From the NCBI GenBank assembly GCA_020444265.1, contig JAHLLH010000006.1:186001-250000 (forward strand): a stretch of DNA of 64,000 bases, written 5' to 3'. The notes beneath the pieces were generated by a model. That model was not told the origin of the DNA, ran no database searches, and worked only from the letters and a program-made list of their open reading frames with translations. Origin of the DNA: a bacterium (GTDB lineage Bacteria; Electryoneota; Electryoneia; Electryoneales; Electryoneaceae). The translations under genes were made by a program, and so were the position numbers. Every line of letters starts with the position of its first letter. Position 1 is the first letter of the stretch. Below, one piece after another: positions 1-64,000 of this stretch.

Positions 1-914
1 ACCCCTCGAACCAGCATACGAGCGAGACGGAAGGTCAGGGGCGAGGTCCGGTAGAGCACCACAAATGGTGTCCCAATCAGCGCCGCCTCGACGGTCGAGG
101 TGCCCGATTTCACCATCCCGACACGAGCCGCAGCGAGGGCATCGTAGGCCCCGTCTTCTACAATTCGTACATTTGGAACGTTTTGCAAATAATCCGACAA
201 AACGCCTTTCTGGACAGTATTTGCACGTGCGACGAGACCAACAACATCCTCCCCTTTGGACTCGCGAAGCCGTTCGAGGGCCTGCAACTGCACAGGTAGA
301 TGCCGTTCGATTTCCTGGGCACGGCTGCCCGGCAGGATCGCGACGGCCTCCTGCCCCTCTTTCAGCTCGAACCGCTTCCTTAACTCGTCCACACTCGCCG
401 AAGGTTCGACCTCGCCTGCCAGTGGATGACCAAAGAAAACCGTCTCGAGTCCATAGGGGCGATAGACCTCCTGCTCGAAGGGAAAGAGGACGGCCATTGC
501 ATCGACACGATGAGCGATCGTCTTCGCCCGCCCCTTGCGCCATGCCCAGACTTGGGGGCTGACGTAATAGAGGATCTTCGTCTTCGAGCCGCGACGTTTC
601 CGAATCGCCTTCGCGAGGGCGAGGTTGAAATCCGGGAAGTCGACCAGAATAACCAAATCCGCCTGCCACTCATCCACCGCAATCACCAAACGATCTCGCA
701 GCTTGAGCAGACGTGGCAGGTGACGGATCACCTCGACCAGTCCCATCAGGGCGGCTTCGCTCAGGTTCGCATCAAGCTCGCACCCCTCCCGTTCCATCTG
801 TTCCCCGCCCATCCCACGGTGCTGCCAGTCGGGTTGAAGAGCGTTGATCTCGTGGATCAGGTGGGCCGCGTGACGGTCCCCGGAGCTTTCTCCTGCCACC
901 CAGAATATCCGCAT
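1..914 (-). CDS. lpxB: Lipid-A-disaccharide synthase, 3' part missing
   Basis: LpxB joins UDP-diacylglucosamine and lipid X to make the lipid A disaccharide at the inner membrane. The visible 304 codons start with MRIFWVAGESSGD, the typical LpxB amino end. They continue through DLVILVDFPDFN, YYVSPQVWAWRKGR and LPGSRAQEI, and reach the sugar-nucleotide region VKSGTSTVEAAL before the window ends. The ATG at 914 shares its A with the stop of rnhC (TGATG), so the two are translationally coupled. The carboxyl end lies outside the window. The family assignment is firm and implies an outer membrane with lipopolysaccharide. Confidence 0.93.
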   Translation of the reverse strand, partial: MRIFWVAGESSGDRHAAHLIHEINALQPDWQHRGMGGEQMEREGCELDANLSEAALMGLVEVIRHLPRLLKLRDRLVIAVDEWQADLVILVDFPDFNLALAKAIRKRRGSKTKILYYVSPQVWAWRKGRAKTIAHRVDAMAVLFPFEQEVYRPYGLETVFFGHPLAGEVEPSASVDELRKRFELKEGQEAVAILPGSRAQEIERHLPVQLQALERLRESKGEDVVGLVARANTVQKGVLSDYLQNVPNVRIVEDGAYDALAAARVGMVKSGTSTVEAALIGTPFVVLYRTSPLTFRLARMLVRG

Positions 915-1867
915 CAGAGGAGTCCCAGAGCCTTTACGGGTGAAAAGTTTGATTTGACGTATTTGTACAAATCATCTCCTTTTTCGCGGTGTAGCGTCTT
1001 GAGGTCTTTGACCGCCGGACTCCCGCTTCCTGCATGGGGACGGAACCCAAGATCATCCTTCATCTTGTCGAGAGCGGCATCGAAACGAGCTCGTGCGAGG
1101 ATCGCCCCGGCTGCGACCGCGAGGTTCGACTCAGCTTTCGGACGGAGGATCAGCTTTGGCATGCCTTTACGTGGCAGGCTTCGTGTCACCCGGTGTTCAC
1201 CAGCGAAACGATCCACCACCGCCGCCTGAGCCTCTACACCAGATTCAACCAGGTTCTTGATGGCTCGCGCATGACCCCAGCCCAGCAAGCCATTGATCCC
1301 GCCTAGCCGTTCAAAATCGCCGTACATCTCATTGTAGCGTGTCGGGGATATTTCCACCACAGCACAGTAGGCGGGGTACTTCTTCTGCAATTCCCCGGCG
1401 AGTCGTTTGATCGCCGACGTGCTGAGTTCCTTTGAGTCGCGCACGCCCATCTTTGCCAGTTCGCTTTTCACATCGCGTGTGCAGAAAAAACCACCTACGA
1501 CCAAGGGGCCGAATAGATCCCCCTTCCCCGCCTCGTCAGTTCCGATCCATCGCTGGAGATCGTTTTCTTCTTTCCCTGCGCCCTGGTGCCCGCCTGTTCC
1601 ATTGGCCTTCTGCGTAACAAACCCCGCCACACTGCGAGTCAACAGACCTGCCATGGCGGGATCACCGCTGCCATTGGGTACCCAGCTCAACCGCCGTTTC
1701 TTCGGGCTGTGATAGAGGGTTCCACCGGCGGTCAGGCCGCCATAGGAGAGGGTCAGCTTGATGCCGTATTGCACCGGTTCAGCTTCGAGCAAACGTTCTT
1801 CGGCCGCATGCTGCTCGAGCAACTGACGGAAGACATGTGCGAGGGTGGGATCCTTGATGTTCAGCAT
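914..1867 (-). CDS. rnhC: Ribonuclease HIII
   Basis: RNase HIII cuts the RNA strand of RNA-DNA hybrids in the cytoplasm. The 317-residue protein has an amino-terminal region of about 90 residues that fits the TBP-like substrate-binding domain of RNase HIII. The catalytic domain follows, with GTDEAGKGDLFGPLV (first acidic residues), RDSKELS and VDRF. The length and the GKG in the first motif favour HIII over HII. It is the upstream gene of a coupled pair with lpxB. Putting a nucleic-acid enzyme ahead of a lipid A gene is probably co-transcription for convenience and not a functional link. Confidence 0.9.
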   Translation of the reverse strand: MLNIKDPTLAHVFRQLLEQHAAEERLLEAEPVQYGIKLTLSYGGLTAGGTLYHSPKKRRLSWVPNGSGDPAMAGLLTRSVAGFVTQKANGTGGHQGAGKEENDLQRWIGTDEAGKGDLFGPLVVGGFFCTRDVKSELAKMGVRDSKELSTSAIKRLAGELQKKYPAYCAVVEISPTRYNEMYGDFERLGGINGLLGWGHARAIKNLVESGVEAQAAVVDRFAGEHRVTRSLPRKGMPKLILRPKAESNLAVAAGAILARARFDAALDKMKDDLGFRPHAGSGSPAVKDLKTLHREKGDDLYKYVKSNFSPVKALGLL

Positions 1868-2010
1868 GGCGCAAGATGGCTCAAACGGCCCCTCCCGGGC
1901 AAGAGGACGAGGGGGATCCTGGCAGGGACGGTGAGGCAGGGCTTAATGGGATCGGGCAGCACCAGGATACGTGGGTGGCGTGATGATCGTAGTTAGCCAC
2001 GCGAGCGTTC

Positions 2011-2119
2011 CCAGACTGTTTGGGATACTGGAATTCAGAAAGGAACCCATCTACTTGATGGACTCCTCGTTTCGACCATTACCAGCCTCACGTTGCCCCC
2101 CGTATCCCAAACTGTCTGG
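2011..2119. repeat. Inverted-end element, copy 1
   Basis: The 109-bp segment begins CCAGACTGTTTGGGAT and ends ATCCCAAACTGTCTGG, 16-bp inverted ends with one mismatch. A related element of 107 bp lies at 42535-42641 in the opposite orientation, and its interior is recognisably similar when reverse-complemented (an ACTCCTC core and the right end). The architecture is that of a small non-autonomous element. No transposase is nearby. Confidence 0.6.
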
Positions 2120-2146
2120 AAGCCCCTGCGAGAACGTGGAGGGAGT

Positions 2147-2320
2147 GTCATCCCGGGCTTGACCCGGGATCCAGCATCCACTGCCTCAACGATGAGCGCC
2201 ACTCCCATCCTTGTCCATCAGCCCGGAGCAAGCGAGCCCTTGGCGCCGCCCTCTATTACGACCTCGGCACTGTCTGTCTCGGACTGCTTTACCATGCGAG
2301 GCTAGATCCCGGGTCAGGCG
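2147..2320. repeat. GTCATCCCGGG palindromic element, damaged right end
   Basis: The left end is GTCATCCCGGGCTTGACC, continuing into CGGGATCCAGCATCC. The right end, near 2301-2320, reads GATCCCGGGTCAGGCG and then runs into a poly-G tract where other copies continue AAGCCCGGGATGAC. The same pair of inverted ends brackets 24519-24703 and each unit of the 37-38 kb tandem array. Single ends occur at 10336-10367 and 48117-48150. Confidence 0.6.
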
Positions 2321-2321
2321 T

Positions 2322-2342
2322 GGGGGGGGGGGGGGGGGGGGG
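2322..2342 (+). repeat. Homopolymeric G tract, 21 bases
   Basis: Twenty-one consecutive G residues follow GGCGT and precede AACCCAGG. Nothing else in the window has a homopolymer of this length. It interrupts the right end of a dispersed palindromic element. It could be a slippage-prone tract or an artefact of sequencing chemistry or of joining two contigs. Confidence 0.95.
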
Positions 2343-2442
2343 AACCCAGGCAACGGAGTGCCTCGGCCACCCTGACACAATGAGAGTGGCATGGCTACAT
2401 CAGACTTTTTCAGAAGCAAAAAGGAGTGCTACGGTAGGAGTT

Positions 2443-2868
2443 TCATACCATCAGGCTGACTTCACAGTGGAGGTCGTCCTGATTCCGCTCCAGCACACGG
2501 AGGACAACATTTTTTCCTACAAATCTGCCATGCTCATCGGACATCTCACCCGATTGAGACGGGGGATTCAGCAAACTGCTGGAGGTGAAGGAGGGTGAAA
2601 CATATACGGTCGGGTCAACCAGACGTACTCGCTCGAGGGACCCATAGCTGCCTCGATTCATGGATGGCTGGTAGGTAATGTGGACTTCGAAAACGTTGTC
2701 ACCGATAGCGTGAACAACGCTCCCCCAAAGAACGTCGTCGAACATGATGTACCCGAACGAAAGATCTGCCCCCAGATACGGAACCAGAATACCCGTATCT
2801 CCCCCTATTTCGATTTGGAAGCTAGGAGAGGGGCACCCCGTATGCAACTGGTTCGAGACTCCAAACAA
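2443..2868 (-). CDS. Hypothetical protein or gene remnant
   Basis: I do not recognise this 141-codon frame. The translation has a protein-like alternation (for example NVFEVHITYQPSMNRGSYG and VGKNVVLRVLERN) and would suit the end of a secreted beta-rich protein. The only start is a TTG at 2868, with a stop three codons upstream and no good ribosome site. A protein-like stretch in another frame just upstream (GDGFVKYLVWSLEP) raises the possibility of a frameshifted, decayed gene. It may also be spurious. Confidence 0.3.
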   Translation of the reverse strand: MFGVSNQLHTGCPSPSFQIEIGGDTGILVPYLGADLSFGYIMFDDVLWGSVVHAIGDNVFEVHITYQPSMNRGSYGSLERVRLVDPTVYVSPSFTSSSLLNPPSQSGEMSDEHGRFVGKNVVLRVLERNQDDLHCEVSLMV

Positions 2869-3087
2869 GATATTTCACAAAGCCGTCTCCCGGGACTCCC
2901 CCGAACTCCGTTTCTTCATTCCGCTTCAACGAACTGAGTCCTGCCACCATTTCACCCGAAAAAACCCAAATTCTTAGTAATCCGGTGAAGTAAGAGAGCC
3001 TGAGAGAGTCTTTTAAAGGGTGGTGAAAACACGAAGGAACCAATGTTCTGCGTCGGATTTGTCTCCTCAACGGAAACGGTTATCCTC

Positions 3088-3116
3088 TTGACGCTTCCAG
3101 TGGTGGCATCTATCTT
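3088..3116 (+). promoter_or_regulatory. Possible sigma70-like promoter of the ABC operon
   Basis: TTGACG and TATCTT are separated by 17 bases, about 170 bases upstream of the first operon gene. The match is read by eye. The -10 box is only a partial match, and the promoter consensus of this organism is unknown. Confidence 0.25.
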
Positions 3117-3285
3117 CCACGCGTTCCACCTTTAGCACTCTCACCCGTTGAGTGCCAAGATATGCCTCTCGACTCCGGGAGTCGCTGGGAACTCACGGCC
3201 TTTTGCCTCGTAAATAGACCGTAAAACCAACGGTAAACAAGGACAAACCAATGTCGAACGCATCGCCTCAGCAGGGGGGATCGCA

Positions 3286-4242
3286 ATGATCCACATTGAA
3301 AACCTGAAGAAGTACTACGGGACCTTCCCGGCGGTGGATGACATCTCGTTCGATGTCGCCAACGGCGAAATCCTTGGGTTCCTCGGACCCAACGGCGCCG
3401 GCAAGTCCACCACGATGAAGGTTCTCACCGGGTACTACCCGCCCTCAGAGGGCAAGGTGACCATCGAGGGCATGGATGTGACAGAACAATCCATCGAAAC
3501 CCGGAAGTTGATCGGGTATCTGCCCGAATCGAACCCGCTCTATTTCGAGCTGAGTGTCTACGAGTACCTCAAACACATCGCCGAAATGCGTGAGCTGCCC
3601 AAAGAGAAGCACAATGCGCGCATCAAGGAGATGGCGGAGTTGACCGGCCTGCAGGACCGTTTGGGGCAGCAGATTGCCCAGCTCTCCAAAGGGTACAAGC
3701 AGCGTGTTGGCCTGGCACAGGCAATGCTGCACGACCCGAAGCTCCTGATCCTCGACGAGCCGACCATCGGTCTCGACCCGAACCAGATCATAGAAATCCG
3801 TTCGCTGATCAAGAAGCTCGGGTCGGAGAAGACGGTGATCCTCTCGACTCACATCCTGCCGGAAGTGCAGGCTACGTGTGATCGTGTGGTCATCATCAAC
3901 CGTGGCAAACTGGAAGCAGACGGCACGTTGGATGAACTGCAGCACAAGTTCCAGGGCCGTCCGATCATCGACATCGAGGTTTTGGGCGACGGCGCCAATG
4001 ATCTCGATATCTATCGTAAGGTGACCGGAGTTGAAGAGGTAACAGAACGTCACCTGCCGGATTTGAAGGGTGTCGCGATCCGTATCGCTGCCGCTTCCAA
4101 CACCGACCCTCGCGAAGAGATCTTCAAGCTCTGTGTCGAGAAGAAGTGGACGTTGTTAACGATGAACCGTGAGATTCAGTCGCTGGAGAACATCTTCCAG
4201 CAGTTGACCCGTGCAGAGTCGGGCAAGGAGGTGGCGGCATGA
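3286..4242 (+). CDS. ABC transporter ATP-binding protein, GldA-like
   Basis: The 318-residue ATPase of an ABC-2 type exporter. It has Walker A GPNGAGKST (about residues 34-42), the Q-loop region YLPESNPLY, the signature LSKGYKQRVGLAQAM, Walker B LLILDEPTIGLDP and the H-loop STHIL. About 90 further residues follow, as in GldA/NatA-type subunits. A strong ribosome site (AGGGGGGA) precedes the ATG. The gene overlaps the permease by ATGA. It heads a four-gene unit whose order (ATPase, permease, GldG-like, DUF4340) resembles the GldA-GldF-GldG gliding and secretion accessory set of Bacteroidota. The substrate is not known. Confidence 0.9.
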   Translation: MIHIENLKKYYGTFPAVDDISFDVANGEILGFLGPNGAGKSTTMKVLTGYYPPSEGKVTIEGMDVTEQSIETRKLIGYLPESNPLYFELSVYEYLKHIAEMRELPKEKHNARIKEMAELTGLQDRLGQQIAQLSKGYKQRVGLAQAMLHDPKLLILDEPTIGLDPNQIIEIRSLIKKLGSEKTVILSTHILPEVQATCDRVVIINRGKLEADGTLDELQHKFQGRPIIDIEVLGDGANDLDIYRKVTGVEEVTERHLPDLKGVAIRIAAASNTDPREEIFKLCVEKKWTLLTMNREIQSLENIFQQLTRAESGKEVAA

Positions 4243-4955
4243 ACTGGAGCATCGTTTTCGCCCTCTGGCGTAAAGAGGTGAAGAGCTACTTTGTCAGCCC
4301 GACCGCCTATATCGTGATCGCTGTCTTTCTGGTGATCACCGGCTGGTTCTTCACCCTCAACCTCTTCAAAGAAAACCTGGCGCACTTGCGTTCGATTTTC
4401 GACATCCTCCCCTTCCTGTTGGTCATCTTCGCGCCTGCAATGAGCATGCGTCTGATCAGTGAAGAACGGAAAACCGGCACCATGGAGCTGTTGATGACCA
4501 TGCCGGTCAAGGATTTCGATGTCATCTTCGGCAAGTTTCTCGCCGCACTGACCCTTTATTCCGTGGCTCTGCTCTTCACCCTCTTCTACCCCTTCACCAT
4601 CTCGGTGCTGGGCAATGCAGAGCCGGGACCGATTGTCGCGGGCTATATCGGCCTCGTGCTGCTTGGCGGAACCTACATCGCCATCGGTCTTCTTGGCAGT
4701 GCCATGTCAGACAGCCAGATTGTCGCCTTCATCCTCTCCTTCCTGATCGCAGGCGTTTTCGCAATCCTGGTTTTCTCGTCAATGGTCATGCCGGGCGGTA
4801 TCGCGGACGTGGTGCAGTACCTCAGCACCACTTATCACTTCCAGAACATTGCACGAGGAGTGATCGACAGCCGTGATGTGATTTATTACCTCAGTCTTAC
4901 GTTCATGTCGCTCCTGCTCGCCTCGCGTGCAGTTGCGCAGCGGAAATTCCTCTAA
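4239..4955 (+). CDS. ABC-2 type permease, GldF-like
   Basis: A 238-residue inner-membrane protein with about six hydrophobic segments, matching ABC-2 permeases of the GldF/NosY kind. It has the early segment VSPTAYIVIAVFLVITGWFF and the typical MRLISEERKTGTMELLMTMPV loop, which contacts the ATPase. It starts at ATG 4239 inside the end of the ATPase gene and ends 10 bases before the next gene. It should form the membrane channel with the 3286-4242 ATPase. Confidence 0.88.
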   Translation: MNWSIVFALWRKEVKSYFVSPTAYIVIAVFLVITGWFFTLNLFKENLAHLRSIFDILPFLLVIFAPAMSMRLISEERKTGTMELLMTMPVKDFDVIFGKFLAALTLYSVALLFTLFYPFTISVLGNAEPGPIVAGYIGLVLLGGTYIAIGLLGSAMSDSQIVAFILSFLIAGVFAILVFSSMVMPGGIADVVQYLSTTYHFQNIARGVIDSRDVIYYLSLTFMSLLLASRAVAQRKFL

Positions 4956-4965
4956 GGGGGCCAGT

Positions 4966-6579
4966 GTGAAAAGGACGAGTCTACAATCGACCCTCGGCAT
5001 CCTGCTGATCGCCGCGATCCTGGTCCTGGTCAACATGATCGCGAATACGCGATTCTTCCGTGTTGACCTGACGGAGGGCAATGTCTTCAGCCTCTCCAAG
5101 GCCTCCAAGCAGGTCGTGGCGAACCTGGATCAGCCGTTGACGGTGAAGGTCTTCGCAAGCGAAAACCTTTCGCCGCAGTTGAATGATGTCAAACGATTCC
5201 TCAACGACTTGCTGTCGGGCTACGAAGCCTACGGCAAGGGCGATTTCCATTACGAGTTCATTGATCCGGGTTCGGACGAGGAACTCGAGAAGGAAGCCAA
5301 CGAGTATCGTATCCCACCCTTCCAGGAAAATGTCTGGAACAAAGATAAACTGGAGCTGAAGAAGGTCTATCTCGGCCTGGTGATGCTCTATGGGGACAAG
5401 CAGGAAACCATTCCCCGTCTACAGGGTGGAACGGGCCTCGAGTACAACATCACCTCGATGGTGAAACGTCTCACCAGTCAGCAGGAGTTGACCATCGGCT
5501 TCCTCACCGGTCATGGTGAGCCCGACATCAATCAGCAGGCACAGACCCGTGCCCCGGGCACCGAAGCGGCCACCATGGCCCAGGTAGCAAGCTTCTTGCA
5601 GGGTAACTACAAGACGACAACCGTCGACCTCGCTGTCGAAGCCGTCGTCCCTGAAGAGCTCGATGCGCTGTTGATCGTCGGCCCCTCCGAGAAAATTCCG
5701 GAAGACCAGTTGCTGAAGATTGACCAGTACATCATGCAGGGCGGATCGGTAGGTTGGATGTACAGCCCTGTGCAGACGGACTTGCAGCAGGGACGTGCCA
5801 CTGACTTGCGTCTCGGTCTCGATGCGGTCACCCGTGCTTATGGGTTCCGTATCAACAACGACCTGGTCGCGGATGCCAACAGCAGCATGATCAACATCCA
5901 GCAGCGTCAGGGTTTCTTCACGGTTCAGAATACGGTGAACTATCCCTTCTTCCCGAAGATTACCACCTTCGATGAAGATGCGATCATCGTCGACAACCTC
6001 GAGACCCTCGACCTCTTCTTCCCCTCCTCCATCGACACGACCTATGACCAAATGGCGGGTGTCAAGTTGACTCCCATCATCTTCAGCGGTCCACGTTCGA
6101 TGGTGCAGAGTGGACGGTATACCATTGGGGCGACCCAGCAGTTTGACCGTGCCATGTTCGACCGCGCCAACCTCGTACTGGCAGCCGAAATTGAGGGCAC
6201 ATTCAAGAGTGCATTCGCCGGCAAAGAACTGCCGACGACAGAAAATGGTGATCCGGTTCTCCCGGCAGACCAGATCCTGGAGCATTCGCCGGAAGGTTCG
6301 CGGATGTTTGTCATTGGTGATGGCAACTTCCTGCAGGATGCCTACCTGTCGAACATGCAGAATGTCTACCTGCTGCTCAACTCGGTGGACTGGCTGGTTG
6401 GCGACACCGACCTGATCAAGCTGCGTACGCGTGAAATTTCCACGCCGCCACTGCGTGAGATCAGCGATGGCCAGAAAGCGCTGTGGAAGTACTTCAACTG
6501 GTTCGGCCCGCCCTTCCTGATCGTGCTGCTCGGCGTGGTCTACTGGCAGGTCCGTCGTAACCGTCGCTACGGAGAGTAA
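4966..6579 (+). CDS. GldG-like ABC auxiliary protein
   Basis: A 537-residue protein with an amino-terminal membrane segment (LGILLIAAILVLVNMIA), a long periplasmic part and a carboxyl-terminal membrane helix (FLIVLLGVVYWQVRRNRR). This is the layout of the GldG/ABC-type uncharacterised transport family. The GTG at 4966, preceded by AAGGGGG, is preferred. An earlier in-frame ATG at 4927 would overlap the permease and add a non-hydrophobic leader. The periplasmic region includes TIGFLTGHGEPDI and LLIVGPSEKIPEDQLLKIDQ, typical of the family. It probably bridges the permease and an extracytoplasmic partner. Confidence 0.85.
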   Translation: MKRTSLQSTLGILLIAAILVLVNMIANTRFFRVDLTEGNVFSLSKASKQVVANLDQPLTVKVFASENLSPQLNDVKRFLNDLLSGYEAYGKGDFHYEFIDPGSDEELEKEANEYRIPPFQENVWNKDKLELKKVYLGLVMLYGDKQETIPRLQGGTGLEYNITSMVKRLTSQQELTIGFLTGHGEPDINQQAQTRAPGTEAATMAQVASFLQGNYKTTTVDLAVEAVVPEELDALLIVGPSEKIPEDQLLKIDQYIMQGGSVGWMYSPVQTDLQQGRATDLRLGLDAVTRAYGFRINNDLVADANSSMINIQQRQGFFTVQNTVNYPFFPKITTFDEDAIIVDNLETLDLFFPSSIDTTYDQMAGVKLTPIIFSGPRSMVQSGRYTIGATQQFDRAMFDRANLVLAAEIEGTFKSAFAGKELPTTENGDPVLPADQILEHSPEGSRMFVIGDGNFLQDAYLSNMQNVYLLLNSVDWLVGDTDLIKLRTREISTPPLREISDGQKALWKYFNWFGPPFLIVLLGVVYWQVRRNRRYGE

Positions 6580-6583
6580 GACA

Positions 6584-7522
6584 ATGAAGAACAAAACATT
6601 ACTCTACCTGCTCGTCGCGGTCGTGGTGCTGTATGGCATCTTTGTGATGATGGATCGTACCAGCGTGCCGACGGCGAAGGAAGATTACCTTGTCAAGGTG
6701 GATTCGGCGAAAGTGACCGAGGTCTCGATCTTCAAGGATGCGCAGACCGTCACCCTGACGAAACGGGACAGCACCTGGTTCATCACCAACCCGATTGATT
6801 ACCGTGCGAACATTCGCTATGTGCAGCAGTTGCTTGAAAAGCTGGATGACATGCGGATCGAGTCGACGGTAACCACGGACGAGAGCCAGTATGCGGATCT
6901 CGAAGTCGATACCTCCGGTACCCAGCTGACCATCACCCAGGAAGGCGAGAAGAGCGCTACCGTGATTGTTGGCAAGGCGTCCTCCAGTTACCGTCAGTCC
7001 TACGCTCGCCGTGCGGACGAGAAAGAGGTCAAATTGATCCGCGGCACCTATGGTCTGGTCCTGAACCGGAAGCTGGAAAACTGGCGCGACAAGATGATCC
7101 TCAACTGTATTCAGGCGGATATCGTTGGTGTTGAAACCAGCGACCTTCACATGACACGAACGTCACGTGAGGCTCGCGCCTGGGTAATTGAACATGAAGA
7201 TGGCTCGGTCGATACCACCGACTGGGCGAAGTCAACCAAGGTGCAGGCTGCCCTGGCACGTCTGCAGACCTCCGGCTTCCCGACCGAAGAGGACTATGGG
7301 CAGATCAACTTTGATCGTCCCACGACCACGATGAAGGTCACCCTCGTAGACGGCACCGAAAAAACCATGCGCTTTTACAAGAGCGACGAGGAAACAGTCC
7401 GGTACTACATCACACTCGATGGCGACATGGATACCGTCTACCGGATTTACGAGGGCATTTACAACCAGCTCTTCAAGAAACCATCCGAGCTGATGCCCGA
7501 CCCGGCCCCGGAGGGCACCTGA
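6584..7522 (+). CDS. DUF4340 domain protein
   Basis: A 312-residue protein with one amino-terminal membrane anchor (LLYLLVAVVVLYGIFVMMD) and an extracytoplasmic DUF4340 region containing the usual KRDSTWFITNPIDYRAN segment. DUF4340 proteins are repeatedly found directly after GldG-like genes, as here with a 4-base gap. Their biochemical role is unknown. The gene ends the operon, since a strong hairpin with a T run follows at 7573. Confidence 0.85.
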   Translation: MKNKTLLYLLVAVVVLYGIFVMMDRTSVPTAKEDYLVKVDSAKVTEVSIFKDAQTVTLTKRDSTWFITNPIDYRANIRYVQQLLEKLDDMRIESTVTTDESQYADLEVDTSGTQLTITQEGEKSATVIVGKASSSYRQSYARRADEKEVKLIRGTYGLVLNRKLENWRDKMILNCIQADIVGVETSDLHMTRTSREARAWVIEHEDGSVDTTDWAKSTKVQAALARLQTSGFPTEEDYGQINFDRPTTTMKVTLVDGTEKTMRFYKSDEETVRYYITLDGDMDTVYRIYEGIYNQLFKKPSELMPDPAPEGT

Positions 7523-7572
7523 TAAACGTTTGATTGTTCCAAACGTCCCCGCATCGGACGATTGCGATCCCA

Positions 7573-7606
7573 ACCCCCTTCAGCGAATGCTGGTGGGGGG
7601 TTTTTC
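7573..7606 (+). terminator. Rho-independent terminator of the ABC operon
   Basis: CCCCC TT CAGC GAAT GCTG GT GGGGG forms an interrupted stem with a GAAT loop, followed by TTTTT, 50 bases after the DUF4340 stop codon. Confidence 0.85.
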
Positions 7607-7785
7607 TGGCCCGGACGGATCTTCTTTCTCACCCATTCAGTCCAGAACAAACAGTGCACACCGTGTACACTTCTACGCACCACCTTCCCGTTAACCCGAT
7701 CCATCGCTCCTGTTTTCCAGACACTTCCATCTGTCACGCCTCTTGCGTATCGTTGCACAATATCACGCTACTTCCAGGGGCCACA

Positions 7786-10065
7786 ATGAAACAGTTTCTA
7801 GCAACCGTCCTGATCATGTTTTCCTTCTTCCTCGTGCGTTCCGCACATGCAGATATTCCCCTTGTCGATTCAACATTGGACTATTCCGGCAAGCTGACAT
7901 CGGTCGGACTGTTGGGGAATTATGCCTTGTTGGGATCTGTCGATCACGGCTTAACCGTGCTGGACATCTCTGATCCGTCAAGCCCTTTTCCGCTTGAGTT
8001 GATCACCGAGTACGGTGATCCGATGGATATTGTCATCAACGACACGGTCGCCTTTATCCTCTTCAAGCAGAGTGGAATCGGTGTGTTTGACATCACCGAC
8101 CCGACAAACATCACCGCTCGTATCGACCCCTTCAGCACCCATCTCGGTCCGGGTATCTCTGACAAGCTGCACTGGCAGGACCCCTACCTGTTTGTCTTTT
8201 CGCACAGGGATGTAAACGGTATCGGCGACCCCTATTCCGAGACCGGTGTCGCACTGTTCCGTTGGGAGCAAAACGAGCTGACCTATCTTTTTGAAAGCTA
8301 TGGCGGCGGTGGGATCCTTGAGCCGCCCTGGACGAACGGTGCGATGATCTGGCCTGACGTTTATGTGCAGACTGGATTCACCTTTCATCACTATCGATGG
8401 GAAGCTGAAAACGGCTTCCTGCATATAGGGGAGACATGGCGTGACGGTAAGGGACCCGTTTTCGCTGTGGACTCCCTACTCTACTCGATTGAATATTCAG
8501 GTCTGGTGATCTATGACCCGGCGGATGATGGCGAACTGGTCCCGCTTGACACCCTGGGAGAGTTCTACCCCTCGGATGGTCTGCTTTATAACAACCACTT
8601 CCTGCTCCTGAACCACGATGAACTATCGATGTATGATGTCAGCGATCCACTTGAACCCGACCTACTCTCTACCGTCACCATCGAAGAAGGCACCATCTTC
8701 GGAGATCGTCAAGGGTCACGTCTCAGCCTACTGGTCCCAAACCGTACCATGAAACTGTACAATCTCACAGAAACTAGCGCATGGAACCTGATTGGCGAGT
8801 ACGCTCCGCCCATCGTCAGCCTGCGTCAAACCTACCTCGCCAACGACATGCTTTACGTGAGCCATAAGCCAGAACCCTTTGTTCACGATACCGACACCCT
8901 CTATGACCGGATCAACATCTCTGATCCGCTGAATCCTGTGATTCAGCCATCCCCCTTGATCACGGAGTCGCTGGTGCGCGTTCGCCTGGAACAGGGAAAG
9001 CTTTTCGGATTCACCGACTACTCAAACGGCAGTCTCGTCTGCTACGACCTCAACGATCCCGACACCCCCGTCTATCAGTTCCGCTACGAACTGGAAGGGG
9101 ACAGCACGTACTACAATCCGCAGATGATCGATGATCATACCCTGGCTGTCGGTGTATTGAAGGTCAATGGCGACAGGGTGAAACGATTTCTGGACCTCGG
9201 CGGTGATGAACCATCAGAAATTTCCGAATGGGAGATCACGGATGTACTCGACCTGACCCGCAATCTGGCCCTGGTCAAAATGGGAGGGGACAGCATTGGC
9301 ATCTATGACATCCAACGATTGGACGCCCCGCGCTACCTGGCCTCCATCCACATCCCCGAGTATCTATTGTTCAGCGCAGAAATCGAGGGAGATATCATCT
9401 CGCTGATTTCTGGAGACGAGGAAGAGTTCTACCTGAGCTGGCAGCTAACCTCCTACACCCTGGAGAACTGGTCGACACCGGTCCTGAATTACACAACCCT
9501 GATCGATGACGACCTCTTTTCCTGGACCGGAGACCGTACCCTCTACACCACCCGGTACGGCCAATACCTCTTCTACTACGACAGCTTCAACGGCCTTTTC
9601 CTGTATGATTTGCTGGGAGAACCGGAACCGATTCGGCTGCTTTCCTATTCCATGTACACCTTCTCCGAACCAGTCGCTGCATGGCCCTATCTGATACTTG
9701 CCAACGACCGCCGTGTCGAGGTGTATGATGCGTCTGAGGTGTTGACGGTTGGTGTGGATGAGGAGCTAGCCGCTGATGCACTGCCCACGACCATTTCCCT
9801 TCTTCCCGCCTACCCGAACCCCTTCAACGCGGGTACGGTGGTGCGGTATACCCTCCCGACAGCTGGGCTGGCGAATGTGCAGGTATTCGATCTGTTGGGC
9901 AGGCAAGTACGTTTGCTGGAACAAGGTTACACTAACGCTGGGGAACGTCAGGTCTACTGGGATGGACGGTCTGACAACGGGTCGCCGGTGGCAAGTGGGA
10001 TGTATCTGCTTCGGCTAGATGCGGACAACCAGCAGGCGGTGAGGAAAGTAGTGCTGGTGAAGTAG
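7786..10065 (+). CDS. Secreted sorting-domain protein with beta-propeller-like repeats
   Basis: A 759-residue exported protein. The ATG at 7786 gives a clean signal peptide (FLATVLIMFSFFLVRSAHA). The frame is open further upstream, but that part overlaps the terminator. The body has repeats of the LVIVD type (for example LTVLDISDPSSPFPLE, IGVFDITDPTNIT, LSMYDVSDPLEPD and IYDIQRLDAPRYL), which suggests a propeller fold. The carboxyl end is a type IX-like sorting domain: LLPAYPNPFNAGT, VFDLLGRQV, SGMYLLRL and a terminal KVVLVK. The protein is probably displayed on or released from the cell surface. The ligand is unknown. Confidence 0.85.
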   Translation: MKQFLATVLIMFSFFLVRSAHADIPLVDSTLDYSGKLTSVGLLGNYALLGSVDHGLTVLDISDPSSPFPLELITEYGDPMDIVINDTVAFILFKQSGIGVFDITDPTNITARIDPFSTHLGPGISDKLHWQDPYLFVFSHRDVNGIGDPYSETGVALFRWEQNELTYLFESYGGGGILEPPWTNGAMIWPDVYVQTGFTFHHYRWEAENGFLHIGETWRDGKGPVFAVDSLLYSIEYSGLVIYDPADDGELVPLDTLGEFYPSDGLLYNNHFLLLNHDELSMYDVSDPLEPDLLSTVTIEEGTIFGDRQGSRLSLLVPNRTMKLYNLTETSAWNLIGEYAPPIVSLRQTYLANDMLYVSHKPEPFVHDTDTLYDRINISDPLNPVIQPSPLITESLVRVRLEQGKLFGFTDYSNGSLVCYDLNDPDTPVYQFRYELEGDSTYYNPQMIDDHTLAVGVLKVNGDRVKRFLDLGGDEPSEISEWEITDVLDLTRNLALVKMGGDSIGIYDIQRLDAPRYLASIHIPEYLLFSAEIEGDIISLISGDEEEFYLSWQLTSYTLENWSTPVLNYTTLIDDDLFSWTGDRTLYTTRYGQYLFYYDSFNGLFLYDLLGEPEPIRLLSYSMYTFSEPVAAWPYLILANDRRVEVYDASEVLTVGVDEELAADALPTTISLLPAYPNPFNAGTVVRYTLPTAGLANVQVFDLLGRQVRLLEQGYTNAGERQVYWDGRSDNGSPVASGMYLLRLDADNQQAVRKVVLVK

Positions 10066-10186
10066 GTTTAAACGAGTGATGGTTTGGCGGGCACCTGGTA
10101 GTGAACCGATCTCATCCCGACTCGACTGCGTGCTTTGCACAGCGTGATGAGATTCCCTCTGGGGGGGTGTCCGCCGCTTTTAAGAA

Positions 10187-10220
10187 CAGGTGGCCCGGGA
10201 CTAAAGTCCCGGGCCACCTG
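10187..10220. repeat. Perfect 16-bp palindrome
   Basis: CAGGTGGCCCGGGACT and its exact reverse complement are separated by AA. Related CCCGGGCA/TGCCCGGG hairpins lie at 21092-21118, 21389-21411 and 42677-42699, so it belongs to a dispersed REP-like family. Confidence 0.8.
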
Positions 10221-10240
10221 TTGGTTGCATCGATTCGGCT

Positions 10241-10292
10241 TGGTATGCTGACATGCACTCCTGTGTGATGGAACACCCAAGCCATTGTGACA
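10241..10292. repeat. GCTGACATGC element, copy 1
   Basis: The sequence ATGCTGACATGCACTCC, with CACCCAAGCCATTG further on, matches 48331-48382 (GTGCTGACATGCACGC, then CACCCAAGCCACTG). A third, partial match is at 48239-48295. Confidence 0.55.
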
Positions 10293-10335
10293 CTGTTGTT
10301 CAAGGATCCAACAGAGTAGCTTCGCCATCCCATCG

Positions 10336-10367
10336 GATGCTGGATCCCGGGTCAAGCCCGGGATGAC
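10336..10367. repeat. GTCATCCCGGG palindromic end
   Basis: GATGCTGGATCCCGGG followed by TCAAGCCCGGGATGAC is an inverted copy of the ends found at 2147 and 24519. It is self-complementary around TCAAG. Here it is single, with no second end nearby. Confidence 0.7.
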
Positions 10368-10391
10368 ATCAGGAAGGGAGAAGCAGGACAA

Positions 10392-10937
10392 CTACTTCCC
10401 CTCGTCCCCCTCCTTCGGTTCCAACTTGAGGGAAGTGCCGTTGATGCAGTACCGCTTCCCGGTCGGCTTGGGACCATCGTCGAAAACATGGCCAAGGTGA
10501 CCGCCGCAACGGCTACAATGGACTTCAGTACGGACCATGAACATCGTATGATCCTTCTCCATGTCCACCTTGTTGCTGCTTAACCCGTCAATCGGCTGAT
10601 AGAAGCTCGGCCAACCAGAGCCGGAATCATACTTCTCGTCCGAGGAGAAAAGTTCCTGCCCGCAAGCGGCACAGACGTAGACACCCGCTTGCTTCGTTTC
10701 GTAGTACGGGCTTGTGAAAGCACGGTCCGTGCCCTTTTCACGCAAGACACGGTACTGTTCCGGGGTGAGCAGCTCACGCCATTCGGCATCCGTGCGAACA
10801 AGAGTGTCGCTCATCGTCTGGTTCTCCTTCGGCGGGGCGGACTGGGCATGCACATGGGTCGCCATCAGCCCGAATGCTATGTACAAAAGTGGCAAAACAA
10901 ACAAAAAGTACGACAAACGTCCACGTGGCTTGAACAT
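10392..10937 (-). CDS. msrB: Exported peptide-methionine (R)-S-oxide reductase
   Basis: MsrB reduces methionine-R-sulfoxide in damaged proteins. The ATG at 10937 gives a 181-residue protein beginning with a signal or anchor segment ([24 protein letters not shown]). The frame is open to 11018 but adds an unlikely leader. The domain shows the zinc CxxC pairs (CAACG and CSRCG), [11 protein letters not shown] and the catalytic RYCINGTSL with cysteine, not selenocysteine. The signal places repair in the periplasm. It is a single gene, divergent from coaD. Confidence 0.93.
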
Positions 10938-11267
10938 GCTGTTATCAGAAGAGTTCAACCGATTGTGACAGGCTACTCGTGCCATCAGTAACCACCTTTC
11001 TTCCCCCGGGGTGGACAATTACGAAGCCATCCAACTTCATCGTGCGGGTGTAGTAGATACGATTCAGGCAGTCCTCGGGTTGCATGGTTGGCAGCTGATT
11101 CCCACAACAATGAGAGCCGGTCTCGTTGCCTGCTTGACACCCATCCACTTCCCTCCTGAACCAGGGGAGCAGACTTTTGGAGCCGTCACGGCTCCCTGCC
11201 TATATTTTGTCCTTCAACTGCGCGCGCCGTGTGCAGTTACAGAGTCGTTTCAACGGACGGACGAGTG

Positions 11268-11780
11268 ATGAGCGAGAAACGGATTGCCATTTACCCGGGA
11301 ACCTTTGACCCGATTACAAATGGCCACATCGACATCCTGCTGCGTGCTTGCGATCTCTTTGACGAGGTGATCGTGACCATCGCTCGCAACCCCGCTAAAG
11401 AAACAACGTTCACCCTGGAAGAGCGCTTCGAAATGATCCAGGAAGTGATCGACGAGGGCTTGCTGCCGAAAGACAAGTCTCGTGTTGAAGTGCTGGATGG
11501 TTTGTCGGTCGAGGGTGCCGAGCAATTCGGAGCGGGCGCTTTGGTCCGTGGCCTGCGAGCCGTCTCCGATTTTGAGTACGAGTTCCAGATGGCCCTGATG
11601 AACCGTCACCTGGCACCCAAGCTGCACACGGTCTACCTGATGCCGAAGGATGAGTACACGTACCTCTCCAGCACCATCATCAAGGGAGTGGCACGTCACG
11701 GCGGCGACATCCGCCGTTTTGTCCCGCGTGGCGTCGAACGCCGACTCTTCGAAATGTACGGCTTCCCCCTGAAACCGTAG
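11268..11780 (+). CDS. coaD: Pantetheine-phosphate adenylyltransferase
   Basis: CoaD adenylates 4'-phosphopantetheine to dephospho-CoA. The 170-residue protein has the nucleotidyltransferase motif YPGTFDPITNGHIDI, the region RGLRAVSDFEYEFQMALMNR and YLSSTIIKGVARHGGD. The ATG at 11268 is the start normal for the family. The frame is open back to 11229, but those residues are not part of CoaD. It lies 97 bases upstream of pta, so CoA synthesis is beside a CoA-dependent enzyme. Confidence 0.95.
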   Translation: MSEKRIAIYPGTFDPITNGHIDILLRACDLFDEVIVTIARNPAKETTFTLEERFEMIQEVIDEGLLPKDKSRVEVLDGLSVEGAEQFGAGALVRGLRAVSDFEYEFQMALMNRHLAPKLHTVYLMPKDEYTYLSSTIIKGVARHGGDIRRFVPRGVERRLFEMYGFPLKP

Positions 11781-11877
11781 CGATCAATCCGCCGTGCGGT
11801 CAAGTGCCCGCCGGTGTTCATAGTAAGCGGGCCCGATCCGTCCGCTGTGGTACAAAGTTTGTGGGAGATTTCACATC

Positions 11878-12870
11878 ATGGATCCGATTACACGCATTCT
11901 CGAGCAGGCCAAAGCACAGCCTCAGACCATCGTACTGCCCGAGGGCAACGATCCACGTACCTGGCAGGCTGCACGCAAGCTGGTGGATGAGGGTATTGCC
12001 CTTCCTATCGTGCTCGGCAATACCGCAGATGTCGAGGCAGGCCTGTCCCAGGCAGGTGTTGCCGGCGAGGGAATTTCAGTTATCAACCCAGAGACTTCAG
12101 ATAAGCGTAAAGTTTACGCTGAAGAATTTGCCAAGCTTCGCGCCCACAAGGGCATGACCCCGGAACAGGCCTATGAGCTGATGGCGGATGTGCTTTATTA
12201 CGGCGCCATGATGGTCCGTGTCGGCGATGCTGCCGGTGGTGTTACCGGTGCCGCCCATACGACGGGCGATGTGATGCGCTCCGCGATCCAGGCGATCGGC
12301 ATGGCTCCCGGCATCAAGATTGTTTCGTCCATCTTCCTGATGGTTTTACCCGACAACCGTGTCTTCAGCTTCGGCGATTGTGCCATCGTCCCGGAACCCG
12401 ATGCCACCCAGCTCGCCTCCATCGCGGTAGCCAGCGCGGCCACGCACAAAGCGTTGACCGGCGAAGAACCCGTTGTCGCCATGCTTTCCTTCTCGACCAA
12501 GGGCAGCGCCCAGCATCCGCTGGTGGACAAGGTGGTCGAAGCGACCAAACTAGCTGTGGGTCAGGCCCCGGACCTGAAGATCGACGGCGAGCTGCAGCTG
12601 GATGCCGCCATCGTCGAAGCGGTCGGCAAGAAAAAAGCACCGGACAGCCCCGTAGCTGGACAAGCCAATGTGCTGGTCTTCCCCGACTTGCAGGCGGGCA
12701 ACATCGGCTACAAACTGACGCAACGTCTCGCCAACGCCGAAGCAATCGGTCCGGTGGTGCAGGGCCTTGCGAAGCCATTCTATGATCTCAGCCGTGGCTG
12801 TAGCGCAGATGATATCGTGAAGACGACGGCAATCTGCTGTGTGGTCGCCAAATCGATGCAGGAGGGGTAA
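11878..12870 (+). CDS. pta: Phosphate acetyltransferase
   Basis: Pta interconverts acetyl-CoA and acetyl phosphate. The 330-residue protein is the short form containing only the PTA_PTB domain. It has IVLPEGNDPRTWQAARKL at the amino end, GAAHTTGDVMRSAIQAIG and the family features FLMVLPDNRVFSFGDCA and MLSFSTKGSAQHP. No acetate kinase is visible nearby. The stop codon overlaps the start of the aminotransferase (TAATG), so the two genes are co-translated. Confidence 0.94.
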   Translation: MDPITRILEQAKAQPQTIVLPEGNDPRTWQAARKLVDEGIALPIVLGNTADVEAGLSQAGVAGEGISVINPETSDKRKVYAEEFAKLRAHKGMTPEQAYELMADVLYYGAMMVRVGDAAGGVTGAAHTTGDVMRSAIQAIGMAPGIKIVSSIFLMVLPDNRVFSFGDCAIVPEPDATQLASIAVASAATHKALTGEEPVVAMLSFSTKGSAQHPLVDKVVEATKLAVGQAPDLKIDGELQLDAAIVEAVGKKKAPDSPVAGQANVLVFPDLQAGNIGYKLTQRLANAEAIGPVVQGLAKPFYDLSRGCSADDIVKTTAICCVVAKSMQEG

Positions 12871-14066
12871 TGAGTCCGGCACTCGCCAGCAGGACAGGGA
12901 AACTCAGCGAATCATTGACTCTTTCCATCGTTGCCCAGACCGCTGCCATGCAACGGGAAGGGATCGATGTGGCTAAGCTGTCAGTGGGTGAACCCGATTT
13001 CAACACGCCTCGCGCCATCAAGGATGCGGGCATCGAGGCAATTGAATCCAACTTCACCCGCTACACCGCCGCGGCGGGCATTCTCGATCTACGTCAAGCG
13101 ATCTGCGACAAGTTAGAAAGCGAGAACGGCCTCCACTATACACCAACCCAGGTAGTGGTCAGCAGCGGTGCCAAGCACTCTCTGGCAAACTCGCTGATGG
13201 CGGTGGTGAACGAGGGCGATGAAGTCCTCTGGCCTACTCCGGGCTGGTTGTCCTATCCGGAGCAAGTGTTAATCGCCGGAGGTATCCCGGTTCCCTATCC
13301 CTGCCATTGCGAGAACGATTTCCGGATCGACCTGGACGAACTTGAAGCGTTGATCACCCCGAAGACCAAAGCGATCATCGTCAACAGCCCGAACAATCCC
13401 ACCGGCGCGGCCTATACGCCGGAGGAAACTCGTGCATTCGGCGAGCTGCTGGCGAAACATGACATCTGGGTAATCAGTGACGAGATTTACGAGAAACTGC
13501 GCTACGATGGCAACCAACACACCAGTTTTGCTTCGGTGGATGGGTTGTACGACAAGACCATCGTCATCAACGGTGTCTCCAAAGCATTTTGCATGACCGG
13601 CTGGCGCATCGGCTACCTCGCAGCGCCACAGGAATTGGCTTCGACTGTGTCACGTATCCAATCCCAGATGACCTCTTCGGTCAGCAGCATCAGCCAGAAA
13701 GCGGCTCTCCGTGCCCTGACTGGCGACACCCCGGAAATGGCTGAGATGATTCAGGCCTTCCACCATCGCCGTGAGCTGGTCGTCGACCTGCTTTCCGGCA
13801 TTCCGGAGATCACCTGCCCGGTCCCGGAGGGAGCATTCTATGCCTTCCCGCGCGTGGACAGCTACCTGGGTAAATCGGCCAACGGTAAAAAGATCGAGGG
13901 ATCGCTCGACCTTTGTGCCTACCTGCTGAAGGAGCATCGGGTAGCGCTGGTGCCCGGTGCGGCATTTGGTGCCGAAGGGCACATCCGTATCAGCTTCGCT
14001 GCCTCCGAATCCGAACTGACCAAGGGCATCGAGCGGGTGAAACAGGGTTTGTTGGCGTTGAAGTAA
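12870..14066 (+). CDS. Class I/II pyridoxal-phosphate aminotransferase, aspartate type
   Basis: A 398-residue fold-type I aminotransferase of the aspartate aminotransferase Ib group. It has LSVGEPDFNTP, the NSPNNPTGA loop, ISDEIYEKLRYDG and the PLP-lysine motif NGVSKAFCMTGWRIGY. The likely reaction is aspartate or a related amino acid with 2-oxoglutarate, but substrate specificity cannot be read from sequence. It starts inside the pta stop codon. A double hairpin repeat follows at 14092. Confidence 0.9.
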   Translation: MSPALASRTGKLSESLTLSIVAQTAAMQREGIDVAKLSVGEPDFNTPRAIKDAGIEAIESNFTRYTAAAGILDLRQAICDKLESENGLHYTPTQVVVSSGAKHSLANSLMAVVNEGDEVLWPTPGWLSYPEQVLIAGGIPVPYPCHCENDFRIDLDELEALITPKTKAIIVNSPNNPTGAAYTPEETRAFGELLAKHDIWVISDEIYEKLRYDGNQHTSFASVDGLYDKTIVINGVSKAFCMTGWRIGYLAAPQELASTVSRIQSQMTSSVSSISQKAALRALTGDTPEMAEMIQAFHHRRELVVDLLSGIPEITCPVPEGAFYAFPRVDSYLGKSANGKKIEGSLDLCAYLLKEHRVALVPGAAFGAEGHIRISFAASESELTKGIERVKQGLLALK

Positions 14067-14091
14067 AGTTCTATTGAAGGTGTTCGAATGG

Positions 14092-14161
14092 ATGCCCGAC
14101 TTGCTTGCAAGTCGGGCATGTTCATTAAAAACTGACGCGTCAGGTCTTCGGGCTTGACGCG
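14092..14161. repeat. Double-hairpin REP element
   Basis: The first hairpin is ATGCCCGACTTGC with its exact complement and a TT loop (14092-14119). The second is CGCGTCAGGTC with a TTCG loop (14136-14161). Both hairpins recur in order at 48037-48103, and the first alone at 36983-37005 and 42213-42233. It follows the aminotransferase stop and could act as a terminator. Confidence 0.7.
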
Positions 14162-14247
14162 ATCGACTGGAAGGATTGTCCAGTTTCCTCCAGACCACGC
14201 CATATTCAAGTATCAGCCACAGGAAGACAAGTCCAGACCACAGAAAA

Positions 14248-14269
14248 CCCCGACATCAAGCTGCCGGGG
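14248..14269 (-). terminator. Terminator of the amidase-uppP operon
   Basis: On the minus strand CCCCGGCA GCTTGA TGTCGGGG TTTTC forms an 8-bp stem with one G-U pair, followed by a T run, 30 bases after uppP. The loop GCTTGA is the same as in the terminator at 29651. Confidence 0.75.
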
Positions 14270-14298
14270 CGTACGTTCAACGCTGCTGTTGCCTGGGC

Positions 14299-15075
14299 TT
14301 ACGGTAGCAGAACCAATCCCAATACACCGACGACAAGCGTATAGGCAACGAAGACGTAGAGCTTACCATTGCGGATGATTCGCATCAGTAGCCCGATGGC
14401 GATGTACCCGCTTATCCCGGCTGCGATGGCACCCACCACCGAGGGGCCCGCCAAACCGGGTTGGATGCTGACAAAATCCTTCGCGGTCACCACGGCCGCG
14501 CCGAGGATCGCCGGGATCGACAGCAGGAAGGAAAAGCGCGCGGCGGTGTCACGTGTCAGGCCCGCAAACAACCCTGCAGCAATGGTTGACCCGCTACGAC
14601 TCACTCCTGGCATGATCGCCAACCCCTGAAGAGTTCCGATCAGCAGGGCATCTTTCCAGCGTGTCTTCTCAAGTGTTCGCTCCCCACGCTTCATCTTTTC
14701 CGCTGCGAACAACACCAGCGAGGTGAAGAGCAGGCCAATGGAAGCATAACGGGGCGCATGAAAAATCGACTCAAAGAAATCCTTGAAACCAAGACCGATG
14801 ATCGCCGTCGGCACCATCGCCAAGATCAGCATCCAACCGATCCAGCGTCCTTCCCCGCCACGGAAAAAATCTACCACAACCTTCGTCAGATCCTTACGGA
14901 AATAAACAAGGACCGCCATCAACGACCCGAGGTGGACCGAAATTTCAAAGACGATTGTATCGTTGCTGACACCCAGCAGGAAATTGGTCAGGACGAGATG
15001 GCCCGATGAGCTGATGGGGAGAAACTCGGTCAATCCCTGTACAAGACCGAGCAGAATCGCTTGCCAGTAGCTCAT
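14299..15075 (-). CDS. uppP: Undecaprenyl-diphosphatase
   Basis: UppP (BacA) dephosphorylates undecaprenyl pyrophosphate to recycle the lipid carrier of peptidoglycan and other polymers. The 258-residue membrane protein has the two signature regions, GLTEFLPISSSGHL near the amino end and PGVSRSGSTIAAGL in the middle, and about eight hydrophobic segments. Its ATG overlaps the stop of the binding-protein gene as TGATG. It is the last gene of a five-gene coupled operon with an amidase and GMP synthase. Two of those five genes are directly peptidoglycan-related. Confidence 0.95.
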   Translation of the reverse strand: MSYWQAILLGLVQGLTEFLPISSSGHLVLTNFLLGVSNDTIVFEISVHLGSLMAVLVYFRKDLTKVVVDFFRGGEGRWIGWMLILAMVPTAIIGLGFKDFFESIFHAPRYASIGLLFTSLVLFAAEKMKRGERTLEKTRWKDALLIGTLQGLAIMPGVSRSGSTIAAGLFAGLTRDTAARFSFLLSIPAILGAAVVTAKDFVSIQPGLAGPSVVGAIAAGISGYIAIGLLMRIIRNGKLYVFVAYTLVVGVLGLVLLP

Positions 15076-17111
15076 CAGTACGCCTTCTCAATTTCGGGCT
15101 GCGCCCGTTCCAACGAGTCTGCGGTAGCACTGTCCAGCTCAACCGGATGCAGCAAAAGACGGCGCGCGTTCACATCCTCCGGGTTGACTCGCCCCATCTG
15201 GCTGGTCAGCAACCACATCCGGTTCCCCACCTGGGAATTGTCGCTGAATTCCTGCGGTCCGGCGGAAAGCGACAAGCTGTCCAACTGGTGCAATCCCTCG
15301 GCCAGCTCACCCGCACCGGTCCGGCCACCAGACACCGCTTCGAGCAGAATGTTGCCCGAATCGTAGCCGCGAATATGCCACGGTGTCACCGGACGTACTC
15401 CCGCTGAATCGAGGTACATCCGCAACTCTCCCATCTCGCCATCGAGAGCATCGAGGCGGTACGGGGCTGTAAAGATCATATTCTCAACATATTGACGGTT
15501 TCTGTACAATTCGTCCGGATTGTACCAAATGGCGTTTCCAAGCTTTGTCGTCTTGAACGCGTAGAAGGCGAATTGTGGAGCGAAGAGCGGAATGGTCCCC
15601 GGCTCAATCGGCAGGTAAAGCGCGTCAAAAACATCCAATTCGATATCGTTCGAATCAATCTGTCCCGCCTTGTAGGCGAGGGTTCGCTTGATGCTGTCCA
15701 GGTGGGTCGACCAATGCCGCTCGAAACGAACGGAATCGATACGGCTCAGCAGACTGTCCAGCTTAAACTCAACAATCGACCGTCCGCTTGTGCTGTCTAC
15801 CAACGCCAATAAACTGTCGGTCGGGGCCAACAGGCCGCTGAAAGCCTCAGTATCGTACTTCAATGAATCCAGCAGGGTAATTCGTCCCTCAAGATCGAGG
15901 GTATCCAGCATCGCAATCACCGAATCGGGTTGCGGCAGCTCATTGCTGAGGCGTAAGCTGTCCCGGAACTCACGACGGAACCCGATGGTCCGCAGCCGTT
16001 GGAATTGCCGTGCCAGACTCACCCCTTCTTCAGGGAAGTACCATTCCAGCGAGAGCACCTCGACCGTGTCTCGCTCATCGAGCACTTCACGGAACCCGGC
16101 GACCAGCTCACGTCCAAGGTCAGTAAACGGTGCAACAATCCCGAAGGTCTTCATACCGAGGGAATCGGTCGCATAGGCTGCGGCGAGCTTTCCTTCGGTG
16201 TGCCAATCCGCCTCTGGCAGCAGCACATCCGGGCCGAGGGCATCCAGACCAGGCCTCCGAAGACCGGGCAGAACGACCGGCACGCCTGCCGCCTGGGCTT
16301 CGACCACGGCGGGAATCACCATCTCCTCCGGCCCGCCGATCACCATCCCCCAGACACCAACCTCCCGCGCCAGGGTACGCGCCGCATGGACCGCATAGGG
16401 GCCGCCTTTCGGCACTCGACGAATGACCACGTCCGCTTCAAGCCCCTGTGTCAGGTTCCAACGGGAGAGAGCGGCCTGGAATCCTTCAATCAGCTGACGA
16501 CCCGGATCATTGACTTCTTCACTCTCCGGCACCAGAAGGCCAAAGGTCGGATGTGTCGCCGATTTCGGTAGCATCACCTCGAGGGTCTGTTTTGTCCCTT
16601 CCTTGCGTGCGAGGCGACGAAGCGCATCCGCGCGGTAGGCCACCGGCCCCTGCACCAGTTCCGACAAGTGGCCGAGGGCGAGTTGACGCATGGAGGGTTC
16701 CGGATCTGCATCCAGGCAATGGACCAGCGCGCGAGCGGCCTCGTATTCATCACCCAGCTCCTGCTGCGCCGTGGCAATCAGGAACCAAGCCTGCGCTGCC
16801 ATCGGGTTGTCCACTCCCCAGGTATCAAGGACCGTATAACCCCGTTCCAGAGCCTTCGCGCCGTGGCCGAGGTTCACCTCGCACCGTCCCGCAATCACCA
16901 ACGCGGCGGCGGCGAACTTGTCATCCAGACCTTCCTGGAGGTAGATCTCCGCTTCCTCGAGCGCCACTTCATACATTTCCATGTCGACCAACTGGAGTGC
17001 TCGTGAAAGCACATCGGGCAGGTCACGCTGGGCCTGTGCGGCTGTAGGCAGCACGAGGATTATCCCCAGCAGGGCCAGAAAAACGCTCCATTCCCTGAAA
17101 CGGCTCATCAT
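15075..17111 (-). CDS. TPR plus periplasmic binding-fold protein, LpoA-like
   Basis: A 678-residue exported protein with the signal segment WSVFLALLGIILVLPTAAQA. Helical TPR-like repeats span about residues 30-170, and a Peripla_BP_6 type ligand-binding fold starts near FGLLVPESEEVNDPGRQLIEGFQAA in the 190s. This order (TPR, then a binding fold) is that of penicillin-binding-protein activators such as LpoA. An unusual aspartate/serine/leucine-rich segment of about 140 residues is inserted between the lobes. The ATG at 17111, two bases after guaA, is preferred over the GTG at 17123, which overlaps guaA. Its place next to an amidase and uppP supports a peptidoglycan role, but this is inference. 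Confidence 0.75.
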   Translation of the reverse strand: MMSRFREWSVFLALLGIILVLPTAAQAQRDLPDVLSRALQLVDMEMYEVALEEAEIYLQEGLDDKFAAAALVIAGRCEVNLGHGAKALERGYTVLDTWGVDNPMAAQAWFLIATAQQELGDEYEAARALVHCLDADPEPSMRQLALGHLSELVQGPVAYRADALRRLARKEGTKQTLEVMLPKSATHPTFGLLVPESEEVNDPGRQLIEGFQAALSRWNLTQGLEADVVIRRVPKGGPYAVHAARTLAREVGVWGMVIGGPEEMVIPAVVEAQAAGVPVVLPGLRRPGLDALGPDVLLPEADWHTEGKLAAAYATDSLGMKTFGIVAPFTDLGRELVAGFREVLDERDTVEVLSLEWYFPEEGVSLARQFQRLRTIGFRREFRDSLRLSNELPQPDSVIAMLDTLDLEGRITLLDSLKYDTEAFSGLLAPTDSLLALVDSTSGRSIVEFKLDSLLSRIDSVRFERHWSTHLDSIKRTLAYKAGQIDSNDIELDVFDALYLPIEPGTIPLFAPQFAFYAFKTTKLGNAIWYNPDELYRNRQYVENMIFTAPYRLDALDGEMGELRMYLDSAGVRPVTPWHIRGYDSGNILLEAVSGGRTGAGELAEGLHQLDSLSLSAGPQEFSDNSQVGNRMWLLTSQMGRVNPEDVNARRLLLHPVELDSATADSLERAQPEIEKAY

Positions 17112-17113
17112 CT

Positions 17114-18661
17114 CTATTCCCACTCTACGGTCGCCGGTGGCTTGCTGCTGACATCGTACACCACCCGGTTAACACCCTTAACTTCGTTGATAATCCGTGT
17201 CGAAACCTTCCCTAACAGCTCATGCGGTAGCGGACTGAAATCCGCCGTCATAAAATCCCATGTATCGACACTGCGCAGGGCAATCACTTCTTCGTATGTC
17301 CGGTAATCGCCCATTACCCCTACGCTGCGCACCGGGAGCAGCACCGCCAGAGCCTGGCTCACCTTGTCGTACCAGCCTGCGGCACGCAACTCCTCGATGA
17401 AGATGGCATCCGCCTCGCGCAGAATTGCAAGACGTTCAGCTGACACCTCTCCCAGCAGACGGACCGCAAGACCCGGGCCGGGGAAAGGATGACGCGAGAC
17501 CAACTCCTCGGGGATGCCGAGACGGCGGCCCAGTTCACGTACCTCGTCCTTGAACAGCTCGCGCAGTGGTTCGATCAGCTTGAGGTTCATCTTCTCCGGC
17601 AGGCCGCCCACATTGTGGTGCGACTTGATGGTTGCCGATGGTCCTTTCGCGCTGACACTTTCAATCACATCGGGATACAGCGTGCCCTGCGCCAGAAAAT
17701 CGGCATCCGTGTGCTTCGCCGCTTCGGCATCGAAAATGTCGATAAAGGTGTAACCGATCTTTTTACGCTTCTGCTCCGGATCGCTGACACCTTCCAGCGC
17801 GCCCAGGAACTGGTCTGTCGCATCGACCACCTCGAGGTTGACCCCAAGCGCATCCTGCAGCGAATGTTTCACCTGTTCGCGCTCGTTTTTCCGAAGCAAA
17901 CCATTGTCGACAAAGATGGCGATAAACTGGTCGCCAATGGCCCTGGCCAGCAGCGCCGCCATCACCGTGCTGTCCACACCACCGCTGACTCCGCCAATCA
18001 CACGGCCGGTACCGACCAACTCACGAATTTTCTCAATCTCCTGACGTTCGAACTCTTCCATCGACCAGCCGGTTTTCGCCTGACAGATTTCGAAGAGGAA
18101 GTTGTCGAGGAGCTCGTGCCCACGAACCGTATGCCTTACTTCCGGGTGGAACTGGACCCCATAGAACTTTTTCGCATCGTTCCCCATCGCCGCGACCGGA
18201 CAGGTGGGGGATTTGGCGGTCACATTGAAGCCATCCGGCAGGGTGTCGAGCTGGTCGCCATGGCTCATCCACGTGGAGGTTTCGCCTTCTATTCCCTTGA
18301 ACAGAATGCCAGCGTCCCCACCGATCTCAATGTCACGCCGTCCATACTCACGCATGTCTGATGGGTGCACCTTGCCGCCCAGCTCCACTGCCATCCACTG
18401 CATGCCATAGCAAATACCCAGCACCGGCACATCGAGTTCGAAAATGGCCGGATCGCCCTTTGGTGAACCTTCCTCGTGGACGCTGGCTGGCCCACCGGAA
18501 AGGACCAATCCCACCGGGTTGAGCTTCTCGACCTCTTTACGTGAGGCGAAACAGGGAAGGATCTCCGCATAGACACCCTTTTCACGGATGCGTCGCGCGA
18601 TCAACTGGGTGTACTGCGAGCCGAAATCGAGTACGGCGATTGTGTCATAGCCGTGCGTCAT
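17114..18661 (-). CDS. guaA: GMP synthase, glutamine-hydrolysing
   Basis: GuaA converts XMP to GMP using glutamine and ATP. The 515-residue protein has the class I glutamine amidotransferase domain, with ILVLSGGP-type, GICYGMQWM (nucleophile Cys) and GVQFHPEV motifs. The ATP-pyrophosphatase domain follows ([15 protein letters not shown]) and then the dimerisation domain ending in [15 protein letters not shown]. The ATG at 18661 overlaps the surE stop as ATGA. The frame is open to 18682, but the family starts at the chosen ATG. It is a purine gene inside an otherwise envelope-oriented operon, next to the nucleotidase surE. Confidence 0.96.
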
Positions 18662-19440
18662 GCCTTGTCCTTTCCCGTCCACTCTTCATCCCAGCCCGCC
18701 TTGCGCAGGTTGGCCACTACTTCATGCGCAGTCCAGTCCACTTTCAGCGGAGTGACCGCAACAAAGCCATCCACGGTCACCTCATGATCGCCGCCAACGG
18801 TAGGCGCGATCTGGTGCCAGGCTCCGCCCAGCCAGTAGTACTCATTTTCCCGGGTATCCAACCGCCTCTCCACCACTTCACGGTACATCACCTGGGAGAC
18901 TGGGGCGATTCGCAACCCTTTCAACTCCTCTTTTGGCACGGCTGGAACATTGACACTCAGGACATGAAAAGGCGGGAGGAGATTGTCTGTCTGGAGCTTT
19001 TCGAGCACCTTGCGTGCCGCGTAGGTCGCACCGGAAAAATCACGGCTGCGGTAGGACAACAGCGATATCGCGATGGAAGGGACACCATTCATCGACCCTT
19101 CCACCGCACCGGCAACGGTCCCGGAATAGTTGCAATTCAAGCCAACGTTCGACCCCTGGTTGATCCCGCTGAAGATGAAATCAGGCTTGAAGTCGAGCAA
19201 TTCGCTCATACCCAGCTTAACACAATCGCCAGGGGTGCCATTCACACAGTACCCCTTCATCCCGGTATGGTCAATGCTCCAGGCACGTAGCGGATCGGTC
19301 AGAGTGATCGCAAGGGAGACGGCGGATTGTTCACGGTCCGGCGCGACGACGGTGACATCAGCCACCTCGCTTAACGCGTCGTACAAGGCACGTATACCGT
19401 GCGCCTGGTACCCATCATCGTTGGTCAACAAAATCCGCAT
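18658..19440 (-). CDS. surE: 5'/3'-nucleotidase SurE
   Basis: SurE is a cytoplasmic metal-dependent phosphatase acting on nucleoside monophosphates. The 260-residue protein begins [16 protein letters not shown], the diagnostic metal-binding DD motif. It continues with [24 protein letters not shown] and [10 protein letters not shown]. The chosen ATG at 19440 sits one base after the amidase stop (TAG, G, ATG). The longer frame to 19506 only covers the end of the amidase gene. SurE and GuaA both handle purine nucleotides and are coupled by ATGA. Confidence 0.95.
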
Positions 19441-19441
19441 C

Positions 19442-20962
19442 CTACTCCCCATACTTCGCAATAAACTGTTCGACGGCATCCGCGATGCCCCCCGCGACTT
19501 TGCCACGGAAATCTCGTGAACGAAGGAGGTTCTCCTCGTTCGGGTTTGAAATAAAGGCGGTCTCCACGAGGACTGCGGGCATGGATGCGCCGATCAGAAC
19601 GTAGAACCCCGCCTGATCAACACCACGGTTCCTCAGGCCGGTTTTATGGTGCATGCTGGCCTGGATCATCGTCGCAAAATCTTCCGACTCCTTCACAAAC
19701 TGCGCCTGAGCCATCGCCAGCAGGATGAAATTTTCCTCGCTCAGGTCGGGATAGTCCTCACGTTTCTCTTCGAACTTGATCACCGAGTTTTCTTTGAGCG
19801 CCACATTCATCGCCCGTTCGGTTCGTGCCTGGGCGAGGAAATAGGTCTCCTGCCCGCGTGCCCTGCGGTTCGCATTGGAGTTGCAATGGATGCTGATGAA
19901 CAGCTTGCCGTTGACACGGTTCGCGATCCTGGTCCTCCCACCGAGCGGAACAAACACATCGGTGTCGCGAGTCATCACCGTCTCAACCTCCGGCATCCGT
20001 TTATTCAACAAGCTGCGAAGCTGCAGGCCGATGTCGAGGGCAATATCTTTTTCACGCGTCTTCCGTTTCCCGATCGCACCAGGATCTTTCCCGCCATGCC
20101 CCGGGTCGATCACAATCTTGTCAATTTTCCACTTGGCGCGATCCTCTTCCAGCGTCTGGAGGATGGTCTTGTCGCCATAAGCGTGCGGCGCTTCCGGTTC
20201 ATCATCGCCCGTTGCCAGGGTCACATGAAGCGTCAACACATTGCCTGCATCCGGGCCTTCTAACCGTGCTCCGCGCACCGCAGCGGGCAGATCGAGTACG
20301 GCACGGTCATCCGCATCGGTGAAACTCAACGCTGCCAGGGCGAGGCTGTCGCCCGCCTGATCCGCCTGGGAACCGCGTAAATGGGAACCTGGGACGGTCA
20401 ACGCGACCCTGCTCGAATCAAGTAGTTCGATTTTCCCGACGAGGGAACGCGCGAGAACGAGACGGTAACTCCAGTCATTTCCCTCGCTGATCGCTTCGAG
20501 GGTCAACAGGTCACGTGCCAGCGGAGTGAAGTCTAGGCGACGCTGGCTGTAGTCCGTACCAATCGTACCCGGCGCATATTGCTCGAGAATCTCGAGGAAG
20601 GTTTCTTCGGGCACATAGAAACGGAATTCTTCGCGGTAGGCTGGCAGTGGAAAATGGATGATGTCCAACCCCACCTGCGCGAACGAACCATCCGGCACAA
20701 AAACGACAGGTGTTCCGGGGAACTTGAAGACGTAGCGGTCCGCCTCATCCCGGTAGTACGCCACACTCAAGCCATCGCACAAGGAGAGGGCATCGACAAA
20801 GGGCACGTCGCCATTGACCTGCACGGGGGCCGAGCCGGTGGCGGTGCTGTCACGAAACACCGTCCAACGATCAGGGGCATCCTGAGCAGGGGTAAAGGGT
20901 GCCTGCAACCCCAGTAGAAACAGAGTCAGCAGCCCGGCGGCAATCCAGGGAAAGCGTTGCAT
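19442..20962 (-). CDS. Exported N-acetylmuramoyl-L-alanine amidase
   Basis: This periplasmic enzyme cleaves the bond between N-acetylmuramic acid and L-alanine in peptidoglycan. The 506-residue protein has a signal peptide (WIAAGLLTLFLLGLQAPFTPAQA-like), an amino-terminal region of about 250 residues (probably AMIN-like or copper-amine-oxidase-N-like) and an Amidase_3 domain. The domain has IVIDPGHGGKDPGAIG (zinc His), the Glu in KDIALDIG, SIHCNSN (zinc His) and PAVLVETAFISNPNE (catalytic Glu). It is the first gene of the five-gene operon running to uppP. AmiC-type is likely, but I assign no symbol. Confidence 0.92.
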   Translation of the reverse strand: MQRFPWIAAGLLTLFLLGLQAPFTPAQDAPDRWTVFRDSTATGSAPVQVNGDVPFVDALSLCDGLSVAYYRDEADRYVFKFPGTPVVFVPDGSFAQVGLDIIHFPLPAYREEFRFYVPEETFLEILEQYAPGTIGTDYSQRRLDFTPLARDLLTLEAISEGNDWSYRLVLARSLVGKIELLDSSRVALTVPGSHLRGSQADQAGDSLALAALSFTDADDRAVLDLPAAVRGARLEGPDAGNVLTLHVTLATGDDEPEAPHAYGDKTILQTLEEDRAKWKIDKIVIDPGHGGKDPGAIGKRKTREKDIALDIGLQLRSLLNKRMPEVETVMTRDTDVFVPLGGRTRIANRVNGKLFISIHCNSNANRRARGQETYFLAQARTERAMNVALKENSVIKFEEKREDYPDLSEENFILLAMAQAQFVKESEDFATMIQASMHHKTGLRNRGVDQAGFYVLIGASMPAVLVETAFISNPNEENLLRSRDFRGKVAGGIADAVEQFIAKYGE

Positions 20963-21651
20963 CGGGCAAAGGTATCACTCCCCGCATCTCCGAGCAAGAC
21001 CGAAGAGGGGTTGATCCCCTTCCAGAAAGCCGTTTTTCAGGTACGAGGAGCTACACACCAGCTCACCCGGTTGGGTGGTCCAATGGGTGGCCCCCGGGCA
21101 GCCCACTGCCCGGGTCTCACGCCCCTCTTCGCGACGTACTCTTTCCCAGATACGTCATTGCGAGCGAAGCGAAGCAATCTACTCTTGCACTCCCCTGACG
21201 GCGGTCATCGCCGGAAGGGGACCTTCGCATCTTGCGACCTTACGCACCCCATCTCCCCATCACCCCTCTGCCGCTCAACCGAGCAGCAATCAAGAGCAGA
21301 TTGCCACACAGCGCGGCTTCCGCCGCTTGTTCGCAATGACGTAGCAGGAGCTTGTCTGCAAGCGGGCCGGGGGAACGAAACCCGGGCAGAGGACTGCCCG
21401 GGCCACCCCCGGTTCTCCAACCATCCCCGCAACCTCCTGCGCACGGGATTCACAGCGAGCGCATCCCGCTCCCAACCCCCAATTCATCGAACCGCTTTTT
21501 TGCGTTTATTGGCCTGTTCTTCTCTCTCAGAAAGCGTTATTATTCAAGAGGTAGGATCAAGTGGAGCCCGTTTGGCTCGTAGTGCTCCAGACAGGTACAA
21601 TCGTTGCACGTTCAAGTGTGGCTCATTGTGCTGGTGAAAGGTATTCGTGAC
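20963..21651. other. Intergenic region rich in palindromes
   Basis: The region between divergent transcription units must contain the promoter of the amidase operon on one side and of the sorting-domain gene on the other. It also holds a CCCGGGCAG hairpin (21092-21118), a 193-bp inverted-end element (21151-21343) and another CCCGGGCAG hairpin (21389-21411). Reading frames here are repeat artefacts. Confidence 0.6.
21151..21343. repeat. GTCATTGCGA inverted-end element
   Basis: The 193-bp segment starts TACGTCATTGCGA and ends with its exact complement TCGCAATGACGTA. Inside the left end is GCGAAGCGAAGCAATCT and inside the right end is the related AGATTGCC. This GTCATTGCGAGCGAAGCGAAGCAATCT-type sequence is a widespread intergenic repeat in many bacterial genomes. 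No transposase is encoded. Confidence 0.7.
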
Positions 21652-23106
21652 GTGAAGCATTCAAGGCTACTCCTTCTGTTCCTCAGCCTGCTTTTCGCAG
21701 GCGGGGTGTGCGCTCAGGACATCGTTGACCTGGTGACCTGGAATGGCGACAAACGCTCCTGGGAGTTGGGGACAGAAACCAATGTTGAGGCGCAAACCAT
21801 CGCTCCGCTGGTCGGGGCGGTCTCTGCGGATGGTACGATGCTGCTTCGCATCTACCCTTCGGCGGGTTCCTACACCAGCAGCAATTTCCAACCTATCCCG
21901 CCCGAGGCGGTCCGTCCGCTACGCGACGTCAGCCACTACACCTTCATTTCCAACGACAGCACGGTTTGGGTTGAAGATTGGCCGACTAACGGTGGCCCGC
22001 CCTACTTGAGCAGCCTGGATGGATTGCCCCCGGCACACTACACCTTTGACTTCGGTGGGATGGGTTCACTCGACCAGCGCTGGCAGTGGATGATGACCTA
22101 TGAAAATGCTCAGGACACGACCTCACTCTACCTGATCAGCTACTCTGCGCCTGAGATGGTGGCCAGCTTCCCGGGCCGTGTAGTCAGCGAACCAAGGATG
22201 CACGAAACACGTGCCAATGGCGACTGGTCTGATTTTGATATTCGCTTCACCTGGCCGACAGAAGCCCTGGATGGTATGGTTGTGCTCGATGAGGGAACCT
22301 CCGAGCCGGATACCATCGCATGGGCTGCCCCTTATGATCCCATCTCCCTGGTCTACAGCCCCCGTCTGATCGAGGGCGAACGGACGATGTTCGGGATTGT
22401 ACCGATCAGCGGGAACACGTATAAACTCTACCATCAGCAAGGTGATATCTGTCTGGATCGCGGGAACATCGATTCCCAGGTACCGCCTCGCCACTTCACC
22501 ACCACCGAATATCAGCGCACAGACCTGCTCGATGCCGATTTCATCTCCTGGGTGGAGCGTATCAACGGTGTCGATGTGATCAAGTGGGAACGGTACCAGT
22601 ACCAGTTCGGGTATGACACCCCCGAAATCACGACGGGTGAGATCCCCTGTGATGGCAGCGTCAACCGTCTCCGTGCCCAGTACGCCGCCGGGGTAGACGA
22701 TTATGGCCCCTACGACAGCTGGTACCTCGTCTGGAGCGAGTATGACGAGTTTGAGAATGTCACCTATCTTCGCTCCATGATGGCGGATCGAACTCCGCCG
22801 TTCGATACGGATGTGGCATCTTTCAAGGGCACCCAACCAACCACAATCACTCTCCACCCCACCTACCCCAACCCGTTTAACGCATCGACCGTTGTCCCGT
22901 TCGAGCTGAGCAAGGTGGGCCAGGTAAGAATCGCTGTCTATGACATGCTGGGACGTGAAGTTGGCGTGTTGAAGGATGGGGTGATGCAGACGGGGCTACA
23001 CAGGGTGAGTTGGCAACCCACAGCTAGGCTCGCCTCCGGCACGTATCTCCTGAAACTCTCGGCGGGGGACCAATCAAGCATACGGAAGATCACCCTGATT
23101 CAATAA
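21652..23106 (+). CDS. Secreted sorting-domain protein, tandem copy 1
   Basis: A 484-residue exported protein of unknown function. The GTG at 21652 gives a signal peptide (RLLLLFLSLLFAGGVCAQ). An upstream ATG at 21604 would add a second, unlikely leader. The middle, about 380 residues, has no motif I recognise. The last 90 residues are a type IX-like sorting domain: LHPTYPNPFNAST, YDMLGREV, ASGTYLLKL and the terminal KITLIQ. The end lacks the usual VK, so the tail is slightly unusual. The next gene, 18 bases on, is a paralogue with nearly the same sorting domain at DNA level. Confidence 0.75.
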   Translation: MKHSRLLLLFLSLLFAGGVCAQDIVDLVTWNGDKRSWELGTETNVEAQTIAPLVGAVSADGTMLLRIYPSAGSYTSSNFQPIPPEAVRPLRDVSHYTFISNDSTVWVEDWPTNGGPPYLSSLDGLPPAHYTFDFGGMGSLDQRWQWMMTYENAQDTTSLYLISYSAPEMVASFPGRVVSEPRMHETRANGDWSDFDIRFTWPTEALDGMVVLDEGTSEPDTIAWAAPYDPISLVYSPRLIEGERTMFGIVPISGNTYKLYHQQGDICLDRGNIDSQVPPRHFTTTEYQRTDLLDADFISWVERINGVDVIKWERYQYQFGYDTPEITTGEIPCDGSVNRLRAQYAAGVDDYGPYDSWYLVWSEYDEFENVTYLRSMMADRTPPFDTDVASFKGTQPTTITLHPTYPNPFNASTVVPFELSKVGQVRIAVYDMLGREVGVLKDGVMQTGLHRVSWQPTARLASGTYLLKLSAGDQSSIRKITLIQ

Positions 23107-23124
23107 TCCTGATCGGAGCAACAG

Positions 23125-24510
23125 ATGCATCGAACTTTTGCAGTTCTCCTGATCAATCTTTCATTGTGCCTGATGCCTTTCTTTGCCTTCGCCGAAGATC
23201 CCATCCTGATCGGAACCTATCCCGGGGAATGGAGCAACTGGGATGTTGACTATGAAGGATGGGACTTGTCGTTTGATCCTTGTGGTGGGTACGAACCCTT
23301 GCTGGTCACTCTCGAAGGGAACCTGGTTGATGTGTACAGACTTGGTGTTGGCGATTACCATCACAGCACGTCCGATAGCTGGCAGGTGAGCGAAGGGTTT
23401 CAAGGGCCGGTCCGGGGTATCACCACCGAGCATATTCTGGACGATACGGGGATTCTCTATTCATCGACTGGACCTTTCGAGGACGTGCCCCCGCTAGCAT
23501 CCCTTTATCCCCGACCAAGTAGTATTTCTGGCATCGGCATGGGTTTCACTGAACCTGATACCGCCGGCAATTTAACGCTTTACAATGTCGGCTTTGGCGA
23601 TTTCAGCCTCGGCATTACAGGGCGCTTCGCTAACTTCGATTCTCGTCTCGAATCGCCGTCACTCTTCGTGATCGATCTCGACTTTTACCTGCGTCCAGCG
23701 GATTCCCTCGGCATTTATCGATACGCCTATGGCTCTGCATTTCGGGATTATATCTCGCCCGATTCTGTCTGGTATGCCGATCCTATTGCCCTGTTGCCAC
23801 GGGAGAACGGTTATTATGTCGTTTCATCATTTACCGATACCAGCTATGCGCTCTACTACGCTGCAGGTGACGAAATCATAGACACAACCGCCGTCCGGTA
23901 CATTTTCTACCCAGATGGCGAGCTGAAGAACTTCACAATTACAGGATTAGACCTTCCCTCGGATGGCTGGTGGGATGACTGGGGTGGCTACAACATTGGA
24001 TGGGTTGTTCAGAATGAACATTCCGCCCGTTTGCAAACATCATCCGGTATTGACCATGAAGTGACGGGAACCATCACTCGTATGCGCCTCGCCAACTTGT
24101 ACGCGCAAGACTGTGATGCGTCGCCCTACTTTGCCAAATGGATGATTTACAGTGTGTACAACGGGACCAGTACACAGCTCTATGCCTGGATGTATGACCG
24201 TTCGCCCTTCATCTCGGTCGACGACACGTTCCAACTGATCCCAAACCAGGTGGCACTTCACCCTGCCTACCCGAATCCCTTTAACGCATCAACGGTCATC
24301 CCGTTCGAGTTGAACAAGACCGGGATGGTGCGGATTGCGGTGCTCGATTTGCTGGGGCGAGAAGTTGGCGTGTTGCAGGATGGGGTGATGCAGGCGGGGC
24401 TGCACAAGGTGAGTTGGCAACCCACAGCTGGGCTCGCCTCCGGCACGTATCTCCTGCGTCTCGAGCAGGATGGCAGGCAGGCGGTGCAGCGTGTGCAACT
24501 GGTGAAGTAA
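23125..24510 (+). CDS. Secreted sorting-domain protein, tandem copy 2
   Basis: A 461-residue exported protein with signal peptide FAVLLINLSLCLMPFFAFA and no recognised domain in the body. The sorting domain reads LHPAYPNPFNAST, LDLLGREV, ASGTYLLRL and a terminal RVQLVK. It is probably co-transcribed with the preceding paralogue. A 96-base stretch within the sorting domain (24361-24456) differs at only five positions from 22957-23052, while the bodies have diverged strongly. This indicates recent exchange of the tail. Confidence 0.78.
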   Translation: MHRTFAVLLINLSLCLMPFFAFAEDPILIGTYPGEWSNWDVDYEGWDLSFDPCGGYEPLLVTLEGNLVDVYRLGVGDYHHSTSDSWQVSEGFQGPVRGITTEHILDDTGILYSSTGPFEDVPPLASLYPRPSSISGIGMGFTEPDTAGNLTLYNVGFGDFSLGITGRFANFDSRLESPSLFVIDLDFYLRPADSLGIYRYAYGSAFRDYISPDSVWYADPIALLPRENGYYVVSSFTDTSYALYYAAGDEIIDTTAVRYIFYPDGELKNFTITGLDLPSDGWWDDWGGYNIGWVVQNEHSARLQTSSGIDHEVTGTITRMRLANLYAQDCDASPYFAKWMIYSVYNGTSTQLYAWMYDRSPFISVDDTFQLIPNQVALHPAYPNPFNASTVIPFELNKTGMVRIAVLDLLGREVGVLQDGVMQAGLHKVSWQPTAGLASGTYLLRLEQDGRQAVQRVQLVK

Positions 24511-24951
24511 TGCGAGTTGTCATCCCGGGCTTGACCCGGGATCCAGCATCCTTAGTCTTGAGCGAGTGCCCTCATCGGCCCCCAGCGACAATGTTTTGGC
24601 GGTGGTTCGGACCTCGTGACGCCCTCTCCGTGCAACCTCAGATTTGATCAATAGAGACTACTTATAGCGTCGATGCTGGGCCCCGGATCAAGTCCGGGGT
24701 GACACCCTGTCTACGTCAGCGGATGAAAACACCCCCTCACATGACAGTTACCCTCACACGCATCGACCATCTCGGGAACCAAGCTGGTTACTACGCTCCA
24801 ACTCTATCGCGCATCCATCCGGAAAACTGTCCCATCCCCCCGAGAGCATGTCTCTCCTCCTTTTTCGTGATTGCTGTAACCCCCACCCGAGCAAACTGTC
24901 CAACTTCCGGAGGGAGAAATACCGGATGAACAAGCGTTGGAGCTCGGTCTG
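24511..24951. other. Intergenic region before the sigma factor
   Basis: It contains the 24519-24703 inverted-end element and about 250 bases that should include the promoter of the sigma operon. An ATG at 24926 with a good GGAGGG site opens only a 35-codon frame in the wrong register relative to the sigma factor. I see no other gene. Confidence 0.5.
24519..24703. repeat. GTCATCCCGGG inverted-end element
   Basis: The left end is GTCATCCCGGGCTTGACC, running on to GGGATCCAGCATCC. The right end is GATGCTGGGCCCCGGA, then TCAAGTCCGGGGTGAC. Each end is itself a hairpin and the two are inverted relative to each other, with about 120 bases between. The architecture is shared with 2147-2320 and with the units of the 37-kb array. 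Confidence 0.7.
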
Positions 24952-25500
24952 GTGGAGGGACACACCGATAACAGGCAGTTCTGGCATGGAGCGTACGAAG
25001 AGCATGGGCCGGGAATCCTTGCTTTTCTGACGAACCGGCTGGGCAACCGGACACAGGCCGAAGACCTGCTTCAAGAAACCTTCGTCCGGGCAATTCGAGC
25101 CAAAGACAATCTGCGTGACACGAGCAAAGTGAAGTCGTACCTGTTCAGCGTCGCGCACAACCTGATGGTCAACCATGTGCGGAAAAAGAAGCCGACAAGC
25201 CTGCCGCAAGGAGCCGATTTCGATGGGGATCCCTTCGATCTGGTCGCGGATCCCGATCAGCTTGCGCCGGACGAGGAGGCTGCGATGTCCGATCTGAACG
25301 GACACGTGACACGCACAATGGAGTCCATGAGCGAGCGGTACCGGGTCGCGTTTCAGCTAGGGGTGCTGGAGGGACGATCCTACGATGAGATTTGCCGGTC
25401 CACAGGATGGAACCTTGGACAGGTAAAGATCAACATTCACCGGGCACGGAAGCAGATGATTGCTTCGCTGAGTGACGGTGGCTATCTCGACGAGAGATGA
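24952..25500 (+). CDS. ECF RNA polymerase sigma factor
   Basis: A 182-residue extracytoplasmic-function sigma factor. Region 2 is AEDLLQETFVRAIRAKD with SKVKSYLFSVAHNLMVNHVR. Region 4 is MSERYRVAFQLGVLEGRSYDEICRSTG with the helix-turn-helix VKINIHRARKQM. The GTG at 24952 with GGAG about 10 bases upstream is preferred. A TTG at 24937 is the alternative, and the frame is closed by TAA at 24877. It is followed after 19 bases by an anti-sigma-like membrane protein and then by a secreted protein, so the three probably form one regulated unit. The signal is not known. Confidence 0.88.
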   Translation: MEGHTDNRQFWHGAYEEHGPGILAFLTNRLGNRTQAEDLLQETFVRAIRAKDNLRDTSKVKSYLFSVAHNLMVNHVRKKKPTSLPQGADFDGDPFDLVADPDQLAPDEEAAMSDLNGHVTRTMESMSERYRVAFQLGVLEGRSYDEICRSTGWNLGQVKINIHRARKQMIASLSDGGYLDER

Positions 25501-25519
25501 GGGAATCGAGGGAAGAACG

Positions 25520-26173
25520 ATGGAAGAGAGAGCGATGGACGACCGGTTTGAAATAGAAATTTCCACCCTGCTTGACGGTGAGTTGAGCGGTGAGGAAATG
25601 CGCCTGGCGGTCGACGCACTCGTGGAACGCGACGACCTGCGGGACTACTGGAAGCAGTCGAGGCAACTCGACCGCAACCTGAAGGTCCGCCGTGGCGGCG
25701 AAACCGAACCCGTGTCGGAAGAAACCTGGAACCTCATTGAGCGGCAGGCCGGCCTGGGCCGGGCACGTGTCATCTCCATGCCCCGCATGACGACGCGTGC
25801 TTGGGCCGCTGCCGCCTCCTTGTTCCTGATCCTCGGCTTGTCGGCGGTGGGAGTCTGGCAGACTCCGAGCCCCGCCGGAGCAACTGAAAAGACAGTCCAA
25901 CTCGGCTCCAACGAGGGCGACATGTCCGAGGAACGATTCATTGAATTGACGACTGAAATCCTGCAAGCCGATTCACGGTACCACCGGAAGATGCTGGAGG
26001 TGATGGAAGTGGTCAATCAGGAGGCCTATGGACGACGGGAAGGGTCGGATCGTTTCAACAACCCCCGGACCGAAAGCCTGGCCGAACCACAGACCCAACC
26101 CGAGGTGCGAACCGCAGGCCGAGAAGGCAATACGGAACGTCCCTCAAGCGAGATTGAACTCAACCTCTGGTAA
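25520..26173 (+). CDS. RseA-like transmembrane anti-sigma factor
   Basis: A 217-residue protein starting at ATG 25520 with GAGGGAAG upstream. The amino-terminal cytoplasmic part resembles the RseA-type sigma-binding domain (ISTLLDGELSGEEMRLAVDALVERDDLRDYW), with no zinc HxxxCxxC motif. A single membrane helix lies at about 93-113 (AWAAAASLFLILGLSAVGVW), followed by a 100-residue extracytoplasmic tail rich in charged residues. The position directly after the ECF sigma gene supports the role. Release is probably by regulated proteolysis, as known for RseA, but no protease is nearby. Confidence 0.75.
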   Translation: MEERAMDDRFEIEISTLLDGELSGEEMRLAVDALVERDDLRDYWKQSRQLDRNLKVRRGGETEPVSEETWNLIERQAGLGRARVISMPRMTTRAWAAAASLFLILGLSAVGVWQTPSPAGATEKTVQLGSNEGDMSEERFIELTTEILQADSRYHRKMLEVMEVVNQEAYGRREGSDRFNNPRTESLAEPQTQPEVRTAGREGNTERPSSEIELNLW

Positions 26174-26212
26174 CAGAGCGGGACAGAGATCCCGATACGA
26201 AGGAGAAATATT

Positions 26213-27694
26213 ATGACTGGCAAGCTTCGACTCGTGACGACCCTGGCCGCTTTCAGCGCCTTCGTCCTCACCCTCGCCCTCGCCATTCCTGCAGAGGCGA
26301 AGCACGCGAAGCAGGGATACATCTACGGCAAGGTGACCACCAGATCGGGCAACAGCTACACCGGCTTGATGCGCTGGGATGATGAGGAAACCTTCTGGGA
26401 TGATCTCTTTCATTCCTACAAGGAAAACCTCCCTTACTCCGACTATCTTGAGGGCCATTCACGCAGCTCCAAGAAGGATGTACGTGAAGTCGAACGTGAG
26501 CTGAAACGTGTCGAGCGTGAGGAAGAAGCGCTCAAGAAGCAATACGAGCGCATTGCGGACCGTCTGGCAAAAGCGAAAAGTGACGAGCAGCGTAATGAAC
26601 TGCGCGAAGAGCAGCTCGAGCTGATCGAAGACCGGACCGATATGGCGGAAGACCGTGCCCAACTCTTTGAAGAATTGGCCCGTCTTCGCGAACGCGACTC
26701 CAACCGGACCGTCTCCGTCCTCGGCGGGGCGCTGAAGATCAACTGGAACGATTGGAGCACGGGTGGACGTATCTTCATCGCCCGTTTCGGCGACATCAAG
26801 AAGATCACCGTCATCGGCAGTGAAGATGCCGAGCTCGAGATGCGTAATGGTTCCGTCTATACCGTTAGCGGCTATTCAAACGATGTCGGTGGTACGGTCA
26901 AGGTAAAGGATGCTGCGCTGGGCAACATCAGCCTCGAGTGGCGGAAGATCGACACCATCGAATTCATGGAAACGCCGAAGAATGTCGAGCCGGATGGGTA
27001 TCGGATGTACGGCACCCTCTACACCGATTCCGGCGAGTTCACCGGCTTCATCCAGTGGGATAGCGAAGAGTGCATCTCGACGGACAAGATCGATGGCGAC
27101 AGCCAGGATGGCCGTCTCTCGATCGATATGGGCCAGATCCAGACCATCGAACGTCGCAGCCGCAGCTCTTCAAAGATCATCCTTCAGGATGGCCGCACCC
27201 TCTACATGGAAGGCACCAATGATGTAGATGGTTCAATTCGTGGCATCATGGTTGAGACAAAGGGCCATGGCCGTGTCAAGGTGCCGTGGGATGCCTTTGA
27301 CCGTGTCGAGTTCAGCAATGATACCGGCGAAAGCGGCATGGGGTATGATGAGTACGCCCGTCAGTGGCAACTCAACGGAAGCGTGGTGGATGCTGCAGGC
27401 GTGGAACGCAAGGGACGGATTGTCTTCGACCTCGACGAGTCAGAAAGCTGGGAAATCCTCAACGGAGACCAGTTTGACATCGAGTTTGATGTTCCCTTCA
27501 GCCTGATCAAATCGATCCAGCCGCGCAGCCGCAATTTCAGTATCGTCGAACTGAGCAACGGTGAAAGTGTCCGTCTCGAGGCAAGCCAGGATGTCAGCTC
27601 GGACAACGATGGCGTACTGGTCTTCGACAAGGGCGAGAAGGACCCGACCTACATCCCATGGGATGAGATCGAACTGATTAAGTTCAGTCGTTGA
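26213..27694 (+). CDS. Secreted three-module protein with coiled-coil insert
   Basis: I do not recognise the family. The 493-residue protein has a signal peptide (AAFSAFVLTLALAIPAEA). It contains three diverged modules of about 130 residues. Each opens with a GxVxxxSGxxYTGxxxWDxEE-like strand pair (YGKVTTRSGNSYTGLMRWD; YGTLYTDSGEFTGFIQWD; NGSVVDAAGVERKGRIVFD). Each closes with a VPWxxIDxIEF-like strand (LEWRKIDTIEF; VPWDAFDRVEF; IPWDEIELIKF). The first module is split by a charged coiled coil at about residues 84-165. It follows the anti-sigma gene by 39 bases and is a good candidate target or sensor of the system. A strong terminator follows. Confidence 0.65.
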   Translation: MTGKLRLVTTLAAFSAFVLTLALAIPAEAKHAKQGYIYGKVTTRSGNSYTGLMRWDDEETFWDDLFHSYKENLPYSDYLEGHSRSSKKDVREVERELKRVEREEEALKKQYERIADRLAKAKSDEQRNELREEQLELIEDRTDMAEDRAQLFEELARLRERDSNRTVSVLGGALKINWNDWSTGGRIFIARFGDIKKITVIGSEDAELEMRNGSVYTVSGYSNDVGGTVKVKDAALGNISLEWRKIDTIEFMETPKNVEPDGYRMYGTLYTDSGEFTGFIQWDSEECISTDKIDGDSQDGRLSIDMGQIQTIERRSRSSSKIILQDGRTLYMEGTNDVDGSIRGIMVETKGHGRVKVPWDAFDRVEFSNDTGESGMGYDEYARQWQLNGSVVDAAGVERKGRIVFDLDESESWEILNGDQFDIEFDVPFSLIKSIQPRSRNFSIVELSNGESVRLEASQDVSSDNDGVLVFDKGEKDPTYIPWDEIELIKFSR

Positions 27695-27724
27695 CACGAC
27701 CTACCAGATTGACTGCCAGTCACA

Positions 27725-27750
27725 ACGCCCGGGGTTTCCCCGGGCGTTTG
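27725..27750 (+). terminator. Terminator of the sigma operon
   Basis: ACGCCCGGGG TTT CCCCGGGCGT is a near-perfect stem with a short loop, followed by TTGTTTG, 31 bases after the secreted-protein stop. Confidence 0.85.
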
Positions 27751-27876
27751 TTTGTGCTGACCCGCTCCCCATCTTCAGGACGTTTCAGATATACATGCCC
27801 AAATCCGTCCTGTTCCTTGAGACCAAACGGTACACGCCCTACCTTGACAGGGGAATCTTCAGAGGAGGATGGCACC

Positions 27877-28551
27877 ATGGAAGGACTTGCACAAGATCTG
27901 TTCCTGCTCTGCCTGAACGAGCGGAATGGCCGTCTCAGGTCATCCATGGCGAACTATGGGTTCGCGGGGGCGGTGCTGATGCATCTTGCAGACCAGAGAC
28001 GAGTGACCCTGGACGGTAAAAAGCTGATTGTGAACGATACCAGCACAACCGGGAATGATTTACAGGATGAAATGCTGGCACGGCTGGCGCGTGCGAAAAA
28101 ACCACGTTCCGTGCAATCCTGGGTCAGCAGCTTCGCCTCCGGCATCAAGAAGTTGCCCTCCAAAGTCGCCGAACCCCTTGTGCATGACGGGGTGCTGGCA
28201 CAGGATGTAAAGAAATTCCTCGGCATCTTTCCCATGCACTACTTCTTGGTCCGCGATCCGGGCCGTCACTCTGAGGTCATTGAGCGCATTCGTGCCATCC
28301 TGCTGCAAATGCGTGAAGCGGACCCCGAAAGTGTCGCGTTGATTGCATTGGGAAAATCCTTGGGGCTGGTCAATCGTCTCTTCACACGTGAAGAGCGTAA
28401 AATCGCCAAACCGGTGCTGAAAGAATTGACCAGCAAGGATGCGATGGCGCAAGCAGTTAGCGGTAGTATCGCCGCCGTCCAGGCCGCGATTGCCGGGGCT
28501 GTCGCCGCATCCACTGTCGCCGCCACATCGGGAAGTGGAGGTGGGTCGTAA
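27877..28551 (+). CDS. GPP34 (GOLPH3/Vps74) family protein
   Basis: A 224-residue protein of the Golgi phosphoprotein 3 family. In eukaryotes these proteins bind phosphatidylinositol-4-phosphate; bacterial members are uncharacterised. The amino end LAQDLFLLCLNERNGRLRSS, then FAGAVLMHLADQRRVTLDGKKLIV, and the later MREADPESVALIALGKSLGLVNRLFTREERK match the family. An AGAGGAGG site precedes the ATG at 27877, so the earlier open frame from 27691 is not used. The carboxyl tail is an alanine-rich helix ending in GSGGGS, which may be membrane-associating. It stands alone between two terminated or repeat-bounded regions. Confidence 0.75.
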   Translation: MEGLAQDLFLLCLNERNGRLRSSMANYGFAGAVLMHLADQRRVTLDGKKLIVNDTSTTGNDLQDEMLARLARAKKPRSVQSWVSSFASGIKKLPSKVAEPLVHDGVLAQDVKKFLGIFPMHYFLVRDPGRHSEVIERIRAILLQMREADPESVALIALGKSLGLVNRLFTREERKIAKPVLKELTSKDAMAQAVSGSIAAVQAAIAGAVAASTVAATSGSGGGS

Positions 28552-28569
28552 TTCCCCTTTTCACCTCTC

Positions 28570-28671
28570 TGTCATCCCCAGCACGCAACATGGTGGTAAC
28601 CATGTTGTTCGCGTAGCGAACCGGCGTGCGTCGGGGATCCCCCGAGGTGTCGCACCCGGATGGGGATGACA
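28570..28671. repeat. GTCATCCCCAGC inverted-end element, copy 1
   Basis: GTCATCCCCAGC at the left and TGGGGATGAC at the right bracket 102 bases that include ATGGTGGTAACCATG. The left 25 bases (GTCATCCCCAGC, then CGCAACATGGTG) recur at 29731. No gene lies inside. Confidence 0.6.
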
Positions 28672-28710
28672 CATGGTGGGTGGCATGCTCACCCCTCAAG
28701 AATGCAGGCT

Positions 28711-28730
28711 TGGCTATCTGCGATAACCAC
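28711..28730. repeat. Left arm of a 20-bp inverted pair around the HAD gene
   Basis: TGGCTATCTGCGATAACCAC is the exact reverse complement of 29696-29715. Both arms lie next to a GTCATCCCCAGC element, so the HAD gene at 28859 is enclosed by two inverted compound repeats. Confidence 0.8.
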
Positions 28731-28858
28731 GCCACCCTGACCGTCGCCCTATTCTCCCTCTTTCGATACGCGACCTGCTTCCCTCGCTTGTCCCGATCTA
28801 CTATCTTCCTCAAACCCTGCAGCGGCGGGGCCATCGTGAACCACAATCGGGGGAACCC

Positions 28859-29623
28859 ATGCTCAGCAGTCCGGTGATTGGTGTCGAGAATCCACGTATC
28901 ACAGCCAACGAAGCACGTGCCGCGTTAACCGCACGCATCCGTGGGGTACAGGATAAGGATAGCCATCCGGTCATCGTCTATGATCTCGATGCCACCCTGT
29001 TTGACAACCGCCCACGCGTCATGCAGATCATCGCCGATCTGTTGCTTAGCAAAGAGGCTGCAGAGTTTCCGGTCGAGGTCCGTCGTGCCGCTGGATCGGT
29101 TACCCCTCGAAAAATGAAATACCGTCTTACGGACACCCTGAAGGCGCATGGGATCGAGGACCCGAAGATCCTTAAGTGGTTCGAACAGGAGTGGTTCAAG
29201 CGCTTCTTCACCAATGAATACGTCCAGCTAGACCTTCCAACCCCCGGCGCGGTCGAGTTTGTCAACCAGATGCATGACATCGGTGTACGGACGGTTTACC
29301 TCACCGGACGTGACACCCCAGGCATGCGTGAAGGGACCCACGCCGCCCTCGTCCAGTACAAGTTCCCCGAGCCGGATGGCCAACGTTGCATTCTGATCAC
29401 CAAGCCGACCTTCGAGCAGCCTGATATGGAATACAAGATGGAGGTGGTCGAGGAGTTGAAGAAGCTGGGGACAGTCATCGGGGTTTTCGACAACGAGCCG
29501 AAGCCGATGAACGTGCTCACAGAAGCCTTCCCCGAAGCAGAGCACTTCTATCTCGACACCATGCACAGCCCCGATGTCGAGCCGCTTCTTCCGGGGATTC
29601 GTGTGCTGTCTGATTTTACGTAG
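28859..29623 (+). CDS. HAD-superfamily phosphatase
   Basis: A 254-residue cytoplasmic protein with HAD motif I YDLDATLFDN (nucleophile and general acid Asp), motif II YLTGRD (Thr/Ser position) and motif IV GVFDNEPKP (metal Asp). The insertion between motifs I and II is helical and about 120 residues long, consistent with a C1-type cap. The substrate cannot be deduced. The start has GGGGGAA upstream. It is monocistronic, with a perfect terminator 27 bases after the stop, and is bracketed by inverted repeats. Confidence 0.8.
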   Translation: MLSSPVIGVENPRITANEARAALTARIRGVQDKDSHPVIVYDLDATLFDNRPRVMQIIADLLLSKEAAEFPVEVRRAAGSVTPRKMKYRLTDTLKAHGIEDPKILKWFEQEWFKRFFTNEYVQLDLPTPGAVEFVNQMHDIGVRTVYLTGRDTPGMREGTHAALVQYKFPEPDGQRCILITKPTFEQPDMEYKMEVVEELKKLGTVIGVFDNEPKPMNVLTEAFPEAEHFYLDTMHSPDVEPLLPGIRVLSDFT

Positions 29624-29650
29624 ACCCTGTGCTACCCAATAGTATTCTGG

Positions 29651-29676
29651 CCCGGACAGCTTGATGTCCGGGTTTT
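29651..29676 (+). terminator. Terminator of the HAD gene
   Basis: CCCGGACA GCTTGA TGTCCGGG is a perfect 8-bp stem with a 6-base loop followed by TTTTC. Confidence 0.9.
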
Positions 29677-29695
29677 CTCTTTCTGGACAGGTAGT

Positions 29696-29784
29696 GTGGT
29701 TATCGCAGATAGCCACGCCACCCACGACCTGTCATCCCCAGCTCGCAACATGGTGCAAACCGGATCGTACGCTGGGGATGACAG
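29696..29784. repeat. Right compound repeat of the HAD region
   Basis: It begins with GTGGTTATCGCAGATAGCCA, the inverse of 28711-28730. It continues into CTGTCATCCCCAGC and ends GCTGGGGATGACAG, a 14-bp perfect inverted pair (29729-29742 with 29771-29784). Confidence 0.75.
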
Positions 29785-29941
29785 TGGGCCACCCTGAACT
29801 GGCGGGCGGTTCTGTCTCTCCTCAACCCAGACTCACACCTCACGCTCTCGCGAGCGTTGCATCTGCCATCTGGTGAACCCAACTTTCCGCCACCTTGAAC
29901 AACGAACATGTAAGCACCTTCGACCCACATCGAGGTAAATC

Positions 29942-31336
29942 ATGGCAGCGAACGCCTTACCCTTCCAGCACAGTCGAGCCTACCTGACTCGCCGTTTCTG
30001 GAACTGGTTCCCCCTCGGCCTGACCTATGCGTTCCTCTACATGGGACGTTACAACCTGACCGTCGCGAAGAATGCTCTTGGTCACCTGATGGACAAGGAA
30101 GCCTTCGGGATCATCTTCGCCGCAGGCACCATCACCTATGCTTTCGCCTTCCTGATCAATGGTCCGCTGACCGATAGAATCGGCGGGAAGAAAGCGATCC
30201 TGATTGGAGCAGCAGGATCCGGACTGATGAACCTGATTATGGGGTTTGCGGTCAAAGGCATCCTGCTTGGCACCAGTTCGCTGAACCTGACCATGATCTT
30301 CAGCATCCTCTACGCGATGAATATGTACTTCCAGAGCTTCGGGGCGGTGGCAATTGTTAAGGTCAACGCTTCCTGGTTCCATGTTCGTGAACGCGGGGTC
30401 TTCGGTGGGATCTTCGGCATCCTGATCAGCATGGGTATTTACTTTGCCTTTGACTGGGGGTATGCGATTGTCGAGGCGACCAGAGCCACTGTCACCTCCG
30501 ATCTGAGCTGGATCCAGACCATCTTGCGCAGCCTGACCGGTAGCAGCACCACCGCGGTGGATGCAACCTGGTGGGTCTTCTTCATCCCGACCATCCTGCT
30601 CTGGTCAATGTTCATCGTCGAGTTTTTCCTGCTGAGGGACCGTCCCGGCCAAGCTGGCCACGAGGACTTTAACACCGGTGATGCCTCGTCGGGAGACACC
30701 GATGAGACCTTCCACCTCGGGTCGATCCTTAAGAAGATCCTGACCAACAAGGTGATCCTGACCATCGCTGCGATCGAGTTCTGCAGCGGGGTGATGCGTA
30801 ACGGCATCATGCACTGGTACCCGATCTACATCAAGGAGCTGGGGTACGGCGCGGACCACTTCATGCGTCAACACTGGGGCCTGATCCTGATGCTCGCAGG
30901 TGTCTTCGGCGGCATGTTCGCCGGTTTCCTGTCAGACAAGGTGTTCGGGTCTCGCCGTGGCCCGGTCGCGGCTCTGCTTTACGGCTTGATGCTGATCGGC
31001 ACCATCGGCATGATGTTCAGCCTCGACGGCCACTGGGTCCAGCTGGGTGTCATTGTCGCCTTTATGAGCCTGAGTGTGATCGGTGTTCACGGGATGCTCT
31101 CCGGTACCTCGACGATGGACTTCGGCGGGCGTAAAGGTGCGGCAACAGCGGTCGGCTTGATCGACGGGTTCGTTTACCTCGGCACTGGTTTCCAGTCGCT
31201 CTCTCTCGGTTTCCTGACTACCGCGAGCTGGAACTACTGGCCGCCCTTCCTGCTGCCCTTTGCGATCATCGGACTCGTGCTCGCGATTCGCATCTGGTAC
31301 GCTTTCCCATCACCAACGAAGTCGAGCGGTCACTGA
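29942..31336 (+). CDS. MFS transporter, organophosphate:phosphate antiporter type
   Basis: A 464-residue inner-membrane protein with about 12 hydrophobic segments. The amino end WNWFPLGLTYAFLYMGRYNLTVAKNAL and GPLTDRIGGKKAIL match the OPA group that includes GlpT and UhpT (glycerol-3-phosphate or hexose-phosphate exchanged for phosphate). The central cytoplasmic loop is the expected length. GAGGT precedes the ATG. It is a single gene with a terminator after it. The exact substrate cannot be told from sequence. Confidence 0.85.
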   Translation: MAANALPFQHSRAYLTRRFWNWFPLGLTYAFLYMGRYNLTVAKNALGHLMDKEAFGIIFAAGTITYAFAFLINGPLTDRIGGKKAILIGAAGSGLMNLIMGFAVKGILLGTSSLNLTMIFSILYAMNMYFQSFGAVAIVKVNASWFHVRERGVFGGIFGILISMGIYFAFDWGYAIVEATRATVTSDLSWIQTILRSLTGSSTTAVDATWWVFFIPTILLWSMFIVEFFLLRDRPGQAGHEDFNTGDASSGDTDETFHLGSILKKILTNKVILTIAAIEFCSGVMRNGIMHWYPIYIKELGYGADHFMRQHWGLILMLAGVFGGMFAGFLSDKVFGSRRGPVAALLYGLMLIGTIGMMFSLDGHWVQLGVIVAFMSLSVIGVHGMLSGTSTMDFGGRKGAATAVGLIDGFVYLGTGFQSLSLGFLTTASWNYWPPFLLPFAIIGLVLAIRIWYAFPSPTKSSGH

Positions 31337-31353
31337 TTTGGCAAACATGTTTC

Positions 31354-31386
31354 AAGGGTGGTCCGGTGTGCCGGATCACCCTTTTC
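31354..31386 (+). terminator. Terminator of the OPA transporter
   Basis: GGGTGGTCCGG TGTG CCGGATCACCC forms a stem with one G-U pair, followed by TTTTCTCTTTC. Confidence 0.8.
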
Positions 31387-31441
31387 TCTTTCTCATGGCG
31401 TACCTTGTTTCAGGATACGGGCTTTAACCAATAGGAAGACG

Positions 31442-32596
31442 ATGAGACGGGTAACCCTTGCAATGCTGACCCTGCTGCTGATAACGAGTGGCGTACTGGC
31501 GCAGGTAACCTTGACAGCGGAAGACATCCCAAATGAACCAGGTTCGGTCTCCTGGTATTATGTGGAAGTGGATACGGCGACCGGGGACACCTTGGGGATT
31601 CCTGTTGTGATCTCACAACCCGGCCCCGATCAGGAGTGGGATTTTACAACCGGTAACTTCCAGACGATTGCGCGGGACTCCCTTTTTGACCCCAGCACTA
31701 CCGCCTATGCCGACAGCTTCCCGACTGCAAATCGCGGCCAGGTGAGCGAGGTCTTTTTTGGCCTGGGATTCGGGGATTCGGAACTGGGACGATTCGAACT
31801 GCTGAATGAAGAGGGATGGGGGCTTGTCGGTCTGACTGTCGCCTTCAGCATCGGCGGTGGGCCGGCCCCGACCATCCCGCTCGGGTTTGAGCCTGCTTTA
31901 CCGATCACACCTTTCCCTGTCGAAATGGGCGACTCATGGACTCTGACCGACACGCTGGAGACTATGTACGAGGACTCTTCTTCGGGCGCGGAATTCCTGA
32001 TTCGCTTCGAATATGGCGGCTTCAGCTCCGCCGATGCCTGGGGCAACGCCACCTATGAAGGTGGTGCTTCCGAATGTCTTCGTGTCCGGACCAGCTTCGG
32101 CGGTACGTTGAATGTCTACCCGATCATATTCGGCTTCCCGAGCCCGATTCCGATCTTTACCCAGGACTTTCCGGCTTCCATCGCGTACAACTGGTTCGCC
32201 CCGGAGGTCGGTGTGATTGCTACCATCACCTCGATGCCCGGCGAGGAAGAAGAAGTCTTCGATGAGGCTTCGTCAATCCGGAGACGGACTCTGACACCAA
32301 CTTCGGTGGGTGAAACAGTTGGGGAGATGCCTTCACGAATCACCCTCGCCCCTGCGTGGCCGAACCCGTTTAACGCGATGACATCGGTCCGTTTCAACAT
32401 TCCAGCCGAACAAGTGGTTCGTATGGCGGTTTACAATCTGCTTGGGCAACGTGTCACGTTGCTCGCCGACCATCGATTTGCCCCTGGTAGTCATCAACTT
32501 TCCTGGCAGCCCGTCCACCAGGCCAGCGGGCTCTATCTCCTCCGTCTGGAAACAGGCAACGAGCTGCACACCCAGCGTCTCCTGCTGCTGAAGTAA
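31442..32596 (+). CDS. Secreted sorting-domain protein
   Basis: A 384-residue exported protein. The ATG at 31442 follows AGGAAGACG and gives a signal peptide (LAMLTLLLITSGVLAQ). The frame is open back to 31358 but would overlap the transporter's terminator. The body is beta-rich and not recognised. The carboxyl end is a sorting domain: LAPAWPNPFNAMT (the usual Y replaced by W), YNLLGQRV, ASGLYLLRL and a terminal QRLLLLK. It ends at a bidirectional terminator. Confidence 0.75.
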   Translation: MRRVTLAMLTLLLITSGVLAQVTLTAEDIPNEPGSVSWYYVEVDTATGDTLGIPVVISQPGPDQEWDFTTGNFQTIARDSLFDPSTTAYADSFPTANRGQVSEVFFGLGFGDSELGRFELLNEEGWGLVGLTVAFSIGGGPAPTIPLGFEPALPITPFPVEMGDSWTLTDTLETMYEDSSSGAEFLIRFEYGGFSSADAWGNATYEGGASECLRVRTSFGGTLNVYPIIFGFPSPIPIFTQDFPASIAYNWFAPEVGVIATITSMPGEEEEVFDEASSIRRRTLTPTSVGETVGEMPSRITLAPAWPNPFNAMTSVRFNIPAEQVVRMAVYNLLGQRVTLLADHRFAPGSHQLSWQPVHQASGLYLLRLETGNELHTQRLLLLK

Positions 32597-32614
32597 TACC
32601 GACCTGGTGAGGAT

Positions 32615-32648
32615 AAAAAAGCCGGACCCCAACGGGGTCCGGCTTTTA
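32615..32648. terminator. Bidirectional terminator
   Basis: AAAAAAGCCGGACCCC AACG GGGTCCGGCTTTT is a perfect 10-bp stem with A and T runs on either side. It serves both the sorting-domain gene (+) and the small gene at 32667 (-). Confidence 0.9.
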
Positions 32649-32666
32649 TCATGAACGGGAGAGGTT

Positions 32667-33038
32667 CTAGCGGTCCAACGGATCGCCGCCATCATCCCGG
32701 GTGGGATACATGACCGTCCCACGTAGATCACCTGCACGGCGCGGGGTACGGATCGAGTATCCTTCTCCATCTTCTGTAACCGCCTTTCCCTCGACAGCCG
32801 ATGGCTCTTTGCTCGCATCGAAGGGATAAAAGGTAACCGCCACAGAGGCTCCATCAGGCAGCAGAGAACGCTCGAGTGATTGTACAGTCGAGTCTATCGC
32901 CCTGTGCGCGTTGGCACACAAGTCGGTCAACTCCATCCGAATCTCGACATCCTCAACCAGTTTCTCAATGGTCTCACCTAACGCCAGGATACGTCGCTTC
33001 GCTTCCCCGGCATAATCGAGCGCCAGTAGTAAACTCAT
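32667..33038 (-). CDS. Hypothetical small cytoplasmic protein
   Basis: I do not recognise this 123-residue protein. The first 65 residues are predicted helical (LALDYAGEAKRRILALGETIEKL and on), with heptad-like spacing that could form a helical hairpin or coiled coil. The remainder is polar and probably flexible, ending GGDPLDR. There is no signal peptide or membrane segment. It is divergently transcribed from selD, with 333 bases between the two starts, and ends at the shared terminator. Confidence 0.65.
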   Translation of the reverse strand: MSLLLALDYAGEAKRRILALGETIEKLVEDVEIRMELTDLCANAHRAIDSTVQSLERSLLPDGASVAVTFYPFDASKEPSAVEGKAVTEDGEGYSIRTPRRAGDLRGTVMYPTRDDGGDPLDR

Positions 33039-33371
33039 TCAGCCATCCTTGTATCCAATACCCCATCCTGCGGTTCAGGATGAGACACTGATCCAGCTTG
33101 TTCACTTTTATCGCAAGGGGGATGCCAGAATTGTCTGCATTGAGGCAAGTGAGACAGGAACGAGCGAGTTCTCTATCTGGGAACTACCCCCTAACTTCAA
33201 GCCTTATATTGCCCAAAGCGCGAGGCCGGACTTTGAATGGCCTCGTTGCCAGATGGGCACTTTGCCGTCTCTCCCCCCTCTCTTCGGTGAAATATCGATC
33301 CCTACCTTAGAGAAATAATTTGGGATTTTCGGTAATTTGTCTCGAAAACGAACATTCAACACGAGACAGGT
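33039..33371. other. Divergent promoter region upstream of selD
   Basis: A gene-free interval between the small minus-strand gene and selD. It should carry both promoters. I see no confident -35/-10 pair. Short frames here lack protein character. Confidence 0.4.
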
Positions 33372-34433
33372 TTGACTGCCAAAGGTGCGAAGCGCAGTTA
33401 CCGTCTCACCCAGTTCACACGATGCGCTGGTTGAGCCAGTAAACTGGATCCGGCGGTGCTGGATCGTCTGCTGCCACAGCTTCCAAAAACGGACCACCCC
33501 AACCTGATTGTCGGGCCATCTTCGCTGGACGATGCCGGTGTGTTTCGCTTGAGCGATACACTGGCATTGGTGCAAACGGTTGATTTCTTTACACCGATTG
33601 TCGATGACCCCGCCGATTACGGGCGGATTGCGGCCGCGAACAGCCTTTCGGATGTCTACGCGATGGGTGGAACTCCGATTACGGCCCTGAACATCGTCGC
33701 CTTCCCGGATGGAACAATCCCGGAAGAAGCGTTGGCTGAATTGCTGGTGGGAGCTGCGGAAATTTGTGAACTCGCAGGGGTGGCGGTTGCTGGTGGTCAT
33801 ACGGTTTCCGACCAGGAGTTGAAGTTCGGTTTGTCAGTGACTGGCACTGTCCACCCTGACAAACTGCTGACCAATAGCGGCCTGCGGCCCGGACAGCTTC
33901 TCTTCCTGACCAAACCGCTCGGCACAGGGCTGATATCGAATGCGATGATGAACGATGCCGCTCCGGCGGGATCGGTCGAGGCGATGATCGAAGTCATGGT
34001 CCGTCTCAACCGTGCCGCCAGCGAGGCAGCGCTCGCCGCACAAGCGACCGGGGCGACAGACATTACTGGCTTCGGTTTGCTTGGCCATGCACGTGAAATG
34101 GCCAAGGCATCCGGTGTCCAGCTTCTTATTGAGGCGTCCAAACTGCCGGTTCTCGATGCCGCACGGACCATCGCCGAATCTGGTTCCTATTACAGCGGTG
34201 GCGAGCGACGCAACCTTAGCTTTGTCGAGCGGGACGTCACCTTTGACGACTCCATTGATGAGGCAACAAAGAGGATTGTCTCCGATCCTCAGACATCCGG
34301 CGGCCTTCTGATTGGCATTTCCCCCGAGCACGAGAGCACGTTTCGGGAGAAGATGGATGAGGCAGGGGAAGAGGTTTGGATGGTTGGTCAGGTGGAACCA
34401 CTCACGGGTACATCTATCCACCTGAAGCGTTAA
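33372..34433 (+). CDS. selD: Selenophosphate synthetase with in-frame UGA (selenocysteine)
   Basis: SelD makes selenophosphate from selenide and ATP. A simple open frame starts only at GTG 33456, but upstream in the same frame the sequence encodes YRLTQFTRCAG, then TGA (33432-33434), then ASKLDPAVLDRLL. This aligns with E. coli SelD RLTQYSHGAG-C17-GCK20, so the TGA falls exactly on catalytic Cys17. The U-x-x-Lys spacing is kept. An 8-bp hairpin with a GGU loop follows. Later motifs are intact: SSLDDAGVF, DFFTPIVDDPADYGRIAAANSLSDVYAMGG, AGGHT, KPLGTG, DITGFGLLGH, DPQTSGGLL. The TTG at 33372 is the likely start (353 residues, Sec at 21). The frame is closed upstream by TAA at 33333, and the ribosome site is weak. 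Confidence 0.88.
33435..33465 (+). promoter_or_regulatory. Bacterial SECIS hairpin in selD
   Basis: Twelve bases after the UGA, GATCCGGC and GCTGGATC pair over eight base pairs (one G-U) around the loop GGU (stem 33447-33465). A short stem-loop close behind the UGA with G in the first loop positions is the described form of the bacterial SECIS element recognised by SelB. Confidence 0.8.
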
Positions 34434-34476
34434 CACCACTCTGGGGCATTGAAACAAGGGAAAGGCTGGCGAGGGC

Positions 34477-35463
34477 ATGCTGCACGAAACGCCATTGATC
34501 CTTGTTGCCGAAGATGAGGAGGCAACCCGTTCCCTGATGGGGTCGATGCTCGAAAACCTCGGTTATCAACCCCTCCTGACCGCAGATGGTGTTGAAGCAC
34601 TTGAAGCGCTCGAAGTTGAACGTCCCGACCTGGTCCTTAGCGATGTACTGATGCCGAGGATGAATGGGATCGAGCTGTGTCGCACCATCAAAAGCAATTC
34701 AGAAACCCGTCTGATCCCCGTGGTACTTGTCACCGGTCTGGGTAGTACGGAAGACCGTGTCCGTGGTATCGAAGCGGGTGCCGATGATTTTCTCGCCAAA
34801 CCCTTCCAACTTGCCGAGCTAACCGCACGTTTACGTTCCCTCCTCAGGTTGAAACAGTTTACCGATGAACTGGTTCACGCGGAGGAGGTCATTTTCTCCC
34901 TCGCCCTTGCGGTCGAAGCGAAGGACCCGTACACACGAGGGCACTGCCAGAGGCTGGCACGCTTTTCAGTGGAAGCGGGGAAACGTATGGGGCTGGGTGA
35001 AGAGGAGCTGCAAGCGTTGCGACGTGGAGGCATCCTGCATGACATCGGCAAGATCGGGATTCCCGAAGCGATCTTGCTGAAAGCGGGACCCTTGACCACC
35101 GAAGAGATCGGGGTCATGCGACACCACCCGCTCAAAGGTGAACAGATCTGCAAACCTTTGCGCACCCTTGCTGGAACCCTCCCGATTATCCGTCACCATC
35201 ACGAGCGTATGGATGGGGATGGCTACCCGGACAAATTAAAGGGTGAGGAGATTCCGCTCGGGGCTCGTATCATCGCTGCTGTTGACTATTTCGATGCCCT
35301 CATCACCGATCGTCCTTACCGTAAAGCGCTGCCCCAGGAGGAGGCCCTGCGTCTCCTGCACGGTGCAGTCGACACCGGCCACCTCGACCGGGACATTGTT
35401 CAGATTGTCACCTCCATTGTTCACGAGGTCGGCGAGGAGTGGGTCGCTCCGCTTGATAACTGA
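34477..35463 (+). CDS. Response regulator with HD-GYP domain
   Basis: A 328-residue protein. The receiver domain (about residues 7-122) has phospho-acceptor Asp in DLVLSDVLMPRMNG, the acidic pair EDEE and Lys in AKPFQ. The HD-GYP domain (about 140-320) has GILHDIGKIGIPE, HHHERMDGDGYPDKL and AAVDYFDALITDRPYR. HD-GYP proteins hydrolyse cyclic-di-GMP, so this is probably a phosphorylation-controlled phosphodiesterase. It follows selD by 43 bases and precedes the Ppx-Nudix gene by 24, so the three may be co-transcribed. No cognate kinase is adjacent. Confidence 0.9.
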   Translation: MLHETPLILVAEDEEATRSLMGSMLENLGYQPLLTADGVEALEALEVERPDLVLSDVLMPRMNGIELCRTIKSNSETRLIPVVLVTGLGSTEDRVRGIEAGADDFLAKPFQLAELTARLRSLLRLKQFTDELVHAEEVIFSLALAVEAKDPYTRGHCQRLARFSVEAGKRMGLGEEELQALRRGGILHDIGKIGIPEAILLKAGPLTTEEIGVMRHHPLKGEQICKPLRTLAGTLPIIRHHHERMDGDGYPDKLKGEEIPLGARIIAAVDYFDALITDRPYRKALPQEEALRLLHGAVDTGHLDRDIVQIVTSIVHEVGEEWVAPLDN

Positions 35464-35487
35464 TTGTCAACTGCCATCTGACACTGG

Positions 35488-36939
35488 ATGTTTCCTGCTA
35501 TGAATGCTCCGGTCCGTGCCCTGCTCGACTTCGGAACCAACTCGCTTAAGCTCGTTGTCTGCCGTCTCAATCCCGAAGGATTGGATGTGCTACTGGACAC
35601 TGAACGGATCACTCGTTTGGGACACAATATCCTGCAGGACGGGAAATTGAGCGGGGACGATGTTGACCGTATCCTCACTGCTGTTGGCGAGCTGATCGGG
35701 GAAGCAAAGGCCTTTTCGCCAGACAGCATCGACGCCATCGGTACCGCTGCCCTGCGTAGATGCAGCAATCGCGACACCCTGACAGAACCGTTAATGGAGC
35801 AGTACGGCATCCGTCTCTTGATGCTGTCAGGCAGCGAAGAGGCGGTCGCAGGCTACCTGGGGGTGCGAAGCGAGTTCGGTTTGGAGGACTCTCTCGCCAC
35901 GCTGGACCTTGGCGGCGGCTCAACCGAAATCACCTTTGGACGAGACATCCTGCCGGGCCAATCCTTCAGTCTGCCAATCGGGGCACGTGGGCTGTTGCGT
36001 GATGTGCCGATCAGCGATCCGCCCCGGTACGAGGAAATCGAAGCGATCCGAAAGCAGGTACGTCCCAAACTTTCCGATGTTTCCCTGTTACCGATCGAGA
36101 CCAAGCTGGTGCTGATTGGCGGTGCGGCGACCACCCTCGCAGGCTATGCAAAAGAGATGTGGAATGCTCCCGGTGAGATTGTCGCAGATACCCTCACCCC
36201 GGAAGCCTTAGACCTGCTAACGATGAAGTTGGCAAAACTGACCCGGGAGCAGCGGCGCGCCTTACCCGGTTCGACAAAGGCAGACCGTAGCGATGTCATC
36301 GTGCACGGAACCGTTGCCCTGCGTGAGATGCTTGGCACCCTCGGGGTCGATACCGCCTGGGTATCGCTGCGGAGCCTGCCCCAGGGTCTCTTCTTTGCCG
36401 AGATGGAAGGGTTGATGCTCGACAGTGACGCCCCGGTCACACGACTTCCCGGCACCCACTTTCCTCCGCTCAGTAAATCGACACGGAAAGGGGAAGTGGT
36501 CTTCCTGCTACGTTTGCCGGACGGACGCTACTTCCTGCAGACAAAAGTGCGCTACTCCAACGATACCTATCGCATTCCCGGAGGCGGCGTCGATGCCGGG
36601 GAACGGTCCATCGATGCGATTCACCGTGAGGTGTGGGAAGAAACCGGGTACAAGCAGGCACGTCCACTACCTGTCGCCCGCCTCACCTTCACCGGCCCGG
36701 ACGGGACCCCTTGTGACTGGTACAGCGACCTCTACCTGGTCGATCTGCCCAAAGGGTTCGAGCCACAACCGGTAGACGAGAGCGAAGGCATTTCCGGTTG
36801 GGTCGCGGTCCACCCCAGCGAGATGCAACCCTGGATTGACCGCCTCGAAAACCTCGAAGGCGACTTGAATTCGTGGGGATATTTCCGCGCCGTCCCCATG
36901 CGTTACCTGGTCCGACGGGTGAGCGAAGGAAGATTGTAG
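35488..36939 (+). CDS. Ppx/GppA phosphatase fused to a Nudix hydrolase
   Basis: A 483-residue two-domain protein. Residues 8-310 are an exopolyphosphatase/pppGpp phosphatase of the ASKHA fold, with RALLDFGTNSLKL, AIGTAALR, LSGSEEAVAGY and TLDLGGGSTEITF. Residues 335-475 are a Nudix domain with an intact box, G366 GVDAG E372 to REVWEETGY388. No stop or frameshift separates them. Each half alone hydrolyses phosphoanhydrides (polyphosphate or (p)ppGpp, and nucleoside diphosphates). Fusion suggests a combined role in alarmone, polyphosphate or nucleotide turnover. ATG 35488 and ATG 35500 are both possible starts. Confidence 0.85.
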   Translation: MFPAMNAPVRALLDFGTNSLKLVVCRLNPEGLDVLLDTERITRLGHNILQDGKLSGDDVDRILTAVGELIGEAKAFSPDSIDAIGTAALRRCSNRDTLTEPLMEQYGIRLLMLSGSEEAVAGYLGVRSEFGLEDSLATLDLGGGSTEITFGRDILPGQSFSLPIGARGLLRDVPISDPPRYEEIEAIRKQVRPKLSDVSLLPIETKLVLIGGAATTLAGYAKEMWNAPGEIVADTLTPEALDLLTMKLAKLTREQRRALPGSTKADRSDVIVHGTVALREMLGTLGVDTAWVSLRSLPQGLFFAEMEGLMLDSDAPVTRLPGTHFPPLSKSTRKGEVVFLLRLPDGRYFLQTKVRYSNDTYRIPGGGVDAGERSIDAIHREVWEETGYKQARPLPVARLTFTGPDGTPCDWYSDLYLVDLPKGFEPQPVDESEGISGWVAVHPSEMQPWIDRLENLEGDLNSWGYFRAVPMRYLVRRVSEGRL

Positions 36940-36982
36940 GGCTGGTAACGGGATGGCCAGACCGTGTTACCCCACTGGGTGG

Positions 36983-37005
36983 CCCGACTTGCTCGTCATA
37001 TCGGG
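36983..37005. repeat. CCCGACTTGCTCG hairpin
   Basis: A diverged single copy of the first hairpin of the 14092 and 48037 elements, with the usual CATTCAT following. It lies 43 bases after the Ppx-Nudix stop and may act as a terminator. Confidence 0.55.
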
Positions 37006-37044
37006 TCCATTCATACAACCATAACGTTTCGACTTATTCCCGCC

Positions 37045-37968
37045 TTCGGCACGATACACGGGCAGGATGCCCGTGCTACACGGTGTCACCCCGGACTTGA
37101 TCCGGGGCCCAGCCTCAGATGATGAAGCAGTCTCACACAGTCCAATCCGAGGTCTCAAGGGGATGGCGTCGGCCGGTTCGAACCGCTCCTCCACGTTGCC
37201 CTCGCACAAGGCCGTCAGGGAGGCTCCTCACCTACGAAGGATGCTGGATCCCGGGTCGGGGCCCGGGATGACAGGTAGTCCGCTGAGGGGAGCAAACCAG
37301 AGAGCATTAGCCATCCCTACCCCTCTCGCAGGATCGCGCCCTCGGCACGAAGCACGGGCAGGATGCCCGTGCTACTCGGTGTCACCCCGGACTTGATCCG
37401 GGGCCCAGCCTCAGATGATGAAGCAGTCTCACACAGTCCAATCCGAGGTCTCAAGGGGATGGCGTCGGCCGGTTCGAACCGCTCCTCCACGTTGCCCTCG
37501 CACAAGGCCGTCAGGGAGGCTCCTCACCTACGAAGGATGCTGGATCCCGGGTCGGGGCCCGGGATGACAGGTAGTCCGCTGAGGGGAGCAAACCAGAGAG
37601 CATTAGCCATCCCTACCCCTCTCGCAGGATCGCGCCCTCGACACGAAGCACGGGCAGGATGCCCGTGCCACACGGTGTCACCCCGGACTTGATCCGGGGC
37701 CCAGCCTCAGATGATGAAGCAGTCTCACACAGTCCAATCCGAGGTCTCAAGGGGATGGCGTCGGCCGGTTCGAACCGCTCCTCCACGTTGCCCTCGCACA
37801 AGGCCGTCAGGGAGGCTCCTCACCTACGAAGGATGCTGGATCCCGGGTCGGGGCCCGGGATGACAGGTAGTCCGCTGAGGGGAGCAAACCAGAGAGCATT
37901 AGCCATCCCTACCCCTCTCGCAGGATCGCGCCCTCGGTGCGAAGCACGAGCAGGATGCCCGTGCCACA
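37045..37968. repeat. 296-bp tandem repeat, three full copies and a partial fourth
   Basis: Units start near 37045, 37341 and 37637, with a truncated fourth to 37968. The spacing is exactly 296 bases. The copies are virtually identical; the few differences cluster at the ACGGGCAGGATGCCCGT hairpin and just after it. Each unit contains that hairpin, then a GTCACCCCGGA...GGGATGAC inverted-end element like 24519-24703, then about 75 bases of spacer. The period is not a multiple of three and the frames run across unit borders, so it is not coding. Confidence 0.92.
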
Positions 37969-37996
37969 AAAAACCCGGTGCGCATGCGCACCGGGT
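37968..37996 (-). terminator. Terminator of the transglutaminase pair
   Basis: ACCCGGTGCGCA and its exact complement form a 24-bp perfect palindrome. On the minus strand it is followed by TTTTTT, 26 bases after the stop codon of the 38022 gene. Confidence 0.85.
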
Positions 37997-38021
37997 CGGA
38001 AGACCAAGTCACTAAACCCTG

Positions 38022-39932
38022 TCAACGGAACAACAACGTCCGGTTCCATGACGAGGTTTCCGCAAGCAGCAAGGCTCGTAGATCGTTCCATCCATCGGCC
38101 GACTGTTCGAGAGTGCGGAGTGATATTGTCCGGGTGACAATCACCTTGCCGTCCTTCTTCTCCACCTCGATTCCGAACGATCCTGCACTGTTCTCGATGC
38201 TGGATGCTTCCGGCAGGTAGACAGCCTCCAGGTCGTCAAGATCGAGGGTCACAGTCAGCACCTGCTTCAGGTAACCTGGCAGGAAAGCGGGCGTTGCACG
38301 TTCCGCATGGCTGATGTCGATGTCTGCGGGCAACGTTTCGATCACACCATGTGCCGGATCATTGATCGCAAAGACGACACGATCCCGGTCATCCTTCTTC
38401 GCTTTCACACCCACATCGATCCCTGCCTGGACCGAGAAACGATCAAAAGCAAGGGGATTCCATGCGGTTACCTTCGCGCCGGGTGCCATACCTCCAACCA
38501 CCTTGCCAAGGAAGGCAAGGGCATCGTTGTGGACACCTTCCATCTTGTCGAAGGGACAGAGACCGCCTGCCGCGTGGACAAATCCATCGCCCTTCCAGCA
38601 ACCGTTCTCCGCATCATACGCGAGATCAAGGTTGATCGAAAGGGTGTTGGTGTCGCCTGCACCGCTCCAGCGAATCTGCGGGACATCCTGTGCGCCGGGC
38701 AGCCAGAGGGAACGTCCCAGGATCGGGGCGAGTCCATTGACCACCTTGCCCGATGCTGGATCGTACCATCCCTCGAGCCCATCGCCACTCGCCCAGACAC
38801 CGATGGTGCCCAAGCGGTCATTGGTCGGGATACCTTCATCGACAAGACCGAAACCAGGGCCGCGATACACTGCCCAGTTTTCGATGCCCGCCATTTTGCA
38901 GAGGCTGCTGAAAAGGACCGCACGATCCAACCCGGTGGCATAGCCGCTGAGGTAGGAAGTTTCCGGGCTGCGCGGAGCCAGCCAGAAAAAGTCATCCTCG
39001 TAGTCGATGAAACGGACATGGCTGTTGATAAAGCCAGCGATACGATTGGCCGACTCCGCCGGACCAGTGCTTCCCTCCAGCAGGACGGCTAGCGAATCAT
39101 TCAACACGCTGCCTTCCTGCGCTGCGGCCGTATCGAAGATGCTGCGCAAATCATTGCCGTAGCTCTCCCAATCGCCCCATGTGGACCAGCTTGCATGCGG
39201 CAGGTAGGCTGCCGGATCGGCCGTTTCCGGGTCGGGCGCGGCATCATAAGGGCCACGATCCATCGAGTAAACCCGTCGCCCATCCGCCTCAGTGATCTCC
39301 GCTTCGCCAAGCTCATCGCTTAGCTCAAGGTGGAAATCAACATCCATCGGCAGGTCGAAAATGAGCCAGGAGTGAACGACGGGATCCTCCTGCGGGAAGA
39401 TCCAGACTCCTTCGATACCGTTGGCTACCGGCTCTTTATCCTCGATGACATAGCAGGCTTCCAGCAGGCAGGGCAGCTCGACACCATCATGCAGCAGCAT
39501 GGTTTCGCGCAACCAGCTGTATTCCGGCGCTTCGCCTACCTCGAATGGAAGCGTTTCAACAATCGCGGTGGGGCGATGATCGATCCAACGATTGTCACGG
39601 AAAACACGCAGCGCCTTCACGTCGAGGGTCTGGCGTTCGCTGTCCCACGGCACACGCAGGTCGGCATAGGTCTCGATTGCATGGTCAGTGGTGATCCAGA
39701 CCAGGCGGTGAACCAGCGTGCTGCGACGGCCATCCTCCATCAGGGTGGTCTTCTGCCCTTCGAGGAGGACAACGGCATCTTCCTTTTCAAAATCAAACTG
39801 CTGCCGTCCCGCTTCCAGCCAGGGGCCGATATCGAAACGGCCGCTGTAGGTCATCGGCTCAGCGGTGACGACACCGGCAACAGTCAACATTACCAGCATC
39901 AGCAGGGTCAGACGATTCAGGATCGCACTCAT
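38022..39932 (-). CDS. Transglutaminase-fold paralogue lacking catalytic Cys and His
   Basis: A 636-residue exported protein (signal LTLLMLVMLTVAGVVTA). It has the same plan as its neighbour: a DUF3857-like amino half, a transglutaminase-like core and a beta-rich end. In the core, the neighbour's GVCKDIASM corresponds to TGLDRAVLF, with Gly at the nucleophile site. NHCVVAW corresponds to LGTIGVW, with no His. The Asp of LDPTW is kept in YDPAS. It is probably a non-catalytic partner or binding protein. The ATG at 39932 overlaps the neighbour's stop (ATGA), so the two are made together. The longer frame to 39974 is not needed. Confidence 0.75.
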   Translation of the reverse strand: MSAILNRLTLLMLVMLTVAGVVTAEPMTYSGRFDIGPWLEAGRQQFDFEKEDAVVLLEGQKTTLMEDGRRSTLVHRLVWITTDHAIETYADLRVPWDSERQTLDVKALRVFRDNRWIDHRPTAIVETLPFEVGEAPEYSWLRETMLLHDGVELPCLLEACYVIEDKEPVANGIEGVWIFPQEDPVVHSWLIFDLPMDVDFHLELSDELGEAEITEADGRRVYSMDRGPYDAAPDPETADPAAYLPHASWSTWGDWESYGNDLRSIFDTAAAQEGSVLNDSLAVLLEGSTGPAESANRIAGFINSHVRFIDYEDDFFWLAPRSPETSYLSGYATGLDRAVLFSSLCKMAGIENWAVYRGPGFGLVDEGIPTNDRLGTIGVWASGDGLEGWYDPASGKVVNGLAPILGRSLWLPGAQDVPQIRWSGAGDTNTLSINLDLAYDAENGCWKGDGFVHAAGGLCPFDKMEGVHNDALAFLGKVVGGMAPGAKVTAWNPLAFDRFSVQAGIDVGVKAKKDDRDRVVFAINDPAHGVIETLPADIDISHAERATPAFLPGYLKQVLTVTLDLDDLEAVYLPEASSIENSAGSFGIEVEKKDGKVIVTRTISLRTLEQSADGWNDLRALLLAETSSWNRTLLFR

Positions 39933-42022
39933 TTCGCACCCCCTTTCGTCACACGGAGGGTGGTGGCAGCCCACTCATCCAGGTTGTCCAACATCGCTTT
40001 CATCCCTGAATAGCCATCAGGCGGAATCTGGCGACGTTTCACATCGGCACGTGTGTGGATGGAGAGCTTGCGCCCGTCCATCTTCGCCTCGCCATTCAGA
40101 GCGGCGTAAGTCTCGTCAACAACCTTCGCCTGGGCAGCATCGGTTAACGCCCAGCCACGCGGCAGCTTGATTGTTTCGGTAATATCGAGACGCTGGGTGT
40201 AGTAGAGGAAGACATCGACATTCCGTTCCTCTTCCCAGTCGTAGGAACCGGCACGGAAAAAGAGGTTGTCGTCTTTGACCCCGTTCAGGGCGGGCGGTGT
40301 AAACTCAAGTCCACCAGCGACCGGAAGCGCAAACTGCGGAACGGTGTAATCAAATTCGACCCACATGTTCCCGGTAAAGTCTTCCACATCACGATGGCTG
40401 ATATTCTGGATGCTGATGCCCTTGCCTAGGTGCGAGAAGGCATGGACAAGGTAATCATCCATCTCACGGTGCGAGCGCTGATAGACTACCCGACGCAGAC
40501 GGCTATCCGAGGCTCCGGTCCCTTGTATGCGGATATGCCCGGAAAGCGTGCCATCCTCGGTGAGAGTCGCATCGTGGCTGATCACCATCGGCGATTCTTC
40601 CGGCGGGCTGTAACGGATTTTCTGAAGATCGACACCGTCCGGATGACCGATCACATAATGCTGTTCCGTCTCAAGCTTCGACCAGATGTCGTTGTTGAAT
40701 GGCACCCAGGTCGGATCGAGCATGGTGAACGATCCATCCTCACGTTCCCAGGCCACCACACAGTGGTTGAACTGGTCGGCGGGAAGGTCTTCAATCCTGC
40801 TACCGGCCATGGTCATCGCCGGGTAGGCATCCAGCCCTGCGGCACGCAGGAATGTGATCGACATCGAGGCGATGTCCTTGCAGACACCACTCCGGTACTC
40901 GATCAATGGCTGTGAAGGATGAAGCGTAAAGCCCTCCCCCTCCCCCATCGTCTGGCCTGAGTAACGGATATTCTGGGCGACCCAGTGGTTCAAAGCTTTC
41001 GCCTTCTCCATCGAGGTACCGTTTTTCACGCCCGACTTCTCGAGGATCTCATCAACCTTCTCCTGAACCGCATCGGTAATCTCGAACTGGTTGCGGTTGA
41101 CATCGAAGAACCACTGCGACTTCGCTTCCCAGCTTTCGGCGGTGGTCATCACCACCTTGGGCGCGTAATCGGAATGGTCCGGCTGACGGATGTCATGCGG
41201 GAAGGCGGGCACATCTTTCGTCCACCAGGTATAAGTGGTCGAATCCGGTGTGTAGGTGGTCCGGCTGTAAAGAGGACCGTTGAAAACTTCGCTGATGAGA
41301 CGTTTCCCGGTAGGCAACGTCAGCTCGTATCGTTTCTCAAGAACCGGCACATCGGCCTGGAATAGTACGATATCGAAATATTCGCCTGCCATCGGCGGAA
41401 TGTACTTGTCATCATCGTCCGAAGCGATGCTCTTCTTCGCGCCGGGGACGATAGTCGATCCGGTGTGGACCTCTTCCGCATCGGCCAGCAAGGCATAGTT
41501 GTAGCCCTTGCGCATGGCGACCACTTCGATGCCATCGCCCGCTTTCAAACGGGGCAACTGGAGCAGCTTGATCCGGTCGCTCCAGTAGATCGCGCTCTGC
41601 GGCGCGGGCAGGTCACGCACCTGGGCGACATCGACGGAGATCTTCTTCCCATCACGGATCACATTGACCTCGGCCACCTCGATGAAGCTGGAACGAGGAT
41701 CGTAATTCCAGCGAAGGGCAGACATCTCCACCGCGCCATCCTCGTTCAACACCTTGTAGAGGGTGTAGAGGTCGACATAGGTGACCCCGGATTCCTGCAC
41801 ACGATTGATCGACTGGTCGAGGACGATCAGGTAGTTGGCATCGGGATGTTTTTTCGCACAACCCGCATCAGCGAGCCGTGTAAAGACCGTTACCGGCGGC
41901 TTTTCGCCGGGTGGGACGGGACGATCTGCCTCCATCTGAGCCTGGGCAGGAAGCCCGAGGACCAGCAGCCCCAGCAGGACTGTGGTGAGGACGATTCCCC
42001 TCCTGTCGGATACCTTCCGCAC
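39929..42022 (-). CDS. DUF3857 transglutaminase-like protein
   Basis: A 697-residue exported protein beginning at GTG 42022 after GGAGG, with signal peptide GIVLTTVLLGLLVLGLPAQA. The amino half (about 45-270) fits DUF3857. The transglutaminase core has Cys381 in YRSGVCKDIASM, His420 in FNHCVVAW and Asp436 in MLDPTW, a complete triad. The last 200 residues fit DUF2569/DUF3858-like beta regions of these proteins. Such proteins are common in Bacteroidota and relatives and are usually periplasmic or outer-membrane-linked; the substrate is unknown. It is the first gene of a coupled pair with its degenerate paralogue. Confidence 0.85.
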   Translation of the reverse strand: MRKVSDRRGIVLTTVLLGLLVLGLPAQAQMEADRPVPPGEKPPVTVFTRLADAGCAKKHPDANYLIVLDQSINRVQESGVTYVDLYTLYKVLNEDGAVEMSALRWNYDPRSSFIEVAEVNVIRDGKKISVDVAQVRDLPAPQSAIYWSDRIKLLQLPRLKAGDGIEVVAMRKGYNYALLADAEEVHTGSTIVPGAKKSIASDDDDKYIPPMAGEYFDIVLFQADVPVLEKRYELTLPTGKRLISEVFNGPLYSRTTYTPDSTTYTWWTKDVPAFPHDIRQPDHSDYAPKVVMTTAESWEAKSQWFFDVNRNQFEITDAVQEKVDEILEKSGVKNGTSMEKAKALNHWVAQNIRYSGQTMGEGEGFTLHPSQPLIEYRSGVCKDIASMSITFLRAAGLDAYPAMTMAGSRIEDLPADQFNHCVVAWEREDGSFTMLDPTWVPFNNDIWSKLETEQHYVIGHPDGVDLQKIRYSPPEESPMVISHDATLTEDGTLSGHIRIQGTGASDSRLRRVVYQRSHREMDDYLVHAFSHLGKGISIQNISHRDVEDFTGNMWVEFDYTVPQFALPVAGGLEFTPPALNGVKDDNLFFRAGSYDWEEERNVDVFLYYTQRLDITETIKLPRGWALTDAAQAKVVDETYAALNGEAKMDGRKLSIHTRADVKRRQIPPDGYSGMKAMLDNLDEWAATTLRVTKGGAK

Positions 42023-42160
42023 AAATCCTCCTTCGCTACGGATTGGACACCGTTTAGAGCGTTTCCGTCGTGGATCCGCCCGATTGTCGTTTGGGATAAA
42101 GAATTAAGGTAGGCCGGGGGCGTTACACTTTCAAGCGACGCGCTCCCCTTCGTGGTGTGT

Positions 42161-42182
42161 TGCACGGGACTTTGCCCGTGCA
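42161..42182. repeat. TGCACGGG hairpin, copy 1
   Basis: TGCACGGG ACTTTG CCCGTGCA is a perfect 8-bp stem. The same motif is at 42414-42436, and a related form occurs in each unit of the 37-kb array. Confidence 0.75.
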
Positions 42183-42212
42183 TCGCACCCGAGGGACGGG
42201 GACTGTGGCGGT

Positions 42213-42233
42213 CCGACTTGCTCGACAAGTCGG
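42213..42233. repeat. CCGACTTG hairpin
   Basis: CCGACTTG CTCGA CAAGTCGG followed by GTTTATTCA, the same as the first hairpin at 48037. Confidence 0.7.
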
Positions 42234-42413
42234 GTTTATTCAATGCAGGCCGGATTCTTGAATCTGGAGCTGTCATGGCGTCCGCCATGACGTTCCTTAT
42301 CCCAGCTTTATCCAGTGTAGGCTGGGGTTTCCAACCCCGGCGAGGATCGCCAAAGGCGATCGGCCTCGCTCGAGTTCTGTCAGCTCTTTAACGAAGCGCA
42401 GACCTGACGGTAA

Positions 42414-42436
42414 TGCACGGGCATCTTGCCCGTGCA
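42414..42436. repeat. TGCACGGG hairpin, copy 2
   Basis: TGCACGGGCA TCT TGCCCGTGCA is a perfect 10-bp stem followed by TCGCGCATGAAGG. The TCGC after the stem is shared with copy 1. Confidence 0.75.
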
Positions 42437-42534
42437 TCGCGCATGAAGGGCGCGAAAAGGTGTGAAGAAAGGATAAACCCGGGCCGCAGGACCGGGCCAG
42501 GCAGGCCGCAACGGATTCTGAGTAACGGAGTATT

Positions 42535-42641
42535 CCAGACAGTTTGGGATGTGAGTGCAGGACCACTGGCGAGGTGTTCACGAAGAGGAGTTGGTGGATG
42601 GCCGTTTCCACCCAGTAACACGAGCATCCCAAACAGTTTGA
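42535..42641. repeat. Inverted-end element, copy 2
   Basis: The 107-bp segment starts CCAGACAGTTTGGGAT and ends ATCCCAAACAGTTTGA. It is related to 2011-2119 in inverse orientation. Confidence 0.6.
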
Positions 42642-42676
42642 GAGTGGGCATCCCCCTTGCTCGCAAAGTGAAGAAA

Positions 42677-42699
42677 CCCGGGCAACAAGAATGCCCGGG
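42677..42699. repeat. CCCGGGCA hairpin
   Basis: CCCGGGCA ACAAGAA TGCCCGGG lies 30 bases after the stop of the minus-strand gene at 42729. It may double as its terminator, although no T run follows directly. Confidence 0.6.
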
Positions 42700-42728
42700 C
42701 CACTCAATAATACAATATCGTACTAAAG

Positions 42729-45047
42729 TCACTTCACCAGCATCGCCTTGACGACAGATTGCTGTGATCTAGCCTGCGCCACGATGAAATACAGCCCGGA
42801 AGGATGGGTGGCGAGGTTCGCGCTCAGGGTGGATCGTCCCGCACGCATCACCCCACTATGCAGCACCTCGACCTGACGCCCCAGCAGATCAACCACCGTC
42901 ACCTCGACTTCCCCACTTTGTGGCAGAGTCAGCGACAGGGTAGTCATGCCGTTGAAGGGGTTTGGGTAGAGGTTCTCAATGCCGAAGGCCATCGGCAAAC
43001 CGCTTTCCGGGTCCACTTCAGGCGTTTCGGTGTAGGTTGGATCATAGGGGAAGGCGCCAATATCCGCACGGCTACCATCCGGATCGAGATCACTGTCCGG
43101 ATCGCCGGCATCAATCAGGGGGCTGCCCTCCATCAGGTGATAATCGCCACCATCCGGGTTCCAGAAGAGGGGGTCCTGCTCGACAATCACATGCGATCCA
43201 ACTGTAATGCCTTCATCGAAGGTGATAACCTGCGTGTCGTACCAGGCATTGTAGTCGAACGTGCCGGTTGAGGGCAGGGACAGCAGCGACTCGTAGTTGC
43301 CAACGAAAACGGTGTTTCGTACATCACGTTCCATTCCAGGGGATACCGGGGAGAGGGTCATGGTGAGGGCATCAATCCCAGCTGCTCGTGGGAAATCGAC
43401 AAAGGTGCAACGGTCCACAGCCCCGACGGACCCCGTAAAGGTTCCCTCTACAACACTGTTGGTCATGCTGGCGATTGCCATCTGGGGATCGCAGACGGTA
43501 TCCCCTCGGAAGAGGCACTGATCAAATTGGGCCACTTCTCCCACCTGGGCCGGAACCAATGTGAACCCAAACGAGCTGAAAAACGAAACATTGGTCAAGA
43601 CCGGGGGAACTGGCAGCACGGTTCCTTCGCCCTCAAATACGACATGCGACCACTCTTCTCCAATCCAGGTGGACTGGAAGAGACGGAAGTTTTTACGGGC
43701 AAACGGCGTGTCAAATACGATACGCACCGGGTTGTCTTCACTACCCGCAAGTTCGACCTGCCCACCCCAGAATGCGTAGTGCCAATCGCGAGTCATGTTG
43801 TCAATATGAATTTCTGTACCCGGGCCAAGGGTCAGGGTACCGGGACCATCAAGGATGATGCGGTCATCGGCGGAGGAAAGGGTCAAGGTGGTGTCCTGCC
43901 AGGTCACCGGTTCAGTCAGATCCACCACATTTGCCTGTTTCATACCGGGGAAGTCGCCGCCCCGGAATCGGTGATCATACATCAACACTTTTTCGTAGCC
44001 AGTGCCGCCACAATTGCTGCGGTGAACGTACCCACGGCGGCTCATTCCCATGGAGCCATGCAGGAAGATCGCCCCGCGTTCATCGGGCGTCAAAGCATGA
44101 TCCCCCTCCGGGTCACACCACCAGTAGCCATCCCAACCGTGCGGATCATCCGGGTTGTTGTTCTGGTTTTCAAAGGAGAACTCGCCATTCTGTGCGAACA
44201 TAGCCGCTGTAATGACAATGTGCTTGTTGCTGTGATCGTCCAACGGCCCCTGAACGCCACCATTGCCACGTCCATTCTCCACCGTATTGCCGACAAGGAT
44301 ATCACTCCCCGCAACAAGGCCAAGCAGGTCCAGCGCAACAGCGGCATTCTCGGGGGCACGTGGATCCAGGTTCTCCGGATCACCAACCGCACGCAGTGAG
44401 TAACCGGCGTACATGACGTTGTCAAGCAGGATCATCGTATCCGTGCAGGCGACTGTCATTATGCCACGCACACGGTCACCAAAAACATCGAGATGCCCTT
44501 CCACATAAATCGCTGTGCCAATGGAATAGGGAATCATTTCATCCCTGTCGAATGGCCCCTCTTCGGGATAAGGGTCACCAAGCGTCCATTGTTGCAGGTG
44601 CCAGCCGCTTTCAACAGCCTCGATACGGCTCTGCCAGGCACCCTCGTTGTTATCGTAGTAGGTGCCGCTTCTTGTCGCCGATACCGCCAGCGAATCGAGC
44701 GTATGCGGTTCAGCCAGCTGCTGAAACACGGGCGCATTAAAGGTGGGCGGGACCATAAAAATGGGATTGTAACCCGACCCATGAATAAAATCCGGCTCCG
44801 TCGTGATGACCTCATCGTAGAAGGTGGGCGTGTTCTTGATCCCGATGACGTCATTGCTGCGGACGGGACCATACATTTCGCTCTCCTGATAAAACCAGAT
44901 GATGTCACCAAACGAGGTTGTTTCGGTGTTTGTTGAGTAGAGGTAGTCAGTCACTCGTGCATCAACATCCTGGGCGAAAGCTGGGACAGCGGAAAAGAGG
45001 AAGAGGACCAGCAGGAGGACGGCATAAAATGCGGGATAGCGGCTCAT
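42729..45047 (-). CDS. Secreted sorting-domain protein, probable beta-helix
   Basis: A 772-residue exported protein. The ATG at 45047 follows CGGAGG and gives signal segment FYAVLLLVLFLFSAVPAFA. The frame is open to 45140 without need. The middle contains repeated short strands and the segment MEGSPLIDAGDPDSDLDPDG followed by SRADIGAF, which typically closes right-handed parallel beta-helix domains in secreted proteins of these bacteria. The carboxyl end is a sorting domain: NLYPNPFNGMT, VDLLGRQV, SGLYFIVA and a terminal KAMLVK. The function is unknown; polysaccharide binding or cleavage is possible. Confidence 0.78.
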   Translation of the reverse strand: MSRYPAFYAVLLLVLFLFSAVPAFAQDVDARVTDYLYSTNTETTSFGDIIWFYQESEMYGPVRSNDVIGIKNTPTFYDEVITTEPDFIHGSGYNPIFMVPPTFNAPVFQQLAEPHTLDSLAVSATRSGTYYDNNEGAWQSRIEAVESGWHLQQWTLGDPYPEEGPFDRDEMIPYSIGTAIYVEGHLDVFGDRVRGIMTVACTDTMILLDNVMYAGYSLRAVGDPENLDPRAPENAAVALDLLGLVAGSDILVGNTVENGRGNGGVQGPLDDHSNKHIVITAAMFAQNGEFSFENQNNNPDDPHGWDGYWWCDPEGDHALTPDERGAIFLHGSMGMSRRGYVHRSNCGGTGYEKVLMYDHRFRGGDFPGMKQANVVDLTEPVTWQDTTLTLSSADDRIILDGPGTLTLGPGTEIHIDNMTRDWHYAFWGGQVELAGSEDNPVRIVFDTPFARKNFRLFQSTWIGEEWSHVVFEGEGTVLPVPPVLTNVSFFSSFGFTLVPAQVGEVAQFDQCLFRGDTVCDPQMAIASMTNSVVEGTFTGSVGAVDRCTFVDFPRAAGIDALTMTLSPVSPGMERDVRNTVFVGNYESLLSLPSTGTFDYNAWYDTQVITFDEGITVGSHVIVEQDPLFWNPDGGDYHLMEGSPLIDAGDPDSDLDPDGSRADIGAFPYDPTYTETPEVDPESGLPMAFGIENLYPNPFNGMTTLSLTLPQSGEVEVTVVDLLGRQVEVLHSGVMRAGRSTLSANLATHPSGLYFIVAQARSQQSVVKAMLVK

Positions 45048-45291
45048 CGTAGCCTCCGAGCGTGCAAAGCGTTGGCTGTAATAAATGGACGTGGTACTGC
45101 CGTTGCGGGGTTCAAACGAGGCTCGGACTGCACGTAACATTCTGGGTTCGGTTCATGCGGTCCAAGCTGGGCGATATGAACCCGTTAGCTGATAGTTTCG
45201 ATCATTGAAACGTACGGAAGTTCCAGGGGGTTTGCCATGAAACAAGGGGATAGTCCCAGATCGACAACCCGTTTGGCTCTGCTACTTTCGC

Positions 45292-46257
45292 CTACCGTGG
45301 AGCGACATTGGAGACCCTTGCGGTGGCCCCACGGGCCAGACGCGCACGGTGACGTCGATCCTCAAAGACTCCCGCGACACCAAGAATGACAAACGCAGCC
45401 CCGGCAATGGTATACCAGGTCACCTCTTCGCTCAGAATCAGCCAGCCGAGGAAGACCGCGACGACAGGATTGACATAGGCATAGGTGAAGACAATGGTGG
45501 TGGGCAGATGTTTAAGCACGACCATGAAGCTGGTGAAGGCGATAATTGACCCGGCGATAACGAGGTAGATGTAGGCACCAATCGCTTCGCTGGAGGGCAT
45601 GCCCATCCGTTCACGGAACGCCAGTGCCAGCAGACCAAACCCGGCGATGGCGAAAACCTGCTGCCAGCCGGAAGTGGCAAAGGGACCGAGTTTCACGGGA
45701 CGGCGTGCTATCAGGACTGAACCACCACCCCAAGATGCGGAACCGAGGACCAGCCCTATTGCCGCAATGGCATCGGGGCCACCCTGTGTGCTGATGACCG
45801 GCCAGGTTAGCACCACCAGCCCCGCAAACCCGACCAGCAGACCAAGGCTCAGGCGCCAGGAGGGAAGTCGACGGTCGAGGATTGCTTCGAGGGTCGCGGT
45901 CCAGAGCGGCATCGCCCCCACAATCAAGGCTGTATACCCCGAAGCGACATGCTGTTCCGCCCAGTTAACCATGCCATTCCCACCGATCCACATCAGCAGA
46001 CCGGAAGCGACCAGGGTCAGCCATTCTTCTCGGTTGGGCCAGATACGATTGCCGCGAAGCTTTGCGTACAACAGGAGGAACAATGAGGCGGGTATGACAC
46101 GGAAGAGGCCGAGCAGGAAGGGGGTGAAACCAGCACCTTCACGGACTGCCATACGGATCGCGAGGTAGGTGCTTCCCCACACGACATAGATCACCAGCAG
46201 GTTTAATACACCTGCCAGGTTGACATCACCGTGCCTGTTCCCGTTCAGCTTGCTCAT
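45292..46257 (-). CDS. EamA/DMT-family transporter
   Basis: A 321-residue inner-membrane protein with ten hydrophobic segments in two EamA halves. The first half begins LVIYVVWGSTYLAIRMAV and the second half contains FTSFMVVLKHLPTTIVFTYAYVNPVVAVFLGWLILSE-type sequence. It is probably a metabolite or amino-acid exporter like YedA. The substrate is not predictable. GAGGACTG precedes the ATG. It is monocistronic, with its start facing the carboxypeptidase gene across 236 bases that contain both promoters. Confidence 0.88.
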   Translation of the reverse strand: MSKLNGNRHGDVNLAGVLNLLVIYVVWGSTYLAIRMAVREGAGFTPFLLGLFRVIPASLFLLLYAKLRGNRIWPNREEWLTLVASGLLMWIGGNGMVNWAEQHVASGYTALIVGAMPLWTATLEAILDRRLPSWRLSLGLLVGFAGLVVLTWPVISTQGGPDAIAAIGLVLGSASWGGGSVLIARRPVKLGPFATSGWQQVFAIAGFGLLALAFRERMGMPSSEAIGAYIYLVIAGSIIAFTSFMVVLKHLPTTIVFTYAYVNPVVAVFLGWLILSEEVTWYTIAGAAFVILGVAGVFEDRRHRARLARGATARVSNVAPR

Positions 46258-46493
46258 CAGTCCTCAAAAGGGGCTTCCCGCAGGATCGAACCGCGACAGG
46301 GGTCGGTTTCCATGCGACAAGCCGGAATCTACGCATCGAAAAAGGCTAAAACATCCCAAAACCACCGTTCAAACCAGAGGCCCCCTCTCCACGGTGTCCC
46401 CTGATCCCGGCAAAAGAGAAGCCCCTTCCCCTTGTCTGCACCCTGCTTACAGCCCATTTTTCCCATCACTCCTCAACTATACCAGGACAAGCC

Positions 46494-48011
46494 ATGGCAA
46501 ACGTTCACGAGCTGTACAGCGAGCTGAAAAAAGAGATGCGGGATTCCTTCACCCTTGAATCCATCTTTGCCATCCTCGACTTCGATGGCGAGACCATCAT
46601 GCCGGAACGGGCCGAAGAATTTCGTGGTGAACAGGCGGCAATGATCCAGGGATTGCGCCACGAAAAACTGACCAGCCCGCGTGTCGGGGAGCTGCTCGAC
46701 CAGATCGAATCGATGAGCACGGATTGGGCACCCGATTCGGTGGAAGCGGTCAATGTCCGAGAGTGGCGACGCGATTACGACCAGCAGGTGAAGCTGCCTC
46801 GTGAGCTGGTCGAAGCGATCACATCCACAGGGATCCGTGGACGTGCCGCATGGACCAAGGCACGAGCCGAGGACAACTTTGCCCTGTTTGAACCGTGGCT
46901 TGAAAAACAGTTCGACTTGCAGAAGCAGGCTGCCGAAGCGTTTGGCTACGAGACCGAAGCGTACGATGCCCTGATGGACCAGTACGAGGCAGGCGCGAAA
47001 ACCGCCGAGGTTGCCGAGGTATTCGCTGGCCTGCGTGCCGAATTGGTCCCCCTGATCCAGGCGTTGCAGGAAGCCCCCAACCAGCCGGATATGTCCAAAC
47101 TCGAGGGCAGTTTCGACATCGAGAAGCAGAAGGCCTTCAACCGGCAGGTGGTCTCGACACTCGGGTTTGATTTTGAACGAGGTGCCATCGGCATCACCAC
47201 TCACCCCTTCTGCATCACCCTCGGCCCGCACGATATCCGCATCACCACGCGCTACGAGGAAAACCGTTTCGATACCGCCTTCTCCAGCACGGTGCACGAA
47301 GGCGGGCATGCAATGTACGAGCAGAATGTCTCGCTTGAGGATTGGGCGACCCCGGCTGGCACCCCGGTTTCACTGGGCGTGCACGAGTCGCAGAGCCGAT
47401 TCTGGGAAAATCAGGTGGGAAGGACTCGTGCTTTCTGGTCCAAGTGGTACCCGCTTGCACAAGAGACTTTCCCGGGCTTGAAGGATGTGGCGATGGACGA
47501 TTACCTTTTCGCGATGAATGCTGCCCAGCCCTCGCTGATCCGTGTCGATGCCGATGAGCTCACCTATAACCTGCACATCATGATCCGCTTCGAGCTGGAG
47601 CGTGCAGTGTTCAACGGCAACCTGGCGGTGAAAGACATCCCGGAAGCGTGGAACGAGAAATACCGTGAGTACCTCGGCGTTGAGGTGCCGAACAATGCAC
47701 AGGGTTGCCTCCAGGACATCCACTGGTCGATCGGGATCATGGGCTACTTCCCGACCTATGCGCTCGGCAACATTTACGCTGCCCAGTTCACCGCCGCCCT
47801 CGAGAAGCAGCTCGGGCCACTGGAAAAACTGATCGCACGCGAAGCCTACCCGGAGATTCTCGGCTGGCTGCGCGAAAACATTCATCGTCACGGGCGACGT
47901 TTCACCCCGAAGCAGCTGGTCGAACATGTCACCGGCGAAGCGCCGACTTCAAAGTACCTGGTCGATTACCTGAAAAGTCGTTTCGGTGGCTGGTACGGGA
48001 TTGAGCTGTAA
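46494..48011 (+). CDS. M32 family metallocarboxypeptidase
   Basis: A 505-residue cytoplasmic carboxypeptidase of the Taq type, removing carboxyl-terminal amino acids from peptides. Diagnostic motifs are the zinc HEGGH in FSSTVHEGGHAMYEQN, HESQSRFWEN about 30 residues later, RVDADELTYNLHIMIRFELE and the GYFPTYALGNIYAAQF segment near the end. The length is typical. It is a single gene, followed by the hairpin repeat at 48037 and the long palindrome at 48389. Confidence 0.93.
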   Translation: MANVHELYSELKKEMRDSFTLESIFAILDFDGETIMPERAEEFRGEQAAMIQGLRHEKLTSPRVGELLDQIESMSTDWAPDSVEAVNVREWRRDYDQQVKLPRELVEAITSTGIRGRAAWTKARAEDNFALFEPWLEKQFDLQKQAAEAFGYETEAYDALMDQYEAGAKTAEVAEVFAGLRAELVPLIQALQEAPNQPDMSKLEGSFDIEKQKAFNRQVVSTLGFDFERGAIGITTHPFCITLGPHDIRITTRYEENRFDTAFSSTVHEGGHAMYEQNVSLEDWATPAGTPVSLGVHESQSRFWENQVGRTRAFWSKWYPLAQETFPGLKDVAMDDYLFAMNAAQPSLIRVDADELTYNLHIMIRFELERAVFNGNLAVKDIPEAWNEKYREYLGVEVPNNAQGCLQDIHWSIGIMGYFPTYALGNIYAAQFTAALEKQLGPLEKLIAREAYPEILGWLRENIHRHGRRFTPKQLVEHVTGEAPTSKYLVDYLKSRFGGWYGIEL

Positions 48012-48036
48012 GCGTATGATTGATCCAACGCTGAAT

Positions 48037-48103
48037 GGCCCGACTTGCTCGTCAAGTCGGATTTATTCATCGTGAGAATGCGTCAGGTCCTCGGACCTGA
48101 CGC
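48037..48103. repeat. Double-hairpin REP element
   Basis: GGCCCGACTTGCTCG pairs across TCAAGTCGG (48037-48060). Then GCGTCAGGTC CTCG GACCTGACGC forms a perfect 10-bp stem (48080-48103). The order and spacing match 14092-14161. Confidence 0.75.
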
Positions 48104-48116
48104 AACCTTTTTCAGG

Positions 48117-48150
48117 TGTCATCCCGGGCTTTGACCCGGGATCCAGCCGA
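48117..48150. repeat. GTCATCCCGGG palindromic end
   Basis: GTCATCCCGGGCTTTGACCC with GGGATCCAGC following has one extra T in the loop compared with the other copies. No second end is visible nearby. Confidence 0.65.
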
Positions 48151-48330
48151 GGCTCTCGGCGACATCGTGGACGGTCAGCCTGTTCCGAGACCCTTCACCA
48201 CGACGTTTTCTCTGTTCCTCAGCAAGGGTGCAATATCATTTCAGCGCAGTGCTGACATGCCGGTTGGCGTGTTTGCGTGAATTTATCCTGACCGGCATAC
48301 TCGCTTCATGAACTAGGATGATTTACCATT

Positions 48331-48382
48331 TCGGCACCGTGCTGACATGCACGCTTGGGTGACGGGGCACCCAAGCCACTGA
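48331..48382. repeat. GCTGACATGC element, copy 2
   Basis: GTGCTGACATGCACGC is followed by the hairpin GCTTGGGTG ACGGGG CACCCAAGC. It matches 10241-10292. A partial copy precedes it at 48239-48295. Confidence 0.55.
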
Positions 48383-48388
48383 GTTTGG

Positions 48389-48433
48389 ATCGATAACAAG
48401 AAGGGGCCCGATGGGCCCCTTCTTGTTATCGAT
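48389..48433. terminator. Perfect 21-bp stem, bidirectional terminator
   Basis: ATCGATAACAAGAAGGGGCCC and its exact reverse complement are separated only by GAT. The paired AAGAAGG/CCTTCTT at the base gives partial T runs on both strands. It lies between the M32 gene and the last gene of the secreted operon and ends 8 bases before that gene's stop codon. Confidence 0.75.
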
Positions 48434-48440
48434 GTGAATG

Positions 48441-49295
48441 TCAATGATAAATTGTAACTATGCGCGATTCAATGTTCACATTGGGATGCCACGATAAGGT
48501 GGCCGCAAGTGTTGAAGTCGATGTGGAGGCAGAAGGATCGGGGAAAGCTTCTGATAGTAGGATGATCCACCACCGGCGAGCATACCCGTCTTCATCCGTC
48601 GTTTCATGATAAGCCGGAAGGCGATCGGGCAGGAGAATTTGGTGCTCGTACATCCTTCCTTGTTGAGGATTATACAAGACCTCCTCATCAGGAACTGGAT
48701 TTCCAAACCCATCTTGAACGATAACCATAGCACTGACGGCTATGTACCCGGAAAGAGGCCAGCTGAGATGATAGTTCTCCGGGGAAACGTAGAGCACCGC
48801 CGTCAACTGCTGGCCAGGCAGGCGTAGTTCCCGTACCGCACTGAATACCTCACCCGCATAGTCACAAACTGCAGACACTAAAACCGTGTCATTGGTCGCA
48901 CGGGAAGGGTAAAGCAGACCACCATAAGCAACACCCGAAGCGGTAATGCCGTCTGCCGAAGGACTTCCAGTGGTGCCATATTCGGTCGTGACCAGGGTGT
49001 CGTCCGCATCGACCTCGAAACGGACCGGAATGCCATCCAGCAGCGGTGCGCCAGCAGCATCAAACAGGCTTGCAGCCAGTTCGATTCGCCAGATGCCTTC
49101 GCTCGCCACCTCACCGATACGGTTCACAGAGAGATCGACCTGCAAGGGTAACAGCGCCGACTCCTCGCCGAACTGGATGCTGTCCAGTTCGGCGAGGTTC
49201 AGTCGAAGCGTATCGTCTGTCCGATGCACCATCATGGTCTGCGCGAACAACGCTGGCGCGCACAGTAAAAACAGGAGTGCGAAAATTCGTCTCAT
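48441..49295 (-). CDS. Secreted tandem paralogue 3 of an unknown family
   Basis: A 284-residue exported protein (signal FALLFLLCAPALFA). A short module follows (MMVHRTDDTLRLNLAELDSIQFGEE) that is shared with the three upstream genes. Two beta-rich, Ig-like domains then run to the end. Domain 1 contains GIWRIELAASLFDAAGAPLLDGIPVRFE and GITASGVAYGGLLYPSRATNDTVLV. Domain 2 contains ILVSPENYHLS-like, GNPVPDEEVLYNPQQGRMYE and SEAFPDPSAS. The end is VTIYH, with no sorting domain. The ATG overlaps the upstream gene's stop (ATGA). The role is unknown. Confidence 0.7.
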   Translation of the reverse strand: MRRIFALLFLLCAPALFAQTMMVHRTDDTLRLNLAELDSIQFGEESALLPLQVDLSVNRIGEVASEGIWRIELAASLFDAAGAPLLDGIPVRFEVDADDTLVTTEYGTTGSPSADGITASGVAYGGLLYPSRATNDTVLVSAVCDYAGEVFSAVRELRLPGQQLTAVLYVSPENYHLSWPLSGYIAVSAMVIVQDGFGNPVPDEEVLYNPQQGRMYEHQILLPDRLPAYHETTDEDGYARRWWIILLSEAFPDPSASTSTSTLAATLSWHPNVNIESRIVTIYH

Positions 49296-50179
49296 CGGTT
49301 GCTCATGTCGCCCGATTCACGCAACCCACCATTCTGGTAGAGTGTGAAGGTGAATGATTCGATGGAGGACCATCCATGACCGCGAATCTCGGCGTTTAAA
49401 GTCACCGTCGTTTCCGATACAGTCGGATCCGGGAAAGCCTCGTATCGGGTCAGGATCAGGTAGCGTGTTGTCTGCCCATCCTCATCGAGTACGGCGGTGT
49501 AGCTCTGCTCCCCGGTCGGAGGTACGGTGTCCGTTTCGTAGATCCGTCCAAACTGAGGACTGAAGTGAACCTCTGCGCCGGGGATCAAGTGTTGATGGCC
49601 ATCATAAGCGTACACCGTGAGCTCGAAAACCGCATACTCATCATTTTCTTCGAAGTGATGGTTGGATGGGCTGACCGACAAAACGCCGACCGGCTCCAGC
49701 GGTGGAAGGATTACCTCGAGGCTGTCCTGCGCGATGCCCTCCTCCGCTGCACAGGAGACGTAAACCCGAACGGTCTCGTTGGTCTGCCCGGAATGATACA
49801 TCAACGAAGTAAAAGCAACACCCGGCGCGGTCTGGCCGAAGATGGATGGATTGCCGGTCTCACCATCCCCTATGTACACATCGTCCGAATCGAGGCTGAA
49901 GATCACCGTTTTTCCATCCTCCACCGGCTGTCCATCTCCGTCACGGACCAGTGCGGCAACACTGAGCTCCCAGACCGCACCACCAGCATCCTCGCCATCG
50001 AAATTGACACTCAGCTCGACAGATGCCGGAATCCCCATTGTTTCACCGCTGTAGGTGAGACTGTCGAGATCCGTCAGATCGAGCAAGACAGTCCGGTCAG
50101 GGTAGTGGGCTCGCATGGACTGGGCGAATGCGGGAAGAGCCAGGCAGAGGAGCAGGACCGCTGCTAGGGCTCTTCTCAT
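49292..50179 (-). CDS. Secreted tandem paralogue 2 of an unknown family
   Basis: A 295-residue exported protein (signal LAAVLLLCLALPAFA) with the same plan as its neighbours. The shared module is MRAHYPDRTVLLDLTDLDSLTY. Ig-like domain 1 has AVWELSVAALVRDGDGQPVEDGKTVIF and APGVAFTSLMYHSGQTNETVRV. Domain 2 has LSVSPSNHHFE, AEVHFSPQFGRIYE and YEAFPDPTVS. It ends FTLYQNGG plus a polar tail, with no sorting domain. It is coupled to both flanking genes by ATGA overlaps. Confidence 0.7.
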   Translation of the reverse strand: MRRALAAVLLLCLALPAFAQSMRAHYPDRTVLLDLTDLDSLTYSGETMGIPASVELSVNFDGEDAGGAVWELSVAALVRDGDGQPVEDGKTVIFSLDSDDVYIGDGETGNPSIFGQTAPGVAFTSLMYHSGQTNETVRVYVSCAAEEGIAQDSLEVILPPLEPVGVLSVSPSNHHFEENDEYAVFELTVYAYDGHQHLIPGAEVHFSPQFGRIYETDTVPPTGEQSYTAVLDEDGQTTRYLILTRYEAFPDPTVSETTVTLNAEIRGHGWSSIESFTFTLYQNGGLRESGDMSNR

Positions 50180-51084
50180 TGGTCATCCCCCTCGCTGGCC
50201 TCGACACTGAACCCACCCCCCTGGTAGAGGAAAATGGTGAATGGTTCGATGTTCGCTCCCTCGATTCCAACCATTTCCACACTGACCGTGCAGGTGTTTA
50301 TCGGCGCGGTCGGATCGGGGAAGGCTTCACTCTGCGTGATGAGCAGCCAACGTTCCGCGAAACCATCCTCATTTGTGTTTGCGAATGGATCCTGAGGATT
50401 CTGCGGGACCAACACTTCGGAGTCATACACCCTTCCAAACTGCGGGCTGAAATGGACCTGCTGATTCGCAATCGGATGGTTGTGCCCATCGAGGACATAG
50501 ACCTGCATCAGGATCTGGGAGTACCCTGGATTCGGGACATGCTGGTCGTAATGGAAATTCGAAGGCGACATGATCAAGCTGCCCGTCGCTTCCTGGATCG
50601 GAAGATGAAGCATGTACTCTTCTTCAATCGTTCCACCGGACACATAGCAGGCAGCATTGGCCGTTACCGTCTCGTTGGTGTACTGCGAGTGGTAACGCAG
50701 GGTGGAATAGGCAACACCGGGGGTTGGGTTTCCGCTCATGGGCATGTTTCCGGTGTAGCCATCAACGATATGCCCGATCTCGCCAGCAAGACTGAAATGG
50801 ACCGGGATACCATCCGCTACCGGGTTGCCATTATCATCGGTCAAGGTCGCGGCCACTTCAATCGTCCACATCGCACCGCCGCCGTCCACCCCTTCCGAGG
50901 TGACATCGAGTTCGATCTGGGCGGGTGCGACAAAGGAATCTTCACTGAAGGACAAGCTGTCGAGCTGATCCATCGTCAGACGCAAAACATCATCCCCGTA
51001 GTGCACCTTCATCGTCTGGGCGGACAGCGGGGCAACAAGCAAAACAATCGCGGCAAAAACCGCGAGGTAACGTAGGCGATTCAT
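50176..51084 (-). CDS. Secreted tandem paralogue 1 of an unknown family
   Basis: A 302-residue exported protein (signal YLAVFAAIVLLVAPLSA). The shared module is MKVHYGDDVLRLTMDQLDSLSF. The two Ig-like domains have AMWTIEVAATLTDDNGNPVADGIPVHF, TPGVAYSTLRYHSQYTNETV, LIMSPSNFHYD, QQVHFSPQFGRVYD and SEAFPDPTAP. The end is FTIFLYQGGGF plus an acidic tail. Domain phrasing such as GNPVADGIPVHFSL resembles bacterial invasin-type (Big_1) Ig repeats. It lies 10 bases after the small sorting-domain gene and overlaps the next gene by ATGA. Confidence 0.7.
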   Translation of the reverse strand: MNRLRYLAVFAAIVLLVAPLSAQTMKVHYGDDVLRLTMDQLDSLSFSEDSFVAPAQIELDVTSEGVDGGGAMWTIEVAATLTDDNGNPVADGIPVHFSLAGEIGHIVDGYTGNMPMSGNPTPGVAYSTLRYHSQYTNETVTANAACYVSGGTIEEEYMLHLPIQEATGSLIMSPSNFHYDQHVPNPGYSQILMQVYVLDGHNHPIANQQVHFSPQFGRVYDSEVLVPQNPQDPFANTNEDGFAERWLLITQSEAFPDPTAPINTCTVSVEMVGIEGANIEPFTIFLYQGGGFSVEASEGDDQ

Positions 51085-51094
51085 GGAACCCTCC

Positions 51095-51637
51095 CTATTT
51101 CATAAAAACAAGTTTCATCGACTGGACCTGACCTTCAAACTCGGCACGAAGCAGGTAGACCCCGCTGGACAGGCTTGTACGACGGTTTGACAGGTCGAGC
51201 GCGACACGGTGATAGCCTGCCTGCCGAACCGCTTCTCCGTGGTAGACTGTCTGCCCCAAGAGGTTTACCAGACGAATCCGTAACGTCCCCGCCGTCGGCA
51301 GGGTCATCGGCACCGTGACCGTCGAGTTGAATGGGTTCGGATAGGCTGGGTCGAGCTGGAACTGGCTTGGAAGCGGGATGGTCCCATCCTCCTCCATATC
51401 CGTCAGGTTCTCGAAGGTGATCTTCTCGAGGGTTGTGATCGGGTAGTTGTAGACCATGTCTGCATCAATCACCACACCATCGTTCTCGTTGTAGGACATG
51501 CTGTTGACGTCATCGAGGGCGATGGTGGTCGTTGTGCCATCATGATGGACAACCAGCTCTCCATCCATGGCTGCAAGGGGTGAGGCAAGCAGGAAAACGA
51601 CACAGAGCAGCAGGGCTCCGCGTTTGAGAGCAGTCAT
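51095..51637 (-). CDS. Small secreted sorting-domain protein, first gene of the operon
   Basis: A 180-residue exported protein (signal ALLLCVVFLLASPLAA). After the signal there are two short copies of the module seen in the next three genes (VVHHDGTTTTIALDDVNSMSY and MVYNYPITTLEKITF). The sorting domain follows directly: LDPAYPNPFNSTV, VNLLGQTV, SGVYLLRAE and a terminal MKLVFMK. It is the only one of the four genes with a sorting tail, and has almost no other domain. It could be a surface anchor or adaptor for the downstream paralogues; that is inference. Confidence 0.75.
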   Translation of the reverse strand: MTALKRGALLLCVVFLLASPLAAMDGELVVHHDGTTTTIALDDVNSMSYNENDGVVIDADMVYNYPITTLEKITFENLTDMEEDGTIPLPSQFQLDPAYPNPFNSTVTVPMTLPTAGTLRIRLVNLLGQTVYHGEAVRQAGYHRVALDLSNRRTSLSSGVYLLRAEFEGQVQSMKLVFMK

Positions 51638-52002
51638 TCTCTCCTCCCATTTTAATTGTAGCGCCGGTGCGGGACTGGTGCGCCGGGATTGCCTTGTTTA
51701 TAGGTCCTTCAAAGGACCGGCTCAGCGTATTCCTCGTGCGAAACACGCAATGGTGACTGATTGGATCGAAAAGGGTAATGCAAATATCGCTCCTGATTCG
51801 CGATCCTCTTGTTAATATTAGATAAAGATATAGTATTTAGAGAAATGATTACGCAAGATTTGCGTACTATTCTTCGCTGTTGTGCAGAAACATCTTAACT
51901 GGGACAAAAGATCCCCAGCGGTTTTGCGCAAAACCGCTGGGGATTGTGTGTTCCAATTGGACAGATACTCTTCAACATTTAACCACCACACACTTCCCCA
52001 CG
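51638..52002. other. AT-rich promoter region and hairpin
   Basis: The part at about 51770-51900 is strikingly AT-rich compared with the rest of the window (TTAATATTAGATAAAGATATAG). It probably holds the promoter of the four-gene secreted operon. A perfect palindrome follows at 51911-51944. No gene is supported. Confidence 0.5.
51911..51944 (-). terminator. Terminator of the FtsX-like permease
   Basis: ATCCCCAGCGGTTTTGC is followed immediately by its exact complement (17-bp stem). On the minus strand the next bases are CTTTTGTCCC. It lies 59 bases after the stop of the permease gene. Confidence 0.7.
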
Positions 52003-54417
52003 CTACTCCGAACGCAAGGCATCGGTCGGATTCATCCTCGAGGCACGGACCGACTGGCTGGCAACAGTCGCAACCGCAAGGGCGAGGGCGAGGGCACCCG
52101 CCAGCAGGAAGGGAATCGGGGTCAAGTGGACACGCAGTTCAAATCCACCCAGCCACCTCGAAAGCAGCCACCAGGCAACCGGCCAGGCGATGACAGTCGC
52201 AAAGAGCACCCAACGCAGGAAGCCGCTGGCCAGTAGTCGGACCAAGCTGGTTTCGCTCGCACCGAGTACCTTGCGGACGGCGATCTCACGTCTCCGCTGC
52301 TTCACCGCAAAGCTGGTCAGCCCGAGAATGCCAAGGCAGGCGATCACAAGCGCCAGGCCGGAGAAGATTGAAACAGAGGCTGCGAAGGCACGATCCGCAC
52401 GATAGAGCTCGTTGAACTGGTCATCGAGGAATCGAGTTCCGATCAGCTTCTGGTTAAAGATGTCGCTGTAAGCCTCTTCAGCCGCCTTTTTACCTGCCTC
52501 GATTTTACCCGGCAGCAGACGGACAAAGACGCGGCTGGAGTACTGACGGCCCGGATGGAAGAAAGCCGGCTGGGTCTGGTCACGAGCCGTGCCGAAGTGG
52601 AAATTGTCCACAACGCCAACAATCGTCCTGCGCTGGAAACCATCTTCACCCCACCCGAAGGAAAAGGGCTGCCCGATCGGGTTGTCAAGGCCAAGACGTT
52701 CCGCAGCAGCCTGGTTGATCACCACAGCATCCTGCTCGTCCGCGCCGCCATCGAGACGTAACGTCCGTCCCTGAAGGACATGAATGCCCAACGCTTCGAA
52801 CCATTTGCCGCGAACATCAAAGACCACCATCCCAATCGCGCTATCAGGGATTACCTCGCCGGTAGGATGAACCGCCAACCCAGGCAGGTTGGAGCCGGGC
52901 AGGTTATTGGCTGAGCCAGCTGCCGCAACTCGTGGGTCGGCGTTGAGACGCTCCAGCAGACGGTCCCGTGCGGCGGGCGGATCGTCGGTTCCATCCGCTT
53001 CGAAGATCAGCACCTGGGAACGATCGTAGCCGAGGTCGCGCGTCAGCACGTAGTGAAGCTGATCGTTGATCACAAGGACTGCAACGACCAGAACAATCGA
53101 GATGGCGAACTGCCCCACCACCAGCACACGTCGCAAGAGAATCCCCGCACGGCTGGTGCGGAAATCGCCCTTCAAGACAGTCACTGGCTGGAAATTGGCA
53201 AGTACAAGCGAGGGGTAAATCCCGGCGAGCAACCCGGCGACCAGAACAGCACCAAGAAGCGCCAGTGGCATCCAGGGGGTTGCGATCATTTCGTGGCCGA
53301 GATCACGCCCCAGGATCGGCTCGAGGGAAGGCAGCGCCAGCTGGACGATCAGCAGAGCCAGCAAGCCGGACAGCAGAGTCAGCACAACCGATTCCATCAG
53401 GAAGCCGGGAACGAGGCTTCTCCGGCTGCCGCCGAGAGATTTACGGATCCCCACTTCACGGGCACGGTCCGCTGCCTGGGCGGTGGTAAGGTTGACATAG
53501 TTAATCACGGCGATCAGCAGAATCGCAAAGCCGAGGGCTGCGAGGATCAACAGGCTTTCGACATCACGGCCCTTGGCGTTGATCCAGTTGTACCCCTGGT
53601 CACTGCTGTGCAGGTGCAGGTCGTGCAACGGCATCACCTTAAGTCGTTGCGCCGGATGGACACCCGTATTCTCGCCGTAGTACTCGAGGATTTTGTTGCC
53701 CAGAGCCTCGAAGTCCACACCCGGAACCAGCTTGGCGTAGACCAGAACCCAGTTGTTTTCCCAGGATTCGAGGTAGAACTCGTTTTCCGGATTCAGGTAT
53801 ACCGGTATCACCATGCCGAACTGCATGTGTGAGGTCGAGGGAATGTCCTTCAATACGCCACCGACCACCGCATCATCGATTTCAGCTGCCTTTACCGGCT
53901 GGCCGAGGGCCGGTTCGCCGTGGAAAAGCGCACGAGCGGTCGACTCGGTGATCAGCACCTTGTACGGGCTGTCCATTGCGGTCCTCGGGTCGCCCTCCAC
54001 CAGGGAATAACCGAATACGGTCAGGAAACTCGAATCGGCATACATCGTCTCAACACTCACACCCGACGCAATTTCAATCGGAACATCGGAGGGTTGGATT
54101 TGACGTGGACCCCAAGCTTGCATCCGTGTGGTGGCAAGCACTTCCGGCATCACCTCGGGCAGCATCACCCCCAGTTTCCCCGAAACCGGAGCAAACTTCT
54201 CCTGAATGACCCCATCGTCATCTTCGAAGGTGTTGTAGAGACGAACAATAGTCTCGGAATCGGGCAGAAAACGGTCGTAGCGAAGATCATGGATGATCGA
54301 CAATGCGATGACCAGGCAGGCCGCGAGACCAAGGGACAAGCCGAGCACATTGACCAGGGCATGGCCACGGTTGCGGACGAGATGACGAATCGAGAGTATG
54401 AACCAATTGCGGAACAT
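52003..54417 (-). CDS. FtsX/MacB-type ABC permease
   Basis: An 804-residue inner-membrane protein of the long FtsX-like family common in Bacteroidota. It has an amino-terminal helix (RGHALVNVLGLSLGLAACLVIALS), a MacB periplasmic core domain, three helices near residues 285-400, a second periplasmic domain and three carboxyl helices containing the FtsX hallmark TSFAVKQRRREIAVRKVLGAS. The same motif occurs in the first half as RAREVGIRKSLGGS. The ATG follows GGAGGATAA. No ATPase gene is adjacent, so the partner must be encoded elsewhere. It probably exports a lipid, peptide or lipoprotein. Confidence 0.88.
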   Translation of the reverse strand: MFRNWFILSIRHLVRNRGHALVNVLGLSLGLAACLVIALSIIHDLRYDRFLPDSETIVRLYNTFEDDDGVIQEKFAPVSGKLGVMLPEVMPEVLATTRMQAWGPRQIQPSDVPIEIASGVSVETMYADSSFLTVFGYSLVEGDPRTAMDSPYKVLITESTARALFHGEPALGQPVKAAEIDDAVVGGVLKDIPSTSHMQFGMVIPVYLNPENEFYLESWENNWVLVYAKLVPGVDFEALGNKILEYYGENTGVHPAQRLKVMPLHDLHLHSSDQGYNWINAKGRDVESLLILAALGFAILLIAVINYVNLTTAQAADRAREVGIRKSLGGSRRSLVPGFLMESVVLTLLSGLLALLIVQLALPSLEPILGRDLGHEMIATPWMPLALLGAVLVAGLLAGIYPSLVLANFQPVTVLKGDFRTSRAGILLRRVLVVGQFAISIVLVVAVLVINDQLHYVLTRDLGYDRSQVLIFEADGTDDPPAARDRLLERLNADPRVAAAGSANNLPGSNLPGLAVHPTGEVIPDSAIGMVVFDVRGKWFEALGIHVLQGRTLRLDGGADEQDAVVINQAAAERLGLDNPIGQPFSFGWGEDGFQRRTIVGVVDNFHFGTARDQTQPAFFHPGRQYSSRVFVRLLPGKIEAGKKAAEEAYSDIFNQKLIGTRFLDDQFNELYRADRAFAASVSIFSGLALVIACLGILGLTSFAVKQRRREIAVRKVLGASETSLVRLLASGFLRWVLFATVIAWPVAWWLLSRWLGGFELRVHLTPIPFLLAGALALALAVATVASQSVRASRMNPTDALRSE

Positions 54418-54458
54418 TTATCCTCCAAAACCATTTAATTCGCATAGGAAATGCAAAG

Positions 54459-54491
54459 AGCAGGCCGAGGATGGTATCCACGGCCTGCTCT
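54459..54491 (-). terminator. Terminator of the 54617 sorting-domain gene
   Basis: On the minus strand GAGCAGGCCG and CGGCCTGCTC form a 10-bp perfect stem around a 13-base loop, followed by TTTGCATTT. It separates this gene from the permease. Confidence 0.75.
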
Positions 54492-54616
54492 CATGTAGGA
54501 CCTTTAATATCTTAAGGTTAAGAAGAGCTTCTGCACTCATCTTTCACCGCAGGAAGCAGTTTCTCGCCGTAGATGTAGCATTCCAGTAAGATACTGCTTC
54601 AAAAGAGACAGGTGAC

Positions 54617-56908
54617 CTATTTCAGGCGAACCAGCTTCTCGGTCGCACTGAAACCGGAGCCTGTGGTCATCCGCAGGAAGTAGACACCACTCGGCTGGTT
54701 CACCGCATGCCAGCTCAGGTTGTGGACGCCTGCTTCACGGACCCCATCGGTCAGGACCGCGACTTCACGTCCCAGCATGTCGTAGACCGCGAGACGGACC
54801 GTGCCGCTTGCCTTCATCGTGAAACGAATGCTCGTCGAGGGGTTGAAGGGATTCGGCCACGACTTTGCGAGGGCATATTCATTCGGGGCCGCAGCACCAT
54901 CACCGACCGCGTTAACGATATAGCTGACGGTCACCGATGCCAAAACCGCCGGATCGAGGGGTTGGTTTTCGAGATCGACCAACTGGAACGTGAGGGTATT
55001 TTCGCCTTCCAGCAGATTCTCAACGAGCAGGTCCTCACTGGAATCGAGGTACTGCGGGTCGCCCTCGTTCATTGAAAATTCGAGGTAGCCGTCGCCTTCC
55101 GCTCCCAGCTCGAAATGGGTGATGTCAAACTGGACGGTTACCTGGTCAACATCCACTTCGCTGCCATCCTCGGGCGAAGTAATATCCAGAGTCGGCAGAA
55201 CATAGGTCACGGTAACCTCTGCAGTGACCGGAGGATCAAGCGGGTTCTCATCGTAATCCACAAGCTCGAGGGTGATGGTGTTTTCGCCCACTTCGAGTGT
55301 TTCGATCACGACCGAACCATCAAATGTGGTGAATCCATATTCGGTTGATGTGCCGGATACTGTCACCGCAAGTATTCCATCCCCCCCTTCTTCTGCGATG
55401 TTGAAGTTGGAAGCCGAGTAGTTCATGCTGATCGGCAGGGAGTTGATCACATCTCCCTCATTCGGCCAATCGATCGCCAGACTTGGACCCGCTCCGCCCC
55501 AGGCACCTAACGAACCATCCGGGTTGATATTCTGCAGGTAGAGATCCGGGTTTCCGGAGCGATTGTCTGTAAAGACCGAGAGAACCTGTCCCGCATTGTT
55601 GAGGACCGCGTTCTGACGTCCCTTCTCGCTGCTGACTGAACTCATGACGACAGGTGATGTATCCCAGACTGGTTCACCGGAGGCATCCAACATGATTCCT
55701 TCCAGGTGGTCCGCCTGGCCACCTGCATCAATCAGGTAGGTCGCGACCGCGCCATACCCTGGGACAAATGTGGCGCTGACATGGGAGGCCTGGTTCTGAC
55801 CAAGTGCCACCAGTTCAACTGCATTGTCACCCCAGAGTCGTGCACCATTGGCACTGACAGCCTGTCCGCCGACACCCCAGAGGCTCTGGTTCGCATTGCT
55901 GATGGTGTAGAAGATGTAGGTGATCCCACTCGCCATGTCGTAGGCGATATCCGGGCTGGTCTGGAGCTGGTCAGCCGCAAGGCTTGCCTGGACCGCGGAA
56001 GCATCATTCCAGAGAACACTCCCGCTCGCATCAACATGCTGCACGAAGGCATGATTGTTGTTGTTGTACCAGTAGAAAATGGCGCCGTTGGCACCATCAG
56101 AAAGGATGTCCGGCTGGGTGAAGGTGCTGATATCACCATTCGGGTTTGCTTGTACGCCACCGTCACCCCATTGCGGGGTGCCATCGGCACTGTAACGCTG
56201 GCCAACATAATAGCTCGGTGACATCCAGAAGTCGCTCGTGTGGACCTGGTAGCCTGCAATCACACCGCCATCATCGGTCGAGGCGAGCTTGATGCGATCT
56301 ACCGGGAACTCGTCGGTTATGGTGATGACTGCGGGATCCCATGCAGAGTTGCCGTCCGCATCCAGCTTGGTAAGGTTTACCACGCTGTTGTCATCCTGCC
56401 AGGCGAAGACGGCACCACCATCGCTGGTGCCCACCGCCTGCTGACCAACATCACCGATGGCATTGGCTGTCAAGGTCACCCCATCTTCGCCCCAGTTGAA
56501 GGTTCCATCCGTAGAGACGCTGTAGGCGTAGATATCCCAATCGTCCCCGTCACGGATGTCATTGGTCGCGAAGATGGCATTGTCATTGACATCCACCTCC
56601 ATATCCCAGACGGTGATCCATGAGGTCATCGGGTTGTCGCTGACAAGCAGGCCATTCTCCCACTGCACCGCTCCTGCTGCATTCACATACTGCAGGTAGA
56701 CATCGTAGTTGCCGGAGGCATTGCTGTAGAAGAGGATGAAAGCTCCGCCATCACTCGTTTCGCGAATGATCGGGGTCGTTTGTTCCCCATCGCCATTGGC
56801 AAGAGTCAGGTTCAAAGCGGGGTCGGTCGGCCACTGCGCATGGGCTTCAGGGATAAATGCGATTGCACTTACCACGACCAGCAACAGGGCTGTACGGATA
56901 TGGTTCAT
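54617..56908 (-). CDS. Secreted sorting-domain protein with tandem Ig-like repeats
   Basis: A 763-residue exported protein (signal LLLVVVSAIAFIPEAHA) preceded by GAGGAGAAAAAC. The first 480 residues contain repeated QWxxG/NxGVxxxx segments (for example AGAVQWENGLLVSD, DGTFNWGEDGVTLT, GTPQWGDGGVQ and SGSVLWNDASAV), a repeat pattern seen in surface proteins of this group. Two Ig-like repeats of about 90 residues follow, with VGENTITLELVDYDENPLDPP and EGENTLTFQLVDLENQPLDPA. The sorting domain is KSWPNPFNPST, YDMLGREV, SGVYFLRM and a terminal KLVRLK. The ligand is unknown. Confidence 0.8.
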   Translation of the reverse strand: MNHIRTALLLVVVSAIAFIPEAHAQWPTDPALNLTLANGDGEQTTPIIRETSDGGAFILFYSNASGNYDVYLQYVNAAGAVQWENGLLVSDNPMTSWITVWDMEVDVNDNAIFATNDIRDGDDWDIYAYSVSTDGTFNWGEDGVTLTANAIGDVGQQAVGTSDGGAVFAWQDDNSVVNLTKLDADGNSAWDPAVITITDEFPVDRIKLASTDDGGVIAGYQVHTSDFWMSPSYYVGQRYSADGTPQWGDGGVQANPNGDISTFTQPDILSDGANGAIFYWYNNNNHAFVQHVDASGSVLWNDASAVQASLAADQLQTSPDIAYDMASGITYIFYTISNANQSLWGVGGQAVSANGARLWGDNAVELVALGQNQASHVSATFVPGYGAVATYLIDAGGQADHLEGIMLDASGEPVWDTSPVVMSSVSSEKGRQNAVLNNAGQVLSVFTDNRSGNPDLYLQNINPDGSLGAWGGAGPSLAIDWPNEGDVINSLPISMNYSASNFNIAEEGGDGILAVTVSGTSTEYGFTTFDGSVVIETLEVGENTITLELVDYDENPLDPPVTAEVTVTYVLPTLDITSPEDGSEVDVDQVTVQFDITHFELGAEGDGYLEFSMNEGDPQYLDSSEDLLVENLLEGENTLTFQLVDLENQPLDPAVLASVTVSYIVNAVGDGAAAPNEYALAKSWPNPFNPSTSIRFTMKASGTVRLAVYDMLGREVAVLTDGVREAGVHNLSWHAVNQPSGVYFLRMTTGSGFSATEKLVRLK

Positions 56909-56991
56909 GTTTTTCTCCTCGGGCCAGAGGCTCGTGGGCGGGCGGACGAGGTAGGGCTGGTAATAACAAGTATCACGTCCTGAATCTCACC

Positions 56992-57525
56992 TCACTCGTG
57001 TGGCTCGTCAATTGTTCGCTCGTCTGTGGGTGTTCTGTCTTCCTCGGGTACCTGAGGACGATTAAATGCCGCTTTCAAACGGTACGCGTAGATCAGCAGG
57101 AGAAGCAAGACTCCACCCGCAATGATCAACTGAATCACCCAGATCATGTTTGCCTGGGAATCGACGACACCGGGAAACATCTCGTTGATCTGCTCTTCGC
57201 GTCCACGGTTCAGCAGGCCGAAGACTGCGCCTGTCAGGGTGGTCGCCAAGCTGAGATAGAGGGTGGCGATCAACAGGAGACGTGACCAGGCATCCATCCG
57301 AAGCAGGCCAATTCCGAGCACGACAAAGAGGATCAGTTTGATGCCGAACTCGATGTGCGGCAGGGGAGTGGGAGCGAGAAAACCGAGGAAGGTATCGAAG
57401 GGAATGGTCCCTTTGATCAACATGTGAATCTGGCCGACTGCAGTCAACAGAAAGAGGTACCCAAGCAGGGTCACCCCGAGGGGACGTTTTTTCGATTGCT
57501 CGGACATCATGAACTTGCTGGCCAT
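56992..57525 (-). CDS. Small four-helix membrane protein
   Basis: I do not recognise the family. The 177-residue protein has four hydrophobic segments: LGVTLLGYLFLLTAVGQIHM, FGIKLILFVVLGIGLL, LLLIATLYLSLATTLTGAVF and IWVIQLIIAGGVLLLLLIYAY. A polar, acidic carboxyl tail follows (about 25 residues, ending TIDEPHE). It is consistent with a small inner-membrane protein of the DUF-type found widely without assigned function. Start sites at 57525 and a few residues later are both possible. Confidence 0.65.
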   Translation of the reverse strand: MASKFMMSEQSKKRPLGVTLLGYLFLLTAVGQIHMLIKGTIPFDTFLGFLAPTPLPHIEFGIKLILFVVLGIGLLRMDAWSRLLLIATLYLSLATTLTGAVFGLLNRGREEQINEMFPGVVDSQANMIWVIQLIIAGGVLLLLLIYAYRLKAAFNRPQVPEEDRTPTDERTIDEPHE

Positions 57526-58274
57526 CTTTCTACACCTTCAACCGGTTGATTTTCTGCAAAGATAAGGAAATCAGCACCCTGCTCTGGAGCACGATGCAAA
57601 CGTTCGCGTAGGGTAAGAGCGGAGTTTGAAACCACGGCAAATCATCAATACGTTGTAAAAGCATGGTCAGTTATGCTGACTGGAGCGAAGCACTCCTCCC
57701 CGCATTCGAGTCGCTTTCCTCAACCTGCCCCCTGCCGGGAGGACCTGTGTTGGACTGCTTGCAGCTGGTGTCATCCAACATCATGGCTCTGTCCCAACAT
57801 ACCTGCGGGGCGAAAATCCTACCCTGCACCTGTTGACCAGATCCGGTTGAAGGATGCACCGCATACACAGGAACTTGTGGCTCTTCCCTCAAGATGCCGC
57901 CCCTGTCGTATCCTGCATTGCGATCTGTCATTGACGACAGGTGGTCGTTTTTTCGTCCGCCATCGTTGAGCCGGCCGGATCGTAGCCAAACTGTTCAACA
58001 CAGTGAGTTTCCGAACGCTGGAAGGTAAGCGGACCTCTTCCCGGGCCGTGGAGATGAACGTCCCTTCCGATCATGCCCGGCAGGTGGTGATCCTGAGCAT
58101 CATCGTGCTGGTGACAGTTTTATTTCCTCCATTCTTGAGGGGAAACGGGTCCGGCAGGAAATGCTCGTCAGGTTCGAGCCGATGTCCAATCTCGACTCAC
58201 CCCCGTATCTCTTCAGGATGAGTTCCCTCAGCTACGGCCCGCTGTGACCGGTCGGCCGGGTGTCCTTGGATGCT
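57526..58274. other. Gene-free region
   Basis: About 750 bases with no supported gene. A short hairpin GTCAG TTATG CTGAC is at 57664-57678. The short frames here have repeat-like or random composition. It contains the promoter of the 56992 gene. It could be a decayed gene, but I see no recognisable remnant. Confidence 0.4.
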
Positions 58275-59750
58275 TCAGCCGGCCGGTTTGTTCTCATCCC
58301 CCTCCTCCCCCGACAGGTCGTCGGGTTCGGGTTCATCGTACCCATCGTCCGTAGAATCCTGGTTTTTCTCTTCGACAACGGGTAATCCTTCGAGCAGTTT
58401 GGGATCGAGCGCGGCAAGATCCTCTTCGGTGAAGGCTGGGATGGGTTCTGGTTTCGGTTCAGCGGAAGGAGTGTCACTGGTCTCCTCTTCCAGACCTGAA
58501 ACCGTAATGCCACCCGGAAGCTCGATCTCGGCTGGTCGCTCATCCCTTTCCGGAAAGTCAAACTGGGACCGTAAAAGATGGACCTCCTCGGCCAGTTCGT
58601 CGAGACTGTTCTCCCATTCAGCGAACGGTTGAGCAAGTCGTTCCTCTTCCACGGCAACATGCCCGAGAATGTCCGCCAGGGTTTCTTTCAGTGCGGACAT
58701 CGCATAGCGGGATCGTTGCAGCGAGTCGCTCAGATGCTCGAGCCGTTTCTCCAGGCTGCCGCGATCCACATCGGGCCACTCAGGCGCTGGTGGGGCTTCG
58801 ATTACCTGTTCAGCTTCCCGAGTCTCTTCGATCAGTGCATCAGCGTTGTCCGTATCGTCCTGCAGAACCGCACGCGCGGCATCTTCGATGCGCTGCATCT
58901 CGAGTTTCAGCGCTCGAATCGACTCATTGCGCTCCGCCGTCATGCGCCGTTCCAGTGCAGCGAGGGTTTTCTTCGAGGTTTGCCGCTCACGGTCCAGCAC
59001 ATCAATCAAGTGCCCTTCGGAACGTATGGTGTCACCGAACGCGGCAAAGGAGGGGGCGATCAAAAGGAGTAGAAAACCTGTTTGCGGCAGCATGCGTGTA
59101 GCGGGATGAAGTTGGGGCGAGAAACGTTCCAGCAGCAGCGCCGCCAGAAGCACGGCAACAGTACCCGCCCAGGGCAGCACAGTCAAAATGGCCTGCTCGG
59201 GAGAGGTCCGCAGGGCCAGCAGGGAATCAATTCCCCAATAGAGCAGGACCACCAGCAGCAGGAAGAGCATCAGGGGCCAGGTCAGCCAGCCGGAGCCGAG
59301 ATAGAGTAGTGCGAGAATGCCCGCCACAATCAAGGTGTGGGTGCGCACCTGGCCATGAACACTCCACCCCCAGGCAAGGGTTGAAGTGGCAAGCCAGGCA
59401 AAGAGCAGCAGTTTGATCAAGTAGAAACGAAGCGATAACAAGGGAAGGGTGCCATCGACCAGCATCAGACCGGCGGCGACAATCACCAGCGGTAAGGCGA
59501 GGAGAAGATGCATCCGTCCGGCACGGACCAGGACCCCGAGCAGCAGGTGAAGCACTCCGAGTACCGCTGCCGCAATGGGTAAGAGGTGGGAGCCCACTGG
59601 TCCGAGAGACCACCACTCGGAGACAAACCCACCCAGGTTTGCATGCCAGAGCTGAAGGTCGGGGTCATGAGCAAAGGGTGGGACCAGCGCCGCGGCCACC
59701 ACGAAGCCAATCCCCCCAAGGATTGCATAAAGGAGCCCTCGACCGATCAT
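58275..59750 (-). CDS. Membrane protein with long coiled coil and acidic tail
   Basis: I do not recognise this 491-residue protein. The first 240 residues have about seven or eight hydrophobic segments. A coiled-coil region (about 245-400) follows with RERQTSKKTLAALERRMTAERN and SLEKRLEHLSDSLQRSRYAM. The last 90 residues are acidic and proline-rich, ending DDLSGEEGDENKPAG. The combination suggests a membrane anchor with a cytoplasmic helical arm that may organise other proteins. GGAGAGG precedes the ATG. The gene stands alone. Confidence 0.65.
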   Translation of the reverse strand: MIGRGLLYAILGGIGFVVAAALVPPFAHDPDLQLWHANLGGFVSEWWSLGPVGSHLLPIAAAVLGVLHLLLGVLVRAGRMHLLLALPLVIVAAGLMLVDGTLPLLSLRFYLIKLLLFAWLATSTLAWGWSVHGQVRTHTLIVAGILALLYLGSGWLTWPLMLFLLLVVLLYWGIDSLLALRTSPEQAILTVLPWAGTVAVLLAALLLERFSPQLHPATRMLPQTGFLLLLIAPSFAAFGDTIRSEGHLIDVLDRERQTSKKTLAALERRMTAERNESIRALKLEMQRIEDAARAVLQDDTDNADALIEETREAEQVIEAPPAPEWPDVDRGSLEKRLEHLSDSLQRSRYAMSALKETLADILGHVAVEEERLAQPFAEWENSLDELAEEVHLLRSQFDFPERDERPAEIELPGGITVSGLEEETSDTPSAEPKPEPIPAFTEEDLAALDPKLLEGLPVVEEKNQDSTDDGYDEPEPDDLSGEEGDENKPAG

Positions 59751-59847
59751 CTACCTCTCCGTTGCTTCCGTCCGCTACGTCAAAGGTAGCCAGAACGGAT
59801 CCGAAATAGCAGAAATGGGGGTCGATGGAGATGGTTTTTCGCGAGCC

Positions 59848-60456
59848 CTACTTTTTCTTCGAGATTCGTCTCCGGATGTGAGGCGGGACCTGAAGCTGGA
59901 AACGGGAATGTTTCTGGGCGAAAACTCCTTCTCGTACGAAACGGATATCCTCGACCGAATAGAAGGCGTTGGGATTGTAGTGCTTGACAAAGGAGATCGC
60001 CTTGTCGAGATCCTGCCGCCAGAGCAGCATGTAAATGATCTTGACAGGGCCGGTCGCCCCTTCCGCATCAATGCTGGTCACACCGAATTGACTTTCACGG
60101 AAGGCACCGATCAATTCCGTCGCATCGGAACGTGTGATCACACGCAGGCTGACTACACCTATTGCGAGTTTGCCCTCGATCCAGATGCCGATAAAGGTAC
60201 CCGCCGAGAATCCGCCCGCATAGGCGATGTAATAAATCGGTGCCGTCAGGTTCTGCATGATCTGCCCAATGGCGATCAGCCAGATCATCACCTCGAAGAA
60301 GCCTAGCACAGGAGCGATGTACTTCATCCCCCGCGCCACGAATATGACCCGTAACGTCCCGATGCCAACATCGAGGATGCGCGACACAAAAATCAGCAGG
60401 GGAAGGATGACAAACGCGAAAAGGTTTGAATCCGTAAAGGTGGACTCAAGGGCCAT
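59848..60456 (-). CDS. UPF0316/DUF2179 membrane protein
   Basis: A 202-residue protein with three membrane segments (FVILPLLIFVSRILDVGIGTL, FFEVMIWLIAIGQIMQNL and YYIAYAGGFSAGTFIGIWIE), the typical amino half of the UPF0316 (DUF5698) family. A DUF2179-type cytoplasmic domain follows (VKIIYMLLWRQDLDKAISFVKHYNPNAFYSVEDIRFV). The ATG at 60456, with GGAG upstream, is preferred over the TTG at 60468. It ends RRRISKKK. Family members are uncharacterised; the DUF2179 fold is often linked to small-molecule sensing. Confidence 0.85.
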   Translation of the reverse strand: MALESTFTDSNLFAFVILPLLIFVSRILDVGIGTLRVIFVARGMKYIAPVLGFFEVMIWLIAIGQIMQNLTAPIYYIAYAGGFSAGTFIGIWIEGKLAIGVVSLRVITRSDATELIGAFRESQFGVTSIDAEGATGPVKIIYMLLWRQDLDKAISFVKHYNPNAFYSVEDIRFVREGVFAQKHSRFQLQVPPHIRRRISKKK

Positions 60457-60619
60457 GACATGCTCCAACGGACTTCTTGCAAGCTAGGTTATCGTCGTCA
60501 CTTTTTCTCGCGGTAGGATGGACTCAGAAAGCTGATAATGCAAGTACCTGTGATGGATTGTGACTCTTAGCGAGCTGGACTCTCCCAGCTGCTGGACGCA
60601 TGACAATTCGTCTCTTTCC

Positions 60620-62164
60620 TCAGATGGATTGGGGCGGTTTTCCGTCGAGTGGCAGCCGTAATGTCACTCGTGTTCCTTCGCCGATACGGCTTACGACGTT
60701 GATCTCCCCGTGGTGCTCTTCCATAATCTGGTAGCTGATCGAGAGGCCAAGACCGGAACCGACGCGCACGCCACGTGTGGTCACCCCTGGGTCAAAGATT
60801 TTCGGCAACAACTCTTCCCGAATCCCCTCCCCCGTATCCTCGATCTCAATCACAACGTGATCGCGGTCCATCCTTGTCTGGATAGTCACCCGCCCCTCGC
60901 CTGGAATCGCCTGGACAGCATTGTTCAACACATTCAGGAAAACCTGGTTGATCTGTCTGGCTCGGCAAAAGACCAGCTTCAACTCGCCAAACTCTCGCAC
61001 AATCTCGACTCGTCCACCTGTCATCTGGGTGAGAATCTCGATGGTGTCATTCAACCCTTCGTGAAGATCGGTTTCCTGCCAGTCTGATTCATCCAACCGG
61101 GCGAAGCTTTTGAGACGGCGCATCGTCTGGCCAATTCGTGACAAACCGTCGCGAATCACACGGTCTGCTTCCTCGATCATCGCATTTGCCTTGGCCACAT
61201 CATTGTCGTCCTGATCCGCTGCGGTCTTGCTGCGCAACAGCTTGGCTGCTCGTTCCCGGGTGTCCTGCATACTCGCCACAGCACCGAGAGGTGTATTCAC
61301 CTCGTGCACGACCCCAGCAACAAGCGACCCGAGTGACGCCATCTTTTCGGACTGCACAAGACGTACCTGTGCGGTGCGCAATTCACGAGTCCGTTCCTGT
61401 ACAGTCTGCTCCAGTCCATGGCTGAATTCAACAAGCTGACTACGCTGAAAACGGGCGATAATGTAGTAGAAATAGAAGGCGATCAAGGCGAAGAAATGGA
61501 AAGAGAGGATCGATACCTTCAAGCCGAGAGTGGGCAGCACCATCATAAAGATCAGCAGGATAAACTTGACCAGGATCAACCCGACCATATTGGCTGACAG
61601 AAAGTTTTTTTCTGCTCGGCTTTCGGTTTTGCGCCGAGCCTCTATCACCAGCCGAACTGCAAAGAGATCAAACAGGAAGAAAAGGACTTGAAGCAAAAGC
61701 ATCCCTGAGTTGTAAACAGGGGAGTAGCCGGTGATCGGGTGAAAATCAACACGTTCTACAGATCGTGTCAGGGTGAAGATGATAACAAAGAGTGCTAGAA
61801 CTGCGAGGTAAACACGGTGGAAGGAACGACTGCCTTTCTCCTTTAGACGACTGACATTATGAGTCTTGCCAGTCAGTGCGAAAATGTAGAGAAGACCGGT
61901 GTAGCCGGTAAAGAAAGCAGCTATGGTGACAAAGCGTGCGATCCGTACGGTATCAGCCGCTTGTTCAGGATCAACCAGCTGCAAACGAACCGTGCCGATC
62001 GCCAACAGACCCCAGGCGAGGCAAAAAATGGCAAATGCTACTCGTACAGGATCCTTTTTCCCGATCAGGAATGAGATCGCTCCCAGTCCGAGAATGACCA
62101 CCGTCGCGATTACCGAGGAGATGGCATACGCTGGCAGATAAAAGGTGCCGCCCTGGAACATCAT
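60620..62164 (-). CDS. 7TM sensor histidine kinase
   Basis: A 514-residue kinase. The amino half has seven membrane segments of the HisKA_7TM kind (YAISSVIATVVILGLGAISFLI and on), then a short coiled linker. The dimerisation and phosphotransfer region has His in LGSLVAGVVHEVNTPLGAV. The ATPase domain has N-box NVLNNAVQAIPGEG, G1 IEDTGEGI and G2 GSGLGLSI. The VHEVNTPLG variant places it with kinases related to the HPK4-type group. Its ATG overlaps the stop of the next upstream kinase gene (ATGA). No response regulator is in this part of the window. Confidence 0.9.
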   Translation of the reverse strand: MMFQGGTFYLPAYAISSVIATVVILGLGAISFLIGKKDPVRVAFAIFCLAWGLLAIGTVRLQLVDPEQAADTVRIARFVTIAAFFTGYTGLLYIFALTGKTHNVSRLKEKGSRSFHRVYLAVLALFVIIFTLTRSVERVDFHPITGYSPVYNSGMLLLQVLFFLFDLFAVRLVIEARRKTESRAEKNFLSANMVGLILVKFILLIFMMVLPTLGLKVSILSFHFFALIAFYFYYIIARFQRSQLVEFSHGLEQTVQERTRELRTAQVRLVQSEKMASLGSLVAGVVHEVNTPLGAVASMQDTRERAAKLLRSKTAADQDDNDVAKANAMIEEADRVIRDGLSRIGQTMRRLKSFARLDESDWQETDLHEGLNDTIEILTQMTGGRVEIVREFGELKLVFCRARQINQVFLNVLNNAVQAIPGEGRVTIQTRMDRDHVVIEIEDTGEGIREELLPKIFDPGVTTRGVRVGSGLGLSISYQIMEEHHGEINVVSRIGEGTRVTLRLPLDGKPPQSI

Positions 62165-64000
62165 GATTCGCTGCCCTCGTCCTGCAGCTTATCCCGATCC
62201 GTGCCACGTTTCTCAGCTTCGCGAGACAGCAGATCAGACAGGTTGGTTGGAAGGGAGACGATGAACTTGGTGCCCTTGCCTACTTCCGAGGTCACATCGA
62301 TACGACCGCGATGATCCTGGATGATCTGGAAGGTGATCGCAAGCCCCAATCCGGTACCAACACCAACACCTTTTGTCGTGTAGCCAGGGTCGAAGATGCG
62401 CTCGAGACGTTCCTTCGGGATCCCGCTGCCGGTATCCTCGACACTGATTTTTGCCTCCTGCCCCTCCCTGGTTGTGCGAATGGTAATGCTTCCCTCTCCA
62501 TCAATCGCCTGGATCGAATTGACCAGCAGGTTGAGGACCACCTGGTTAAATCGTGCCGGGAAGCACGAAAGATGGCCTACCTCGCCAAAGTCACGTACCA
62601 CCTTGATCCGTCCGCCCAGTTGGTGATGCACGAGGCTGATGGTATCCTCAATGGCTGAATTGAGGTCGATGTTCTTCAGCTCCGCCTCATCCAGGCGAGC
62701 GAAGCTTCGCAGACGACGGACAATTTCCGACACGCGGTCTGTACCAGAGCCAATGACACGGATCGCGTCGTCCATCACCCCAACAAGACGTTCCGCTTTC
62801 GGACGCAAATTGCTGTCGCTGAATTCCTCATCCTGAAGAAGGACTTTCAGCTTGGTGAAGGCCCGCTGCAACGTATCCTTCATGCTGCTGACCGCACCGA
62901 CCGGAGTGTTGATCTCGTGCGCGATACCCGCTACCAAGCGGCCCAGTGAAGCCATCTTCTCTGTTTGCAGCAATTGGGACTGTGTCTGACGTAGCTGCGT
63001 ATAGGCTTCTTCAAGTTCCTCGAGTACGGCTTGCCGCTTCTTCGCCTCCTCCAGCTCGACTTGGCGGCGTCGGTTTTCTTCGGTCAGACGGAGACGTTCC
63101 ACTTCCTGCTCGCGTGCCGCACGTTCCTGGCGAAGGTTGATGTCGCTAAGGTGTTCCACCTCACGCATCCGTGCCTCCAGCTGGCGATTTGCCAGGGCAA
63201 ATTCCCTCGCCAGGTACAGCGCCATACTGACCAGCAGGATCATTAATCCCAACCAGAGGATCAATTCCTCGCCACTACCTTCGGTCGGGGTGATCACCCC
63301 CAATACATACAGCGCCTGCTGAACTCCGGTCGCGCCGAAAGCGGTGAAGCCGACGGAGAGAATCCACGATCCGCGAATATTGCGGACATGAGCGATAATC
63401 AGGGAAACGAGCCAGCCGACGGTTGAAAGCATGACGAGGATGTAGGTCGCCGGCATGCTGCCCTTCCAGACAAGGAAGGCGCCAATGGGAGTTAATAGTG
63501 GAATCACAAGACGACTCAGCGGGGTGCGAATCCCGTGAATCTCCTGCATGAATCGCAGACCTGTCAGGCTGATCAGGACCAAGGCCAGCTTGAAGCCGTA
63601 TTCAAGCCGGAGGTACTCGCTGAAGTTCAGGGTGAAGCTGCTCTGCACAATCATCAGCATGAGCAGGGTGACACTTGCGGTAAAGGTCGTGTAATGGAGG
63701 AAAGCAGGACGTTTCGGGAAAAGCAGGTAGATCAGGAAGTGCAGCACGGCAAAGGCAAGCGCGAACCCCACCAGCAGGGACATCATTTTAAATCTACCGT
63801 CCTGCTCACGGTAGAACGTATGCCGTGCCTCTTCCCCTCTCAACAGACTGATCCGGAAACCGGGAGAGGACATCAACAGCAGTTCACGGTCTGCCGGTCG
63901 CTCATTCCAGAACTTGATCAGCAGGTCTACTGTATCTGCATTCGCACGGACCGGAGTGATTAAGTCAGAAATCGAATAGACCCAACCGTTGGGCCCCTCC
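62161..64000 (-). CDS. 7TMR-DISM-like sensor histidine kinase, 5' end missing
   Basis: The frame stays open to the window edge, so the amino end is missing; about 612 residues are visible. A periplasmic end (YSISDLITPVRANADTVDLLIKF and on) precedes seven membrane segments resembling 7TMR-DISM, suggesting a DISMED2-type extracellular domain outside the window. A coiled coil rich in Glu and Arg follows. The phosphotransfer motif is LGRLVAGIAHEINTPVGAV, the N-box NLLVNSIQAIDGEG, G1 VEDTGSGI and G2 GTGLGLAI. An internal ATG at 63876 is a possible but unlikely start. It overlaps the 60620 kinase by ATGA, so two sister kinases are co-expressed. Confidence 0.88.
   Translation of the reverse strand, partial: EGPNGWVYSISDLITPVRANADTVDLLIKFWNERPADRELLLMSSPGFRISLLRGEEARHTFYREQDGRFKMMSLLVGFALAFAVLHFLIYLLFPKRPAFLHYTTFTASVTLLMLMIVQSSFTLNFSEYLRLEYGFKLALVLISLTGLRFMQEIHGIRTPLSRLVIPLLTPIGAFLVWKGSMPATYILVMLSTVGWLVSLIIAHVRNIRGSWILSVGFTAFGATGVQQALYVLGVITPTEGSGEELILWLGLMILLVSMALYLAREFALANRQLEARMREVEHLSDINLRQERAAREQEVERLRLTEENRRRQVELEEAKKRQAVLEELEEAYTQLRQTQSQLLQTEKMASLGRLVAGIAHEINTPVGAVSSMKDTLQRAFTKLKVLLQDEEFSDSNLRPKAERLVGVMDDAIRVIGSGTDRVSEIVRRLRSFARLDEAELKNIDLNSAIEDTISLVHHQLGGRIKVVRDFGEVGHLSCFPARFNQVVLNLLVNSIQAIDGEGSITIRTTREGQEAKISVEDTGSGIPKERLERIFDPGYTTKGVGVGTGLGLAITFQIIQDHRGRIDVTSEVGKGTKFIVSLPTNLSDLLSREAEKRGTDRDKLQDEGSES

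Follow-up and report, generated by a model that had tools for sequence, protein, structure and literature searches.

Probable selenocysteine at the catalytic position of a selenide water dikinase from the phylum Electryoneota

The selD gene of the window (the whole stretch of 64,000 nucleotides analysed here) very probably encodes a selenoprotein, with selenocysteine (Sec) inserted at an in-frame UGA codon at position 33432. The features on which this assignment is based are as follows.

33372–34433, + strand: selD, selenide water dikinase (selenophosphate synthetase), TTG start, predicted Sec21; TIGR00476, 368.6 bits.
33432–33434, + strand: UGA codon, probable selenocysteine (Sec21), equivalent to Cys17 of E. 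coli SelD; alignment, and TGA in 31 of 31 phylum genomes.
33447–33465, + strand: putative bacterial SECIS hairpin with an 8-bp stem and a GGU apical loop, which lies 20 nt past the UGA; covariation, codon control, and bSECIS model.
33456–34433, + strand: open reading frame under genetic code table 11 (GTG start, 325 amino acids), without the catalytic residue; ORF calling.

The selD frame extends from the TTG at 33372 to a stop codon at 34431–34433 and encodes 353 amino acids when its sole internal stop, the TGA at 33432–33434, is translated as U. The initial annotation had carried the frame of selD through this TGA, and a single read-through frame was indeed recovered. The read-through protein scores 368.6 bits against TIGR00476, the SelD equivalog model, for which the cut-off is 125. 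Its N-terminal sequence is LTAKGAKRSYRLTQFTRCAGUASKLDP, or (M)TAKGAKRSYRLTQFTRCAGUASKLDP with the start codon translated as M, and its C-terminal sequence is HLKR. The TTG lines up with ATG starts, each opening an equivalent MT... leader, in five genomes of the same family (L040 and L046–L049). A weak AGG is the only upstream signal at the TTG, a point against the proposed reading of the gene. Under table 11 the open reading frame begins at the GTG at 33456, so the active-site residue is lost, as had been anticipated for standard gene calling. The annotation is corrected accordingly to include the first 28 residues of SelD, the catalytic one among them.

In a phmmer alignment to E. coli SelD (3u0o), residue 21, encoded by the TGA, pairs with Cys17, and the x-x-K that follows is kept; both the position and the U-x-x-K spacing proposed in the initial annotation are seen. 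In Cys-type SelD genes from elsewhere this codon is TGT or TGC, and both Sec and Cys forms of SelD occur outside the phylum. A motif scan found U at the SelD catalytic site in 23 of 80 named loci from genome contigs. Homologues of SelD in a plasmid collection are less than 60% identical. A scan of the window for CxxU and UxxC motifs caught selD through Cys18, and the other matches were judged by eye to be noise.

Within the phylum, SelD proteins over the family cut-off have exactly one in-frame TGA in 33 genomes, the source genome included. Direct reading of the codon at the catalytic position in 31 genomes, namely the source genome plus 30 more, gave TGA every time. One more SelD over the cut-off (G038) lies at a contig end that falls before the catalytic site. 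Five phylum genomes (G004, G007, G015, G029, and G034) gave no SelD over the cut-off, and three of them (G004, G007, and G029) likewise gave no SelB over the cut-off. G010, G011, G015, G016, G019, G022, and G025 each have two SelB genes that pass the family cut-off.

A hairpin of 8 bp with a GGU loop, GAUCCGGC-GGU-GCUGGAUC, is located at 33447–33465, starting 12 nt past the TGA and with its loop 20 nt past it, just as first described. It satisfies the published bSECIS model, which specifies a loop of 3–9 nt, an upper stem of 4–16 bp, a G within the first two loop positions, and a distance of 16–37 nt from UGA to loop (PMC13188914); no difference from the bacterial SECIS consensus was found. 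The folding energy of the single hairpin sequence of the window is unremarkable (z -0.93), and an Rfam search of the window returned no match. Support for the hairpin therefore comes from comparison across genomes rather than from single-sequence folding. Among SelD genes of 24 phylum genomes, 92.2% of cells in the helix are paired, and changes on both sides occur at four of the eight helix pairs. The following figures derive from sequences related by descent and are thus not strict probabilities: the covariation score of the helix is 0.368 as compared with 0.217 for shuffled sequences (0 of 500 shuffles reach 0.368), slid versions of the helix score 0.02–0.10 (maximum, 0.102), and 7.4 of 8 pairs are kept as compared with a mean of 5.2 and a maximum of 6.0 in 500 synonymous-codon resamplings that used each gene's own codon usage. 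The outermost pair (33447/33465) is conserved in just half of the genomes compared. The loop is GGA in 12 of the 24 hairpins, GGU in 11, and AGA in one.

The whole genome (4.33 Mb in 19 contigs, 94% complete) contains a full set of genes for selenocysteine insertion along with a second candidate selenoprotein gene.

C9:52221–53573: selA; 541.7 bits.
C12:162087–163949: selB, full-length, 654 amino acids; 331.5 bits, covering model positions 2–578 of 581.
C9:373165: tRNA-Sec, anticodon UCA; 59.3 bits as compared with a gathering threshold of 47, and anticodon TCA by ARAGORN.
G000:C9:733477–733686 (L174:1495–1719): SelW-like predicted selenoprotein with the motif CVVU; NF041051, 92.1 bits, cut-off 88.

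Absence of selA, selB, and tRNA-Sec had been named as evidence that would speak against selenocysteine, and all three are present in the genome. ARAGORN found no tRNA within the window, and tRNA-Sec sits on another contig. The SelW-like protein begins MDIHIEYCVVUNYY and scores above NCBIfam cut-offs. Its gene has a hairpin, CCGCCA-GGU-UGGCGG, with the loop 22 nt past its UGA; because the hairpins of both selD and this gene have a GGU loop, two unrelated selenoprotein genes share one apical loop. Each of the 17 Rdx/SelW matches in the phylum has one TGA. AhpD-like (CMD) proteins gave three matches in the genome, none with a TGA. The proposal that the organism reads UGA as selenocysteine is thus very probably right, given the machinery, the second selenoprotein, and the conserved TGA, and it places the organism and its phylum among selenocysteine users.

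Three other explanations of the UGA were weighed. It could be a true stop in a selD gene that is truncated or degraded and expressed, if at all, from the GTG at 33456, and table 11 does give an open frame from this codon. However, homology to SelD is retained upstream of the TGA (RLTQF..CAG), the frame has no further lesion, and the TGA is conserved in every phylum genome in which it was read; a truncated gene would also leave no reason for keeping a covarying hairpin. These observations make truncation highly improbable. The codon at 33432–33434 is known from the assembly alone, such that a sequencing or assembly error might conceal a TGC or TGT and hence a Cys-type SelD. Such an error appears very unlikely indeed, as independent assemblies of 30 further genomes of the phylum show the same TGA, it also occurs outside the phylum, and a SECIS hairpin lies behind it.

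The UGA could instead be decoded by other means, for example if the codon were generally reassigned to Trp or Gly, or by readthrough without Sec. A UGA followed by a hairpin is by itself compatible with readthrough, as in the SPS1-UGA genes of insects (PMC4561486), but no evidence in favour of such decoding was found. Against it, the genome has a specific tRNA-Sec(UCA), SelA, and SelB, table 11 gives long frames for other window genes, and the UGA sits on the column of the catalytic Cys; decoding as anything other than Sec is hardly credible.

With selenocysteine as the preferred reading of the UGA, the pathway can be outlined. SelD would convert selenide and ATP to selenophosphate, which SelA would use to convert Ser-tRNA-Sec to Sec-tRNA-Sec. 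SelB, bound to the GGU-loop hairpin, would then bring Sec-tRNA-Sec to the ribosome at UGA 33432, and selenocysteine would go in where Cys-type SelD carries its catalytic cysteine. Synthesis of SelD itself, and of one or more SelW-like proteins, would in turn require Sec-tRNA-Sec. Insertion of Sec, the enzymatic activity of SelD, and a dependence on selenium are predicted here from sequence comparison. The genome has one copy of SelD over the family cut-off, so the search turned up no Cys-type SelD to initiate the cycle. The suggestion that the organism needs SelD to make SelD would follow by logic from this single copy.

As to what the Sec system serves, a family search of the 94% complete assembly gave no match to a molybdopterin oxidoreductase, and therefore no FdhA. 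Selenouridine synthase (SelU) also had no match in the genome and none over the cut-off in the phylum relatives; weak fragments were obtained in three relatives. With neither FdhA nor SelU found, Sec use in this genome may therefore rest on SelD, SelW, and perhaps further families, few families having been searched. Sec-SelD has been suggested to sustain the Sec trait in organisms that lack FdhA, perhaps for selenouridine (Zhang et al. 2006, PMC1794560); the genome matches the FdhA-less part of this proposal, whereas the selenouridine part is inapplicable. The genome is a further example of a Sec user, here with no match to FdhA or SelU.

Seven members of a sister family (f2) in the same phylum encode a Sec-SelD with an N-terminal ferredoxin-thioredoxin reductase (FTR) catalytic domain (L066–L072, from relatives G023, G026, G031, G017, G020, G033, and G012). 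The domain scores 59.5 bits against PF02943 (cut-off 22) in the fusion scored, L067, and a CPC..CPC..C.C motif is present in all seven. The selB gene adjoins FTR-SelD in five of the seven genomes (G012, G017, G023, G031, and G033). SelD has been described as fused to NADH dehydrogenase-like or NifS-like domains, the fused proteins being SelD-Cys except for one NifS fusion (PMC4561486, PMC2398784). A keyword search of the main texts of PMC4561486, PMC2398784, and PMC13188914 found no mention of an FTR-SelD fusion. We consider it possible, though doubtful, that the Sec system of the source genome is kept by very few proteins, chiefly SelD and the SelW-like protein, with no part played by formate dehydrogenase or selenouridine, and that Sec-SelD of the sister family has gained an FTR domain. 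If true, the Sec system would be nearly circular, its main product helping to make itself, and the FTR domain may supply reducing power or selenide.

The genes next to selD in the window also encode fused domains. Directly downstream (34477–35463), a response regulator receiver is joined to an HD_5 (HD-GYP-like) domain, and two genes downstream (35488–36939) a Ppx/GppA phosphatase domain is fused to a NUDIX domain at its C-terminal side. A 296-bp tandem repeat (3.1 copies, 98% identical) occupies 37041–37968, and open frames run through its copies.

Sec-SelD is the second most widespread selenoprotein family in prokaryotes. Bacterial Sec-SelD that depends on itself has been known for a long time and occurs commonly. 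The principle is established, and the finding made here is right but ordinary in kind. Sec occurs in 19% of prokaryotic SelD genes, always at the same position (Mariotti et al. 2015, PMC4561486), and SelD proteins with Sec at the Cys17-equivalent position are found widely and have been well characterized in the literature (PMC4561486, PMC13188914). As in other bacterial SelD-Sec proteins, the product of the window gene belongs to the TIGR00476 family, has its predicted Sec where the E. coli enzyme has Cys17, is encoded with an in-frame SECIS hairpin after the UGA, and co-occurs with selA, selB, and tRNA-Sec. Nothing essential differs from these; the window gene has CAGUASK in place of AGCGCK and a TTG start, and its genome yielded no selenouridine synthase or molybdopterin oxidoreductase (FdhA). 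By sequence it is also the same enzyme family as E. coli SelD (3u0o), with which it shares the motif RLTQ....AG-[C/U]-x-x-K, but the E. coli enzyme has Cys17 at this position and needs no recoding.
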